Positions 1 to 64,000 of a stretch of 64,000 bases of DNA are shown here, one piece after another. Origin of the DNA: Bacillota bacterium (GTDB lineage Bacteria; Bacillota; Sulfobacillia; RBS10-35; JAJYVN01); the NCBI GenBank assembly GCA_021797775.1, contig JAJZZC010000001.1:1-64000 (forward strand). Reading direction: 5' to 3'. The notes under the pieces were generated by a model. It was not told the origin of the DNA. It saw only the letters and a list, made by a program, of their open reading frames with translations, and ran no database searches. The number at the start of each line of letters is the position of its first letter. Position 1 is the first letter of the stretch. A program made the translations under genes and the position numbers.

Positions 1-172
1 CCCGACACAGCCGCCAAAGCGTAGGTATTTCAAGCAGCGGTGGCCGGCTTGGTTTTCGCCGACTACTGGAGATACTATAGCACAAGAGCGGACAGAAGGC
101 AACCTTTACGGTAGCAGTTGGGAACCCCTGGCCGTGATACGTGGGAATTCGGCCCGCGGCGTCGCGCTGGAA

Positions 173-523
173 TCAGCCAGCCGCCTCGGGCACTTCGTCG
201 AGGTACGTCTCGTAGGCGACCGCGTCGAAGCGCACATGGGCCCCGACATGCAGCCCCAAGGCGTGCGCCTCTCGCACCAGCGCCGCCGCGCCCGCGATCT
301 CCTCACGCTCCGCCGCGAGGCCGAACCCCTTGTGGAAGTGGGTGATGAGCAGGTTGACCCCAAGCGCGCACAGGCGGCGCAGGGTCTCGGGCCGGTGTTC
401 CCGGGCGTAGATCGCCTCCTCGTCCACCGCGGCGGAGCCCGCATGGCGCCGGAACGGTTCCCAGTTGCCCACCAGCATGAGGCCTTCAGCGAACCAATCC
501 GGGAGCGCGGTCTCGCGCGGCAC
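173..523 (-). pseudogene. N-terminal fragment of a larger carbohydrate-active or TIM-barrel-like protein (116 aa, truncated)
   Basis: Coherent sequence (ETLRRLCALGVNLLITHFHKGFGLAAEREEIAGAAALVREAHALGLHVGAHVRFD) that stops abruptly; no continuation in any frame towards the window edge. Confidence 0.4.
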
Positions 524-573
524 GACCCTTCCCCCCGTCTACACCCGTGACTTCGCGGCCGGCAACACCCCAC

Positions 574-1719
574 TCACCCGTCTCCCGGACGCACCCAGAC
601 CACAGCGGCCTCGGTACGGCGCCCCAAATCCCACCAGCGGGGCCACGCGCGCTGGCGCAGAAAGCCGTGGCGTGCCAGGGCCGCGGCGCGATACCCCGCG
701 GGCGGGGTGCAGGCGTGGATCACCGGGGCGCCGGACCAGGGCAGGGCGGCGAGCAGGGCGTCGGCGGCCCCGTCGGCCCGCGCTCCCGGGCGCAGGTAGA
801 GCTCCAGGGCTGAGGCACCGAGGGCGGATGCGGCATGTGGCAGTAAGGCGGCCCAGCCCAGGACGCGCTTCCCCTGCCGCAGCACGCGCCCCTCCACCCT
901 GCCTGACCGCTCCACATCCGCGCCGGTCATCGCGGCGATGAAGGGCCAGTCGACGTAGTGGAGATCCCGTACGCGAAAGAGCACACTGCGCGGCAGTTCT
1001 TCCTCCGGTTCCACCTCGGCGCAGAGCGCTTCGCTGAGCCACCCCCAGTCGCCCCAGCGCATGGGACCGACGCGCGTGGGACCGTCGGCCAGGCACACCG
1101 CCTCGCCGCCCGGCTCGTCATGCCAGATCATGTCGCCCGCACCGGGACGGAGCGGGCGGAAGCCGACCCCCGCGTAGAGGCGCTGGGCGTGCCCCCCAGC
1201 GTCCGTACTGAGGGTCACGACGCGGTAGCCTCGTCGCCGCCAGTCCGCCGCCAGCACCCTGTGCAGGGCGGAGGCGGCGCCCCGCCGCCTCCAAGCCGGC
1301 CGCGTGACGACATGCCCGTAGATGGCCGCGCCGTGCGCCCCGGCCAGCATGGAGATGGTCACCAGCTCACCCTGCACCACACCCACGTAGAACAGCGTCT
1401 GCAGGTCGTCCAGCGGGCCGCGGAAGGCGGCCTCCACGTGCAGCCGGTTGATGGCCGACTTGTGGCCGAGCATCGCCTCGACCCGAGGCTGCCAGTCGCT
1501 GTCGCCGCACGGCTCGACCACCCCGACCGCGATCTCTTCGCCCGTCCGCAAGGAAGCGCGCGCCAACTCAGTGTACACCCCGCCCCGTTCCTCTCCCCGT
1601 CCATCGCTCTGGCCTGCCCCGCGGCAAGCGGCCACGGGCACGGGGCAGGCCGGTTGCCTCTGGACGCGCCCGCCGCACGGGTACAGCGCCCCCTCCCCGC
1701 GCGGATCTGGCAGGGGCAC
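574..1719 (-). CDS. GNAT-family N-acetyltransferase (true start probably downstream of the ORF start)
   Basis: GHVVTRPAWRRRGAASALHRVLAADWRRRGYRVVTLSTDAGGHAQRLYAGVGFRPL resembles the GNAT acetyl-CoA binding motif and C-terminal strand. Confidence 0.75.
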   Translation of the reverse strand: MPLPDPRGEGALYPCGGRVQRQPACPVPVAACRGAGQSDGRGEERGGVYTELARASLRTGEEIAVGVVEPCGDSDWQPRVEAMLGHKSAINRLHVEAAFRGPLDDLQTLFYVGVVQGELVTISMLAGAHGAAIYGHVVTRPAWRRRGAASALHRVLAADWRRRGYRVVTLSTDAGGHAQRLYAGVGFRPLRPGAGDMIWHDEPGGEAVCLADGPTRVGPMRWGDWGWLSEALCAEVEPEEELPRSVLFRVRDLHYVDWPFIAAMTGADVERSGRVEGRVLRQGKRVLGWAALLPHAASALGASALELYLRPGARADGAADALLAALPWSGAPVIHACTPPAGYRAAALARHGFLRQRAWPRWWDLGRRTEAAVVWVRPGDG

Positions 1720-1799
1720 GTCCCCTCACCGCCTTCCCCCCACCCCGCGCCACCGGAGACCGCATCCGGAGCCTGGCGGCGTTGGTGTGGCGCTGGCGC

Positions 1800-3896
1800 C
1801 TAACCCAGATGCGGGTGCGCGAAACGGAGGGCGGCCTGCAGCACCATGCCGACGATCCACGAGGGGTTCCAGGGGTTGAAGCCGCCCCGCCCGGAGCCCG
1901 TCGTCGACCAGTTTGTTTGGAAGAGCGCCTCAGGTTGTTCTCCGGGCGTCGGGTAGCCCCAGTCACCCGGTTGGCGCGCCACCCCCTGCGTGCACGCCTG
2001 CAGCACCCCGTGCCCCAGGTCCTGCAACCAGGGAACGCGCAGGCGGACGCCCAGGTCGTGGACCTCCCACGGGAAGAAGAAGACGTCGAGGTGGTGGTTC
2101 TGCACGCTGACGCTGGGCCAATAGGCGGTACGCAAACCCTGGCGGGCGCAGGCGCTGTCCGCTGGCAGGTCCACGTTCCAGCAGTAGACGAACGTCGCCG
2201 CCCACTCCGCCGCCAAACGGGCGGCCTCGGCCAAGCGCGGCGCAGCGGTCAGGCGGAAGGCGTGGTAGGCCGCAAGGAAAAAGTACAGCCCGGCCTCCTT
2301 GTCTTCACAGGCCGCGTCCAAGGTCGAGCGGCTGAATGGCTGGTCAAAGGTGCGGGCGAAGAGGTCCTCGTAGTGCGCAAGAAGGGTCAACGCCCTCCTC
2401 TGCAGCTCCTCGTCGGCGAGGAACTCGCCGCCGCGCAGCAGCGCGACCACGGCAGGCAGGCCCGCGGCGCTGGTGAAGCCGTCGGCCGGATCCCCCGTGC
2501 GGGCGAAGTAGCAGGGAAAGACCCCGTCGCGGTTGGTGCGCTCAGGCGAGGCCAGGAAGCGGAGGCCTCCGCGCAGCGCCGCGGCCCAGGACGGGTCTAG
2601 AGGCTGCCCGTGCCGCCGCAGCAGCAGCAGGCAATCCGCCAGGTTGGCCAGGGCCTCGCCGGCCATACGGCTGCTGAAGCGCTCGCTCTGGCGCTTGGCG
2701 TCCGCATACCAGCGCCCCTCGTCGAGGGCGTAGTAGAGTGGGCGCAGGCCGGGCGCCTCCTTGCGCTCTGGGGCCGCGGCGAAGTGAGTGAGGACCGCCC
2801 GACCCTTGGCGCTCCACGCCGGATCCCCCCCGGTGAGCCCCAGGGCCAGGGCGCACCAGGCCAGACGCAGGGACTGCCCGGTCCATCCGTACAGGAAGCC
2901 TGGGGCACGGCCGTAGATATTGCCCTCCTCCCGTGTGGGTGTGGCCACGAGGAAACCGCCGGGGCCGGCCGCGCGCCACCGCTGGTGCAGCGCCTGACTC
3001 TTCAGGGCGACGGTCTCTGCCGGCGTGAGCGCCGGATCGGCGCGCGGCCGCAGGACGTCCCAACCGCAGTGCACGAGTTGGCGGAAGCCCTGCCCCTCGG
3101 CCACGCAGGGCCCGAAGTCGAGGACCAGGGTCTTCTCCAAAACGTCCCCCGCTTGGAGTGTCAGATAACCGCGCGCTGGATCGTGCACGGCCTGATTCTG
3201 GGCCGCGTAGATCGAATCGCGCTCGCCGTTCAACGCCATGGCGCCGCTGAGGCTGAGGAGGTCGATGCCGGTGGCACTCCCTGCCCCCCCGAGCGTCCAC
3301 CAGAGGTCCTCCCCTGCCCCGGGCAACCGGATGCGCCCCGGCAGCACCAGCAGGGTGAGCGCCAGCCGGCGGCCGCCGGCCGCCCACTCGACGTTGATGC
3401 CGGGCACGGGCAAGCGGTGCTCCTCGACCACCAAGACGGAGCCCGTTACGGGCGCCAGGCGAGGCACCAGGCGCTCGGGCGCCGCTGACGGGTTGCCGTT
3501 GTAACTGACGCCGGGGAGGGTCACCTTGGCCGCCGAACCGCTGGGGGTGGGCAAGCGGGTGCCGAGCGTCACCCCAACCAGTGGGGAGTCGCCCCGGACC
3601 ATCCAGCGGCGGGTGAGCCAGACCCGCTCCCCCCGCCACCGCCAGCCGTCGGCAATGGCCACCGCCCCGGCCTCGGCGCGGACGTACATCTCCCCCTTGG
3701 CATCTTGCTCCCACGCCAAAGACCGTAGGGGAGCCGGCGCCAGATCCCACGGCCGCGCAAACGATAGCGGCGTAAAGTCTGCGTAGCGGAACGAAAGGAC
3801 GCACGTCGGCTCCACCCCGCGCCAGCGCAGCGCGACCCTCAGGTCGTCGCCGGTACCGCTGAACGCGACGGCGCGTTCCCGGCTGTCATCCCACAT
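1800..3896 (-). CDS. Large hypothetical protein, glycoside-hydrolase-like (N-terminal beta domain plus alpha/alpha-toroid-like C-terminus)
   Basis: 699 aa from an internal ATG; aromatic-rich; helical repeats with WTGQSLRLAWCALALGLT and RMAGEALANLADCLLLL; just downstream of a solute-binding-like gene on the same strand. Confidence 0.6.
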   Translation of the reverse strand: MWDDSRERAVAFSGTGDDLRVALRWRGVEPTCVLSFRYADFTPLSFARPWDLAPAPLRSLAWEQDAKGEMYVRAEAGAVAIADGWRWRGERVWLTRRWMVRGDSPLVGVTLGTRLPTPSGSAAKVTLPGVSYNGNPSAAPERLVPRLAPVTGSVLVVEEHRLPVPGINVEWAAGGRRLALTLLVLPGRIRLPGAGEDLWWTLGGAGSATGIDLLSLSGAMALNGERDSIYAAQNQAVHDPARGYLTLQAGDVLEKTLVLDFGPCVAEGQGFRQLVHCGWDVLRPRADPALTPAETVALKSQALHQRWRAAGPGGFLVATPTREEGNIYGRAPGFLYGWTGQSLRLAWCALALGLTGGDPAWSAKGRAVLTHFAAAPERKEAPGLRPLYYALDEGRWYADAKRQSERFSSRMAGEALANLADCLLLLRRHGQPLDPSWAAALRGGLRFLASPERTNRDGVFPCYFARTGDPADGFTSAAGLPAVVALLRGGEFLADEELQRRALTLLAHYEDLFARTFDQPFSRSTLDAACEDKEAGLYFFLAAYHAFRLTAAPRLAEAARLAAEWAATFVYCWNVDLPADSACARQGLRTAYWPSVSVQNHHLDVFFFPWEVHDLGVRLRVPWLQDLGHGVLQACTQGVARQPGDWGYPTPGEQPEALFQTNWSTTGSGRGGFNPWNPSWIVGMVLQAALRFAHPHLG

Positions 3897-4416
3897 GGTG
3901 CACGGAACGCGCACCGCACGCTCGTCTGGGTGCTGTCCCCCCGGATCCCCCACCGCAGCGCACCCCCTCCCAAACCGATGGCCCAGGACCGCCCGGGACC
4001 GTGCAGGCGGAACCGACCCCACGAAGTAGCGGTTGGCAGGCCACGCGAACCCCGCAGCGGGCCGTGTCCAGCCCTTCCATGCCGGAAGGCGACGTCGGCG
4101 TCAGCCGCCGGTGGGTCCGTCGCTGCCGGGGATCACGCCGCACTCGGGGGGCGTTGGTCTGCACCCCGTTGGTACGCATGACCCCGGTGCCCCCCCCGCC
4201 GCCGAGAGGCTTTGCCGTGCTGGCCAGCCCGGCGGCGGGCGCGGGCCGACCCTGTCGCCGCGGGCGGCATCGCGCCCCACCTAGCGAGCCCCGCAGCCGC
4301 CGTCGCGAGGGCGGTGATCGCAGGATGCCTCCCATCGCCGCCCCCTCTGCCGTACGCCCCGTCCTCTCCGCTGAGGTGAGGCGCCAGAAGCGTCCTGCCG
4401 CCCTGCCGCCAGAACC

Positions 4417-6471
4417 CTACCCGCCCACTTGGTAGAAGGCGGTCGGTGTGAAGCTGAGATGATCGAACACGACGCTGAGGTTGTTGCCACCGTTATTGGA
4501 CCCCCAGATGCCAACCCAGCAGCCGGCCATTTCCAGGGCGGCCGGGGTGCCGGCCAGCGTCCAGGTCGTCCCGTCCAGAGACGTGTACGCGGTCCACCGG
4601 ATGACGTCACGCACGAGTTTGAACCATACCGGATGCAACAGGTAGTTCTTGGGCTGGGGGGAAGTCGTGCGTGGGAGCAGCAGCCCTGCCTCGGGCAGCA
4701 CCGCAGGCCCGCCGAAGCCACTCTCATCCGTCACCTGGACCTCGGGCAGCGGCCGGTTCCAGACGTGGACGCCGCGATTGATGGCGGCGGCCACCGTCAT
4801 CACGGGGCAAGTGCCGCTGAGGTCCCCTCGGGCCATCAACCCGACCTTGGCTCCTGTCGATGGTCCACCGCCCACGCTGCCGATGGCCGTCAGGCGGCAC
4901 GCAAATGTGCCCGTGCTGGACGTCCACGGCATACAGGCGAACGTCATGCCGTCGTTGATGGCCAGCGAGATACCATGACCAGAGCCGATGAGCGTGTACA
5001 CTCCGTTCTTCACACTCACGGATCCCTTCGGCGCCAGCGTCGGTGCCCGCCCAAGGCCGGTCTTTGATGGCACGGGGAATGTCACCGCATGCTTGGCCTT
5101 CACCGCTTGACCCAGGACTCCCGCGAGCTTGGCCTCGGCACCAAGCGCCACGGCGGCGGTGGTCTCCAGGGCGTTGATTTGCTTCGCGGCGGCAGCGAAT
5201 GCGCCGGCCACGGAAATGCTCTTGCTAAGAATCTTTCCGCCCCACGAATTCAGGATATTGGTGGCCTCCGAAGGGAAGTACTCGAAGTCCGAGCGGATGG
5301 CCAGGTGTGAAGCCATCTGAGTCAGAACCCCCAGGTTCTTTCCCCGCAGCGGGGGCGCGTACTGCTCCAACGTAGCCACGTACTCTGGCCACAGCGCGTT
5401 CAATACCGGCCCTTGCAACTGGACCTTCATCATCCAGCGTTGCCATTCGGGCCGCGCGGACATCCAGTAGATGAAGGACCATGCGGCTGACGGCTGTTTG
5501 GTGATGGCGGAAACCGTGAGGGCATCGGGGCCCGAGTCGTTGAAGACCCCCCGCGGAAAGGAGGGCAGTGGCCAGAAGTCCCACTTCTGTCCCTGGAACC
5601 GCGCGGCAATCTGCGGCAGGGCGTTCATCCCAAAGATATCGGACACCGCGAGACCCTTCGCCCACTGCGCCGGAAAGGTGCTGGTGGTCAGCCAGGCCTT
5701 GCCGGACAGTAGCAAGTCGAAGAACCACTCGCCCGCAGCTATAGCCTCTGGACTATCCATGGTGCAATGCCGGGGATTCGTCGGGTCAACGTAGGAGCCG
5801 CCCCACCCATGCAGGTAACACGAGGCGGGGACGTTGCCTGCGGTGGCTTGGCCCAGCAACCCCCCCCCGTACACATGCTTCTTGGATGTGATACTCGTGC
5901 CCGCGGCCCAGAGCTTGGCGGCCTCCGCAACATCCCAGGTAGGAGAGGGATAAGGGAGACCGGCGGCGTCGAGCATGCCTTCGTTGACGATCATCCCGTA
6001 GGCGTTGGTGTTGTATGGGAGTCCCCACAGCGCACCCCCCGTCCGCCAGTGCCCCGCGATACCGTTCCACATCGCAAAGTCGACGTTGGCCTGCGAGGCG
6101 TATGGGGCCAGGTTCAGCAGAGCGCGCGCCTGCATCACCTCACCTGCAAAGCCGGTGCCGAAGACGTCGGGAGCTTGTCCGGAGAGCACGTCGCCCACAA
6201 ACTGTGAATCGCCGATTCCCGGCACCCACCTGATCCTGATACCGCGGTTGGCGGCCAGAAAAGGCGCGATTCCTCGGTTGCCGATCTCGATCCACACCGG
6301 GGTCGTCCCGATAAGACTCACCTGCAGTTCCACCACACCCGACCCGGCGGTCGGTACCGCGGCCACCGCCGCCGGTCCGAGCAGACCGACCGCCAGCACA
6401 GCCCCGACACCCGTGGCTCCGGTTCCGATCAGGCGGCGGCGCGTTGCCGTGATCCCAGAAGTCCGCAACAC
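4417..6471 (-). CDS. Extracellular solute-binding-like protein 1, Tat-type signal, C-terminal DUF1349/ConA-like domain
   Basis: GTG start with gggagg RBS; TATRRRLIGTGATGVGAVLAVGLLGPAAVAA signal; SBP-type body (NEGMLDAAGLPYPSPTWDVAEAAKLW); C-terminus RWTAYTSLDGTTWTLAG...MAGCWVGIWGSNNGGNN. Confidence 0.8.
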   Translation of the reverse strand: MLRTSGITATRRRLIGTGATGVGAVLAVGLLGPAAVAAVPTAGSGVVELQVSLIGTTPVWIEIGNRGIAPFLAANRGIRIRWVPGIGDSQFVGDVLSGQAPDVFGTGFAGEVMQARALLNLAPYASQANVDFAMWNGIAGHWRTGGALWGLPYNTNAYGMIVNEGMLDAAGLPYPSPTWDVAEAAKLWAAGTSITSKKHVYGGGLLGQATAGNVPASCYLHGWGGSYVDPTNPRHCTMDSPEAIAAGEWFFDLLLSGKAWLTTSTFPAQWAKGLAVSDIFGMNALPQIAARFQGQKWDFWPLPSFPRGVFNDSGPDALTVSAITKQPSAAWSFIYWMSARPEWQRWMMKVQLQGPVLNALWPEYVATLEQYAPPLRGKNLGVLTQMASHLAIRSDFEYFPSEATNILNSWGGKILSKSISVAGAFAAAAKQINALETTAAVALGAEAKLAGVLGQAVKAKHAVTFPVPSKTGLGRAPTLAPKGSVSVKNGVYTLIGSGHGISLAINDGMTFACMPWTSSTGTFACRLTAIGSVGGGPSTGAKVGLMARGDLSGTCPVMTVAAAINRGVHVWNRPLPEVQVTDESGFGGPAVLPEAGLLLPRTTSPQPKNYLLHPVWFKLVRDVIRWTAYTSLDGTTWTLAGTPAALEMAGCWVGIWGSNNGGNNLSVVFDHLSFTPTAFYQVGG

Positions 6472-7691
6472 GGAATCGTCCCTCCCGTCCTGTGTGCCGA
6501 TGGAAACAACCACATGCTCCGAGGGGTCGGCGTGGGGCCTCTGGACAACGTGACATCTGGTGGTACCCACCGCCATCGCGCCCAGCCCCCAGCACCCTGG
6601 CTACAGTGACGACACTGCGCAGTACGTCGCGAGCCGAACCGCTCTGCTGCAAACCGCGGACACCTTGGGTGGACTCCGGCTGGCATGAGCGACCGGCCGG
6701 GGCCGGCGGGCAGGTGCGTGGATCGATGGCCCGCGCCGGGCCGCGGGCGAGTCGGCGCGCTGGCGCGAGCGCGGTAGGGACAAGTCGGACGGCTCCTTCA
6801 CGCCATCGCAGGCGATCGTCCGGCGGCCCACGGCTTCCGCCCACCATACGGCGCGCGGGGGCGGCGCCTCGCGGCGGCCCCGTGCGTACCGCTGCATGCG
6901 AGCCGGCTGGCGGGGAATGGAGGGTCCCTGGCGCGCGGCGTATGGCGCTTTGGCGGAGATCGCCTCACACGGCATGGTGACATGGAGAGGCCTGTGGGGA
7001 AGCGCGGCGCGGGTCGCGGTTGCGGAAGCCGGGGGATGCGCCGTTATCGACTAAGACTTCTCAACCAACACAAACAACCCCTCCATTCTCCCATCGTGTA
7101 CCGCAAGGACAACGCCTGTATGGGTATACGCCGGGCGGGTAATGGGGCCGCCGTTTTATGGATACATCCCTAGTGCCATCGGATCTACCCTCGACCGCCA
7201 CATGCCCGCCAGACTGCATGCGCGGTCGAGGCGGTACCGCAACGGAGAACACCGCGAGTCTGGCACGCCCGAGGTGGTGCTGTCAACCCCCCATCGGTAC
7301 ACTTCACCGGTCAGCGGCCCGCGCGCATGGCCGCATCGTCCGGATGGGCGCCTCCCTCTCCGGCGGCAGCCACGACCGCGTTGCCCTCCACCTTCCACCG
7401 GCATCCTTCGCGGCAGAGACGATGGCGCGGGCGTGCAGCGGCGGAGAGATATCCCGTCGGCAGTGCGCCCAGGGCCGAAGGCCCCCCTCCCGTGGGGCGG
7501 TCCGACTCGCCGCCTTGGGCCCGTGGGCCCCTTGGCACTGCCCACCCGACTACACGCTGGGACCGGGCCCCACCGTCCGTATTCCTCTCGCGGGACCACG
7601 CCCGGCGCGCCCAACGTGTAGGGGCTCAGACTACGTGGCGGCAGCAAACCTTTTCCCGCTCGGGAAGACCCTGTGCCGCCTGGCTGCTGCC

Positions 7692-7746
7692 GGGGTCAAG
7701 GCCGCGCGGCGGGTGTCAGCCCTTGGCCTTGACCCCAAGGCGGCCG
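7692..7746. repeat. Perfect 12-bp inverted repeat (GGGGTCAAGGCC / GGCCTTGACCCC), potential hairpin
   Basis: Arms 7692-7703 and 7735-7746, read directly. Confidence 0.6.
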
Positions 7747-8069
7747 GGCACGGGAGCGGCTACACCCCAGAGCCCGCCATCCCCTCCTCAGATCTCTCTG
7801 TATCGACATCCTGAGTTGTCTTGGCAGAGCCCCCCGGCCGACACGCCGTCTGAGGCGCGGTAGACGGCCCAGCGGTTGTGGCCGCTCCTGGCACGGACCG
7901 CTCACGCTTCCCCGGGCGCGCCGCCCCTCCACGGGGGATGGGGCGTGGAGATCCGCCCCCACCACCGTTGCCCGCGCCCTGAGGCGACGGCGGCGGGGGC
8001 GCGTCTTCTGTTGCACCGAACCGACACACCGCATATACTCTGTGCGGTTGATTTAGCCATGGTGAAACG

Positions 8070-8250
8070 AAGGAGGTGATGCAGCGAAATGGAGCGCCGG
8101 ACAGCGGAAGACCACCTGGCGGACATCTGCCGCCCGTGGCGAGGGGCCTGGGCGCGACCACGGGCGCCAGCGCCGAGCGGCGCAGCATCAGTCCCACATC
8201 GCCCCCGCGAGGTGATGGCGGTTGGCCCGGAGCGGCCCGAAATGGCCTAG
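8070..8250 (+). other. Short ORF (53 aa) with near-perfect Shine-Dalgarno AAGGAGGTGAT; possible leader peptide or relic of a DtxR/MntR-like regulator upstream of the NRAMP gene
   Basis: AAGGAGGTGATgcagcgaaATG; product MERRTAEDHLADICRPWRGAWARPRAPAPSGAASVPHRPREVMAVGPERPEMA. Confidence 0.3.
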
Positions 8251-8654
8251 GAGGACGAGAGGGTCCCGTTGGGCGAGCCCCATCCCACCGGGGTGGTGGC
8301 CTCGACGTCGGACGTGGCCCCACAGGTTGTGGCCGGTGCGGCCAAGACCGCTTGCGGCGCGTCCTCGGAGGGACCGGCCCAGGTCGCTTGCCGGGCTGGC
8401 TCGGAAGCAAAGCGACCAAGCGACCGTGGCCGCGCGGCAGCGGACTTCGCGTCGGTCACCTACCGGGCCTACGAGGGCCGTGCTCCTGACCGACGAGAGG
8501 CCCGGCGGTCCCCACCGCGCACCTCCCACCGACACAGGCTGCGCGGAGCGGTCGTCGGCGATGGAATTGGGGCTCCCGTGGGCCACGCTCGGCGCGTCCG
8601 CGCTGCACCGCCTGACCGACCAGGCACCACAGACTGAGGGAGGGAGGACCAGGC

Positions 8655-10061
8655 ATGCCCGAGCGCCCTTCTGCGGCGCCCGCCCCAGCAGGCCCGCCCA
8701 CCGCGGCGGTCACCGGCGCGACCGCGTCCGATGGGATTGTGATCACGCACGAGGACATCGACCGGGCCCGGGACCGGTTGGCGGTGGAACGCGCCCGCCG
8801 CGGCGGGCGGTTCGCCTGGACGCGGCTGCTCTGGTTGCTCGTCGGGCCGGGTATCCTCGTGATGCTGGGCGAAAACGACGCCCCGAGCATGCTGTCGTAC
8901 GCGGCGACCGGTGCGCGGTTCGGGATCGGCTTCTTTGTGCCCTTTATCGTAGTGACGTTCATGATGGCCTACGTGGTGCAGGAGATGACGGTGCGCCTCG
9001 GCGCCACCACGCACCGGGGGCATGCGGAACTGATCTTCGACCGTTTCGGTCGGTTTTGGGGCTCCTTTGCCATGGGCGACCTTGTCCTCGGCAACTTCCT
9101 CACGCTGATTACGGAATTCATCGGCATCCGGGCGGGGCTTGGCTTCTTCGGCGTGCCGCCGCTCGTCTCGGTGAGCGCGGCCGTGTGCATCGTCATGGTC
9201 AGCGCCATGACGAGCCGCTATTGGACGTGGGAACGGCTGACGATCGGACTCGCCATCTTCAACGGGCTCTTTATCCCGGTGGCCTTCCTCGTCCACCCCG
9301 CCTGGGGCACGGTCGGTCGTTCCCTCCTGACCTGGTCCCCGCTGCCCGGGCACCTGCTGAGCGGCGGTACGCTGACCATCCTCATGGCGGACATCGGGGC
9401 CACCGTCACCCCATGGATGCTCTTTTTCCAGCAGGGCGCGGTGGTCGACAAGGGCCTGCAGCCCCGCGACGTCGGCAGCGGCCGGCTCGACACCGTCATT
9501 GGGGCCGTGCTGGCCAGCCTCTTCGCGGTCGCCTGCGTCGTGGCGACATCCCCCCTACACACGCACGGCATCAACACCGGCGACTATCAGGCGGCGAACT
9601 TCGCGCGGGCGCTGCTGCCCTACGCCGGCCGTGTCGGAGCGACGCTGTTCGCGCTCGGTGTCTTCGAGGCCGGCCTGGTCGCCTCGATCACCATCTCCAC
9701 CTCGTCGGCGTACGCGTTTGGCGAGGTGGCCGGAAGCGCGCACAGTCTCAACCGCCCGCTCGGCGAGGGCCGGCTCTTCTATGCCGTGCTGCTGGCCTCC
9801 GCGGTGAGCGCGGGGGCCCTGGTGCTCATCCCGCACGCACCCCTGGAATTCGTGGTGCTGGTCGTCAACGTCATCGCGGTGCTGGCCATGCCTCCGGCCC
9901 TGATTTTCCTGGTGCTGCTGGTCAACGACCCTGAGCTGATGGGAGACCAGCGCTCGAGCCTCTGGTCGAACGTCGCGGTGATCACCACCACCGTGTTGTT
10001 GGTCGCGGCCGGACTGTTGTATGGAATCAGCGTGCTGTTTCCCAAGGCCTTGGGCGGATGA
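8655..10061 (+). CDS. NRAMP-family divalent metal transporter
   Basis: 468 aa, strong RBS gagggaggga; PGILVMLGENDAPSMLSYAATGARFG corresponds to the NRAMP TM1 metal-site region; multiple TM segments. Confidence 0.85.
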   Translation: MPERPSAAPAPAGPPTAAVTGATASDGIVITHEDIDRARDRLAVERARRGGRFAWTRLLWLLVGPGILVMLGENDAPSMLSYAATGARFGIGFFVPFIVVTFMMAYVVQEMTVRLGATTHRGHAELIFDRFGRFWGSFAMGDLVLGNFLTLITEFIGIRAGLGFFGVPPLVSVSAAVCIVMVSAMTSRYWTWERLTIGLAIFNGLFIPVAFLVHPAWGTVGRSLLTWSPLPGHLLSGGTLTILMADIGATVTPWMLFFQQGAVVDKGLQPRDVGSGRLDTVIGAVLASLFAVACVVATSPLHTHGINTGDYQAANFARALLPYAGRVGATLFALGVFEAGLVASITISTSSAYAFGEVAGSAHSLNRPLGEGRLFYAVLLASAVSAGALVLIPHAPLEFVVLVVNVIAVLAMPPALIFLVLLVNDPELMGDQRSSLWSNVAVITTTVLLVAAGLLYGISVLFPKALGG

Positions 10062-10908
10062 CGCGCCGATCGGTACGGCAGCGGCCAGGGGGGAATCCCA
10101 GAGTGGCGAATGAAGAGCACCTGTTGGCTGGTGTGGCTGTCGCGCAACGCGGCGTATCCGCCGGGGTCCCGCCCCGGGTCGCGGGTCCGCCGCCCGCGGC
10201 GGATCGGGAGCGTGACGCAGCCGTAGTCCTGACCGTGCTCGAGCCCGACCAGCTCGTGGCCGCCAAGCGGTCGCGCTTCTGCCTGTGCCGCGTGTCGCCT
10301 GGGCTGGGGGGGGTCCTGTGGGGGCTCCGCTCATACGTGGTCTTCATGCTGGCGGTCGTGACGATTGAGGTGGTGAAGGGGCTCACCGGCCACGGATGAG
10401 CCCTCCGTACGGCGGGCGGCAGCACTGTCGGCCCGGCGTCATGCTTCGGCGCCACGGCTGGGACCGCGGGCGTTGGACGCGGGATTTCCGGCGTCGCGCC
10501 CGCACGCCGTTGGCCCCGCACTTGGCGCCGTGGAACCACGAGGAGTTGCGCCGCTGGCGGCCGAACCGCACCCCTGCGCCCGCCGCACGGGGAAGGACCG
10601 CCTTGGACCCCAACTGCGCGCGGACCTGGACGCCCTGCGCGCCGAAGCCGAGAGCCGCCGGCAGATGGTGGTCATGCTGGGCGCCCTGACCACCGGCCCA
10701 CGGACCGAGATCGCCCTCACCGGCGCCGTGGCCGCGCTCCAGGTGGTGACCGTCGCCCGCAAGGAAGCCCGCGTCCGGCACGAGGAGACATGGCAGAAGA
10801 ACGACGCCCTGGGCGAAGGCTCTCCACCCACCAGCGCGAGGAGGCCGACCGCGAGGAAGCCCTCCTCAACGCCCACATCGCGCCCCTAGAGGTCAGCGCC
10901 GCCAACCT

Positions 10909-11177
10909 CCATAAGCCCCCCATGCCGGCGGGGCCGGCGCCACGCGGCATGAACCTGACTTTCGCAAAGGGGCGGCCGGTCGCCTTGGTGCCCAGGGGCC
11001 GGCCCCTCGCCACGAACTCACCCGCTGCCGTCGCGGGGTCCTTCTGCGCCAGCGGCGTCCGCCTGACACTGCGAGATTCAGGATGAAAACGCGGGCGGGT
11101 GTCGGCGACGGCGCCTAGTAGTCCTTGGCGCACATGACCACTACTGGTAGTGGCACCCGCGGCCTTTTTCGCAGGAG
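10909..11177 (-). repeat. Copy A of the 269-bp composite repeat (inverted relative to 46294-46562); contains a nested 129-bp MITE-like element
   Basis: Near-identical along its full length to 46294-46562 (handful of differences); similarity ends abruptly on both sides. Confidence 0.9.
10954..11082 (-). mobile_element. MITE-like element copy A (129 bp)
   Basis: CCTGAATCTCGC...GCGAAAGTCAGG on the minus strand, flanked by TTCAT on both sides. Confidence 0.85.
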
Positions 11178-11620
11178 GAGCGCATCACGGCCCTCCAGGG
11201 CAGGGAGCAACAGGACGACGGCGCCCCGCCGCGGGCGCTCCCCTCACCGCCCCCCGTCCCCGTCGGCGGGCCGCCATGGCATCGCCACCCACCAGCGTGC
11301 CCCCGGCAACCCCAGGGCACGAACCCCTTCCGCCGATTCTCGCACGACCGGGGGTACGCCCGACGCCCGCGTCTTGCGCCACCGCCCCCAGGGCGTCCGC
11401 GACCGCCGCCAGTAACACGTCTCCCGCGGTGTTCCACCGGCTGGCGGCCAGCCCCGCGCAGGGCCGTCGTGACCGCCGCCACCTCGCCGAGGCTCCAGGT
11501 GGCGATGGCCGTCCCTCGACAGCATACCGCCGGATACGACGGCGCCGGCGCGGACAAGTCGCCGAGATGTGTGCATAATCAGCCGGGGGATGATCGCGCC
11601 GCGACGGGACGGGCAACGGC

Positions 11621-11701
11621 ACATCCGCCTGTCGGCTGACGAACTCCCGCCCTGGAGGCCCTGCGGGGAGCCGTCGCGGCGCCCCGCTCACAGGCGGATG
11701 T
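11621..11701. repeat. Perfect 12-bp inverted repeat ACATCCGCCTGT / ACAGGCGGATGT with 57-bp spacer
   Basis: Arms 11621-11632 and 11690-11701. Confidence 0.55.
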
Positions 11702-11702
11702 C

Positions 11703-12092
11703 GTGGCGGCGTGCCTGCGGCGCGAACTCGCCACGCATCCGCGCGACGCCGCGAGCCAGGAGGCATGGAGCATGTTGCAAGAAGAGGACGCTGAGCCCCG
11801 CGCTCGCTCGAGTCGGCCGGCGACCGCGCCGAAGCCCGTGGCGCGGCCAGCGCCGTCCCCGCAGCCTCCGGACCCCGTGCGAGTCGGCGCGCGGTTCGCT
11901 CATCGGACCTGGCGCGGCACACAGGGTGACGGGCCGCCCACGGTCTGCGTCGTGACCTCGGCCACGCCCAGAGAGGTCCGGTTCCACAAGGTCGGCCGCG
12001 GGGGCGGACAGGTCGGCCGGGAGTACCGCTGCCAGCGGGAGGAGTTTGGGTACGTTCACCTGGGCGCATGGCGTGGGAGCGCCGGCCAGTAG
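11703..12092 (+). CDS. Hypothetical protein
   Basis: 129 aa; coherent C-terminus (HRTWRGTQGDGPPTVCVVTSATPREVRFHKVGRGGGQVGREYRCQREEFGYVHLG). Confidence 0.35.
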   Translation: MAACLRRELATHPRDAASQEAWSMLQEEDAEPRARSSRPATAPKPVARPAPSPQPPDPVRVGARFAHRTWRGTQGDGPPTVCVVTSATPREVRFHKVGRGGGQVGREYRCQREEFGYVHLGAWRGSAGQ

Positions 12093-12249
12093 TCGCCTGG
12101 AGCTCGTGAGTATATCCACGCTGATCGGCGGGCGGGGCCCGGCTTGGCGCCGCTACCTGGCGTCTCTGGAACCCAAGTCGGCACAGCGGGATACGCCGGT
12201 AGTGACCGTCAGCACTCCACAACGGAGCCGGGAGGGCACCCACGTATCG

Positions 12250-12295
12250 GAAGCCTACCCGGCGCCCGTCCGGTACGTGGCGCCAGGTAGGCTTC
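12250..12295. repeat. Long hairpin: 16-bp stem (one mismatch), 12-nt loop
   Basis: GAAGCCTACCcGGCGCC ... GGCGCCaGGTAGGCTTC; the 3' arm segment CGCCAGGTAG is also complementary to CTACCTGGCG at 12153-12162. Confidence 0.7.
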
Positions 12296-12678
12296 GGCCG
12301 CTTGGCGAGTGAAGCCCGGGTCCTACGGAACGGTGCCGGAGTGGCCCATTGGAGGCGCGCTTCGACTGGGACGGCGCCGATGTGGTGATCGCCCGGCCCG
12401 GGATCCCTCGAAATGGTGCGCCGTGACTTCGACCGCCAGAAACTCCAGATCGTGGGCCTGCGGTCCGACGGACTCGACGCCCGGGCCGCGCCCGCCGCCA
12501 GGGCACGTCCGGCCCATGGCCCCACCACTCACTTCGCGACCCGCCCCCTACCCCCGGTGCGCCGCGAACAGGAGGTGGGCGCCGGTCTCCGGTGCACGCC
12601 GGCAGGCGTCCACCTCGGCCTCCTCCCCCGGCTTTAGCTATGGGGAGGTTCAGATCCCGGCTATCAGGCGCGCCAGCT

Positions 12679-12906
12679 TCAGCTGCGCACGCCCCGCTGG
12701 CGCTGGCGCCAGCGCCGCCAAGCCACGACCGCCCACACCGCTTCGACGACGCCGAAGGGCCATGTCCTCGCCATCCACCCGTACGCGGAGGATGCCAGGC
12801 ACGCAAAAGCGAAGGCCAGAGTAAAAGCGGGGGCCCGTTCTTCCAGAGCGTAAAAGACGAGCATGAGCAGCACGGCGCCGGCCCCGAAGAGGGTCAGTGG
12901 AGACAC
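12679..12906 (-). CDS. Small integral membrane protein (75 aa)
   Basis: MSPLTLFGAGAVLLMLVFYALEERAPAFTLAFAFACLASSAYGWMARTWPFGVVEAVWAVVAWRRWRQRQR: three hydrophobic segments. Confidence 0.6.
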   Translation of the reverse strand: MSPLTLFGAGAVLLMLVFYALEERAPAFTLAFAFACLASSAYGWMARTWPFGVVEAVWAVVAWRRWRQRQRGVRS

Positions 12907-13359
12907 GTGGCCGCCATCCCTTCCGGCGGCGTCCCCGTTTCACACGTGGCGCGGGAATGGGCGATGGGCATTCGCCCGGGGGGGCGCCGCTCGTATGTCA
13001 GTCGATCCCACCGCGCGCGTCCGATCCCATTCGCCGCGGAACCGGCCCATGTTCGCATCGGGGCGCTGCGCCACGCAATCCCTTGTGGGTGTTTCTGACA
13101 CCGCCGGTCAGCACGCGGCGCGATAGGGCGCGACACCAGGGCGCAAGGCCGGGGAACGGGCCGCACCACCCTCCGCTCCCCCCGCCGGCCGCTCCTTCAT
13201 CGCCTCGGCGGCAGCGGCGGCCCCCCCACGCTGCGTGCCATGATCGGGGGTTGGTGGCGCGGTGCCCGCCGCCGGTTGCCGAGCCGTCCTAACGGCCTGG
13301 GCGCCTGCCCCGGAGCGCCGCGCCCGGCGCCTCCGGGGCAGGCGGCGAGCCGCCCGCCT

Positions 13360-14640
13360 TCAGCCCGCGCGGGAAGGGGCCGGGTCCACCGTCCAAATCG
13401 GCGTGTCTAGCGCCACCCGCCCCCCGTGCCCCTGCGCCTCGACCTCCAGGAAGGCGGCGCGGTAGACACCCGGCTGGGCCTCCCACTCCACGGTCCACGG
13501 GGGCCCGCCGGCCAGCGCCGGCCCGGGACTCCAGCGCGCCTCCCGGAAGTCCATGGTCGGCTGCGAGCTCGCCCACAGCCGCGGGGGCGACGCGCTGGCC
13601 GGTCCATCGACGCGCACGCGCACCCGATCCGCCTCTCGGCGCAACTCCCAGCGCAGCGGGGCCAGCCCGCCTGCCCCCTCGTCCCCGCCGAGCGACAGAT
13701 CCCAGAGCGCGGAGAGGGCCCCGGCCATGCGCTCGGGTTGGCCGAGCCCGTGCCCCGCGTTGGGGATGTATGTGACGTAGGTGGGGGCCGGCAGCGCGTC
13801 ATGGTAGAGCCCCAGCGCATCCACCGGCCAGTACGGGTCGTTCGTGCCGAGGATCAGCCACTTGGGCATCGTCAAGCGCGCGCGGTGGGCGAAGGGATCG
13901 ACCATCGCCAGCAGGTGATCGCCCCCCGGCGCCTCTATGCGCTCCAGGAGGCCGCGATCGGTGTAATCCGCGATCTCCGGGCTGTAGCCCCCGTCGAACA
14001 CGTCCCGCTGCCGCCGCAGTTGGGCCCGCATGTCCAGGTTGTCGTAGACCATGGGCGCGATAGCGCGCACGCGGGGATCCGCCGCGCCCGCCAGGTAGGT
14101 GGTCCAGCCGCGCTTGGAGGCCCCCGCCACGACGAAGCCATCAACGCGCACGCGCGCCGCCAGAAAGGTCTGCAGCGCGTCCATGGCGCGGACCGCGGCG
14201 CGCGTCATCGGCAGCAGCAGCGGCCAGGAGGGATCGCCATCCTCCAGGAAGCGATCGAAGGTGTGGGCGATGAGCGCGTCCTCGCGGAGATCGCCGAAGA
14301 GCGGCTGGTTGGGCACGTCGGCAAGCACGGCCACAGGGGCGGCGATGCGTAAGGCCAGCGCCTCCAGCAACGCCAGCTCGCCAGCGTGGTCGCCGCTGCC
14401 GGTGACATAGAGGAAGCAGCGGCTGGAGGCACCGGCGCCCTCCGGCAGGATGCAATACAGGCGGTGGGTCCAGGGCAGCCCGCGCCACCGCTGGGATGTG
14501 AGGCGCAGCGTGTGGAGCACTGCGGACGACGCGCGCGCAGCGGGCAGTTCCTCCTCCCAACTCCAGTCGCCTCCGCCGTCGCGCACCAACGCGTCGAGAT
14601 CGGCCGATCCCCTGTTCACGGCGCCGTCGGCACTGCTCAT
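13360..14640 (-). CDS. PhoPQ-activated pathogenicity-related family protein (PqaA-like alpha/beta hydrolase)
   Basis: VDGFVVAGASKRGWTTYLAGAADPRVRAIAPMVYDNLDM...LTMPKWLILGTNDPYWPVDALGLYHDAL is typical of the PhoPQ_related family. Confidence 0.85.
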   Translation of the reverse strand: MSSADGAVNRGSADLDALVRDGGGDWSWEEELPAARASSAVLHTLRLTSQRWRGLPWTHRLYCILPEGAGASSRCFLYVTGSGDHAGELALLEALALRIAAPVAVLADVPNQPLFGDLREDALIAHTFDRFLEDGDPSWPLLLPMTRAAVRAMDALQTFLAARVRVDGFVVAGASKRGWTTYLAGAADPRVRAIAPMVYDNLDMRAQLRRQRDVFDGGYSPEIADYTDRGLLERIEAPGGDHLLAMVDPFAHRARLTMPKWLILGTNDPYWPVDALGLYHDALPAPTYVTYIPNAGHGLGQPERMAGALSALWDLSLGGDEGAGGLAPLRWELRREADRVRVRVDGPASASPPRLWASSQPTMDFREARWSPGPALAGGPPWTVEWEAQPGVYRAAFLEVEAQGHGGRVALDTPIWTVDPAPSRAG

Positions 14641-15076
14641 GCTGCTCCCCCGCTGGCGTTGTCGTGCGGTCCCGCGCACGGGACAGCGGTGGCGCGTGCG
14701 ACGCACCTGGAGCCCCGCGTCGGCGCCCCGGCCCTGGCGCCGACGCGCCCCCTGACACCCGCGCCCCGGCCGACCCCGTCCGGGGCGGCGGCGGTAGGCG
14801 CGGGCAGTCTCCGATGTTCGGCAGCGCTCTGGCCGGCGTGGCACCCGCCCCCAGCCACCCGCCTTCGTAGCGTTCGCACAGGGTGCGGCGGCCCCCTGCC
14901 CCGGCGGCCCGCATGATGGTGTCGTGCAGGGGGCCCTCCCCCGCGGACCGCCGGGCGAGCAGCCCACTTGAAGGGACTCGAAGAGGGTGTCGATCCCCTC
15001 CTCCGCTTCGCCACCGTGCGCCCCCTCATGCCCCCCACCGCGCCCCGGCGGCGTGGGCGCGGCGCACACGCCGTGC

Positions 15077-17254
15077 TCACGCCGCTGCCCGTTCCCCCTC
15101 CCCTTCCCCGCGCCGGCGCCCGGCGGCCAGCCCGAAGGGCCACCAGGTCGAGCGGCCCAACAGCGCGACGGAGGTGGGAACGAGGCATGTGCGCACGATC
15201 CAGGTGTCGAGCAGGATGGCGACGGTCATGCCCAGGGCCATCGTGCGCATGAGCTGCAGGGGCGAGAGCAGCATGGCGGCGAAGGCCACCACCATCAGGA
15301 GACCCGCCCCGGTGATCATCCCCCCGGTCTCCCCGAGGCCGCGCCGCGCCGCCTCACGGGCGCCCGCGCCCGCCGCGGCATGCTCACGGATGCGGTGGAT
15401 CAGGATGACCTCATAGTCCATGGACAACCCGAACAGGATGACGAAGATGAGCGGCGTGATGCTGGCGTCCAGCGGCAGCGCCTCAAACCCCAGACGGCCG
15501 TGCTGCACGAAGAAGACCAGCAGCCCCGCCGTGGAGAGGGCCACCAGCCCGTCGAAGACAACCGCCAACAGGGCCACCCAGAGCGAACCGCTTGCCGCGA
15601 ACAGCACCACCAGGGCCACGGCGGCTACGGCCAGTACCATAGCCGGCAGCGTGCGCGCCACCAAGCGGTTGAATCCAGCTAAGAGCGCGATCGGCCCGCC
15701 CACGCCAGCCCGCCAGCCGGAGGGCAACGTCCGGATGATGGCCTGCACCTGATGCAGCAGGGCGAGCGTCCGCGAGCTGTCGGGCGCATAGCGCGAGGTC
15801 ACCGAGAGGACCACCAGGTTGGGAGCCGCCGTCGCCGCGGCCAGGGCGGCGGGCGGCCCGCCCGGCGCAGCGAAGGCCTGGGCCAGCGCCGCCGCGGGGA
15901 GGCCGGACCCGGCGGGCGAGGCCACGGCGGCGGCGGCGGGCAGCGCCTCGATGCGGTGCGTCACTGCGGCCGCCCCGCGCCACGTGGCCGGGTCGGTCAG
16001 CGGCGCCGGCGCTCGCAGCACTACCGGAAGAGGCGCGATCGAGTCGGGGCCGTAGTCCTTCTGCTGCTGTTCCACCGCGAGCCGGAGCACGTCGTGCGGC
16101 GCGAGCATGGTCGCTACATTCGCCGGGGTGCTGACGGAGATGCCGGGCGCCTCCAAGGCAGGGATGGCCAGGAGCGTCGCGCCCACAACCAGCACCGCCA
16201 CGGGCCGGCGCGTCACAAAGGCGGACAGGGCCGGCCAAAAGCGGGCGGCCGCCCGCGGCCGCGGCAGCCTGCCGCGTTCGCTCTGCGTGCCCAGCATGGC
16301 AAGCAGTGCTGGCAGCAGCGTGAGCGTGGCGAGGAGCACGGCGAGCACGGCGACGCAGCCGCCCAGCGCCAGCCCGCTCCAGTACGCGGTGCGCGGCAGG
16401 AGCAGCGCGAGCATGGAGGCGCCCACCGCGAGCGCCGAGAAGAACACGGACCGCCCGGCCGTGCGCATGGCCTCGGACAGCGCCGCGACCACGGCATCCC
16501 GACCGCCGCGCGCCGGCCCGGCGCCATCCCCCGCGGCCTGCCGGCGCAGCGCACCGCGGAAGCGCGCACTGAGGAAGAGCGAGTAGTCGATCCCCACGCC
16601 CAGGGCCAGGAAGCTGACGATATTGGTCAGGTACACCGAGAGCCGCATATACGGCTCCAGCAGGTCGATCGCGGCCAGCGCCACCGCCGCGCCAACCAGC
16701 GCCACGAGGAGCGGGAGGACCGCGGCGACCGCCGAGTCGTAGACGAACAGGAGCAGCACGGCGAGGACCGGCACGGCCACGAGCCCGGCCACCCGCAGGG
16801 TCGCCGTCGCCGCCTGGAGCACGCCGTTGCCCGCCGTGCCGAGGTTAACGCCCTGGGCGCGCACCCCGCGCAGGCCGGCCAAGCGCGCGCGCAACGCCAT
16901 CACGGCCGCCGTCGCGCGCGGACCCGGCAGGGCGTCCACCACCACCGCGTCGGCATGGCCCGGCAGCGCGGACAGGTGCGCCGTCGCCAGGGGAGTCCCC
17001 GCCGTCGCGGCGGCCGCCGCCCAGATCGGCCGCACACCGCTCACCGACAACCCCTGCACCAGGGTGCTCAGGCCCGGTTCCCCGCTGGACGGCAGGCGCC
17101 GCAACTGCGTGTCCGCCCACGCCGCGGCGCTGCGCGGATCCTCGAAACCGGACCCCACCAAACCGTGGGTCACGTGCAAGGCCCGCGGCAACGCCAGGGC
17201 CAGCACCGCCAGCCACAGCGCGAGGACCAGGAAACGGTAGCGGTACCAGCCCAT
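15077..17254 (-). CDS. MMPL-family RND transporter
   Basis: RBS ggagg before ATG 17254; two TM-rich domains; LALGVGIDYSLFLSARFR and LFGLSMDYEVILIHRIREH are canonical MMPL motifs. Confidence 0.9.
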   Translation of the reverse strand: MGWYRYRFLVLALWLAVLALALPRALHVTHGLVGSGFEDPRSAAAWADTQLRRLPSSGEPGLSTLVQGLSVSGVRPIWAAAAATAGTPLATAHLSALPGHADAVVVDALPGPRATAAVMALRARLAGLRGVRAQGVNLGTAGNGVLQAATATLRVAGLVAVPVLAVLLLFVYDSAVAAVLPLLVALVGAAVALAAIDLLEPYMRLSVYLTNIVSFLALGVGIDYSLFLSARFRGALRRQAAGDGAGPARGGRDAVVAALSEAMRTAGRSVFFSALAVGASMLALLLPRTAYWSGLALGGCVAVLAVLLATLTLLPALLAMLGTQSERGRLPRPRAAARFWPALSAFVTRRPVAVLVVGATLLAIPALEAPGISVSTPANVATMLAPHDVLRLAVEQQQKDYGPDSIAPLPVVLRAPAPLTDPATWRGAAAVTHRIEALPAAAAVASPAGSGLPAAALAQAFAAPGGPPAALAAATAAPNLVVLSVTSRYAPDSSRTLALLHQVQAIIRTLPSGWRAGVGGPIALLAGFNRLVARTLPAMVLAVAAVALVVLFAASGSLWVALLAVVFDGLVALSTAGLLVFFVQHGRLGFEALPLDASITPLIFVILFGLSMDYEVILIHRIREHAAAGAGAREAARRGLGETGGMITGAGLLMVVAFAAMLLSPLQLMRTMALGMTVAILLDTWIVRTCLVPTSVALLGRSTWWPFGLAAGRRRGEGEGERAAA

Positions 17255-17770
17255 CGCCGCCTCCCCACGAGTCACACACCCACGGATCATAGCCGAGCCA
17301 CGGGGAAGCCACCACGCCTCGTATGCGCGGGCAGCACACCAGCGGCAGCCGGCGGACCGGGGCGAGACGCGGGCCGACGGCCCAGTGGCCGGGCCATGTA
17401 CCCGCGCGACGCGGGGAAGGCGACGGGACGCGGGGCGACGACGATGCGCCCTGACCGCCTGGGAAACGGGGCGGTGGGCCCGCCTGTGGTCGCTTGGCGC
17501 CACCCCGCGCGCGGACGGCAACCCGTTTGTGTCCGGCCCCACGGCAGAGGCAGGTTCATCCGTGCGGCGCGTGCGAACCGGCCAGGGGGGACCTGGGCCC
17601 AGGCCGTGCCTAGATGGACCCAGCGGCGAACGTGGCGCGCCCTAGCTGGAGCGGGCCGAGCGCGCCGCGGCGAACCAGACGGGAGGGCCCGGAGCGACCG
17701 GGCCCCCAGCCCACCGGCGGGCTTGCCGTTACCCACAAGCCCTGGGTCCACTACCCCTGCTGTCTATAAT

Positions 17771-17899
17771 CCTGAATCTCGCAGTGTCAGGCGGACGCCG
17801 CTAGCGCAGAAGGATCCCGCGACGGCAGCGGGTGAGGTCGTGGCGAGGGGCCGGCCCCTGGACACCAAGGCGACCGGCCGCCCCTTTGCGAAAGTCAGG
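17771..17899 (+). mobile_element. MITE-like element copy B (129 bp)
   Basis: Flanked by ATAAT on both sides; ~97% identical to copy A. Confidence 0.85.
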
Positions 17900-18568
17900 A
17901 TAATGGCTGCGGAGCGCAACATCTAGGGGCTTGACGCCACCATAGCACTCGCGGGTCGAGGTGTGGGTAACGATGAGACCGGCGGGGCAAGCGGCGGGCC
18001 GCCATGGCCGCACCCCCATGGCCGAAGCGCCGGAGCGCGGGCAGAGGGCGAACCGGCGGCCAGCGTGTGCCGGTCGGCAGGGATTCGCATCCCCGGGTAG
18101 CTGCCACCAGCCAGCGGCGGCGCGCGCGGCCCTGCCAGGGTCAGGGCTCTGGGAGAAGGGTCGGAAAGCCGGCGGACGGCACGGGTTGCCGCGAGGGGTG
18201 GTAGGTCCTCGTCCCGGATGCCCCGGCGGGGGGAGGACGGGGAGGGATCGGGTCCGGCATGTTCGACCACTCTCTTTGGAACGACGCCACCTCGCGGCAC
18301 GGCGCAGGCAACCGGATGGCGGAAGCCGAACCCCCGACAGGCCGCGGATGACTCCAGCGGCGGGGGCACGGCCAAGGCAACGGCAGCTGGCCTTGCCAAG
18401 GTCTTCTGTCCGGGTGGCAGCGTCGGCGACCGCCCTGGTCACTCACCGCGGACACGGCAGTCGCCACCCGCCGCGCCGGGGGCCAATCGCAGGCGGAAAG
18501 GGGCGAAAGCCTGGCCGGGCAGGGTGCACCGCCGCACGGGTGGTTGGTGCCGGTTGCTCCCACCAGGC

Positions 18569-19405
18569 ATGCGCATGGACGCCGCCGACACGCGCGCCGT
18601 CCCGCTCTGGCCCGACGGCGCCGTCCCGCTCGGGGCAGGCTCGGGTCCGGCCGACCGCCCCTCCGTCACGCCATACCTCGTCCGCGAGGGGGACGTGCGC
18701 TCCGCGGTGGTCGTCTGCCCAGGCGGTGGCTACGCCGGGCTGGCGGACCACGAGGGGGAGCCGGTGGCGCGTTGGCTGAACGCGCGCGGCCTGCACGCCT
18801 TCGTGCTGCGCTACCGCGTCGCCCCCTACCGGCACCCGGCCCCGCTCTGGGATGCCCAGCGGGCGATCCGCACGGTCCGCCACCACTGCGGCCCATGGCG
18901 GGTCGACCCAGGCCGCGTGGGCATCCTCGGCTTTTCGGCGGGTGGCCACCTCAGCGCGACCGCCGGGACCCACTTCGACCACGGTGATCCCGCGGCGGCC
19001 GACCCGGTGGACCGCCAGGGGTGCCGCCCGGACTTCCTGATCCTCTGCTACGCCGTGATCAGCTTTGTCGCACACACGCACCAGGGCTCCATGACGAACC
19101 TGCTGGGGGCAGAGCCGCCCGAGGACCTGCGGCGGGCCTTGTCCAATGAAGAGCAGGTGACGGCAGCCACGCCGCGCACCTTCCTCTGGCACACCGCGGA
19201 CGACGCTGGGGTCCCTGTCGAGAATAGCCTGGGCTTCGCGGCGGCCCTGTCCCGCCACCGCGTTCCCTTCGACCTGCATGTGTATGCCCACGGCGCGCAC
19301 GGCCTGGGGCTGGCCGCCAACGATCCCCACGTCGGCAACTGGACGGCGGTCTGCGCGGCGTGGTTGACGGCGCAGGGACTCGACGGGGCGCGAACCGGCC
19401 GCTGA
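18569..19405 (+). CDS. Alpha/beta hydrolase (esterase/acetyl-esterase family)
   Basis: CPGGGYAGLADHEGEPVARWL oxyanion motif; GFSAGGHLSA nucleophile elbow; HTADDAGVPVENSLGFAAAL and YAHGAHGLGL. Confidence 0.85.
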   Translation: MRMDAADTRAVPLWPDGAVPLGAGSGPADRPSVTPYLVREGDVRSAVVVCPGGGYAGLADHEGEPVARWLNARGLHAFVLRYRVAPYRHPAPLWDAQRAIRTVRHHCGPWRVDPGRVGILGFSAGGHLSATAGTHFDHGDPAAADPVDRQGCRPDFLILCYAVISFVAHTHQGSMTNLLGAEPPEDLRRALSNEEQVTAATPRTFLWHTADDAGVPVENSLGFAAALSRHRVPFDLHVYAHGAHGLGLAANDPHVGNWTAVCAAWLTAQGLDGARTGR

Positions 19406-19540
19406 CCCGCCCGGCCCCGGCGAAGCGCACGCGCGTGGCCGCCCGCGCCGTCCTCCCCTGTCGAGCAGGGACGGACCCGTGGCGGAGCCGGGTGGCAGGC
19501 ATGGGGATGCGCCCGGGCGGTCGAGCGGCGCAGGGGGGGC

Positions 19541-19690
19541 CATGGCCATACGGAAGAGGTATTGGAGCAGCGGTATCGGGTGATGCTCCAAGCATACAAC
19601 GCGCATCCCGAACGCTTTAGCAAGCAACCCGAGCGCCAGCGCCTTCCCGAGTGCGTCTGGATCAACAGGCCCACAAGTGCCTCGTCCTGA
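19541..19690 (+). pseudogene. IS3-family transposase C-terminal remnant
   Basis: In-frame GHTEEVLEQRYRVMLQAYNAHPERFSKQPERQRLPECVWINRPTSASS*; the AHPERF...LP..VWINRP pattern is typical of IS3 OrfB C-termini; too short for the supplied ORF track. Confidence 0.7.
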
Positions 19691-20141
19691 CCCAACCACC
19701 CGGGCACGGGCCCCGTCCGCAGGGGGCTACGGTCTGGTGTCGCAGGAATCCTGTCGGCAAGCACCCGCGCTGCCCCCGCGGCATCCCGGGACCTGGAGAG
19801 GATAATGCCCAGTACCTGGTAGACCGACCGGCGGGCAAGAGCGAGCGAATAGTGTCGAAGGTGTCTCACGGCGCTTGACAGGTTCCGCCACGGGCGCCGG
19901 GGCCGCATCGTGGGCCGAACCTGTGCGCGGCAAGTGGTGGCAGGCGCGAGCGGACCGGCGTACCGCTCCGAAGTCACCCCCGCTCGTGGCATCGTCTGGG
20001 TGAAGGCCCCCCGCCCGAATGACGCGACCCTGCCGCGCGGGCACCTCTTGAAGGAACCTGCCCTGGGCCGTCGAAACACCTTGCTCGGTTATCGCGCCCA
20101 CCCGGGCCGTAACCGATAAGAAGGAGGCAGGCGGAGAAGCG

Positions 20142-22343
20142 ATGGCCTTGACGGGGGACGAATCGCCAGGCTCCGGTCCGCGCCTGACGCGGCGGCGCGC
20201 GTTAGGCTATGGTGCGCTGGTCGCCGGGGCGGTCGCGGCAGGCGGAGGGTCGGTCTCCACGGTCGCCGCGGCCGCGCCCACGGGGACGAACCCGGTCACC
20301 GTGGTGTGGTTCAACATCAACTGGCAGACCAACTGGAATCAAGCCGCGGTGACCCTGGTGCAGGACTTCACCGACGCGAATTTCAACTCCAAGCACAAGG
20401 GAATCCGCGCGCAGCCGACGACGGGGCCCTGGGGCAACGCCTCGGGCGTCTACGCGCAAGTGCTGGCGGGTGACGCGGCCAGCACGCCCGCCGTCCTCAG
20501 CAGTTGTTGCGGGGACTTCGCCATCGCCCTGCCCATGCTGGAGAATCTCAGTCCATGGTTTAGCAAGGACAACATCAACCCGCAGACCATGTACTCGCCC
20601 GGCCAGCTCCTCACCTTCACGGAACCGACGGGTCTGTACGGCGTGCCGGCGTACACCTGCGTGCAGCCGCTCTTCTACAGCCAGACGCTGTTGGATGACC
20701 TGGGGCTGGCTTACCCCGATCCAGCGTGGGACTACACCGAGGCCACCCGTCTCTGGCGTTCCATCGCCGGCAAGGCGAGCAATGGCCAGTGGCGCTACGG
20801 CAGCAGCATGCAGTGGTACCAGACGTATTTCGACGGAGGGCTATGGCTACTCAAGGGCTTTGGTGGGGAACTGATGGATCCGACCCGTACGCGCTGCCTG
20901 CTGGGAATGCCCGAATCCATCGCCGCAGCCAACTGGATTTATCCATTGATCTGGGACAAGGTGCTGATCAACCGCGGCGGCGCGGCGAACTGGACCAGCG
21001 TTGGCGGTCCCCTGCTCGCCGGCACGTGCGGCTTTACGCAGACCGCGGGCTTTGGGTTGAGCCACATGGCGGCCTATGTCGGCAACAAGATCAAGTGGGA
21101 CATCGTGCCCATGCCCTCGTGGCCCGTGCGGCGCGCCAGCAACGTGCAGGTGGACTACTTCGGCATGAACGCCGCATACCCGAACAAGGAGCTGGCGTGG
21201 GAACTGTTCAAGTTCCTCGCCGTCGACCAGGCCACTGAGGCCTTCGTCATCAAGCTGTCACTGACCGAGCCCAAGCTGCTGTCCATGTGGGATCAGTGGG
21301 AGGCGATCGTCACCGCGGCCGCGCCGCCGCTGCGCGGCAAGCAGTTGAAGTGGTACGCCATCGGCGCGCAGCAGGGTTGGGGTTTCGGGCACCAGTTTTG
21401 GAAGTATGACGACTCCACGGTGGAGTCCGCCATGGGCACGATCTTGGGCCAGATCTGGAATCATCAGATGGACCCCGCGGAGGGGTACCCGCTCCTCGCC
21501 AAGCAGATCGACGCGATGCAGGCGGCGGGACAGAAGACGAACGCCGTGTTGGCGACGGAGGAGGCTGCCCAAGCCAAGGCCCTGGCCGCCGTCAAGGTCG
21601 GACCCACCACCCAGTACCCCGCCCCCTCGATGACGGGGGTGGGAGTGCCACCGACCGAGGCCAAGAACCTGGTCGTCGTGGGGCCCGGTGGCAGCTACAC
21701 CCTCTTGGGTGACGGCTGGGACATGTGGTCGTCGTCCGACAACACCGTTTTCGCCTGCGCCCCGATGACCGCGACAGAGGGCGAATGGTCCTGCCGGGTC
21801 ACGATGGTGACCAACCTCACCTGCCCGCACCTGAGCCAGTGGTCCAAGGTCGGCATCGGGGCGTTCGGCGACTTGTCCGACGACAGCCCCGCGGCCTATC
21901 CCCACGTGACGGGCGCTCACCAGATCGAGTGGCAGTACCGTATCGTCCCCGGCCTTACACCCAGCGGCGCATCGGGCCTCTTACCGACCGGGGTGAAGAA
22001 TCTCATGGCTCTCAACACCAAGCCCGCAGCCAACTACCTCTTGGCACCCCTCTGGCTGAAGATCAGCCGCAAGGGACAGGAGTGGACCCCGTGGGCATCC
22101 ATGAATGGCAAGACCTGGACACAGATCAATCCGCCGGCCGTGGTGCGCATGGCGGGCTGCTGGGTCGGGATCTACGCGTGCGCCCACAATGGCAGTTTCG
22201 GGAACAAAGGGTACATCCGGGCCACCATCGACAACCTGAGTTTCACGCCGACACACTTCATGCAAATGGGTAATACCGGTACACCGCCAGCGGCGGGACC
22301 GGTACCCAAGAACTGGGCCACGATGACGCCCGCGGGAATGTGA
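20142..22343 (+). CDS. Extracellular solute-binding-like protein 2, Tat-type signal, C-terminal DUF1349/ConA-like domain
   Basis: RBS aaggagg; LTRRRALGYGALVAGAVAAGG; SBP body; C-terminus WTPWASMNGKTWTQINPP...MAGCWVGIYACAHNGS. Confidence 0.8.
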   Translation: MALTGDESPGSGPRLTRRRALGYGALVAGAVAAGGGSVSTVAAAAPTGTNPVTVVWFNINWQTNWNQAAVTLVQDFTDANFNSKHKGIRAQPTTGPWGNASGVYAQVLAGDAASTPAVLSSCCGDFAIALPMLENLSPWFSKDNINPQTMYSPGQLLTFTEPTGLYGVPAYTCVQPLFYSQTLLDDLGLAYPDPAWDYTEATRLWRSIAGKASNGQWRYGSSMQWYQTYFDGGLWLLKGFGGELMDPTRTRCLLGMPESIAAANWIYPLIWDKVLINRGGAANWTSVGGPLLAGTCGFTQTAGFGLSHMAAYVGNKIKWDIVPMPSWPVRRASNVQVDYFGMNAAYPNKELAWELFKFLAVDQATEAFVIKLSLTEPKLLSMWDQWEAIVTAAAPPLRGKQLKWYAIGAQQGWGFGHQFWKYDDSTVESAMGTILGQIWNHQMDPAEGYPLLAKQIDAMQAAGQKTNAVLATEEAAQAKALAAVKVGPTTQYPAPSMTGVGVPPTEAKNLVVVGPGGSYTLLGDGWDMWSSSDNTVFACAPMTATEGEWSCRVTMVTNLTCPHLSQWSKVGIGAFGDLSDDSPAAYPHVTGAHQIEWQYRIVPGLTPSGASGLLPTGVKNLMALNTKPAANYLLAPLWLKISRKGQEWTPWASMNGKTWTQINPPAVVRMAGCWVGIYACAHNGSFGNKGYIRATIDNLSFTPTHFMQMGNTGTPPAAGPVPKNWATMTPAGM

Positions 22344-22365
22344 TGCGGTCGCGCGGGTGCTGAAG

Positions 22366-22405
22366 GGCGGGCGCGTGCCACTCATCCAGGTGGCACGCGC
22401 CCGCC
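22366..22405. terminator. Perfect 16-bp hairpin after SBP2 (no U-tract)
   Basis: GGCGGGCGCGTGCCAC-8 nt-GTGGCACGCGCCCGCC. Confidence 0.65.
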
Positions 22406-22498
22406 GCCCCCGAGTCTGCCGTTCCACCGAGGGCACCGCCGCGCAGAGGGACCCCCGAGACGGATGCGGGTACCTTCTCGGGCAGCGGCCCTCGCTTG

Positions 22499-22515
22499 GC
22501 ACTGGGAGATTCAGG
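22499..22515 (-). repeat. Possible 5'-end relic of the MITE-like element
   Basis: CACTGgGAGATTCAGG matches the element end CACTGCGAGATTCAGG with one mismatch. Confidence 0.35.
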
Positions 22516-23103
22516 CGCCCGTGGGGTGACGGGGGCACTGACGGCCGTACGCGCCGAATTCGGCCTGTGGCGCAAGCGACTCGCCCAGAACGACGCGGCC
22601 CTGGGGCGCAGAGCGGGCAAGGGGTCGTCACGTATGTTGGCGCGCAAGAAGATGCTGGGAGGCGCTAACCAGCTGCAGGAGCCCGGCGTCCGAGACGCGC
22701 CCGCTGGGCGCGCGCAGCCCTTGCGCCGCGTGCAGGCTCGTCTAGGCTAGGTGCCACAGGCGGCGCCACCGGCGGTGCCCATGGGGCTCGTGCATCCTGG
22801 AGCGGATCGGGGGAGCTTGCGGCACTGCGGGCCTGCCCGTGGTTCGGGAGCAGCGGTTGACCCGGCACACTGCCGGCGGCGCGGCTTTGCCTGGCGGGCC
22901 GCCTCGGCCGCCCGTTCTGGTAGTCGCTTGGCTGCGCCCTGCCGCTGCCGGGAGGGGCGGCAGTCAACGGGCCGGGCGCAGCGGCCGGAGCGGCGGGGAT
23001 CTACGGTTTCGCCGTCTGCACGAGGTAGGTCGCCGCAGCGGGGTGAAGCACCGCCGTCGCGAACCGGAGGGGGGCGGTCCGATCGGTGCGAGAGCCGGGC
23101 ACG

Positions 23104-23520
23104 ATGGGGGCAACCGTCGAGGCGGTCGTCAGCCACTTGGAGCGGGCGGGGTGGGCGCGAGATGACGCGCGGCGGGGCCTCCGGGAACTCGGCTGGGAGG
23201 CGCTGTTGCCCGCGGTGGCGGGTGACCTGACCCCGGAGGCGGTGGCCGACGACCTGCGGCGCCACACGCGGTGCCAGATCTGCGGGCACCCGCTGCACCA
23301 GGTCGTAGGGGACGTCGACCTGCGCATCGCAGGCGTGGGGCGCATGGCGCGCCACCTGCCGCACACGGCGGCGTGCAGTTGCGGCTACGCGCGGCCGCTC
23401 GTCCCGGAGGTGTGGGCGGCCGTGGTGGGAGCGTACTTCCGCCGGCATCCGGAGGCGAACGAGGTCGACGTCGCGGCGCCGGGGTTTTGGACGGAAGCGG
23501 AGGGCGGCACGACGCGGTAG
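23104..23520 (+). CDS. Hypothetical protein with putative zinc-binding Cys/His cluster
   Basis: HTRCQICGHPLHQ...HLPHTAACSCGYARPLVPEVWAAVV; 138 aa. Confidence 0.5.
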   Translation: MGATVEAVVSHLERAGWARDDARRGLRELGWEALLPAVAGDLTPEAVADDLRRHTRCQICGHPLHQVVGDVDLRIAGVGRMARHLPHTAACSCGYARPLVPEVWAAVVGAYFRRHPEANEVDVAAPGFWTEAEGGTTR

Positions 23521-23656
23521 GCTGGGGCCCACGGGACGGAAGACGGTGCACCACGCACCGGGAGGGATCCACTGTCGGGGTCGAGGACCTGCAGGGGACC
23601 GTGCCGGCGCTCGGTCCCAGCGGGTCGATCCGTGAGGAACGGTCTCCGCGGGCTTC

Positions 23657-23693
23657 GGTGGAGGGGGCGGGCGTGCCACCCGCCCCCTCCACC
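23657..23693. terminator. Bidirectional hairpin terminator between converging ORFs
   Basis: GGTGGAGGGGGCGGG-7 nt-CCCGCCCCCTCCACC, 15 bp perfect. Confidence 0.65.
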
Positions 23694-24035
23694 TCAGACC
23701 CGGCGCAGCTTGCTCACCCGCTCGTCCGCCACCCACTCCACGACATACAGGTCGCCACGGCTGTCCACGCAGGCGGCGTGCGGTGCGATGAAGCGCCCCG
23801 GCTGGCGCTGACCGGCCGGGATGTTGGGCCAACCCGTGCGTTCCCATGCACCGGAGTCATCGCCCAAGTGGCAGACATGCCGGTCGTCGGCGTCGAGGAT
23901 GGTCACCCGTGCGTGCAGTTCGGGGACGACCAACTCCTCCCCGAACTGGTATGAGCAGCAGGGCAGGCGCAGTTCGCTCTGGATAAAGCCCATGTGCCGC
24001 CCGTCCAGCGTGATCGGCCTGCGCCCGCAATCGCC
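23694..24035 (-). pseudogene. C-terminal remnant of an NHL-repeat / 6-bladed beta-propeller protein
   Basis: ITLDGRHMGFIQSELRLPCCSYQFGEELVVPELHARVTILDADDRHVCHLGDDSGAWE...FIAPHAACVDSRGDLYVVEWVADERVSKLRRV; no N-terminal propeller blades upstream. Confidence 0.6.
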
Positions 24036-25041
24036 TGTGGCGCAAACGAATCGCCCAGAACAACGCGACCGTGAATGTACGACTGCTTCCCTCCCGTGTC
24101 GTACGGACGAAAACCGATGGTCGGGCGGCTTCGGCCGCGGAGCGCTGCTTTTTGGTACACATCGAGCAGGGCGGAGGAGGGTGTGCGAAAGCTGCGGGAG
24201 GCAGGGGCGGTCGTCGCCATCGTGTCCATCACGTGGCTGTTCGCGGTGGAGTGGTTTGCCGCGCGTCTGGGCGTTGCGCACTGCGCCGACACCAAGATGT
24301 TTGACAACGGCCGCATCGAACGCTCCGTCGCTCCGAACAAGCCGACATGGGTATCCGGCGGTGTCACCGCACGCTGGACATACGCTGGCGGCACCGAGTA
24401 GTGCGCCGCAGATCCGGGGCTTGCAGCCGGCCGCCCCGCGCCAGTTCCGCCCTTGTCAGGTGGAATCACAGCGCTCAGCATGGGACACCGTGCCGAGACG
24501 AGCCGAACCCCTCCCCTGCGAGCTGGCCGTCGCGCGTACCTCTGTGGTGGTTGCGGGCCTTGGTGGGCGGCGCCCCCGTCTCGCACCTCCCGGCCGATCA
24601 GCGCTCCCAACTCGGCGACCCACGCGCTCTCCTGTTCCCGTCGCTCCACCGCTGCCCTAACGATTTCCGCCGCTGCGCATGACCAGCCACACCAGCCGTC
24701 CCCGCCCCGCCCAGGCCGCGAGCGCTTCCCTTCGGCCCTCCGCACCCTTTGCTCGCCTCTGCCCATCGCCCCGTTCCCACGGCCCTCGGATCGTCCCTCG
24801 GAGCCGGCCCTCGGCGACGCCAAGGGCACTTCGCGGTGTCGCCCCTCATGGTCCCGCAGCGGCGGGCGCAACCACCCGCCGCCGACCGGGTCGCCGATCC
24901 CGCTCCCGGCCGTACCGGTCCCGGATCTTTGCCGAACGGTGCCGCGAGAGGGGGGCCGACGCGGCGCCCCGCCGGGCTCCCCCTCTCGCGCGCGCGGGCC
25001 GTGTCGCTACCCCCGCGGTCCGCTCGCGCCGCCGACCAGGG

Positions 25042-26169
25042 TCAGGGCTGTACGATCTGCTCCCCCGCCGTCAGCCCGCTCAGGACAGCCGTGGTGGAGT
25101 TGCCCTGCAGGCCGGTGGTCACCTGGACCTGGGTCACCACGCCCTTCTTGAGGACCTCGACGTAGTCCTGACCGTTGAGCTGCCGCACCACGTCGCTCGG
25201 CACGTAGAGCACATTCCGGGCCTGCCCGAGCACGATCAGCCCGCTGAACGGCTCGCCGAGGGTGAGGGTGTGCCTGGGCCCGTTGAGCGCCACCGTCACG
25301 GTCGGGGTGGGCACCACATTGCCGTTGGTGCTCTGCTCGACCTGTAGCACGGCAGCCTGTGAGGGCACGTATAGCGAGGCGACGTGCCCGCTGACGCGCT
25401 GGCCGCTGACGCCGTTGAGCGTCACCTCCACAGCCTGCCCCTTGTGCAACTCGGAGGCGGTGGTATTGCCGATGTCGGCGATCAGCGCCTGGCTGTATGG
25501 GTCACTGAGCGTCATCACCGGCTGGAAGGCGATGATCTGGTCGCCCAGCGAGTTCGCGATCTGGCTGATCTGCCCCGAGAAGGGCGCGACGATCTGGTTC
25601 TGGTCATAGGAGGCGACCAGCGTCGCCAGGTTCTGTTCGTCATGGTGCAGCGCGAGATCCGCCCGCGCCAAGGCCAGGGACTGCTGCTGCGCCTGCGCCG
25701 CGTCCGTGGGCGGAGCCGACTGATCCTGGAGTTGGACAGACTGGATATTCATCTTGTCCTGCTGCACGGCGTACTGGGCCGCCTGCACCTGGTAGATCAG
25801 CCCGCCGCTGTCAAGCGTGGCCAATACCTGGCCCTTTTTCACCATTTCCCCGTCATGCACAGACAGCGTGGCCAAGCGGCCGCTGATGGGGAAGTAGAGC
25901 TGGGCGACGTGCGTAGAGTTCACCTGACCCGCGATCTGGATCGACGAGGCGACGGCACCCCGCTGCACCGTGATCGTCGGGGGCGGCGGCTGCGGCGGGA
26001 TCTTCAGGCTGAGCTGCCCGAGCGACACCGGCTCGCTGGGGAGCAGGCCGCACCCGCCGGCCGCCAGCATGGCAAGCAGCAGCACGGCCCCTCCGAGCAC
26101 GGCACGGCGCGCACCACCCACTGGGTGGAGCGCCTGAGGCGGGTCATCGGGCCTAGGCCCGGCCGTCAT
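25042..26169 (-). CDS. HlyD/RND-type periplasmic adaptor (membrane fusion) lipoprotein
   Basis: Lipobox LLAMLAAGGCG; VQRGAVASSIQIAGQVNSTHVAQLYFPISGRLATLSVHDGEMVKKGQVLATLDS. Confidence 0.85.
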   Translation of the reverse strand: MTAGPRPDDPPQALHPVGGARRAVLGGAVLLLAMLAAGGCGLLPSEPVSLGQLSLKIPPQPPPPTITVQRGAVASSIQIAGQVNSTHVAQLYFPISGRLATLSVHDGEMVKKGQVLATLDSGGLIYQVQAAQYAVQQDKMNIQSVQLQDQSAPPTDAAQAQQQSLALARADLALHHDEQNLATLVASYDQNQIVAPFSGQISQIANSLGDQIIAFQPVMTLSDPYSQALIADIGNTTASELHKGQAVEVTLNGVSGQRVSGHVASLYVPSQAAVLQVEQSTNGNVVPTPTVTVALNGPRHTLTLGEPFSGLIVLGQARNVLYVPSDVVRQLNGQDYVEVLKKGVVTQVQVTTGLQGNSTTAVLSGLTAGEQIVQP

Positions 26170-26904
26170 CGCTTCGCGGCGCGGCCATCTGCACTCCCGG
26201 CTTCTGCCGTGGGCCAAGCCGCGCCTTCCTCCCTCCCTGTGTGATACGACGCAAACCCACCTTGGTAACCACCCGTGAGGCGCCGGCACCGGGGTGAGCG
26301 TCAGGGCAGAAACCCCTCGCGGCATGCGCGGCGGGCACGCACCCTCCACAGGCAGCGACTCGCCGGAAACCGTTTTGGGCACAGGCGCACATCCCTTGCC
26401 AGCCGGACTGTGCGTTCTGGCCGCGGACCCACGCCAGTTGGCCCGTTGGGCACGAGCCGGTAGCCGCGAACCCGCGTCCTCAGCCGCCGGATCCAGAGGT
26501 CCCCGCGCTCAGCGCACACCCTGGGGGCGCTCGCTACAAGAGCGATACGCCACACCCCCACCCGATTCCCCCAGGGGGGGCCCCCCGGTTCGCAGAAACG
26601 CCTGGGGGCTTCACGCGCCGCGCTGCGCTTGCCGGGCATACCCCGCCGCCGCGAGGACGGCGGCGCGCATACCCCGCGGGTCCGCCCGGCCGGCCTCGGC
26701 GATATCGAACGCGGTGCCGTGGTCCGGGGATGTGCGCACGATGGGCAAGCCCAGGGTGACGTTCACCCGCGCCCGCTGTGGCCATCCGCCACCTCCGCGC
26801 CGCCATGGTGCCCAGGCTCAAACACAGCCTGCGCCTCACCCCCGACGACCCACGCCCGTCGGTGGGCAGGGCGGTGCCCGCAGACGGGCTACGCCCCCGC
26901 CGCG

Positions 26905-27714
26905 CTACAGGGCGAAGACGCGGCGCAGATATTGGCGGCTCATCTTCAGGTCATCCACGGTGCGGCGCGTCAGCTTGGTCGCCGCCTCATACGTCGGCTC
27001 CCAGACGACGCGCACGTCCTGCTTCAGGGGCCGCACGACCTTGTCGATTGGCCGGTAGTCGATGTCGCCCTCACCGAAGTCCTCTAGCCACACCCCGCCC
27101 CGCATCTGCCGGACGTGCAACGTACGCAGCCGCTCCTTAAACTCCCCGAGCAACGCGGGCGCGTCGACGCCGGCCCGAACCAGCCATGCGGCGTCGGCGC
27201 ACAACCCCACGTTCTGCGCCGTCGTATGAGCCAACAGGAAGCGTAGCTCGCGCGCGCCGTCCCGGCTCAGCGCCTCGTCGTTATGCAGCCCGAGATAGAC
27301 GCCGCGACGGCCCAGGCCGGCGCCCAGTTCCTCGATCTTGCCGGCCAGCTTGGTCAGCTGCTCCTCGCTGCGCGGGCCGGCCGCCGGAGCCGGGGTGAAG
27401 CTCACGCCCATAAACTGGATATCACGGGCCTTGGCGCGCTGGGCGCAGGCGCCGATGTTCAGCAGATCCTTGGCCGCGCTTTGCTCGCTCAATTCGGCCT
27501 GCTGCCAGGCCGTCCACATCTGTTGGTTGTCCACCCGCAGGGCGGCGGAAAACGCCTCCGCGGTCTGATTCGTCGCAAAGTACTTGTCTAGGCAACCCTC
27601 CACGGCGGTGAACTGACCGACGGACATCTCCGCCAGGCAGGCCCGCATGTCGGTGTCGCGCCCCTGCTGCTGGTACAGGACCAAGGAAACCGCCAGCCCG
27701 CGGTACAACGGCAC
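26905..27714 (-). CDS. Sugar phosphate isomerase/epimerase-like TIM-barrel protein
   Basis: LAGKIEELGAGLGRRGVYLGLHNDEA...VGLCADAAWLVRAGVDAPALLGEFKERLRTLHVRQMRGGVWLEDFGEGDIDYRPI. Confidence 0.8.
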   Translation of the reverse strand: MPLYRGLAVSLVLYQQQGRDTDMRACLAEMSVGQFTAVEGCLDKYFATNQTAEAFSAALRVDNQQMWTAWQQAELSEQSAAKDLLNIGACAQRAKARDIQFMGVSFTPAPAAGPRSEEQLTKLAGKIEELGAGLGRRGVYLGLHNDEALSRDGARELRFLLAHTTAQNVGLCADAAWLVRAGVDAPALLGEFKERLRTLHVRQMRGGVWLEDFGEGDIDYRPIDKVVRPLKQDVRVVWEPTYEAATKLTRRTVDDLKMSRQYLRRVFAL

Positions 27715-28028
27715 CCTACCCCTCTCGTGCTTGCACCCGTCGTCGAGCAGGGCGGTGGGTCGCGCCCGCCCCGCCCACCCGCAAGCGGAGACTTCGCCGT
27801 CAGAGGTCGGGCGGACCTTCCTGTCGCGCGGAACGAGGAGCGGGATGTTCGGGGACGAGGCCCGTCGGCGGCCGGCAGACCGTGCGGCGGAAGCCCTCGG
27901 CGCGCGCCCCCCGGAGAAGAGCACCTGCGGTCTTTGCCGCGTCACGGGGCCTTGGTCTGGTGGTGATGGCGCGCCAGCCGGCACCGAGCCACTGTGGGTG
28001 CACGCGTTCTGACGGCGCGCGGCGAACC

Positions 28029-28055
28029 CCGCCGTCCCGGCGCGCGGGACGGCGG
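28029..28055. repeat. 10-bp hairpin downstream of the UppP/epimerase intergenic boundary
   Basis: CCGCCGTCCC-7 nt-GGGACGGCGG. Confidence 0.5.
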
Positions 28056-28795
28056 CCGTGCAGCGCGTGAGGACGGATCCGACCGCGCACCGCCGCGGCG
28101 CGCCCCGCGGCGAAGAGTGGCCCCTGTGTCTCTCACCGCCGTCCACGGGGTGAGCCCACGGCTCGGCGACGCCGGGGGACGGGCTCCCGTTGCCGGGCCC
28201 GGCCGGGCCCGGGGCGCTGGACCGAGCGCTCGCGGCCACAAGCTCGCGCCGCCTCCCCCGGTGGCCGTCGGGGGACATCCAGTGCCCGCCACCACCCTCA
28301 CGGGGCGCGGGGTGGGGCGCCGCGACGGCGCGGGTACCCGAGGGGCCGTAACCGGCCCCTGTGGGCCGGAAGGAGGTGCCGGCGGTCGCGCGAAGACCCG
28401 ATCGATCCGCGGCGCAGCCGCACAGGTGGGGGGATCCGGGGTGGCTGCGCGCCAGCCCGCGCGGTTGCGCCGCGGGCCAAGCCACCGTTACCATACGTCG
28501 GAAGGGCGCGAATGGCGGCGGCTGCCCCGGGGAGGGTGCCGGCAAAGCCCGGTGCGGAGCGGATCGGTCGTGCTCCGCGCTGGGCGGGACCATCAAGGCT
28601 GGCCGTCTGCCACCCATGGCAAGTGGTGTGGCTACGCCCCCCGGCTGCAGGGCAAGCATTGTTGCTGAAGCGCCTGTCCTGTGGTACCTCTTTGGGTGCG
28701 GACGGAACCTGCGAAACCTGCGGCGGGCCCTCTGCGGTGCCTGCCCCGAGGGCGGTGTGCCGGTGGTCGTAGCCCACAGCGCTTCCGGGCTCTCC

Positions 28796-29623
28796 ATGCT
28801 CCACGCCGTCATCCTCAGCGCGCTGCAGGGCTTCACCGAGCTATTTCCCTTCTCCAGTCTCGGGGTGCAGGTCATCGTGCCCCGGCTGCTGCACTGGAAC
28901 TTCATCCAGTCCAGCCCGCAGTTCCTCCCCTTCGTCGTCAGCCTGCACGTCGGCACGGCCCTCGGCCTCCTCCTCTATTTCTGGCGTGACTGGCTCCGGC
29001 TCATCCGCGCCTGGTGGGACAGCCTGCGGGACGAGCTGGCCTCGGTGCGGCGCGTGCCCGAGCAGAAGACCATCTGGCTGCTCATCGTGGCGACGATCCC
29101 GGCGGGGCTCGTCGGCTTGGCCTTCCGCCATCCCCTGGCGCGCCTGTTCGCCGCGCCGCTGGCCGCAGCGGTCATGCTCATCGTCAACGGCGCGATCATG
29201 GCTTTGGGCGAGCGCATGGTGCGGCACCGTGAAGAGGACATTGCGGGCATGGGCTTCGGCCAGGCGGTGGGCATCGGTGTCTCGCAGGTGCTGGCCCTGG
29301 TGCCCGGGCTCTCCCGCTCCGGCGTAACCATGGTCGGCGGCCTCTCGGTGGGTCTCAGCTATGAGACCGCCGCCCGCTTCTCGTTCCTCATGGCCACCCC
29401 CATCATCCTCGCGGCCGGCGCGCTGGAGGTGAAGCACCTCCACGGGGGGGCCCACGGCCTGCTGCACCAAGCCGCCGTCGGCTTCGTGGTCGCGGCTGTC
29501 GTCGCCTACCTATCGGTCCGCTACCTCATGCGCTACTTCCAGACCCAGCGCCTGCTGCCGCTGGCGATCATCAGTGCGGCCGCGGGCGTGCTGTTTACCG
29601 CCCTCCTCCTCGCGGGGGTGTAG
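28796..29623 (+). CDS. uppP: Undecaprenyl-diphosphate phosphatase-like protein (UppP/BacA family), atypical active-site loop
   Basis: LQGFTELFPFSSLGV and LVPGLSRSGVTMVGGLSVGLSYETAARFSFLMATPII. Confidence 0.85.
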   Translation: MLHAVILSALQGFTELFPFSSLGVQVIVPRLLHWNFIQSSPQFLPFVVSLHVGTALGLLLYFWRDWLRLIRAWWDSLRDELASVRRVPEQKTIWLLIVATIPAGLVGLAFRHPLARLFAAPLAAAVMLIVNGAIMALGERMVRHREEDIAGMGFGQAVGIGVSQVLALVPGLSRSGVTMVGGLSVGLSYETAARFSFLMATPIILAAGALEVKHLHGGAHGLLHQAAVGFVVAAVVAYLSVRYLMRYFQTQRLLPLAIISAAAGVLFTALLLAGV

Positions 29624-29960
29624 GCGGGTCGCCCGCTTGTGGCGCGTGGCCAACCACCGTCGCAGCGCCGTGGCGGGGATGGGCCTCCTGCCCACCTCGC
29701 CACGGCGGGGTCCACGGTTGCTTGTCGCCGGTCTGCTACAATGCCGGTGACGGCTGTGGTCACACTTGGCCCGCCTGCCGGCAGGGGATCAGGCGGAGCA
29801 CGGCGACCGTCCAGGGCGTCGCGGGCGGGCGCCTGTGCGGCCAGCTTGCGGGTCGGGAACACGCAGAGGCGGCCCGGGACGGTCCCGTGATGCCCGTAGC
29901 CCCGGCTTGCGGCCCGGATGAGCACCAAGGCCGCCCGGAGGGCGACCCCGTAAGGAGCGG

Positions 29961-30983
29961 ATGGACGTGCGCTACCGGGTCCTGGCCGGGACCAGCCTCC
30001 GCGTATCGGAGATCGGCTTCGGGGTCTGGTCCGTCGCCACCACCTGGTGGGGCGTGCGGGATCCTGGCCTCGCCCGCGATCTGCTCAGCGAGGCGCTGGA
30101 CCTGGGAATCACCTTCTTCGACACCGCTGACGTGTATGGGGAAGGCATGGGAGAAACACTGCTCGGAGAGGTGTTTCGCGGGCGGCGTGACCGCGTGGTC
30201 ATTGCCACCAAGTTCGGCTACGACGTCGACCACCACCCCGGCCCGCGCACCGGCCACCGCGAGTTGCCTCAGGACTGGTCCCCGGCGCACCTGCGCCGCG
30301 CCTTGGAGGCCAGTCTACGCCGCCTCGGCACCGACTACGTCGACCTCTACCAGTTGCATAACCCCCGGATCGAGGCCATCGCCGACGCAGGCCTGTGGGA
30401 CGAGATCGACCGCCTCCGGGCCGAGGGTAAGATCCGCGCGGCGGGGGTGGCCCTGGGACCGGACGTCGGCTGGAGGGAGGAGGGCCTGGCCGCGCTGGGC
30501 GGCGGGCGCGCGCACATGGCGCAGATCATCTATAACGCGATCGAGCGCGAGCCAGCCCTGGACTTCATCGACGCCGCGCGCGCGACCGGCCGCGGTCTGG
30601 TGGCGCGCGTTCCCCACGCCTCCGGCCTGCTCGACGGCTCCTACGACCCCGTGGCTCACTTCGATCGCTCCGACCACCGCAGCCACCGGCCCCGGGCCTG
30701 GATGCAGGCCGGGCTGCGCGTCCGCGAGCGGATGCCGCTGGCGCCGGGGCGCACGCTAGGACAGACCGCCCTGCTGTTCTGCCTGGCGCCAGGCGAGATC
30801 GCCAGCGTCCTGCCCAACATCACGAACAGGGACAACCTGCGCGAGTTCGCGACCACAGGCGACCTGCCGGCGCTGGACGCCGAGGAGATGCAGGTCCTGA
30901 ACCAGGTCTGGCGCGACACGCGCGCGGACCTGGCCCAGCCGTGGTCAGACAGCCGGAGCAAGCCGACCCCCGTCGCGAGGTAG
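29961..30983 (+). CDS. Aldo/keto reductase
   Basis: DLGITFFDTADVYGEGMGETLLGEVFRGRRDRVVIATKFGYD...LRRLGTDYVDLYQLHNP. Confidence 0.9.
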   Translation: MDVRYRVLAGTSLRVSEIGFGVWSVATTWWGVRDPGLARDLLSEALDLGITFFDTADVYGEGMGETLLGEVFRGRRDRVVIATKFGYDVDHHPGPRTGHRELPQDWSPAHLRRALEASLRRLGTDYVDLYQLHNPRIEAIADAGLWDEIDRLRAEGKIRAAGVALGPDVGWREEGLAALGGGRAHMAQIIYNAIEREPALDFIDAARATGRGLVARVPHASGLLDGSYDPVAHFDRSDHRSHRPRAWMQAGLRVRERMPLAPGRTLGQTALLFCLAPGEIASVLPNITNRDNLREFATTGDLPALDAEEMQVLNQVWRDTRADLAQPWSDSRSKPTPVAR

Positions 30984-31008
30984 GCGGGGCGGGCAGATCG
31001 GAAGGGGT

Positions 31009-31380
31009 GTGCTTACCGTGGCGGCCGCCCGTCTGGTCCGCTGCCGCCGTTGCCGCCGCATGTTCATCGCCGCAGGGCGCGAACGGCTGTGCCCGGAATG
31101 CGCCCGCGAGACGGGGATGCCGCAGGGCGCCGGTTGGCGCCGCAGCGGTCGGGCCGGCGGCCTGCGCGCATCCCGTCCGGTCGTGGCGCCCTGGGGTCGC
31201 GGGGCGCAGTGGGGACGGCCCTGGCGCGGGCCCTCGTCCACGTGGCGACCGCTGGCGATGGCCTGCGGGGGGGCGATCGTGGCCGGCCTGCTGCTGGGGG
31301 TGCTGAACCCGAACTGGGTGCACACCGCCACCTGGGCCGGCTTTGCCGGCGGCATGTACTTGGCGGACAAGCCCTACTGA
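31009..31380 (+). CDS. Small zinc-ribbon membrane protein, hypothetical
   Basis: CRRCRR...CPECARE zinc ribbon followed by MACGGAIVAGLLLGVLNPNWVHTATWAGFAGGMYLADKPY. Confidence 0.5.
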   Translation: MLTVAAARLVRCRRCRRMFIAAGRERLCPECARETGMPQGAGWRRSGRAGGLRASRPVVAPWGRGAQWGRPWRGPSSTWRPLAMACGGAIVAGLLLGVLNPNWVHTATWAGFAGGMYLADKPY

Positions 31381-32639
31381 TCCCCGCCCGCAGGCGCGGC
31401 CTCCGACTCGGCGCGGTGAGCACGCACCGCCACTTCGGCCTCGCCGTCGCAGGCGCGAATGAAGTTCTTATACACCTGTTGCAACTCCCACACGATGCCG
31501 CCCGGACCCAGGGCCCACCACTCGCGCGGGGTGAAGTACGCCGAGACCTGGGCCTGGTCATCGCTGCGGCCGAACCACTGCGTGAGGTGTAGCACGTCGG
31601 ACTGGGTCAGTTGGACCGCCAGTGCCTCCAACCGGGGGTCACCCGTCAGCAGCGCCTTGTTGTAGGCGTGGTGCATCAGCTGGAAGAGGGCCTGCTGCAC
31701 CGGGTTGCCGAGGAAGAAGCCCATGCCGCCGTCCCCCGCCCAGGTCGAGGAGAAGGCCGGCAGCGGCAGTTCGTGCGCCCGCTGCCGGTAGCGGGCGATG
31801 GCCTCGCTGGCCGTGAGGCAGCCGACGCCCCGTCGTGCCAGTTCGCCCGGTAGCGCATCGAGGAACTGGAAAATGCCGCTATCGGCCCAGTGATGCTCGC
31901 CGAACGTCTCGAAGTCCCAGCCAACGAACACCAGGTCCCCTACGGCCGCTGCGATCCACTCCGCGTAACGGGGGGCCATCAGGGGGAACCCGCTCCACGA
32001 GCGGTCGGAGAACCGGTAGCCGACGTCGTCACTCAGGTCGGTGTGCCGACAGAGCAGGTGCAGGTCCAGGAGGTGCCGGTAGAGGTGGGTGCTCCGCCGC
32101 CAGTCCATGACCCAGGGACGGCCGTCCATCAACCCGCCGTCGAAGCCGGCCTCGGCCAGGGCGAAGTAGAGATCGTTGCTCATACACATCTCGGTGGTGT
32201 CCGACACGCGCACGGGCACGCCAAACTCCCGCTCCAGGCGCGCGCGCTGGGCACGCATCTCACGCACGAAGCGCCGGATGTCCAGGTAGAACAGGAAGCT
32301 GTGCTCGGGCTCGACCCCGATTAGCTCCACCCCGGGCTCGCGCACCAACGCCCGGAACGCCTCCAGCAGGGGCGGGTCCCACGCGGCCATCTGTTCGAGG
32401 GCCGAACCGGAGAAGCCGATGCAGAGGCGGAACCCCCGGCGCACCAACCGCTGGAAGGCGGCGCACGCGGGCCGGTAGCAGCGGTCGGCCACGCGTTGGA
32501 AGTAGCGCTGATCCATCGCCCGGTCGAACAGGCAACGGGCGATGTCCTCGGGGCTTGCGCCCTCAGGAATGGGCTGGGCAGGCAGCTTCAGGCGGTGGGG
32601 CTGGTGCACGATGGTATAGACGACCAGACTCTCGGCCAC
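31374..32639 (-). CDS. Glycoside hydrolase family 57-like protein
   Basis: GTG start with gggaggtgg RBS; VSDTTEMCMSNDLYFALAEAGFDGGLMDG, FVGWDFETFGEHHWADSGIFQFLDALP. Confidence 0.85.
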   Translation of the reverse strand: MAESLVVYTIVHQPHRLKLPAQPIPEGASPEDIARCLFDRAMDQRYFQRVADRCYRPACAAFQRLVRRGFRLCIGFSGSALEQMAAWDPPLLEAFRALVREPGVELIGVEPEHSFLFYLDIRRFVREMRAQRARLEREFGVPVRVSDTTEMCMSNDLYFALAEAGFDGGLMDGRPWVMDWRRSTHLYRHLLDLHLLCRHTDLSDDVGYRFSDRSWSGFPLMAPRYAEWIAAAVGDLVFVGWDFETFGEHHWADSGIFQFLDALPGELARRGVGCLTASEAIARYRQRAHELPLPAFSSTWAGDGGMGFFLGNPVQQALFQLMHHAYNKALLTGDPRLEALAVQLTQSDVLHLTQWFGRSDDQAQVSAYFTPREWWALGPGGIVWELQQVYKNFIRACDGEAEVAVRAHRAESEAAPAGGDQ

Positions 32640-32760
32640 GGCGTGCCACCTCCCGCTGGACGGTGCGGACGGGGGCGACCCGGCGCGCCGCCCAGCGGAC
32701 GGCCCGGACCGTCCCATCCACCTTCTGGACCCACTCGTTCGGGGACCACGCGCCGCGGCA

Positions 32761-34047
32761 TCAGCGCAGAGCGGCCCCGGCCAGATAGTCGAGGCGGTGG
32801 AAAAGGACCTCCAGCACGGCGGGCCAGGTGTACTCCCTCGCGGTGGCGGCGGCGCCCCCCCGGATGCGGACGGCCCACTCCGGCTGATCGGCCAGTTGTC
32901 GCCAGTAGCCGGCGATCTCACCGGGGTCGTCCGTCTCCAGCACGATCGCGTTGCGCAGGGGCCGGGCATAGTCCTCGCCGGTGGAGCCCGTGAACACGAG
33001 AGCCCCAGCCGCCATGGCCTCCAGTCCGACAAGGCCGAACGGCTCCATACCGCTGTTGGCCAGCACGGCGTCGCCCGCGGCATACAGGCTCTGCAACAGC
33101 CGCGCGGACAGAAAGCCACGCAGGTTGACGACGTCCGCGTCGGTGGCGCGCAGGGCATCGGCCAGCGCCGTTGCGCCGGCATCGGCCGGCAGTGCCACGT
33201 CGCGCACCCGCAGGCCGAGTGCGCCGGCCAACGCAAGCACTTCGGCCTGATGGGGCTCGATCCCCCCTTTGGCCAGCAGCCGCGCAGGCACGCCCGCAGC
33301 CCGCAGGTGCGCCACGGCGCGGACCGCCATCAGCCAGCGCTTGTCCGGGTCCCAGCGGGCGATCTTGACAAAGACGGGCCCGCTCCCCGCCTCGCGCAGC
33401 GCCGCCCGCAGCATCTCGACGTCTGCCCGCGCCAGCGGCGCGACCAGCTCCGCCGGGATCCCGTTGGCGATGACCAGTGGATTGCAGCCGATGCCCCACA
33501 TGTGGTGCTTCATGTAGCGGCTGACCGTCGTCAGGTTGGCGACGAAGCCGAGGCGCCCCCAGTTGATGCGCTCAAAGCCCATGGGGTTGTTGGCGTTCCA
33601 AACGAAGGTCGCCTGCGCGCGCAGGCCCTCGACGTGCAGCGCGTCCGAGCAGCGGCACAGGGCCTCGGCCGTGTGCCAGTCCTCGCCGAGCACGAACAGT
33701 CTACGGCCCGCCGCCGCCGCCGGTCGCGCCACGTGGGCCGCTAGGTGCGCGGGCACCGACTCGTTGTAGTCGAAGAGCTTGGCCTCTTCCCCCTGGTACA
33801 CACCCTGGGGGTAGTAGCGGCTGATCCACTGCGACCACCGATGCAACACCAACCTGCCATCGACTCGGCGCTCCTCCCCGGGGGCATCCGGGTCCCCCAC
33901 GAAGTAGAGGTGCGTCTCCGCACCGGCACTGGCGAGCGCGGCGGTCAGACCACTCACCCGTGACCCCAGTCCACCGGCAAGCGCGTACCGGTCAGGGCCT
34001 TCGAAGCAGAGCACGGCGAACACGGCATCCTGCGGCCGAAGGCCCAC
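32761..34047 (-). CDS. Glycosyltransferase (GT4/GT5-like)
   Basis: VFVKIARWDPDKRWLMAVRAVAHLRAAGVPARLLAKGG...ANSGMEPFGLVGLEAMAAGALVFTGSTGEDY. Confidence 0.85.
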   Translation of the reverse strand: MGLRPQDAVFAVLCFEGPDRYALAGGLGSRVSGLTAALASAGAETHLYFVGDPDAPGEERRVDGRLVLHRWSQWISRYYPQGVYQGEEAKLFDYNESVPAHLAAHVARPAAAAGRRLFVLGEDWHTAEALCRCSDALHVEGLRAQATFVWNANNPMGFERINWGRLGFVANLTTVSRYMKHHMWGIGCNPLVIANGIPAELVAPLARADVEMLRAALREAGSGPVFVKIARWDPDKRWLMAVRAVAHLRAAGVPARLLAKGGIEPHQAEVLALAGALGLRVRDVALPADAGATALADALRATDADVVNLRGFLSARLLQSLYAAGDAVLANSGMEPFGLVGLEAMAAGALVFTGSTGEDYARPLRNAIVLETDDPGEIAGYWRQLADQPEWAVRIRGGAAATAREYTWPAVLEVLFHRLDYLAGAALR

Positions 34048-34779
34048 GGTCGCTCCCCCGTTCCGAACGGGCCCTGCGGACGGGCCCCCCTCCTCCCTTC
34101 GCGCCGCCGCATCCAGAACCTGCCGACCCCCTGGGGCGGCTCCAGGGGCCACCGGGCTCCGGTGGGTAGGCGCCGGAGCCGCCGGTGCCGCAGGGGGCCG
34201 CCGTGGCCGCGTCGCCGTCGCCGCCGCCCGCGGCGCGCGCGCGCCCGCATCGGGACGGGCCGCGCGGGCGCGCCCCTCCCCCACACTGTTTTCCACCTGC
34301 CGACCGCGGGACGGCGCGGCAGTTGCCCGTCCCCGCGGCGCGGCCGTTCGGGCGGCGGCGGACCGATCCGGCGCATTCCCAGGACCCGACTCACGCTGGC
34401 GCGGCAATCCCACCCCGTCCCTCCGCCATGTCCTGGCGCTCGTGCACTGTCCATCACCTGTCGCCGCCGCCCGGTCCGCCATGCCAGCGCCCTCTACCGA
34501 AGATGGTCCCCGCGCCACGCGGCGGGGGCGGCGAAAGCCCCGTCGCGTGGCGCCCTCATGCCCCGGGTTCCACTGCCCCAGGGTCTTGGGTGCGGGCGCG
34601 GCAGCGGCCCGCCCGTAGGAGCACCGTCCTAGTCTCCACCCGAACGCCGCGCGGCATGCCTTCCCCGATGCGAGGCGCGTGACGCACCAGCGCCACCGCC
34701 CACAGCATTCCGACGGTATGATGCGCGCATGCCCGACAGCGAGCCGGCCCTCGGTTGGCGGCCCCGGACGCGCTCCACC

Positions 34780-35219
34780 AGCGGCGCCGGGCGGATGCTC
34801 CGTGTTCGGCTGGCTGGTCCGGCGCCTTACGCCGTTGCGGCGGCTCTCGCCGTTTTGAGCCTGCGCTTGGTCACGCCGCGCGATGTCGCCTCGGTGTTCA
34901 CGCTGACTTGGGACGCCACGCTGACCCTGGTCGCGCTGATGATCCTCTCCCGGCTGCTCGCCGAGGCCGGCCTCTTCCGCTGGGCGGCGTGGCGGGCGGT
35001 CCGCGCCTTCCTGTCCCAGCGTGGGCACACGGCGCCACGGGGAACGCGCCATATCGGTGGCCATGCTGGTGACGATACCGCCCGGTCACGGCGGACTGGC
35101 TGCGCTGGCTTTGCCAGGCTGGGCGAACGTCTGGCTGACCGGCCCACTGCGGCCAAGCCTGATGGGGATCGCTTCATCCGCCCGGGGGCGGAAAGGCCGC
35201 GCCCTCTGGCTGCATAGGC
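34780..35219 (+). pseudogene. ArsB-like (arsenite/ion permease) remnant with frameshift and internal loss
   Basis: VAAALAVLSLRLVTPRDVASVFTLTWDATLTLVALMILSRLLAEAGLFRWAAWRAVRAF matches the ArsB N-terminal pattern, then the frame is lost. Confidence 0.6.
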
Positions 35220-35290
35220 GCTAGCGCCCGCGGATCCCGCACCTGGGGCTGCGGTCCCCCGCGTCGGCCCGCGGCGTGGCCCGGTTGGTG

Positions 35291-36148
35291 TCAGGGATCG
35301 GCGCCGGCAGCCCCCGGGGCGTCGAGAGGCCCGCCCGCCCACAGATCCTCGGCACGCGCCAGCGGCGCGAGCCGCTGCACCATGGGCAGGTTGGCGGCGG
35401 GCCACTCCAACGCGGCCAGGCGATCAGGTGGGAACCACCCCAGCACGTCCGCGGCGAACGGCTGCGGGTCGCCCTCCTCGATGCGGCAGGCGTAGAAGCG
35501 CAGCAGCACGGGCCCGCGCGTGTCGGGATAGGTGTAGCGGCTCTCGCCGACCAAGGGGCCCACCCGCACGCGTACCCCGAGTTCCTCCTGCAGTTCACGG
35601 GAGAGGGTTTCCTCCCAGCCTTCTCCCGCCTCCCGCTTGCCGCCTGGGAACTCCCAACGGCCGCCCATGTGGTCGCCTTGCCGCCGGCGCGCCAATAGGA
35701 AGCCGCGCGGACCGACAATCACACCTGCGGCGACCTCCAGCGGGAGTACCCCGTCGTCCGCCCCTGGGCCTTCGGTCGGCTCCCGCGCATGCAGAGGCAG
35801 GTCAACCCGGCCGACCGACCGCCATACCGCCTCGTCCTCTTCCCACACGCTGGCCCAGATCACCGGATCCCGCGGATAGAGGTCCGACCCCGCCTCCAGG
35901 TCGAAGCGCACATCGGCAACTTCGGCCTGCCGGAAGCGATCCGGGTCTAGGAGCCTGCGCACCACCTCGCGGGCGAGGGTTTCCGCTTCCCCGTCCGCGA
36001 GGCGGCGTTCGCCCGCCCCGTCCCGGCAATTGTGCCGGAAGACGTCGGCCAGGGCCGCCACGACGCCCGGCTCCCGCGCGGCATGCGCAACCTCCGGCGC
36101 CAGGGGGTCCTCGCCGTGAGGCCCCTCGCCGCCCATGCCCGTGGACAA
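35291..36148 (-). CDS. NUDIX hydrolase with N-terminal extension
   Basis: Nudix box GGKREAGEGWEETLSRELQEELGV. Confidence 0.85.
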   Translation of the reverse strand: MSTGMGGEGPHGEDPLAPEVAHAAREPGVVAALADVFRHNCRDGAGERRLADGEAETLAREVVRRLLDPDRFRQAEVADVRFDLEAGSDLYPRDPVIWASVWEEDEAVWRSVGRVDLPLHAREPTEGPGADDGVLPLEVAAGVIVGPRGFLLARRRQGDHMGGRWEFPGGKREAGEGWEETLSRELQEELGVRVRVGPLVGESRYTYPDTRGPVLLRFYACRIEEGDPQPFAADVLGWFPPDRLAALEWPAANLPMVQRLAPLARAEDLWAGGPLDAPGAAGADP

Positions 36149-36633
36149 CGGTACACCGTCCCTTGCTTAGGGTTGTCCCGCGGCCCGCTTGCCCGTGCCG
36201 CACGCGGCCCACCCGGAAGAGCCGTTCGTGTCCATCGCCGCGGTCGGCACTGACGGCAGGCACTGCCAGCCGCAGGGGAGGGACGCCGCCGACCGGCGAC
36301 AGTTCCCGCTCTCGGTCCCCAACCCCTGTGCCCCACAGGGCCTGACCCTATGGCATCGTTCCGGTGGGGGCCGGTCGCCCCGCTGCGCCGCACCCCACCG
36401 GCCAAAGATCGGGCGCGCGGTCGCCCGGGCCGACGCACAACCGGCCCGAGCGACCGGAGGGGTACCGGACCCCCAGGGTCCGACCGCAGGGCGCCCCGGC
36501 GGCGCGCCACCGGGTCCCCCGTCGCCACGGAGCAGACCGCTCCCGCCGCGACGACAGCGGCCAGAGACGCGGATGGTTCCGTCCCACGATTGTGGCGCAA
36601 GCAGGCTGGCTTGATCCCCGCAACGCAGCGGTC

Positions 36634-36666
36634 GGAGCACCGAGCGCCCGCGGGGCTCGGTGCTCC
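36634..36666. repeat. Perfect 12-bp inverted repeat hairpin
   Basis: GGAGCACCGAGC-9 nt-GCTCGGTGCTCC. Confidence 0.6.
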
Positions 36667-36815
36667 ACGCGGACTTCAAGCGGCAGGGCAGAGAGGGGGC
36701 GGCTTGAGCCCTGCGGCTGGAACGCGCGGACGGCGAAATGCTGTGCGCGACGTCCTGCCCCTCAGTAGTGGGCTGCAGCCGGCGCAGCCCCGTGCCGGCG
36801 TTGTACACTGCCGGC

Positions 36816-37238
36816 ATGGAAGATACGCACTCGGCACGGCCCCGCGTCCTCGTCGTCGCGGCTGAGCTGATGGCGTCCTCCCGCGTAGAGGCCGTGCTGG
36901 CGCCCCTCGGCTGCGCGTTGCGCTTCGCTGTGCCCGCTCCGGCCGAGGTGGCGGCAGACTGTGCGACCGGTGGCTTCGCGGCCGCCGTGCTCGACTTGGC
37001 GGTGTCAGCGGAGGTCCGAGCCGCCACCCTCGCCGCCACCCTCGCAGCGGGCGTGCCGCTGATCGCCTTCGGCTCGCACGTCGAGACCGGCGTACTGGAT
37101 CAGGCGCGCACGGCCGGTGCCCAGGTGCTGACGCGGGGCGAACTGGCGCGTCACCTGCCCCTGCTGCTCGCCAAGCACATCGCGGGGGCGACCGGGCTGG
37201 ACTGCGCGGGCGAGGCACCTGCCACACGTCAAGCGTGA
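36816..37238 (+). CDS. Response-regulator-like (degenerate receiver) protein
   Basis: PRVLVVAAELMASSRVEAVLAPLGCALRFAVPAPAEVAADCATGGFAAAVLDLAVSAEVR: Rossmann-like receiver pattern lacking the N-terminal acidic pair. Confidence 0.4.
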   Translation: MEDTHSARPRVLVVAAELMASSRVEAVLAPLGCALRFAVPAPAEVAADCATGGFAAAVLDLAVSAEVRAATLAATLAAGVPLIAFGSHVETGVLDQARTAGAQVLTRGELARHLPLLLAKHIAGATGLDCAGEAPATRQA

Positions 37239-37484
37239 GCCGCGCGGCACCCCGGTGCCAGCAGACGTGGCCCGGATCCGGGGGAACGGCTAGGCGCGGG
37301 CGGCCGCCCGCAGGCTCCAGGCTCTTCGGCCGCGTGACGGGTGCCAACCGGCACCCGGCCGCACCGGACCTCGACATGGCGGTGGCCCGATCGACCGAGC
37401 CCTGACCGGCCAGTGTCCCGGTACGAGGTCCCCGGAGCGGCCAAAGGACAAGCGCCCGACGCCACGGCGCACACCCGGGACGGT

Positions 37485-38867
37485 CTAGGGCTTGCCCCCG
37501 TTGCCCGCGGGGTTGTACCCCGGTGCGGTGCCCTCCGGGCTCAGGGACGGGGTCACGGTGATGACGCCGGAGGCGTCGAACAGCTGCCCGGGCCGCGTGC
37601 CGGCCACGCCGGTTTGACCGTACTGCCAGACGATCCGCCCGCTCGTGGGGCCGGTCGGCTGCACGACGATGATGCGGTCATTGTGGTCGTCACAGATCAG
37701 CACGTCGCCGTTCTCCAGTAACTGGGCCGAAGAAGGGTGGTTCAGCGCCTGGGCTCCGGTAGGCGTGTAGGCCCAGCGGACGTGGCCGTGCGGTCCAAAG
37801 AGGTAGATGTGGCCCGGATGCACCCAGTCGGCGACCAGCAGCGAGCCGTCCGGCATCTTGAGGGTGTCGGAGGGGTATTGCAGCGGAAACGCCATCCGCC
37901 AGAGGATACGGCCGGACGGGCTCACCTCCTGCACAGAGTGGCTGTTCGCTACCGCGTTGTTGCCGACGTTGGTAATCAGCACATTGCCGTCGGCTTGGGG
38001 GACATCGTCGTTGGGGCCGATGAGGTAGCCGGGGATCGTGCCGGGGACGCCGATGTGTGTGCTCGGGGCCACCGTCCCATACTGCCAGACGACCTGACCC
38101 GAGGGGGTGACGACCAGCACGCGTTGGTTGTTGGCATCGTCGATCAGCACGTCGTGATTCGGCAACATGTAGGAGTCGTCCGGGTTGTTGATGTAGCCGG
38201 TCCCGGTCAGTGTGGCGGCCCGCGGCCCCAGCGAGGGCTTGCCCAGGTGCCCGTACGACCAGGTGATCGCCTTGGTGCGCATGTCAATCGCCACCACGCG
38301 GTTGTAGCTTTCCTGGTTGACAAGCAGCTTGCCGGGCGCGTACACCTGGATGTCGTCCGGGTCCTGGATCCCCTTGAGCTCCCACACGATCTTCTTCTTG
38401 ACGTTGACCTCGATAATGCGATTGGCCTTGCCATCGGCGATGAGGATGTTGGCAGGCAGCGGGCCCGCCGCGGGGTTGGGACGGACGTAGGGCTCCAACT
38501 CGTACACCCCGTCCACCGTCTTGCCGAGGTGCGTGCTCATCTGCTGCGTGGTCGCCTCAATCCACGGCACGTGGCTCTTCGCCAGTTGGGTCGGGTCGAA
38601 GGCCACCGAGCCCGGAAAGGCCGACGGGGCGGCGGTGGTCGTGGGGGTCGTTACGGGCGTCTGCGGCGCGCCGCCGCCAGAAGCCTGGCGGGTGGAGCCG
38701 GGCGCGTCGGCGGCGCGGGACGCGACATGGCCGCTTCCGGCCGACGGCGCGCTGGTGGCCACCGCGCCGCAACCGGCGGCCAGCACCAGCAGGGATGCGC
38801 ACGGGATCAGGGCGGCCGCGGCGCGCGCGCGCCGGGCGCGGTCGCGAGGCTGCTCTCCTGGAGTCAA
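37485..38867 (-). CDS. Arylsulfotransferase/PQQ-like beta-propeller lipoprotein
   Basis: TTG start with ggagg; lipobox LLVLAAGCG; repeated blades (NILIADGKANRIIEV, DVLIDDANNQRVLVVTPSGQVVWQYG, NVLITNVGNN...EVSPSGRILWRM). Confidence 0.75.
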   Translation of the reverse strand: MTPGEQPRDRARRARAAAALIPCASLLVLAAGCGAVATSAPSAGSGHVASRAADAPGSTRQASGGGAPQTPVTTPTTTAAPSAFPGSVAFDPTQLAKSHVPWIEATTQQMSTHLGKTVDGVYELEPYVRPNPAAGPLPANILIADGKANRIIEVNVKKKIVWELKGIQDPDDIQVYAPGKLLVNQESYNRVVAIDMRTKAITWSYGHLGKPSLGPRAATLTGTGYINNPDDSYMLPNHDVLIDDANNQRVLVVTPSGQVVWQYGTVAPSTHIGVPGTIPGYLIGPNDDVPQADGNVLITNVGNNAVANSHSVQEVSPSGRILWRMAFPLQYPSDTLKMPDGSLLVADWVHPGHIYLFGPHGHVRWAYTPTGAQALNHPSSAQLLENGDVLICDDHNDRIIVVQPTGPTSGRIVWQYGQTGVAGTRPGQLFDASGVITVTPSLSPEGTAPGYNPAGNGGKP

Positions 38868-39298
38868 GCCGTCGACCTCCGTATAGCCGTCTCGCCTTGG
38901 CGGCTCGCATCCGCCGCAACGGGCGCAAGAGCGCGGCCCCGGGCGGCAGGCGCCGCCCGCACGGACGCCGCCGGCTGCATCCACCATGGCACCCTGCGAC
39001 ACTACCATGCCTGTCCCCGGAGCGCAAAAGGCCACATTGCGACAGCGTTGCTGCTCTCTGGCGACCCAGCCGGCGCGAGGGACTCCCCAAGCCGGCGGGC
39101 CAGGCGCCACCCGCCCCGGTGGGTCCGCCCGTGCCCGTGGGGCCCGAGCGCCCCCCCCCCGCAACCGCTCCCGGTCGCGGCCGCAAGAGCCACCCACGGA
39201 TGGGTTAGGGGACCCCAAGATCCCATCATGCGGCTCCGGCGCCGCGGACCAGGCACAGTGGACGGCGATCTCCAGGGAACCGGTCATGGCATGCTGGA

Positions 39299-40525
39299 TC
39301 AGCCGCCCAGGTGGAGCCAGAGCACCCGCGCGCGCTGGAACACCCCCAGCGCGGCCATACAGGCGACCAGGAAGCCCAGGGTGCAGGCCAGCAACGCGCA
39401 GGACCGCTCCACGGTGGTGGCCCACGGCCACCACGGCACGGCACCGGCGACGCGAGCCAACGCCGGCACCGCCGCTGCCGTGCGGGCCCACGCGGGGTTC
39501 CAGAACCAGAAGGTCAGCGCGCCGGCGAGCAACGCGTGCAACATGCGGGCGAACACATAGGGCCGCATCGACAGCCCCGTGCCTTGGGTCACGGCGGCCA
39601 CCTGGGCCAGGACGGAGATACCGCTCCAAGCGATAATGGCGTTGGCAACCATGAGACGCTGCAGCAACGGCCCGCCGGCCTCGCTCGCCGCCTTGACGCC
39701 AATGGTGATCTCAAAGAACCCGCTGACCAGCGCCGCGGCGCCGCGGGCGCTCACCCCGATCGGTCGGAGCACGACGGCCAGGGCCGATGCCATCACACCC
39801 ACCGCGCCAGCGCGCGCCAAGACGTCGATGATGACGGCGAAGAGAATGATCAGCCCGCCCACCAGCAGCAGGGTTTGAACGGAGTCGCGCACGGCGTCAC
39901 CCAGCACCTGCCCAAAGGGGCGCCCATCACGTTGGCGCGCCGCGAGCAGCTCCGCCGTGGCGCGGCGGACGATGCCTTCCCGTCCCTCCGCGTTCCTGTC
40001 CGGGCTGCGCTCGCTCGCACGGTGGAAGCGGAGCACCAGGCCCGTCCCGAGGGCGGCCAGGTAGTGGCTGGCCATGATGGCACCGGCGAGCTGCGGGCTA
40101 TGGAAGAAACCGACCGCCACCGCGCCTGCCATGAATAGCGGATCAGCCGTATTACAAAAACTCATCAAGCGCTCGCCCTCGGCGACGTGCAACTGCCCTT
40201 CGCGCAGCAGCTTCGCGGTCAGCACGGCGCCGATAGGATAGCCAGAGGCCAGTCCCATGGCGACCACGAAGGCTCCGACCCCCGGCACGTTGAAGAGCGG
40301 GCGCATGAACCGTTCCAGCAGGACCCCGAGAAAGTGGACGACACCCAGAGCCATCAGCACTTGGCCGGCGATGAAGAACGGCAGCAGGGCGGGGAAGACC
40401 ACGAACCACCAGATGCGCAGCCCGCGCAGCGCGGAGCGGAAGGCGAGGTCCGGGTAGAGGACGAGGCAGACGGTCATGGCCACCGCGACTCCGGCCACCA
40501 GCAAGTCGGAACGGTTCGCCCGCAC
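39299..40525 (-). CDS. ylbJ: YlbJ-like sporulation integral membrane protein (nucleoside-recognition/gate domains)
   Basis: GLRIWWFVVFPALLPFFIAGQVLMALGVVHFLG...MGLASGYPIGAVLTAKLLREGQLHVAEGERLMSFCNTADPLFMAGAVAVGFF; near coaD/rsmD as in other spore formers. Confidence 0.8.
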   Translation of the reverse strand: MRANRSDLLVAGVAVAMTVCLVLYPDLAFRSALRGLRIWWFVVFPALLPFFIAGQVLMALGVVHFLGVLLERFMRPLFNVPGVGAFVVAMGLASGYPIGAVLTAKLLREGQLHVAEGERLMSFCNTADPLFMAGAVAVGFFHSPQLAGAIMASHYLAALGTGLVLRFHRASERSPDRNAEGREGIVRRATAELLAARQRDGRPFGQVLGDAVRDSVQTLLLVGGLIILFAVIIDVLARAGAVGVMASALAVVLRPIGVSARGAAALVSGFFEITIGVKAASEAGGPLLQRLMVANAIIAWSGISVLAQVAAVTQGTGLSMRPYVFARMLHALLAGALTFWFWNPAWARTAAAVPALARVAGAVPWWPWATTVERSCALLACTLGFLVACMAALGVFQRARVLWLHLGG

Positions 40526-41474
40526 TGGACAGGCCTCCCGCCCTGCGGCGCGCTCGTGGCGGGCCTGCCCGCCACGCGGCCGGCATCCAGTGCTATGCCC
40601 GGGACCATCCCCGTAGAGACGCCGGCTTCCCGCGACACGCCGACCTCGGGGGTGGCGGCGGCGCAGCGACGTGGGCGCCGGACGGGCAGCCACGCCGGCG
40701 GCCGCACCCGGAGCGCTACCCCCTGCAGGGCGGCCGGCACCCGCAAGAACGACGCCACCCCGATAAGCGGTACCGGGCCACGTCACTCTCAGCGGCTGGC
40801 CTATACGACGGCGATTGCCGGGCACGTCAGCCACCAGGGCGTACATCGGCCGGGAGGTGCTCAGAGGTAAAGAGGCGCGCGTGTGCCCGGTGGGGCCCCC
40901 ACAGGCGCCGCCCAGGCGCCTCCAAGGACCATCACATCGCATCGGGGGGGTGTGCACCCGCGCCCCGGCGGGGCCACCGTCCCCTGGGCAAAGACACCGC
41001 CCCGCTCAGCGGGACAGGACTGTGACGCTCCTGGCGAACAGCTTGAGCTTCAGGGCATGGCAGGGAGCGGGCGAAACGGGAGCGGACGTGCGCCCGTGGA
41101 TTGCGGGCTGGACGCCCCCGTCGCCGCCGCCAGCGGAACCGCCTGTGGCCCAAGCCGGTGGGGCGCAGGCGCGGGCGCGGGCAACCGGCGCGCCGCGCCT
41201 GCCGGGAACTCGGCACGGCGCCGCCACGGCCAAGGGCCTCCCGGCAGCGCCCCCTCCGAAGCAAAATTCGACTGCAGGACTCCGCCGCACGACAGCGAAT
41301 AGCCGCAATCGCCTCTGTAGCATTTTTTGCCTGTGCGGGCACGAAGGGGGATCATGAGCGGGGTTAGAGCCGAGTCGGCCAGGTTCATCCGACCACCGCG
41401 GGATCACGGCCCTGAGCGAAGCGGTTGTCGTCCCTTAGACGAGCCCCAAGCATGCGGTAGAGGGGGTGTCGCAC

Positions 41475-41582
41475 ATGAAGATGGTAAGGCTGCTCCGGGT
41501 GATGTTCCTCGTCGCCGGTGTGCTGGCGGTCGTAGCCGCTGGGCACCCGGGCCCGTTCGACATTTGGATTCCCGGCCTGTAG
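41475..41582 (+). CDS. Small 35-aa putative membrane protein
   Basis: MKMVRLLRVMFLVAGVLAVVAAGHPGPFDIWIPGL preceded by agggggtg RBS; directly upstream of the HD-domain gene. Confidence 0.5.
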   Translation: MKMVRLLRVMFLVAGVLAVVAAGHPGPFDIWIPGL

Positions 41583-41649
41583 GGGTCCGCCCGAATTTCC
41601 GCGGGGTCGGTATTTTTCGGACATCGCTCTGGCGAGGGAGCGCAACGCG

Positions 41650-42930
41650 GTGGGCGACCGGCGTGCCAAGGTGGCATTCAACGGTTTGGCCGTCTTGCTG
41701 TGGTTGGGCGTAGTTGTGGCGTTCCTCGGTTCGCCGCCCTGGGCCCCTGGCAGCCTGCTCCTGCTGGCGGTGTTCGCCGCCGCGACAGCCCTGTTCACCG
41801 GCCTGCGCGTCCGCATGGGCCGCTTCGATGTCTCCAGCGCGGCGCTGGTCGGTTACATCTCCATCGCCGTCATCGGCCCCCGCGCCGCCGCGCTCGTCAA
41901 GCTCGCCAGCGGGCTCGGCATGGCGTGGGACAACGGGCGCGGCATGTCTGGGCCCCGCACCAGCCTGCGGTGGTTCGCCTACCAGGCGCCGACGGCCATG
42001 CTGATGACGCTGCTGGCCGGCATCGCCTACGTGGCGCTAGGCGGTCCCGTGGGCCCCACGCCCCACAGGGGTCCCGGCTGGATCCTGCCCTACCTGGTGA
42101 TGGAGGTCGTCTACACCCTGGTCAACGTCGCCGTCCTCTCCCTGCAGGCGGCCTGCAAGGAATGGCGCCGTCCCACCGGGTTTGCGCGCGACCTCCTGCG
42201 CCGGGTCGGCGCCAGCGTTGGCGTCTTCGCCGTGGTCGGCGTCGTGCTGCAGTCCATGTACTACCAACTGGGCCCCATCAGCCTGGCCTTCATGGTGGGC
42301 CTGCTACTACTGGCCCGCCTGGTCGTGCGGCTGTACGCCGAGAACCAGGATGTCGTCTCCGAGATGTCCTCCACCCTGGCGCGCATGCTGACGATGCGCG
42401 ACCCGTACACCGGGGGGCATTCCCGCCGCGTCGCCGACCTAGCGGTCACCATCGGCCGCGTCCTCGGCCTCACGGACGCCCAGCTCGAACGGCTGCGCAA
42501 TTCCGCCTTGGTGCACGACATCGGTAAGGTGGCGGTGCCGGACGCGGTGCTGCGCAAGCCGGGCCCCCTCGATCCCGACGAATGGGTCTCCATGGACGTG
42601 CACGTGGAGGCGGGCGGCGAACTCCTGGAACACTCGCCCCACCTGCGCCACCTGGCCGAATACGTGCGTGGCCACCACGTCGACTACGGGGCGAGCGAGC
42701 CCCAAGGAACCGGCGCGGTCCGCGGTCTCCCGCTGGAGGCCCGCATCATCGCGGTGGCCGACGCATTCGACGCGATGACCAGCGACCGCCCCTACCGCAA
42801 CGCCCTCCCCGTGGCGGAGGCCGTGCGCCGACTACGCGCAGGATGCGGCTCGCAGTTCGACCCCGCGTGCGTGGACGGGCTCGTACGGGGGCTTGGCCTG
42901 GGTAGCGTCCCTGGTCCCGCGCCTCACTGA
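41650..42930 (+). CDS. Membrane HD-domain phosphohydrolase (HD-GYP-like, divergent GYP motif)
   Basis: MRDPYTGGHSRRVADLAVTIGRVLGL...NSALVHDIGKVAVPDAVLRKPGPLDPDEW...HHVDYG...ARIIAVADAFDAMTSDRPYR. Confidence 0.85.
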   Translation: MGDRRAKVAFNGLAVLLWLGVVVAFLGSPPWAPGSLLLLAVFAAATALFTGLRVRMGRFDVSSAALVGYISIAVIGPRAAALVKLASGLGMAWDNGRGMSGPRTSLRWFAYQAPTAMLMTLLAGIAYVALGGPVGPTPHRGPGWILPYLVMEVVYTLVNVAVLSLQAACKEWRRPTGFARDLLRRVGASVGVFAVVGVVLQSMYYQLGPISLAFMVGLLLLARLVVRLYAENQDVVSEMSSTLARMLTMRDPYTGGHSRRVADLAVTIGRVLGLTDAQLERLRNSALVHDIGKVAVPDAVLRKPGPLDPDEWVSMDVHVEAGGELLEHSPHLRHLAEYVRGHHVDYGASEPQGTGAVRGLPLEARIIAVADAFDAMTSDRPYRNALPVAEAVRRLRAGCGSQFDPACVDGLVRGLGLGSVPGPAPH

Positions 42931-42958
42931 TCCCTGCTGCACTCTTCCCGGCTATCCG

Positions 42959-43495
42959 CTAGCCGGCGGGGCGCCGGGATGGTTGCGGTTGTTCGGCGAG
43001 ATCCGTACGCTGGGCCGGCGTCTCCTCTCCGGCGGCAGCCGCCTGTCCCATACCCAGTTCCTCGCGCCCCTGACGAATGACGGCGACCGCCTTCATCATG
43101 TGCGACTCCACGCGCTCCATGAGTTCATCGGCGTAGTCGCGGGCGGCCAACCGGATCTCTCTGCTCACGCGCCGGGCCTCCTCCATGACCCGGTCCGCCT
43201 CCTCCTGTGCCTTCTGGGTGATGGCCGACTCCCGCGCCATCTTCTCCGCGTAGACCCGCGACTCGTTGATGAGCGCGTCACCCTCCTCGCGGGCCTGTTG
43301 CAGCAGACGATCACGCTCGCGGTTGACCTTTTGCGCCTGATGCAGGGCTTCGGGAATGGATTGGCGGAGGCGGTCGATGATCTCGAACACCTCCTGTTCG
43401 TTGACCATGAGCCTGCCGGTCAACGGGATACGGCTGGAATCGGCCAGGTACCCCTCCAGCTCGTCGAGCAACGCAAGAAGGTCCTGCTCACCCAT
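42959..43495 (-). CDS. DivIVA/ATP-synthase-b-like coiled-coil protein
   Basis: Long heptad-rich helix (QKVNRERDRLLQQAREEGDALINESRVYAEKMARESAITQKAQEEADRVMEEARR) downstream of coaD. Confidence 0.7.
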   Translation of the reverse strand: MGEQDLLALLDELEGYLADSSRIPLTGRLMVNEQEVFEIIDRLRQSIPEALHQAQKVNRERDRLLQQAREEGDALINESRVYAEKMARESAITQKAQEEADRVMEEARRVSREIRLAARDYADELMERVESHMMKAVAVIRQGREELGMGQAAAAGEETPAQRTDLAEQPQPSRRPAG

Positions 43496-43546
43496 CCCCA
43501 GCCATTCCCCCGCTTCGGTGTCCGACGTTGCTTGGGTGCCATGGCG

Positions 43547-44038
43547 TCAGTTCCGCGCCGTGCCGAATTTCTCCCTCAGGCGGCAGCTGACGTGATCGGG
43601 GACGAGGCCGGAGATGTCGCCGCCCCAGCGGGCCACTTCCTTTACCAGCGACGAACTGAGAAACGAGTGCGCCGGGCGCGTCATCATGAAGAGGGTCTCC
43701 AGCTCCGCATAGAGCTGCTTGTTCATCTCCGCCATGGCCAGCTCGTACTCGAAGTCAGAAACCGCCCGCAGCCCCCGTAGCACGATGCGGATCCCCCGGT
43801 CCCGCGCGTAGGCCGTGAGCAAGCCCGATGCGGCCTCGACGCGCACGTTGGGTAGGTGCGCGGTGGCTACGCGCAGCATGTCCACCCGTTCAGCCGCCGT
43901 GAAGAGGGGCGACTTCCCCATATTGGTAAACACAGCAACATACAGCAGATCGACGACGGGCGCCGCCCGCTCAATGACGTCCAGGTGCCCGTTGGTCACC
44001 GGATCAAAGCTGCCCGGGCAAAGAGCCGAGCCCTGCAC
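43547..44038 (-). CDS. coaD: Phosphopantetheine adenylyltransferase
   Basis: ALCPGSFDPVTNGHLDVIERA...VLRGLRAVSDFEYELAMAEMNKQL...FLSSSLVKEVARWGGD. Confidence 0.95.
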   Translation of the reverse strand: MQGSALCPGSFDPVTNGHLDVIERAAPVVDLLYVAVFTNMGKSPLFTAAERVDMLRVATAHLPNVRVEAASGLLTAYARDRGIRIVLRGLRAVSDFEYELAMAEMNKQLYAELETLFMMTRPAHSFLSSSLVKEVARWGGDISGLVPDHVSCRLREKFGTARN

Positions 44039-44051
44039 AGTGGCCCTCTTT

Positions 44052-44615
44052 CTAGGTACCGGCCCACCGCCACCTGTAAATAGAAAGGCCGGTGCCGCCG
44101 TATGTCCGGCTCCAGATGCGCTCTAGGTTCCCGCTGTCGGGCGGCAATTCCTCCCTCGCCAGGTGCTCCACGGCCAGCAGGCCGCTGGCGGGGCCCGCGG
44201 CACTGCGGCCCAAGCGGCCGACCAGCGCGGCGGCGCCGAGCGCGTAGGGCGGATCGGCCAGCACCAGATCGAAGTGCTCGGAGGTCGCGCGTGGCGAGTC
44301 CAGGAATCGTCCGACGTCACCCGACACCACGGTCGCACGGTCCTCCACGCCCAGCGTGCGCAGGTTGTGGCGCAGGGCACGCAGGGCGACGGGACCTCGC
44401 TCCACGAAACACGCGCGGGCGAAGCCGCGCGAGAGCGCCTCGATGCCCAGCGCCCCGCTACCGGCATAGAGGTCAAGGACCGCACCGCCGCCGGGGTACA
44501 GGGGCGCCAATACGTCGAAAAGCGCCTCCCGCACGCGTGCCGCCGTCGGGCGCGTTCGATCGTCGCCGGGCGCCACCAGCCGCCGCCCGCGCAGGTCTCC
44601 GGCGAGGACGCGCAC
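44052..44615 (-). CDS. rsmD: 16S rRNA (guanine966-N2)-methyltransferase
   Basis: RVLAGDLRGRRLVAPGDDRTRPTAARVREALFDVL...VLDLYAGSGALGIEALSRG...FDLVLADPPY. Confidence 0.93.
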   Translation of the reverse strand: MRVLAGDLRGRRLVAPGDDRTRPTAARVREALFDVLAPLYPGGGAVLDLYAGSGALGIEALSRGFARACFVERGPVALRALRHNLRTLGVEDRATVVSGDVGRFLDSPRATSEHFDLVLADPPYALGAAALVGRLGRSAAGPASGLLAVEHLAREELPPDSGNLERIWSRTYGGTGLSIYRWRWAGT

Positions 44616-44949
44616 CCCGGGCGCCCCCTTTTCCGCGCCGTTCCGGCGGACGCAGCCACCCCGCGCCGCTCCGTTGGCGAGGATGTGAGCGTACCATGGG
44701 GAACGGCAGGAAGCCGGACTCCTCGGTGCCGGCCCCGCGCCCGTCCCTCGGTCCGTGTGCCGTGCCCCGGAACGCGGCGCCGGCTCCCACACAAACCGCG
44801 GGTCCCCCGCCGCCGGCCCCGTCCTCTCCCAGCCCCGCCCCGGCGCAGCCATGCATATGCGGCATGCGCGCCGATGACGCTACGCCGCGGAGCAGTCGGC
44901 AGGGCAAAGAGGGGTGGCGCGCGCGTTGGGCAGGGACGGCGGCCGTGCG

Positions 44950-45939
44950 ATGAGGGGGTGGTCCGCGGTCCCGGCAGGGGGCGGCGGTCCGCTGGCGGAG
45001 GTGGGCGACTCACCGCGTACCGACCTCGCGGTCGAGGCCGTGGAACGACCGCACCGCGTGGAAGGCATCGACGTCGAAGAGGGGCACGAGGGCGAGGTGG
45101 CGGTGACACGGGTTCGCGTTCGCAGTGACGAGGCGGAGCGCGTAGTGGGTAAGCCCCGCGGTACGTATGTGACGCTGGACGCCCCCGGCCTCTTGCGTCG
45201 CGACACCATGGTCCAGGAACAGGTGGCGCGGGCGCTGGCCCGCGAACTTGGCGCGTTGCTACCCCTGGATGCGGATAGCCACGTCTTCGTCGTCGGCCTC
45301 GGCAACTGGAACGCCACGCCCGACGCCCTGGGCCCGCGCGTGGTCGGCGAGATCCTGGTGACCCGGCACCTCGCCGACCAGGTCCCTGAAAACCTCGCGG
45401 GCCAAGTGCGCCGCGTGTCGGCCCTCGCCCCGGGCGTGCTCGGCCTCACCGGCATTGAGACGGGGGAGATCATCCGCGGCATCGTCGCCCGTATCAAACC
45501 CGACGCGGTGGTCGTGGTGGACGCGCTCGCCTCACGTAGCGTCGAGCGCCTGGGCCGGACCATCCAGGTAGCGGACAGCGGCATCCAACCGGGGTCCGGT
45601 GTTGGCAACCACCGCAGTGGCATCGACGCCCAGACCATCGGGGTGCCAGTGGTGGCGGTCGGCGTGCCCACGGTCGTGCACGCGGCCACCATCGCCGCCG
45701 ACACCATCGACCTGCTGGCGGCCGAACTGGACGGGCAGCCCGCGTACGCCGGTCTGCGCCTGCTCCACGGAGACGACAAGAGGCAATTGATCGCCCGGGT
45801 GCTGGCCCCTGCCGTTGGAGACCTCATGGTGACGCCTAAGGAAATTGACCTATTGCTGGATGATCTTTCTAGCGTCGTCGCCGCCGGCGTCAACGCCGCC
45901 CTGCATCCGAAAGTCGCAGCGCAGGAGAGCCTGCTCTAG
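44950..45939 (+). CDS. gpr: GPR germination endopeptidase
   Basis: RTDLAVEA...VFVVGLGNWNATPDALGPRVVGEILVTRHL...ETGEIIRGIVARIKPDAVVVVDALASRSVERLGRTIQVADSGIQPGSGVGNHR. Confidence 0.95.
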   Translation: MRGWSAVPAGGGGPLAEVGDSPRTDLAVEAVERPHRVEGIDVEEGHEGEVAVTRVRVRSDEAERVVGKPRGTYVTLDAPGLLRRDTMVQEQVARALARELGALLPLDADSHVFVVGLGNWNATPDALGPRVVGEILVTRHLADQVPENLAGQVRRVSALAPGVLGLTGIETGEIIRGIVARIKPDAVVVVDALASRSVERLGRTIQVADSGIQPGSGVGNHRSGIDAQTIGVPVVAVGVPTVVHAATIAADTIDLLAAELDGQPAYAGLRLLHGDDKRQLIARVLAPAVGDLMVTPKEIDLLLDDLSSVVAAGVNAALHPKVAAQESLL

Positions 45940-45969
45940 CGGCCCACCCCAATGGCTGACTGGAGGCCC

Positions 45970-46046
45970 GTGGGGGGCGCCCCCACCCCACGCCGGGCGC
46001 TGGTCGGAGCAAGCGCGAGACAGGGGCCCCGCCATGAGCGGGGCCC
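45970..46046. terminator. Two tandem GC hairpins after gpr
   Basis: GTGGGGG-gcg-CCCCCAC (45970-45986) and GGGCCCCGC-5 nt-GCGGGGCCC (46024-46046). Confidence 0.5.
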
Positions 46047-46293
46047 TCCGTCCCGATCCCTGAGCCCCAACGGTTGCCGGTGGTTAGCGCACCCTGACAG
46101 AACGGGAGAGACGCGCAGGGGGGACGGCCAGTGCGCTCTGGGGCCGACGGGAAAACGGCCCCCTGTCCTCCCACACGACAACCAGGGACCCACGGCTGCG
46201 CCAGGCGGTGCCGTCCCGGCGGGGGTTGCGCACGCGGAGCGTCTCCCTTCCCCGGCGGTCACGGTGCGGTCAGCTGCCGCCCTGCCGCAAGGT

Positions 46294-46562
46294 CTCCTGC
46301 GAAAAGGCCGCGGGCGCCACTACCAGTAGTGGTCATGTGCGCCAAGGACTACTAGGCGCCGTCGCCGACACCCGCCCGCGTTTTCATCCTGAATCTCGCA
46401 GTGTCAGGCGGGCGCCGCTGTCGCAGAAGGACCCTGCCATACGAGCGGGTGAGGTCGTGGCGAGGGGCCGGCGCCTGGGCGCCAAGGCGCCGGGCAGCCC
46501 CTTTGCGAAAATCAGGTTCATGCCGCGTGGCGCCGGCCCCGCCGGCATGGGGGGCTTGTGGG
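46294..46562 (+). repeat. Copy D of the 269-bp composite repeat
   Basis: Same length as, and near-identical to, 10909-11177 in inverted orientation. Confidence 0.9.
46388..46516 (+). mobile_element. MITE-like element copy D (129 bp)
   Basis: Terminal inverted repeats present; flanked by TTCAT on both sides. Confidence 0.85.
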
Positions 46563-47128
46563 TCAGAGGCGTTCGAACGGGACGCGGCCGACACCCGGTT
46601 GCTCCACACGCACTTCACCGGAACATGCCCGCGGCGGCAAGCGACGCGCCGCCATCCTCATGCTGACGCGGTGCGCGGTCAATCGTCAGGATGGCGCGCG
46701 GATCCGAACCGAGACGCCGCCGGGGCCTTTGCGCCCGGGCCGGGCGGGGAAACGGGGGCGGGGTACGGCCGGCGTCGCGCGGCTGCCGCCCCCTGGCCCA
46801 CGGACAACACCCAGCGCAGCACGGCGCCGCCTGCACACAATGCGCCAAGGCCTCCTCCGGGGCGCCTGCCTCGCCCAGCGGGCCGGGAAGGGAGCGTGCC
46901 GTCGCGGTGGCAGGGAGGGCGGTGAGCCAGTGGGCCCGCGTCGGTCCCGCACCATCTCCCCCGCAAAGTGGCGCAGGCGATCCGGTGCGTACCCCGGCGA
47001 GGGGGGCGAGCGGGCCACCACCCTTCGCTCGCACGCCACGGGGCACGCAGGGTCCCGCCCGTCGTCCGCCAGGGGGTGAGACCACCGAGCCGCGATCGCC
47101 AGTGAACACGGCCCGACGGCGGGCCGCC

Positions 47129-47806
47129 ATGCGCTCATTGCTCGGCGCGTGCCAGAGGGGCTCCGACCTGGCGTTCGCTCCCCTGGTGCGCCGCGCGGCG
47201 GCGCTCCTCGCCCCGGCGGTGCAAACACCCCCACACTTCATCTACCTATTGCTCACGGTCGAGGACAAGCGCTTCATCTTACACGGCGGCATCGACCCGC
47301 TGGCTGCGGCCCGCGCCGCACTGCACAATCTGACGGGGCGCGGCGGGCTCCAGGGGGCCAGCACCATCACGCAGCAACTTTACAATGTGACCCGGGAGGA
47401 GGCGGGTCTACGCCGCAGCCGCACCATGCCAGCCAAGTGGCGGCAGGGGCTCTGGGCCCTGGGCCACCAGTGCCGGCACTCCAAGCGCGAGATCCTCGCC
47501 GCCTACCTGGACCGCGTTTACTGGGGCCGCTCGTACCACGGGCTCGACGCCGCGGCCCATGGATACTGCGGGGTGACCCGCCCCGCATTGTCGCTGGCGC
47601 AGAGCTTCTTTCTCGTCGAGCGCCTCGCCACCCCCAACCTGCTGCGCCCCCGGCGCATCGCGGCCCTGCTGCGCCGGCGGTCCATCGCCCCGCTCTTCGC
47701 CCGGCGCATCGGTGCCCGCGCCGAGTTGCTTTCGCTCTACGACCGCCACTTCGCCGCCGGCACCCGCCTCCGGCGGGAACTCGCCTCGCCCCCCACCCAG
47801 CAGTGA
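47129..47806 (+). CDS. Monofunctional peptidoglycan glycosyltransferase (GT51), no transpeptidase domain
   Basis: LTVEDKRFILHGGIDPLAAARAALHNLTGRGGLQGASTITQQLYN...KREILAAYLDRVYWGRSYHGLDAAAHGYCG; alternative GTG start at 47102. Confidence 0.88.
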   Translation: MRSLLGACQRGSDLAFAPLVRRAAALLAPAVQTPPHFIYLLLTVEDKRFILHGGIDPLAAARAALHNLTGRGGLQGASTITQQLYNVTREEAGLRRSRTMPAKWRQGLWALGHQCRHSKREILAAYLDRVYWGRSYHGLDAAAHGYCGVTRPALSLAQSFFLVERLATPNLLRPRRIAALLRRRSIAPLFARRIGARAELLSLYDRHFAAGTRLRRELASPPTQQ

Positions 47807-48441
47807 CGCGCGCCATGCGCCCGCAGGGGGATCCGCGCGGCCGCTGCCGCCGGCCGACCTCCTGGAACCGCGGCCGCAGCGCGGCGTCCAGGGCCCACCT
47901 TAGGCACTGGGGGCAGTCGGTTCGACCGGGTCGGGCGCAACCTCGCGCAGCGGCGCCCGACCCTCCGGTTCCCGTGGACGAGGATGCAGGCAGATCGCCG
48001 CGGGGCAGCCGCGGCCAGGCGACGGGGAGCCAGACGGCAGGGCCCGAAGACGCTGGCCGGGACGCCGGGTCAGGCGGCCCGCCTGCGGTCGCGGGGAGGG
48101 CCCCGGGTTTGGCCGCGGTGGCGCCCGCCGTGGCGCCAGGGCAATCCCCGCCCGCCCCCATCATCGGCGGATTGCCCTGGGGGCCTGGACGCACCGGGGG
48201 GGGCACGCACCGCCCCACGCAACGCACCCCCGGTCGGCCGCTGTGGTGCGCGCGGCTGGCGCACTGGCCACGCCCACCGCGCGCCCCCCCGGACGCCGGG
48301 CGCGGCGGCTGCGTTTCGCCGCCGGGCAGGGCCCTCCACTTCTGCCGCCGCCTCCCAGGATGCACTAGAGGACGCGTCGTATCCCCAGCAGCGAGGTGGT
48401 TGTGTGCGTGCTCCCGCCGTGCCGGACCCGCGCTCCCGGCA

Positions 48442-50571
48442 GTGAGCGCGACCCTGCAGCGCCGCGTCTGGAGCCTGCCGAGCGAGCCGTCCGCCGCGTG
48501 GACGCAGTCGATGGTCACGGACCTTGGAATCCCCGCGCTGGTGGCGCGTGTGCTCTATGCGCGCGGCTACCACACAGCGGCTGAGGCTTCCGCCTTCCTG
48601 GACCCCCCTCAGCCTCCCGATCCCATGGGTCTGCCCGGCATGCCCGCCGCCCTTGAGCGCCTGTGCCGTGCCCGCGCCCACGGCGAAGGGGTGCTCGTGT
48701 ACGGGGACTACGATTGCGACGGGGTCTGTGCCGCGGCGCTAGCCCAAGGCGCCTTGCGCGCGCTGGGTTGGCAGGCGCGCGTCCACCTGCCGTACCGCGC
48801 CGACGGGTACGGCCTGCGCGAGGACACACTGGTCTCCTTGGCCCAGCGCGCCGATTGCCGCCTGGTCCTCGCCGTTGACAACGGCTCCACGGCGCACGCC
48901 GCCATCGCCGCCGCGGCGCGCGCCGGCGTGGAGGTGCTCGTTGCCGACCATCACCGCTTGGCGGCCGATCTGCCCCCGGCGACGGCCGTGGTCAATCCCC
49001 TGCGCGCCCCTGACTCGCCCTTCGTCTTCCTGGCCGGCGTCGGGGTCGCCTGGTGCTTGGCGCGGTCGCTCGGCGCCGCCGTGGGCGCCGAACCCCCATC
49101 CGACATCGAACTGGTGGCGATCGGGACCATCGCCGACGTGGTGCCGTTGCGCGGCGCCAACCGCTGGCTGGTGCGCGCGGGGCTGCGCGCCATGGCCGGG
49201 CCCGGCGTCCGCCCGGGCGTGCGCGCCTTGCTCGCCGCCTGCGGGGTCGCGCCGGGGAGCGCGCCCACGGAACGCGACATCTCCCACGGCGTGGCGCCCC
49301 GCCTCAACGCCCCCGGGCGCGTCGACGGACCAGGCGCGGCGTTCGATCTGCTTTCGGCGCCGGGAGAGGCCGAGGCCCGGGCCGCACTGGCCATCGTCGA
49401 CCAGTGCAACGAGCGTCGCAGGGCCATCGGCGCGGAGGTCCTGGCGACCGCGGAGCGTGCCCTGCGCGCACTGCCCTCGCCCCCACCCCCACCCGCCGTG
49501 GTCTTGGCCGATCCGGGCTGGCACCCGGGCCTGGTGGGACCGGCGGCCGCGGTGCTCGCCGAACGGTTGGGCGTCCCGGTACTCCTGGCGGCGATTGACG
49601 AGCAGGGGCTGTGCCGCGGATCGGGGCGGGCCAGCCCAGGCTGGGACCTGGTCGACGTCCTGGGCCGGTGCGCGTCCCATCTCCTGCGCTTCGGCGGGCA
49701 CACGCAAGCGGCCGGTTTCGAGGTGCGGCTAGAGCGTTTGGAGGGGCTGCGGGCGGCGTTCACCGCGGAGTGTGCCGCGCCGCAGGCCGCGGGCCGGGCG
49801 CCGGTGCTCCCGCTAGATGGGGCGCTGGAGGCGGGGGCCGGCGACGTGCGGCACGATGTGGCCGCGGCCATGGAGCGGTTGGCGCCCTTCGGCGCCGGCG
49901 CCCCCCCTCCCACGTTCCTGCTCCGGGGCGCGCTCATCTCCGGGGCGGCGCGCATGGGCGAAACGGGGCGCCACGCGCGCCTGCGCCTGCGGGTCACGGG
50001 CGCAGGGGCACCGGCAGGCTCCGATCGGTCGCCAGCATGGGGGCGTGATGCCCCGGCGGGAGAGGTGCAGGCCGTGGCCTTCGGCCTGGGCCTCTGGACG
50101 GAGGGCTTTGCCTCCGGCGGCCCGTTCGACCTGGCCGTCCAGATGACGGTGAACCGCTACCGGGGGCGCGAGGCGTTGCAGTTGCTCGTGGTCGACGCAG
50201 CCCCCTCGGACGGCGACTGGAGCCGATTCCTGACTGCAGTCCACGCGGCGGTGCCGCGACGCCACCCGGATCGGGACGGGCTGGCCGCGGCCTTCCGCAG
50301 GCTGGCCACGCTCGGGCGTGGCGGTGGCCCCCTGCCGCCTGACACCTCGTTGACGGCCCACCTGGTACCGGCCTGCCTGCCAGACGGCGAAGCCGCCCAG
50401 GCCGCGCTGGCGATCTTGCGGGATCTGGGCATCCTCACCGATGACGGCCGATTCCTCCCTCCGCCTGCCGGGACGCGGCTCGACCTGGAGGACAGTCCGC
50501 GCTACCGGGCGGCGGCCGCAGCCCGGACGGCCGTCGCCGAACTGGCGGCCGCGGTGGAAGCGACCGGGTAA
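48442..50571 (+). CDS. recJ: Single-stranded-DNA-specific exonuclease RecJ
   Basis: VLVYGDYDCDGVCAAAL...LVLAVDNGST...VLVADHHRL...VAIGTIADVVPLRGANRWLVRAGL...RLNAPGRV...RFGGHTQAAGFEV. Confidence 0.92.
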   Translation: MSATLQRRVWSLPSEPSAAWTQSMVTDLGIPALVARVLYARGYHTAAEASAFLDPPQPPDPMGLPGMPAALERLCRARAHGEGVLVYGDYDCDGVCAAALAQGALRALGWQARVHLPYRADGYGLREDTLVSLAQRADCRLVLAVDNGSTAHAAIAAAARAGVEVLVADHHRLAADLPPATAVVNPLRAPDSPFVFLAGVGVAWCLARSLGAAVGAEPPSDIELVAIGTIADVVPLRGANRWLVRAGLRAMAGPGVRPGVRALLAACGVAPGSAPTERDISHGVAPRLNAPGRVDGPGAAFDLLSAPGEAEARAALAIVDQCNERRRAIGAEVLATAERALRALPSPPPPPAVVLADPGWHPGLVGPAAAVLAERLGVPVLLAAIDEQGLCRGSGRASPGWDLVDVLGRCASHLLRFGGHTQAAGFEVRLERLEGLRAAFTAECAAPQAAGRAPVLPLDGALEAGAGDVRHDVAAAMERLAPFGAGAPPPTFLLRGALISGAARMGETGRHARLRLRVTGAGAPAGSDRSPAWGRDAPAGEVQAVAFGLGLWTEGFASGGPFDLAVQMTVNRYRGREALQLLVVDAAPSDGDWSRFLTAVHAAVPRRHPDRDGLAAAFRRLATLGRGGGPLPPDTSLTAHLVPACLPDGEAAQAALAILRDLGILTDDGRFLPPPAGTRLDLEDSPRYRAAAAARTAVAELAAAVEATG

Positions 50572-50870
50572 GCGCCGGGCTGCCAGCGTGACGCGGCGGC
50601 CAGCATGTACCGGCGGCAACCACCGTTCACGGCCGCTGCCCGGCGGGCCCCGCCAAGTCCATTCGGGTGGGCCGGGATGCACGCCGTGTGGCGCCTGTCC
50701 CGCCGCGTGGCGCGGGAGACCGGACGCGGCGCGTTCCCCCAAGGGCGGCCATTGGCTGAGCGGGGGGGCGCACGATCGCCGCGGGCCTTGCGTCTGCCGG
50801 CGCGCCCCGCGGCGGACTCGGCCGCGGGGCCCCCCGACGGCATCACGTCTGCGCGTCTCCGGCCACCCCG

Positions 50871-51668
50871 TCAAGCCCCCGCCCCGCCATCCCCCACCTC
50901 CCAGGTCCCGTCGCGCCAGGTGTACACCATGGCGGACAGGCGGTAGGCATGGCGGGCCGCGGGCTCCACCAAGTGGCGCCGTAGCCGCCGCTCCCGTTCC
51001 TCCTCGCCGGGGACGTACGCCACCGCGAAGCCGCGGAAGGGTACCTCCACCTGCAGGAGGCTCTCTTCGCACAGTTCGGCCACATGGCGCATCTGGTCGG
51101 GCAGCAGGACCTGCACGGCGTTGAGGTGGGGCCGTTCCCCTCCGCTAAAGGCATAGGCCCGACCGGGAACGACACAGGTGGGGGCCGCAGCCGCCGCGGC
51201 GAGGTTGGCGAGGGACATATCGAAGAGATCACCCTCACTCACGCCCCAGGACTGGCGCATGCCCTCGGTCACTACGACCAGTTGCCACCAGTCGTCGCTG
51301 TCGAGCACGTAGGCGAGATCCAAGCCGGCCAGCCAGCACCGTCCCACCCCGCGCCCGGCCGCCAAGCCCTCGGGCAGGAACTGGGGAAAGACATGGGGCC
51401 GGGCGAACTCAAAGTCGGCCGCGTGCTCGATGACCGCGGCCATGCCCTCCGACTGGGTCACCAGTGTGCGCGCCAACTCGGCGATGGGCTCCGGGGCCGG
51501 GAGACCGGCGGTATACGCACGGTAGAGTTCGCGGGTGTCGAGGTGTGAGCACACCCCGTCGCACATCACCTCAACACCCCCCGCCAGCGGCCGAAACGCG
51601 GCGCGGCCAGCGGCGATCCGGTTGGCCTGCTCGGAGAGCTCCCGGTTGAAGGCTTCCTCGCTGAGCAT
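50871..51668 (-). CDS. DUF1444/YtpQ-like protein
   Basis: 266 aa; MLSEEAFNRELSEQANRIAAGRAAFRPLAGGVEVMCDG...FPQFLPEGL...VVVTEGMRQSWGVSEGDLFDMSLANL. Confidence 0.6.
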   Translation of the reverse strand: MLSEEAFNRELSEQANRIAAGRAAFRPLAGGVEVMCDGVCSHLDTRELYRAYTAGLPAPEPIAELARTLVTQSEGMAAVIEHAADFEFARPHVFPQFLPEGLAAGRGVGRCWLAGLDLAYVLDSDDWWQLVVVTEGMRQSWGVSEGDLFDMSLANLAAAAAAPTCVVPGRAYAFSGGERPHLNAVQVLLPDQMRHVAELCEESLLQVEVPFRGFAVAYVPGEEERERRLRRHLVEPAARHAYRLSAMVYTWRDGTWEVGDGGAGA

Positions 51669-52148
51669 CGCGGGCCTCCCTTCCGCCCCGCATGTTACGA
51701 CAAACCCCAAGGGTATGGGGGATGGTCTTCGCCGCCACAGCCAAACGGGCGGGGCCGCGCGATGGTGGGGGTCAACGCCGGGCTAAGCGGGCCGTCTCTC
51801 GGGGTCGCCGCCCACAACACTACGCACCGCCCCGGACTGGCGCCGCGCAGTGTTGTGGGCGGCCGGAAAACGAACATACACTCCCTCACCGACGCCTGCG
51901 GCGCCTGCACGGCGCCGCGCCGGGCCCGCTGTCCGCTGGGACGCCAGGTCCGGTGCCCCCGGGCTGGGACCCTGGCTCTACGTGGCAGCCACCGCCGCGA
52001 CGCCCACAGGTCTGCGGTCGCGCCCGCCCCGGACGGAAGGCACGGGTCGCGCCACGGGCGCCCGCGCGCGAAGCCGACGTACGCGGACCATGGCAAACGC
52101 CGCACGCGCCTGCCGACCCCAAGGAAGGCGCGGCTGTGTATCATTTGA

Positions 52149-52691
<543 letters not shown>

Positions 52692-52818
52692 GCCCCGTCG
52701 CGGTGTCGCCGCCCTGCCACCCGAGCGGCGAGGGGGTCGCGGTCGCCACCCACGCGTCATCCAGCGCCTGTGGACCCCCGGACAGACTTGCAGATTGGTA
52801 GTACGGGGTACGCGCAGA

Positions 52819-52856
52819 CTTGAGGGCGGCGACCATACCCGGTCGTCGCCCTCAAG
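52819..52856. terminator. Bidirectional hairpin terminator between NUDIX and SASP genes
   Basis: CTTGAGGGCGGCGACC-6 nt-GGTCGTCGCCCTCAAG, 15/16 paired. Confidence 0.65.
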
Positions 52857-52873
52857 CTCACACTTGGACCGGG

Positions 52874-53104
52874 CTAACGGACCCTTGCGCCCGACCGGCC
52901 GGCGAGATTCTGCTCGGCGATCTCAATCATCTTGCGCACCATGTGCCCGCCGACAGCGCCACATTGGCGGGAGGAGAGATCGCCCCAGTAGCCGTCCGCC
53001 GGCGGGTTCACACCGATCTCCGCCGCGGTTTCGTACTTGAAATGATCGAGAGCGGGACCGGCTTCACGGACCAGGGCACGATTGCTGGTGGAGCCTCTGG
53101 CCAT
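52874..53104 (-). CDS. Small acid-soluble spore protein, alpha/beta type
   Basis: FKYETAAEIGVNPPADGYWGDLSSRQCGAVGGHMVRKMIEIAEQNL is the SASP signature; the GPR cleavage-like region KYETAAEIG is present. Confidence 0.92.
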   Translation of the reverse strand: MARGSTSNRALVREAGPALDHFKYETAAEIGVNPPADGYWGDLSSRQCGAVGGHMVRKMIEIAEQNLAGRSGARVR

Positions 53105-53249
53105 GCCTGTCACCCCCTTTGTCGCCAGTAGCATCGGCAAGGCGCCTCCCGCACATGCTGGAATCGCCCGGGAAGCGCGCCAGTGCCGGGACAGCGGCTG
53201 CGCTAAGCCAACGCTTCGCACCCCCCGTGGCGCGGACGGCGCTTTTGAT

Positions 53250-53376
53250 CCTGAATCTCGCAGTGTCAGGCTGGCGCCGCTGCGCAGAAGGACCCCGCGA
53301 CACGAGCGGGTGAGATCGTGGCGAGGGGCCGGCCCTGGGCACCAAGGCGACCGGCCGCCCCTTTGCGAAAGTCAGG
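53250..53376 (+). mobile_element. MITE-like element copy C (127 bp)
   Basis: Terminal inverted repeats; flanked by TTGAT on both sides; two 1-nt deletions relative to copy A. Confidence 0.85.
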
Positions 53377-53741
53377 TTGATTCGTATAGGCGTGGGAGAC
53401 GGGGGCGGCTGGCACGCCACGCATGGCGGCGCACCGGCGCGCGGACCCCAGAGCGTACGGCCGGTGGCGCAAAGGCGCGCTGGGCCGGCCGGCGCAAACC
53501 GGATCGGTATGGCCGACGGCATCGCGAGACCCCGCAGACAAGGGCAATCACGCTGGCGGACCGCGGTCGCAGGCGCCAAACCGGGCAGCGCTCCCCCGGT
53601 GGCGTCCCCGCCCGACCGGCGCGAGGCTCACGGAACCGGCCCTCGCACTGGCCATCGACCGTGTCTCCACCGGGCGCCTCGCCCTCGCAGCCTGAAGGGC
53701 GACCACGCGCTGCGCCACATTCCCCTCCTCCGGAGGGGCTA

Positions 53742-53782
53742 GGGGGCTCGGGGACCCGCCTGGAACGGGTCCCCAAGCCCCC
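53742..53782. terminator. Hairpin terminator downstream of methyltransferase
   Basis: GGGGGCTcGGGGACCCG-7 nt-CGGGTCCCCaAGCCCCC. Confidence 0.65.
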
Positions 53783-53786
53783 CCGC

Positions 53787-54557
53787 CTAGCCCTCGGGCC
53801 GCTCGGCCACACACAGGAAACGGCCGCTGTCCCGCGCCAGGGGCTGGAGTTGCAGGTCACCGACCAGCAGGATGTCCAGACCCGCTTGGTCCAGCAATTG
53901 CGTGATCTCCGCCAGCGGATAGGCGCGCTCGCGGTGCACCTCGCGGATCTGGCGGTAGAGACCGTCGCCCTGACGGACAAATGCGGTGAGAACCAACGTG
54001 TTCACATCGGTCTCGTGGTCGTGGGTGCTCTGCCAGGCGACAAAGATATCGTCGTCCGGCGTCTCGATCCGCTCGCTGGTGCCCCACTCCTCGGCGAGGC
54101 CCGCCCGCGTGTTCATGTCGAAGACGAACAGCCCGCCGGGCCGGAGGCAGTCATGCACGCACTTGAAGGCCGAACCCAGTTCCTCTGCGGTCAGCAGGTA
54201 GTTGAGGGCGTCGAACATGCAGGTGACCGCGTCCACCTGGCGCTGCAGCACGAAGTCGCGCGCATCGGCCTGCAGCCACTCCACGCGCACGCCCGCGGAC
54301 GCGCCCAGCGCCCGCGCCTCCGCCAGCATGCGGGCGGAGATGTCGATGCCGGTGACGTCGTAACCCTCCCGTGCCAGTTGGATCGCGGCGTCACCGGTGC
54401 CGCAGGCCAGGTCGCAGATGCGCCGCGGCCTGCGCCCGAAGCGATCGAACAGTTCGGGCAGGCGCACCGCCAGCGCCCGGCTGAACCGGGTGAAACCCGC
54501 CCTCCGATAGATCGTTGCCAGTTCCTCGTACGTGCCCGCGCCCGTCGGCGCCCCCAC
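53787..54557 (-). CDS. Class I SAM-dependent methyltransferase
   Basis: ICDLACGTGDAAIQLAREGYDVTGIDISARMLAEARA...VTCMFDALNYL. Confidence 0.88.
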   Translation of the reverse strand: MGAPTGAGTYEELATIYRRAGFTRFSRALAVRLPELFDRFGRRPRRICDLACGTGDAAIQLAREGYDVTGIDISARMLAEARALGASAGVRVEWLQADARDFVLQRQVDAVTCMFDALNYLLTAEELGSAFKCVHDCLRPGGLFVFDMNTRAGLAEEWGTSERIETPDDDIFVAWQSTHDHETDVNTLVLTAFVRQGDGLYRQIREVHRERAYPLAEITQLLDQAGLDILLVGDLQLQPLARDSGRFLCVAERPEG

Positions 54558-54606
54558 CCCGTCACCGCTCCTCTCCCGCTGCGGACGACCGGTCCCCGCG
54601 GCGGCC

Positions 54607-55775
54607 TCATCGTCGCTGTGCCCGATGACCCAAGCCCTCCAACACGGCGAGCGCGGCGTCGGCCTCCCCGGCCGTCGCGAAACCCAGGCGCAAGGTGCCG
54701 CCTTCTCCCTCACGCAGCCGCAGGATCTCGATGTCCTGCACGTTGATCCCGCGCTCCCCCAGGGCACCGCACAGGTGCCCCAACACCCCGGGCCGGTCGG
54801 GGACGAAGAGCACCAGGTCGTGGTAGGCCGGAAGGAGGCCCTTGCCGCGCGCGGGGAGCCGTCCACGCACCGCGCGGGCATCCGTGAAGTGGCGCGTGAG
54901 GGACGCCCGGTCTCCGGCGGCCACCGCGCGCCGCACGTCGGTGAGCAGGGCCTGGACGGCGTCGATCCCGGCGACGACGCGGTCGCGATTGGTATCCAGG
55001 ACATCGAGCCAGAAGTCCGCGGGGCTCTGCGCGATCCGCGTGGTGTCGCGAAAGCCGCCGCCGGCCAGGGCCAGCACGCCCGGGTCACCACCCTCGGCCA
55101 GGCCGGCGGCCTCCGCCAGGGCCACGGCCACGAGCTGGGGCAGGTGGCTGATGGCCGCCACCCGCGCGTCATGCCGCTCGGCGTCCAGGGCGACCGGATG
55201 CGCCCCGGTAGCCTCCACCAGCTCGCGCAGCTTGGCTGTCGCCCATTCCGGCCCACCCGGTTCCGCGCAGATCACCCACACCGCCTGTTCGAAGAGGTAC
55301 GGGTCGGCCGCTTCGACGCCGGCACGCTCGCTCCCGGCCATGGGGTGACCGCCGACGAAGACGGGGGGGGCACGGCCGCGGCGTGCCCGCGGAGGGCCGC
55401 CGCCATGGCGGCGGCGATGGCGGCCTTGGTGCTCCCGACGTCCGTGATCAGGCAGCCGGGATCCGCCGCCGCCGCCACCTCCGGGGCCATGGCGATGCAC
55501 GCCCGGATCGGCGCGCCGAGCACGACGACGTCGGCGCCGCGCACCGCCGAGGGCAGATCCACCGCCACCTCGTCCACGGCCCCCAACTCCAGAGACCGAC
55601 GAAGCCGCTCGGGCGTGCGGGAGAAACCGACCACACGGCCCACCGCGCCGCGCTGCCGCCAGCGCAACCCCAGGCTGCCGCCGATCAGGCCGACCCCCAG
55701 GATCGCCGCACGCGCCGCGACGGGGGTTTGGGCCGGTTCCCCCGCGTCCCCGGACGGGCCCGCCCGCTCAGGCAT
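54607..55775 (-). CDS. tyrA: Prephenate dehydrogenase with C-terminal ACT-like domain, frameshifted in an 8-nt homopolymer as presented
   Basis: N-part AAILGVGLIGGSLGLRWRQRGAVGRVVGFSR (ORF 55272-55856); C-part VFVGGHPMAGSERAGVEAADPYLFEQAVWVICAE...LVLFVPDRPGVLGHLCGALGERGINVQDIEI (ORF 54607-55500); frames change at G-run 55363-55370. Confidence 0.88.
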
Positions 55776-56820
55776 GGGCAGCAGGCGAGCGCGCGGGGTG
55801 AAGTTCGCGGTCGATAGCCGCGGCCACACGCTGGACGTCGGCGGCCATGTGCGCAAAGGCCGCGAAGTTGAGGGTCTGGGGGCCGTCGGAAAGGGCCTCG
55901 GCCGGGTTGGGATGGACCTCGACGATCAACCCGTCCGCCCCCGCGGCTACTCCGGCCCGCGCCAGGGCCGGCACCAGCGCGGAACGGCCGGTTCCGTGGC
56001 TCGGATCGACGATGACCGGCAGGTGGCACATCTCCTTGACGACCGGCACCGCGTTGAGGTCGAGGGTGAAGCGTGTGGCCGTCTCGAACGTCCGGATGCC
56101 CCGCTCACAGAGGATCACGTCGTGATTGCCGCCGGCCAGCAGGTACTCGGCGGCCATGAGCCACTCCTGGATGGTGGCGGCGAGGCCGCGCTTGAGCAAC
56201 ACGGGCATCTTCGTACTGCCCACCTCGCGCAACAGGTCGTAGTTCTGCATGTTGCGCGCACCGATCTGCAGGCAGTCCGCGACCCGCGCCACCCGTTCGA
56301 CGGCTTGCGGGCTCATGACTTCGGTCACGATGGGCAGGCCGACCTCCGCCCGCACTTCGGCCAGCAGATCCAGGCCCTCCTCGCCGAGGCCGTGGAAGCC
56401 GTAGGGCGACGTGCGGGGCTTGTACGCACCGCCGCGCAGGATGCGCGCCCCGGCGGCCTTCACGGCGTGCGCCGTCTGCAGCAACTGCTCACGGCTCTCC
56501 ACGGAACAGGGCCCCGCGATGAGCACCACCTCGGGTCCGCCGACCTCGACGCCGGCCACACGGACCAGCGTGGGTTCGGGATGGCCCTCGCGGCTCGCCA
56601 GCTTGAACGGTTGGCGGATGGGTACCACCTTCTCCACGCCGTCCATCGCCTCCAGGTCTGTGCCGGGCAGCACGTTCTTGTCGCCGACTGCGCCGATCAC
56701 CGTGCGTTCGGAGCCGCGCGAGATGTGGGCGTCAAAGCCCAGGTCCCGCAGCCGGCCGGCCACACGGGCGACGGCCGCATCGTCCGCGCCGGGCCTCATG
56801 ACCACAATCACGACGCGCAC
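55768..56820 (-). CDS. aroF: 3-deoxy-7-phosphoheptulonate synthase (DAHP synthase)
   Basis: [55 protein letters not shown]...[17 protein letters not shown]...[16 protein letters not shown]. Confidence 0.94.
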
Positions 56821-56907
56821 CCCCTGCAGTGGTTCCCCGGCCTCGCGCCAACGGTCCGGCTGGCGCCAAAAGGACGTCCTCCCCGGCAGGCGCCGACGGC
56901 CCGCCGG

Positions 56908-57235
56908 GGCAAAAAAAAGCCCCCGCCCGTCGTTAGGGGCGGAGGAACCGCGGTACCACCCTAGTGTTCCATACGGCATAGCAGCCAGCGCCGTGGAACG
57001 CTTTGCCGCCCGCACGGCCGCCCTCGCGGCTCGTCGTGGGCTGTCCCTTACCGCGGGACCAACGCCCGGCCATACTGGGCCGTTCCACCGCCGCGGAGGC
57101 GACGGAACACCGTTCCTGCCGGGAGCCTCGGGGTGTATTCACGCGCGTCCAGCACCGGGCTCCCACCGTCCCCGGCTCGCTAGCGCCGACCTGCCACGCT
57201 ACTCTGCCCCGTCATAGGTGGATCATCGCCAGTAT
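56908..57235 (-). promoter_or_regulatory. T-box leader (apparent tRNA-Tyr, UAC specifier) upstream of aroF-tyrA
   Basis: GGGTGGTACCGCGG at 56948-56961 (minus); terminator hairpin CCGCCC...GGGCGG + T8; Stem-I AGAGUA...GAGCCGGGGACGGUGGGAGCCCGGUGC and GUGAA-UAC-ACC (UAC = 57135-57137). Confidence 0.85.
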
Positions 57236-57372
57236 AGGCAGGCCGCGGCGGGCCCGTCAACGGCGGGACGCGAGCCACAGCTGGACGCGGCGCCGCCGCT
57301 GCCGGCCCGAGGTGGGCGGCGGTGGGGCGGTGACCGGCGGCGCAACCGCCCCGGCGGCCCTTGCCCGATCCA

Positions 57373-57499
57373 CCTGATTGCCGCGAAGGGGCGGTCCGTC
57401 GCCTTGTCGCCCGGGGGCCGGCCCCTCCCCACCACCTCACCCGCCCGCGTCGGGGGGCCTTCCGCGCCAGCGCCGTCCCCTGACTTTGGCAGGTTCAGG
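57373..57499 (-). mobile_element. MITE-like element copy E (127 bp, diverged)
   Basis: CCTGAACCT...GGCAATCAGG; internal GGGTGAGGTGGTGGGGAGGGGCCGGCCCC conserved; flanks TTGAT/TGGAT. Confidence 0.75.
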
Positions 57500-57601
57500 A
57501 TCAACCTGCGCGGCCAGTCCGCCTCGACCGCCCCCCTAGGACCACGCGCCCAGGGCCTGCCGCTCGCAAAGATCCAGGACGCGCCTTCGCGCCTGCGGTG
57601 C

Positions 57602-59773
57602 TCAGGTCACGCCCACGGTGACGAACCGGTCCGGCTGGAAGCCGGCGACATGGTCGAAGATCGCCAGGACGTTGTTGCCGCCGTGGGGGGTCGCGTAGAC
57701 TCCCACCCAGCAGCCCAGGAAGCCCATGCCCACTGGCGCGTAGGCCTGGGTCCAGTCCGTCCCGTCGAGTGACGTATACGCCGTCCAGTGATCAACCTCG
57801 AAGTCGAGCCGCAGCCACACCGGGCGCAGAAGGTAGTTGTGCGCCGGCCGGGTCGCACGGCGCAGGATCACGTCCTTGCCGATCAGGCCCGTCGGGTTGC
57901 TGTTCGAGGGCGGGCGGTGATCCCCGAGCGAGGTGCCCGCGAACGGCCGGGTGTGCATGTGTACGCCTCTGCCCACCGCCACCTCGATGCCGATCTCCCC
58001 CGCCATGCTGGAGAGGTCGCTGCGCGCCATCAGGCCGATCTTGGCGCCGTCCGTCAGGCTGTGGCCCACGTGTGCGGCAATAGAGGCCAGGCGGCAGACG
58101 AACCGGCCGCGGCCCGCCACGTAGGCCTGGGCGGCGAAGGTCATGCTGTCGAGGGCGCCAGCCACCCCCCCGCCCTCGCCGATGACCGTCACCGTGCCGG
58201 ATCTCTTGTTGACCCACGCCAGGGAAGGGGACGGGACCGGAGGCAACCCCAGGCCGCCGACCGGCGGCTCAGGGAAGCGGATGGCGCGCCCGGCACCCTC
58301 CGCGGCCATCCCCGCGGCCACCGCGGCACGGAAGCGGCGCCGCGCCTGCGCCCGTGACGCGGCGGCGCCGCCGGCCGCCTGCTGCGCCGCGTCGATCCGC
58401 TGCGTCATCTCGCGAAAGGCGGCGTCCACGCCGATGGTCTGCGCCTCCAGCATCCGGGCGTAACGCGCGATGATGCCTTTGACCTCCACGGCGGCGTAGC
58501 GGAAGGCGCGGCCGAAATACGGTTCGCCGTTGCGCACCGGCAGGACGAAGGCGTCCAGGTTCTTGTCCCGGAGTGGCGGCGCGAACTGCACCACGATCCG
58601 CTTCCATTCCTCCCACAGCGCCGCCTGGTTGGGTCCGGCCAGAGCGGTACGCATGACCAGGCGCTGCCAGTCGGGACCGAACGCCATCCACTTCAGCAAC
58701 GCCCACGCCTGCTCGGGGTGGCGCGTCCCGGACCACACCCCGTAGAAGTCGCTGGCTGCGTACGCGCTGCGCCGCACCGGCCAGGCAGGATCGGGGAAGA
58801 AGTCCCAGCGGAAACCCTTCCACCGCTCCGCCTCGGCGACCTGGCCCCCGTATGTGCCCGTGTTATGGGTACAGACCACTTTGCCCTTGACGAAGTCGCC
58901 GAAGCCGGCGACGCCGTCCCAGAGGAGTTGGTAGCGGGCGCGCCCACAGGCCAAAGACCCCGGGCTGCTGAGATAACAGCGCGTCGGATCGACGGGGTCC
59001 ACGTATTCTCCCCCGTAACCCCAGAGCCGGTACGGTGTGATCATGTTATAACTGTAGTCATAGCCCGCGTTGTCGAGGTCTGTGCCAAACCGCTGGCGCC
59101 TGCCGCGGCCGGGCCGTACCGTCACCGCCTCCCACAGCCGGGTCCAGTCCTGCACCGTCCAGTCCGGCTGTGGCGATAGGTGGCCGACGCCGTCCACGGC
59201 GCTGAGGTTCACGGCATAAGCCTGGGTATGCACGTACGCGGGTACGGCGAAGAGAGCGTGGGGCTGGCCGGGCGCGAACTGGCCGGCCTCCTGGAAAAAC
59301 GTCATCTCCCCGGGCGGGAAGATGTCCAGCTGCAGGCGATCGCGCTGGATGTAGGGAGCGAGATCCAGCATCAGGTCGTTCTGGACGAACGGGCGGAGGA
59401 TCCAGTCGGAGAAGACATCCGGGCCCGTGCCGGCCAGCATGGCCGCCTGCGTGGCCCCCTGGTATCCCTGGTCGGTGAACAGCCGGACCTCTACGCCCGG
59501 ATGATCCGCGAAGAACGACCCCATCCCCGCGGAAAGCAACTCCCAGAGTGCGGGGCCGACAGCCGTGGGCCAGGCCTGGGAGGGCAGAAGATAGAGCACC
59601 ACGGGCGCCGCCGCCGCAGGCGTGGGGCGGCTCGACACGGGGCGCCGGGCCCCGCCGCAGGCCACCAACAGCGTGCCGGCAGCGGCTGCGCCCGTCCCGG
59701 CCAGCGCCGCCCGCAAGGCACGACGGCGGGTCCACCCTCCCTCGGCGGCCGCCGCGCCCCGCCTGGAGAGCAT
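57602..59773 (-). CDS. Extracellular solute-binding-like lipoprotein 3, Tat-type signal, C-terminal DUF1349/ConA-like domain
   Basis: WTRRRALRAALAGTGAAAAGTLLVACGG; SBP body; C-terminus HWTAYTSLDGTDWTQAYAPVGMGFLGCWVGVYATPHGGNN. Confidence 0.8.
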   Translation of the reverse strand: MLSRRGAAAAEGGWTRRRALRAALAGTGAAAAGTLLVACGGARRPVSSRPTPAAAAPVVLYLLPSQAWPTAVGPALWELLSAGMGSFFADHPGVEVRLFTDQGYQGATQAAMLAGTGPDVFSDWILRPFVQNDLMLDLAPYIQRDRLQLDIFPPGEMTFFQEAGQFAPGQPHALFAVPAYVHTQAYAVNLSAVDGVGHLSPQPDWTVQDWTRLWEAVTVRPGRGRRQRFGTDLDNAGYDYSYNMITPYRLWGYGGEYVDPVDPTRCYLSSPGSLACGRARYQLLWDGVAGFGDFVKGKVVCTHNTGTYGGQVAEAERWKGFRWDFFPDPAWPVRRSAYAASDFYGVWSGTRHPEQAWALLKWMAFGPDWQRLVMRTALAGPNQAALWEEWKRIVVQFAPPLRDKNLDAFVLPVRNGEPYFGRAFRYAAVEVKGIIARYARMLEAQTIGVDAAFREMTQRIDAAQQAAGGAAASRAQARRRFRAAVAAGMAAEGAGRAIRFPEPPVGGLGLPPVPSPSLAWVNKRSGTVTVIGEGGGVAGALDSMTFAAQAYVAGRGRFVCRLASIAAHVGHSLTDGAKIGLMARSDLSSMAGEIGIEVAVGRGVHMHTRPFAGTSLGDHRPPSNSNPTGLIGKDVILRRATRPAHNYLLRPVWLRLDFEVDHWTAYTSLDGTDWTQAYAPVGMGFLGCWVGVYATPHGGNNVLAIFDHVAGFQPDRFVTVGVT

Positions 59774-60208
59774 CCATCCTCTGCCCAAGCCGTCCACTCC
59801 TTGGCGGGGAAGCCGTCCCGCCGAGCCTGCACCAGAGCCGTCCCCCTTCCGCCAAGCGCGCGGACGGCGCCCCGTCGCGGCACGTTCCCCCCGGCCGGAC
59901 GCCTCCTTTGTTCGCACCACGGGCGGCCGACACCTGCCCCGCAGGGCGGACGACGAGCGGGGAGGCATGGGCCGGGGGGAGGCGATGCAAGGCACGGACC
60001 GGCCTGTGGCGGCCCGCGGCCCAGGGGCACCGCACGGATCGCGCTGCGCGCGGGACCCCTTTGCGCACGGGCCCGCCGCTGCGCCGGGAGCAGCCCGGCG
60101 GGGGGGCTGCCGCGCCAGCGGGCGACGCGGCGCGGGGCAAGGGGAGCGCGCGCCGACCGGGGACGGCCACGCCCCGGCCGGCGGCTCGGACGGGCAGGGG
60201 GTCCGGCG

Positions 60209-62989
60209 TCACGAGAGCCCGGAGCCTGAGGCGCCGCGCAAGCGGACTTCAGCGACGACCCCCGCGCAGCGCGCGCACAAGCCGTCGGCCACCGCGGGCC
60301 GGTGCCGCCAGCAGCGTGGGCAGCGCGGGTCGGCGGTCCGCTCCGCGGCGATGGCCGGCTCGCCCGGCAGGAGCCGCACGCCGGCCACCAGCAGCAGGTC
60401 GGCCAGTTCGTCCGCCAAGGGCTGGAGCGAGGTGTACACGGCCTCGGGAAGCGTCGCCGTCACAGCGGCCTCCGCCGCCTTCCCGATCCGGCCAGCCGCG
60501 ACTTCGGCCTCCACCGCGCGGGCCACCTCCGCCCGCAGGCGCAGCAGCGCATTCCACCGCTCCTCCGCCGCCGGATCCCACGCCGCCGCTGGGGGATCCC
60601 CCCACAGCAGCAGGTGCACGGAATCGGGGTCGCCGGGCCGGTGCGGCAGGTGGCCCCAGGCCTCGTCCGCCGTATACGGCAGGATCGGCGCGATGGCCAG
60701 CAGGACGCCGCGCGCCACCTCATACATCGCGGCCTGGCTGGCGCGACGAGCTGGCGCGTCAGGGGCCTCGCAGTAGAGGCGGTCCTTGGCCACGTCCAGG
60801 TAGAAGCTGGACAGGTCCTGGACGCAGAACTCCTGCAACAGATGGTAGACGGCGTTGTAGCGGTAGCCTTCGTAGGCCTGGACGGCTCGGGTGAGGAAAC
60901 GGCGCAGGCGCTCCAGCACCCAACGGTCGCGCTCCGGGAGTCCCGCCGGGTCGAACAGAGCGGCCGGCTCGAACCCGGCAAGGTTCCCCAACAGAAACCG
61001 CACCGTGTTACGCACCTTGCGATAGACCTCGCCGACCTGCGCCATGATCGGCTCGGAGACGCGCACGTCGGCGGTGTAGTCGACCGACGCCACCCACAGG
61101 CGCAACACGTCGGCGCCCCAGCGGGGCAGAAGGTCCTGCGGTGTGATCACGTTGCCCAGCGACTTATGCATCGCCCGCCCCTGGCCGTCGAGCACCCAGC
61201 CGTGGCAGACCACGCCGCGGTAGGGCGCTTCGCCGCGCACCGCTACTGACGTCAGTAGCGAGGACTGGAACCAACCGCGGAACTGGTCCGGCCCCTCCAG
61301 GTAGAGATCGGCCGGCCACCGCAGCTGCGCGTGGTGGGGTAGGACGGCCAGATGGCTACAGCCGCTGTCGAACCAGACGTCGAGGATGTCGGGGTCCTTG
61401 CGTACCGCCGTGCCGCCGCAGCGGGGACAGGAGACGCCCGCGGGGAGGAAGTCCGCCGCGGGGCGGCGCCACCACGCGTCCGCGCCCTCGGCGCGCACGA
61501 CGTCCGCCACGCGGCCGAAGACCTCCGGGCACAGCAGGGGCTCGCCGCACCCCTCGCAGTGCAACACCGGGATCGGCACGCCCCACACCCGCTGCCGCGA
61601 CAGGCACCAGTCCCCGCGCCCGCGCAGCATGTCGACCATGCGCTGCTCGCCCCAGGCTGGGTGCCACCGCACCGCGCGCGCCGCGGCCTCCGCCCGTTCG
61701 CGGAACGCCTCCACGTTGCAGAACCACTGCTCGGTGGCGCGCCAGACCACCGGCTTGCGGCAACGCCAGCAGTGCGCGTACTCGTGCCGCACGCGCCCGG
61801 CGTGCCAGAGGGCGCCGCGGCCGCGCAGGAGATCGAGGATGCGTGGCTCCGCCTCGGTGTACAGCAGTCCCGCGACCGGCCCGCCCTCGGCGGTGAAGCG
61901 CCCCTGCGGATCGAGCGGCTGGATGACCGGCAAACCGTACCGCCGCCCGGTGTCGAAGTCCTCGCGGCCGTGGCCGGGGGCCGTGTGCACGAGGCCGGTG
62001 CCCTCGTCGGCGCTCACGTAGTCCGCCAGGACGATGGGGCTGTCGCGATCGAGGAAGGGGTGGGTGCAGACGATGCCCTGCAGATCCGCTCCTTGGAAGG
62101 AGGCCAGCGTGTCGCCCGGCGTGACGCCCTCGGGGGAAAGGGGGGCGAAGGTGGCCGCGACGCAGGTCGCGGCCAGCAGGATCGGCCCGCGCGCGCTCTG
62201 CACCACCACATAGCGCAGGTCGGGGTGGACGGCGATCGCCACGTTGGCCGGCAGGGTCCAGGGCGTGGTCGTCCAGATCGCCGCACGCGTGCCCTCGGGG
62301 AGTCGGGCCCGGCCGTCGCGCACCGGGAAGAGCACGGTGACGCCCAAGGACTCGGTGTCGCGGAATTCGACCTCGGCCTCGGCCAGCGCGGTCGTGCAGT
62401 CGACGCACCAGTACACGGGCCGCAGGCCCCGGTAGATCCGGCCGTCCACCGCCATCCGCCCGAAGGCGGCGATCTCCTCCGCCTCAAACGCGGGGTCCAG
62501 TGTGGTGTAGGGGTGGGCCCAGTCGGCCGTCACGCCAAGGCGCGCGAACTGGGCGGTCATCGTGTCGAGGAACTGCAGGGCGAAGGCGCGGCAGCGCGCT
62601 CGGATCTCCAGGGGCTCGGTACGCGCGCGGTCCATCTTGTAGTGGCGCAGGGCCTGGAGTTCGATCGGCAGGCCGTGGGTGTCCCACCCGGGAACGTTGG
62701 GGGCGTCGTAGCCGCGCAGGGTCGCGAAGCGCACGACGAAGTCCTTCAGCGACTTGCCCAGCGCCGTGCCCATGTGGATATTGCCGTTCACGTAGGGCGG
62801 GCCGTCGTGCAGGATGAAAGGCGGCCGACCCGCTCGGGCGGCGCGCGTACGCCCGTACAGGTCCCCCTCCTCCCAACGCCGCTGGATCGCCGGCTCGCGG
62901 CGCGGCAAATCCGCCTTCATCGAGAAATCGGTACGCGGCAGGTTGAGCGTGGCGCGCCACTGTTCGGGCTCGTCGGGCAAGGCCGTCAC
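60209..62989 (-). CDS. ileS: Isoleucyl-tRNA synthetase
   Basis: HDGPPYVNGNIHMGTALGKSLKDFVVRF (HIGH-like), GWDTHGLPIE, RAMHKSLGNVITPQD (KMSKS-like), C-terminal Zn Cys cluster CPRCWRHRP...CARC. Confidence 0.96.
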   Translation of the reverse strand: MTALPDEPEQWRATLNLPRTDFSMKADLPRREPAIQRRWEEGDLYGRTRAARAGRPPFILHDGPPYVNGNIHMGTALGKSLKDFVVRFATLRGYDAPNVPGWDTHGLPIELQALRHYKMDRARTEPLEIRARCRAFALQFLDTMTAQFARLGVTADWAHPYTTLDPAFEAEEIAAFGRMAVDGRIYRGLRPVYWCVDCTTALAEAEVEFRDTESLGVTVLFPVRDGRARLPEGTRAAIWTTTPWTLPANVAIAVHPDLRYVVVQSARGPILLAATCVAATFAPLSPEGVTPGDTLASFQGADLQGIVCTHPFLDRDSPIVLADYVSADEGTGLVHTAPGHGREDFDTGRRYGLPVIQPLDPQGRFTAEGGPVAGLLYTEAEPRILDLLRGRGALWHAGRVRHEYAHCWRCRKPVVWRATEQWFCNVEAFRERAEAAARAVRWHPAWGEQRMVDMLRGRGDWCLSRQRVWGVPIPVLHCEGCGEPLLCPEVFGRVADVVRAEGADAWWRRPAADFLPAGVSCPRCGGTAVRKDPDILDVWFDSGCSHLAVLPHHAQLRWPADLYLEGPDQFRGWFQSSLLTSVAVRGEAPYRGVVCHGWVLDGQGRAMHKSLGNVITPQDLLPRWGADVLRLWVASVDYTADVRVSEPIMAQVGEVYRKVRNTVRFLLGNLAGFEPAALFDPAGLPERDRWVLERLRRFLTRAVQAYEGYRYNAVYHLLQEFCVQDLSSFYLDVAKDRLYCEAPDAPARRASQAAMYEVARGVLLAIAPILPYTADEAWGHLPHRPGDPDSVHLLLWGDPPAAAWDPAAEERWNALLRLRAEVARAVEAEVAAGRIGKAAEAAVTATLPEAVYTSLQPLADELADLLLVAGVRLLPGEPAIAAERTADPRCPRCWRHRPAVADGLCARCAGVVAEVRLRGASGSGLS

Positions 62990-62997
62990 CCCCGCTT

Positions 62998-63250
62998 AAA
63001 CGACAAGGCCCCCCACCCACAAAGGGCGGAGGGATTCCGCGGTACCACCTTTCCTGCGATCCCCCACATGGGGGCACGCCACTCAGAAGCGCCCGCTATC
63101 GCCGGGCCGCGCGCCGCCGCGGGCGCGACGGAAGAAGCCGGGGTGATGCGCCGATCGCAGCGGACCGCCGGGCTTCCACCTCGCCCCGGCTCTCTGACGG
63201 CCCACGTCCGCGATGCGCCCGTCCCCGACCCGTGGAGCGTATCGCGCCGG
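62998..63250 (-). promoter_or_regulatory. T-box leader (apparent tRNA-Ile, AUC specifier) upstream of ileS
   Basis: AGGTGGTACCGCGG at 63037-63050 (minus); Stem-I AGAGAGCCGGGGCGAGGUGGAAGCCCGGCGGUC; CGC-AUC-ACC (AUC = 63145-63147); competing hairpin CCCUCCGCCC/GGGUGGGGGG. Confidence 0.85.
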
Positions 63251-64000
63251 AGTGAGGGGCGCAAGGGCGGGGGGCGCGGGCCAGCGCCCGCCGAAGAGGC
63301 CGTCATGTGCGCCCCGCCCCGGGGGTAAACGGCGTTGGAAACGCATTCCGCGTGTCGAACATCACGATCTGCGAAGCCATGATGAGGAATGCCTCAAGGT
63401 CGGCATCCTCCCCAAGCCAGTTCCTCAGATACACCCGAGGCAGCGGTCGGGAGCAAGCGAGCGCACTTGGCATGATCGCTCCCTCGCGGCAGTGACCATG
63501 GCGCTCGCGTCCGCAGACCAGCGCGAGAGGCACTGGACGAGCACATCGAGCGGAGAAACCGCAACGCGCGCTCCCCCCGCATCCGATCCGTCCACGACGC
63601 ACGGTCGCGCCGTCGTAGGCGCAGCGAGGTGCAGAGCGACGTGGGGGGTGGGGCGAAGGGGGCCGCGTCTCTCCGGAACCCCTTCGCCCGCGCGCGAGGC
63701 AGCGGCGACCCTGGGGGATCCCACCTGTACATCCAGACGGCGCGAGGCGGCGATTTGCGTGGTCCGAGCCCGTACGTTTGCGCCCTGCCCCCCCGCCCCG
63801 CAGAAGGTCGGGCTGGCGCTATGGCGGGTGCCGCGACGGCCGTCGCGCCTCAGCTACGCCCGGGGCGGGGAGCCTCCGCGGAAAGCGAGCGGGGGGACGG
63901 ATCTAGCGGTCGGCGCGCCCAGTCCAGCGGACGGGCGCCCCAGCCGGCGCCCGCTACCCGCCCCGCGCGCCCGTGGCATGCGCCTCTTCGGGCGGGGGCG

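Follow-up and report, generated by a model that had tools for sequence, protein, structure and literature searches.

Three genes for solute-binding-like proteins in the window

The window, that is, the whole stretch of 64,000 nucleotides analysed here, contains three genes that encode related, predicted exported proteins (Table 1). An earlier note had described them as a family of Tat-type proteins resembling solute-binding proteins (SBPs), with a fused C-terminal ConA/DUF1349-like domain, and the three open reading frames were confirmed at their positions and strands. End-to-end alignment showed that all three share a TRRR signal motif, the sequence APPLRGK or APPLRDK, a linker and the C-terminal module, in which the motifs W-T/P-x-x-S-x-(D/N)-G-x-x-W-T and GCWVG(I/V)(W/Y) occur in every copy. 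Over the full-length alignment, copies 2 and 3 are 30 and 34% identical to copy 1, and copy 3 is the only one of the set with a lipobox, as previously noted. The HMM matches, the tree and the counts rule out three unrelated reading frames brought together by chance or artefact.

Table 1. Positions of the three genes, their domains and two of their neighbours in the window
Feature	Position	Strand	Description and evidence
Copy 1	4417..6471	-	SBP + ConA-like protein, predicted exported, 684 aa, RR signal, no lipobox
SBP_bac_1 match, copy 1	5458..6261	-	Pfam 4.5e-12, residues 71-338
ConA/DUF1349-like domain, copy 1	4432..5082	-	ConA-domain alignment; own HMM 240.7 bits
Copy 2	20142..22343	+	SBP + ConA-like protein, predicted exported, 733 aa, RR signal, no lipobox, C-terminal GTPPAAGPVPKNWAT tail
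SBP_bac_1 match, copy 2	20355..21233	+	Pfam 4.9e-15, residues 72-364; Foldseek to sugar SBPs
Linker helix, copy 2	21474..21590	+	39 residues between the two domains; DSSP H445-483, AlphaFold2 model
ConA/DUF1349-like domain, copy 2	21612..22262	+	Predicted alone, pLDDT 95.5, pTM 0.92; Foldseek to DUF1349 and GH43 C-terminal domains
Copy 3	57602..59773	-	Predicted Tat lipoprotein, SBP + ConA-like, 723 aa, lipobox LLVACGG
SBP_bac_1/SBP_bac_8 match, copy 3	58646..59563	-	Pfam 1.8e-9 / 4.8e-7
ConA/DUF1349-like domain, copy 3	57620..58279	-	GH43_C2 E 0.004; own HMM 247.7 bits
Neighbour of copy 1	1800..4022	-	740 aa, same strand; no Pfam or NCBIfam match
Neighbour of copy 2	18218..19405	+	BD-FAE-type alpha/beta hydrolase, carbohydrate-esterase-like, same strand; Pfam BD-FAE 2e-14

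The bodies of the three proteins belong to SBP_bac_1, with Pfam scores of 47.0, 56.8 and 38.4 bits against a gathering score of 26. In a profile search the best PDB match of the family was the arabino-oligosaccharide receptor AbnE (6rjy, 4.2e-38), and Foldseek matched the copy 2 body to sugar SBPs of Thermotoga, Clostridium, Listeria, Streptomyces and others, including CbpB, MalE and GacH (TMt ~0.65-0.79). The AlphaFold2 model of the whole copy 2 protein (pLDDT 82.9) consists of an SBP body, a helix that corresponds to the expected linker and a jelly roll. The C-terminal region is a separate ConA-like domain, which was predicted with high confidence on its own, with 20 paralogues as input (Table 1). 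Since this tail folds independently and Foldseek aligns the body separately with sugar SBPs, the idea that it is an integral part of a standard SBP fold was rejected.

The DUF1349 label holds for the fold of the tail and not for its sequence. The best solved Foldseek matches of the copy 2 domain were 3o12, 3mep and, in GH43 beta-xylosidases, the ConA domains at the C-terminus (E 1e-7 to 1e-6, probability 1.00); 3o12 and 3mep are solved proteins without known function, which we take to be of the DUF1349 type, as the sub-threshold Pfam match also hints. The PF07081 scores were 15.2, 17.9 and 11.8 bits against a threshold of 32.4, and the GH43_C2 match of copy 3 was also below cut-off. Thus, the tail is DUF1349-like by fold and lies outside Pfam DUF1349. 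Among the papers searched, none treats DUF1349 together with solute-binding proteins.

Pfam searches revealed no permease or ABC ATPase among the window neighbours of the three copies, in agreement with the earlier note, and no LacI gene was found adjacent to them. The neighbours with Pfam matches encode an acetyltransferase, an Nramp protein, a PhoPQ-related protein, a BD-FAE esterase, an HlyD protein, a DAHP synthase and a methyltransferase. The PhoPQ-activated pathogenicity-related protein (13360-14640, minus strand; PF10142, E 4.5e-86) stands in a context from which other virulence-type genes are absent. The 740-aa neighbour of copy 1 gave no match at a useful E value in Pfam, NCBIfam and PDB sequence searches; in a genome of another genus, a 62%-identical homologue (L185:4991-7177) adjoins a family member of the SBP-only type, and we would guess at an unclassified glycan-active enzyme. 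At the C-terminus of copy 2 (~22269-22340), the ConA domain is followed by a conserved tail, G(T/V)PPAAGxVPxxWAT, which recurs in about half of the fused paralogues of the source genome.

Expansion, descent and predicted export of the family

Three is the number of copies in the window; genome-wide, the family is a lineage-specific expansion in which many members have no ConA tail. The genome-wide count, run with a profile of the three copies, matched 67 pieces in the source genome (G000), comprising ~24 full-length fused genes, ~12 genes of the SBP-only type and numerous remnants, either broken or reduced to the ConA part. Frameshifts or stops interrupt the examples on contigs C304 and C196, and on C134 a tail fragment precedes a whole copy; such remnants suggest birth-and-death turnover of family genes. 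Genomes from five sister genera in the bacterial family, among them G003, G004 and G005, contain 9, 21, 31, 64 and 67 members (E <= 1e-10), many of them in tandem, as on contigs C127, C51, C52 and C74 of G005. Beyond this bacterial family, genomes of the same order and class gave only weak matches to ordinary SBPs.

The counts of PF01547 follow the same pattern: at least 42 in G000 and 6, 19, at least 34, at least 39 and at least 42 in the other five genomes of the bacterial family, where the figures for the richest genomes are lower bounds and the genome with 6 is 81% complete. Elsewhere in the class, 35 genomes have 0-16 each. Across the phylum, the ConA domain (E <= 1e-6) was matched in three of 398 other genomes, each time weakly. 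A scan of genome contigs with a single protein gave no match. An alignment-based scan with one degenerate pattern found family members in metagenome-assembled genomes (MAGs) filed under the name 'Bacillota bacterium' (TL1-3.bin6, FK2.bin46, FK2.bin21, YP3.bin25 and TL1-3.bin40), of which TL1-3.bin6 and FK2.bin46 have the same member sequences as G004 and G003; its matches beyond the lineage lie mainly over the tail, and with this one pattern a wider spread is possible.

The genomes are fragmented MAGs, and the estimated contamination of G000 is 6.7%. On at least one G000 contig (C151) a member is identical over the SBP body to a G005 member, and thus some of the members counted in G000 may be mis-binned. 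Identical or near-identical members are seen between G000 (C151, C273) and G005 (C37, C74), and for C273 and C74 the neighbouring Gfo/Idh/MocA genes are equally spaced. These pairs may represent either shared or mis-binned contigs or a recent transfer between two genera.

In a tree of SBP bodies, all 76 family rows fall in one clade (SH-aLRT 95), next to an SBP encoded beside permeases in G000 (L126_5, contig C242); other canonical SBPs and SBPs from other families of the class lie outside the family clade (midpoint root). This position beside a permease-linked SBP indicates that the family descends from importer receptors. The members are strongly divergent, with ~30% identity in the SBP body, and about half of them carry the fused ConA-like domain. 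Well-supported branches of the tree record at least 15 switches between presence and absence of the tail, and distances between SBP bodies are correlated with those between tails (Mantel r 0.32; none of 2000 permutations as high). The simplest reading of these sequence relationships would be an old fusion followed by repeated tail loss, and tail regain or exchange is possible.

Nearly all members show, by script, an RR followed by a hydrophobic stretch, and an RR is also seen in most of the remainder, which the rule misses; the family is thus predicted to be Tat-exported. With gene starts from a home-made caller, a lipobox was present in 29 of the 31 members examined in G003-G005, and in G000 in two of 22 fused and four of 12 SBP-only members. 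No Omp85 was found in the six genomes of the bacterial family, in a search whose control was positive in seven control genomes including diderms, and its absence suggests a single membrane in this lineage. Importer receptors of monoderms are normally lipid-anchored. Unlipidated copies in a monoderm would be expected to be released or bound to the wall, which argues against a classical importer role, and the two window copies without lipobox could simply diffuse away.

Permeases, regulators and candidate partner genes around the members

The absence of permeases extends well beyond the three window copies. Among the 145 members located in G000, G004 and G005, two lie within 3 kb of a PF00528 permease, which is the chance level; seen from the permeases, 0 of 29, 2 of 38 and 1 of 22 are within 3 kb of a member, with 1.7, 3.0 and 2.2 expected if genes are placed uniformly, an assumption that takes no account of contig ends or of glycan genes lying in clusters. 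Contig ends conceal part of the context of some members. Judged by permease linkage, the family body would not be classed as an importer receptor. In G000, six canonical SBPs stand beside permeases (C171, C242, C284, C349, C377 and C276).

Orphan permeases beside members elsewhere were sought and the idea was abandoned: the only cases within 3 kb are on G004:C137 and G005:C109, with G000:C105 at 3.1 kb, and on G005:C109 a canonical SBP directly precedes the permeases. On G004:C137, a member adjoins an open reading frame (L168:5068-6411) that matches parts of an SBP and of a BPD_transp_1 permease, and which may be either a fusion or a decayed importer remnant.

Sugar-type regulators are found close to members far more often than expected. 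In the same three genomes, 16 of the 26 PF13377 (LacI/GntR-LacI) regulators have a member no farther than 2 kb away, with ~1.5 expected on the same assumption of uniform placement (7/13, 6/9 and 3/4; P 6e-7, 4e-6 and 2e-3). The neighbours of members include sulfatases, GH38, GH106-like, alpha-L-fucosidase and apiosidase-like enzymes, MR/MLE enolase, Gfo/Idh/MocA oxidoreductases and an MFS carrier, and these gene contents support glycan catabolism as the probable context of the family.

Among the matches listed, 27 of 75 G005 sulfatases lie within 3 kb of a member (7.4 expected, again for uniform placement), and the enrichment is not significant in G000 and G004; a general sulfatase linkage was therefore dropped, being significant in G005 only. 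At least 80 PF00884 sulfatase matches in 3.7 Mb (G005) and at least 57 in 4.0 Mb (G004) are very high numbers for small genomes, and point to the use of sulfated glycans.

SBP-only members are often accompanied by genes for predicted secreted proteins that could supply a binding module in trans. In G004, a DUF1349-like lipoprotein gene, L180_7, lies 28 bases downstream of the SBP-only gene L180_6, a pair that by its sequence is probably the fused architecture split in two. A CBM9 lipoprotein gene comes after the fused gene L183_5. Beside six SBP-only genes, and on the same strand, stands a member of a family of secreted proteins or lipoproteins (A5), most of whose strong genome matches adjoin members of the SBP family. 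This family of ~300 aa occurs in several genera (L096:6053-7519, L111:4522-5466, L115:2060-3073 and L170:6012-6902) and gave no useful match in Pfam, NCBIfam and PDB sequence searches; our guess is that it is a candidate glycan-binding partner. Two related small proteins of 131-139 aa without Pfam match (L092:3055-3474 and L104:12306-12701) are encoded directly downstream of two fused members.

Proposed function and rival readings

The earlier note had proposed surface glycan-binding proteins rather than transport components. The separate tail, the missing permease linkage and the glycan-catabolism context agree with glycan binding; the surface placement is less certain for the window copies, since most G000 members have no lipobox, unlike their relatives. 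Based on the computed domain structure, expansion, common descent, missing permease linkage, regulator linkage and lipobox pattern, we propose that importer receptors took on a new role as exported glycan receptors regulated by their substrate, whose binding module is either fused to them or supplied in trans, a reading to which we give a probability of just over one half.

According to this proposal, the family would have arisen from a carbohydrate ABC-importer receptor that lost its permease link. The Tat route would export the folded protein, the two-lobed SBP body would bind oligosaccharide in its cleft, and the ConA-like module on its long helix would dock on polysaccharide; in tail-less members a separately exported partner may dock instead. 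LacI or GntR-LacI sensors would switch on single loci in response to their own substrate. Glycans would be concentrated at the cell, or around it in the case of unlipidated members, for sulfatases, glycosidases and oxidoreductases, and the products would enter via other carriers, so that the receptors would be independent of a transporter of their own.

The most serious rival is that orphan SBPs feed a few shared, distant MalFG-type permeases and thereby widen the substrate range. The complete SBP fold, the descent from a permease-linked SBP and the presence in each genome of several canonical SBP-permease sets, including MalF/MalG-type pairs, are all as expected for shared pumps. However, G005 has 67 members but, counting every kind, 22 PF00528 genes, most G000 members have no lipid anchor, the bodies are strongly divergent and a tail of 220 residues is fused to them; we regard this reading as doubtful, although worth keeping in view.

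It has also to be considered that the proteins are ligand-presenting sensors, which bind glycan outside and pass on a signal like the SBP co-receptors of chemotaxis or sensor kinases, with no role in uptake or retention. The strong linkage to sugar-sensing regulators and the PAS/GGDEF/HD genes near a few members fit with this, but the linked LacI/GntR regulators are cytoplasmic and sense imported ligand themselves, and no receptor kinase was consistently found beside members, which makes a purely sensory role unlikely. Least probable by some distance is a secreted enzyme or auxiliary protein with a catalytic tail fed by the SBP body: the tail is similar in fold to the jelly rolls of GH16 and PL7 enzymes (Foldseek E 1e-5 to 1e-4) and of GH43 C-terminal domains, but the best matches are DUF1349 proteins without known function and ancillary GH43 domains, and the 12 invariant columns of the tail alignment (P, G, R, A, L, W and S only) include none of the acidic residues that a glycosidase needs.

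Large sets of orphan SBPs are already known. PMC5994714 gives 79 TTT SBPs for Bordetella pertussis and 434 for Rhodoplanes sp. Z2-YC6860, and ligands of Bug proteins, the TTT-type SBPs of Bordetella, are treated in PMC11452294. As described there, these expansions resemble the present one in having dozens to hundreds of paralogous SBPs per genome, far more than there are membrane components; most of these SBPs are orphan, they are lineage-specific, and some lie near regulators. They differ in being of the tricarboxylate transporter type in a Gram-negative periplasm, whereas the SBPs described here belong to the carbohydrate ABC type, and the parts of these papers that describe them do not mention Tat-lipoproteins or a lectin-like C-terminal fusion. 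No TctC family appeared among the Pfam matches of the three copies at E values up to 1. What would be new is the carbohydrate-type, lectin-fused, Tat-exported and LacI/GntR-tied form in an apparent monoderm.

With carbohydrate ABC-importer receptors such as AbnE, MalE and CbpB the family shares fold, family and common descent with permease-linked SBPs, but it has no linked permease, carries the ConA-like fusion in about half of its members and is often unlipidated in G000. The tail has the jelly roll of DUF1349/GH43_C2 ConA-like domains (3mep, 3o12 and GH43 beta-xylosidases); unlike these, which occur alone or on an enzyme, it is below the Pfam cut-off and fused to an SBP. The likeness to SusD/SGBP proteins of Bacteroidota lies in the proposed role only, as substrate-regulated exported receptors with many paralogues and glycan-degradation neighbours. 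SusD is an alpha-helical TPR-type protein, unrelated in fold to an SBP, and with no Omp85 found there would be no outer membrane of that kind. More tentatively, and with odds somewhat below even, the lineage may possess a transporter-independent system of glycan capture in an apparent single-membrane cell, in which dozens of Tat-exported, LacI-controlled former importer receptors with a lectin-like module in cis or trans would fill the role of SusD/SGBP with a different set of components.

If the proposal is correct, importer receptors can part from their pumps and turn into a stand-alone system of polysaccharide capture, and a poorly known, apparently monoderm lineage spends up to ~2% of its genes on glycan capture. 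The LacI/GntR linkage offers single loci with a testable inducer and ligand, and the swap of the binding module between cis and trans would be a natural experiment on the role of the tail. Moreover, the automatic label 'ABC transporter substrate-binding protein' would overstate the transport capacity of such genomes.
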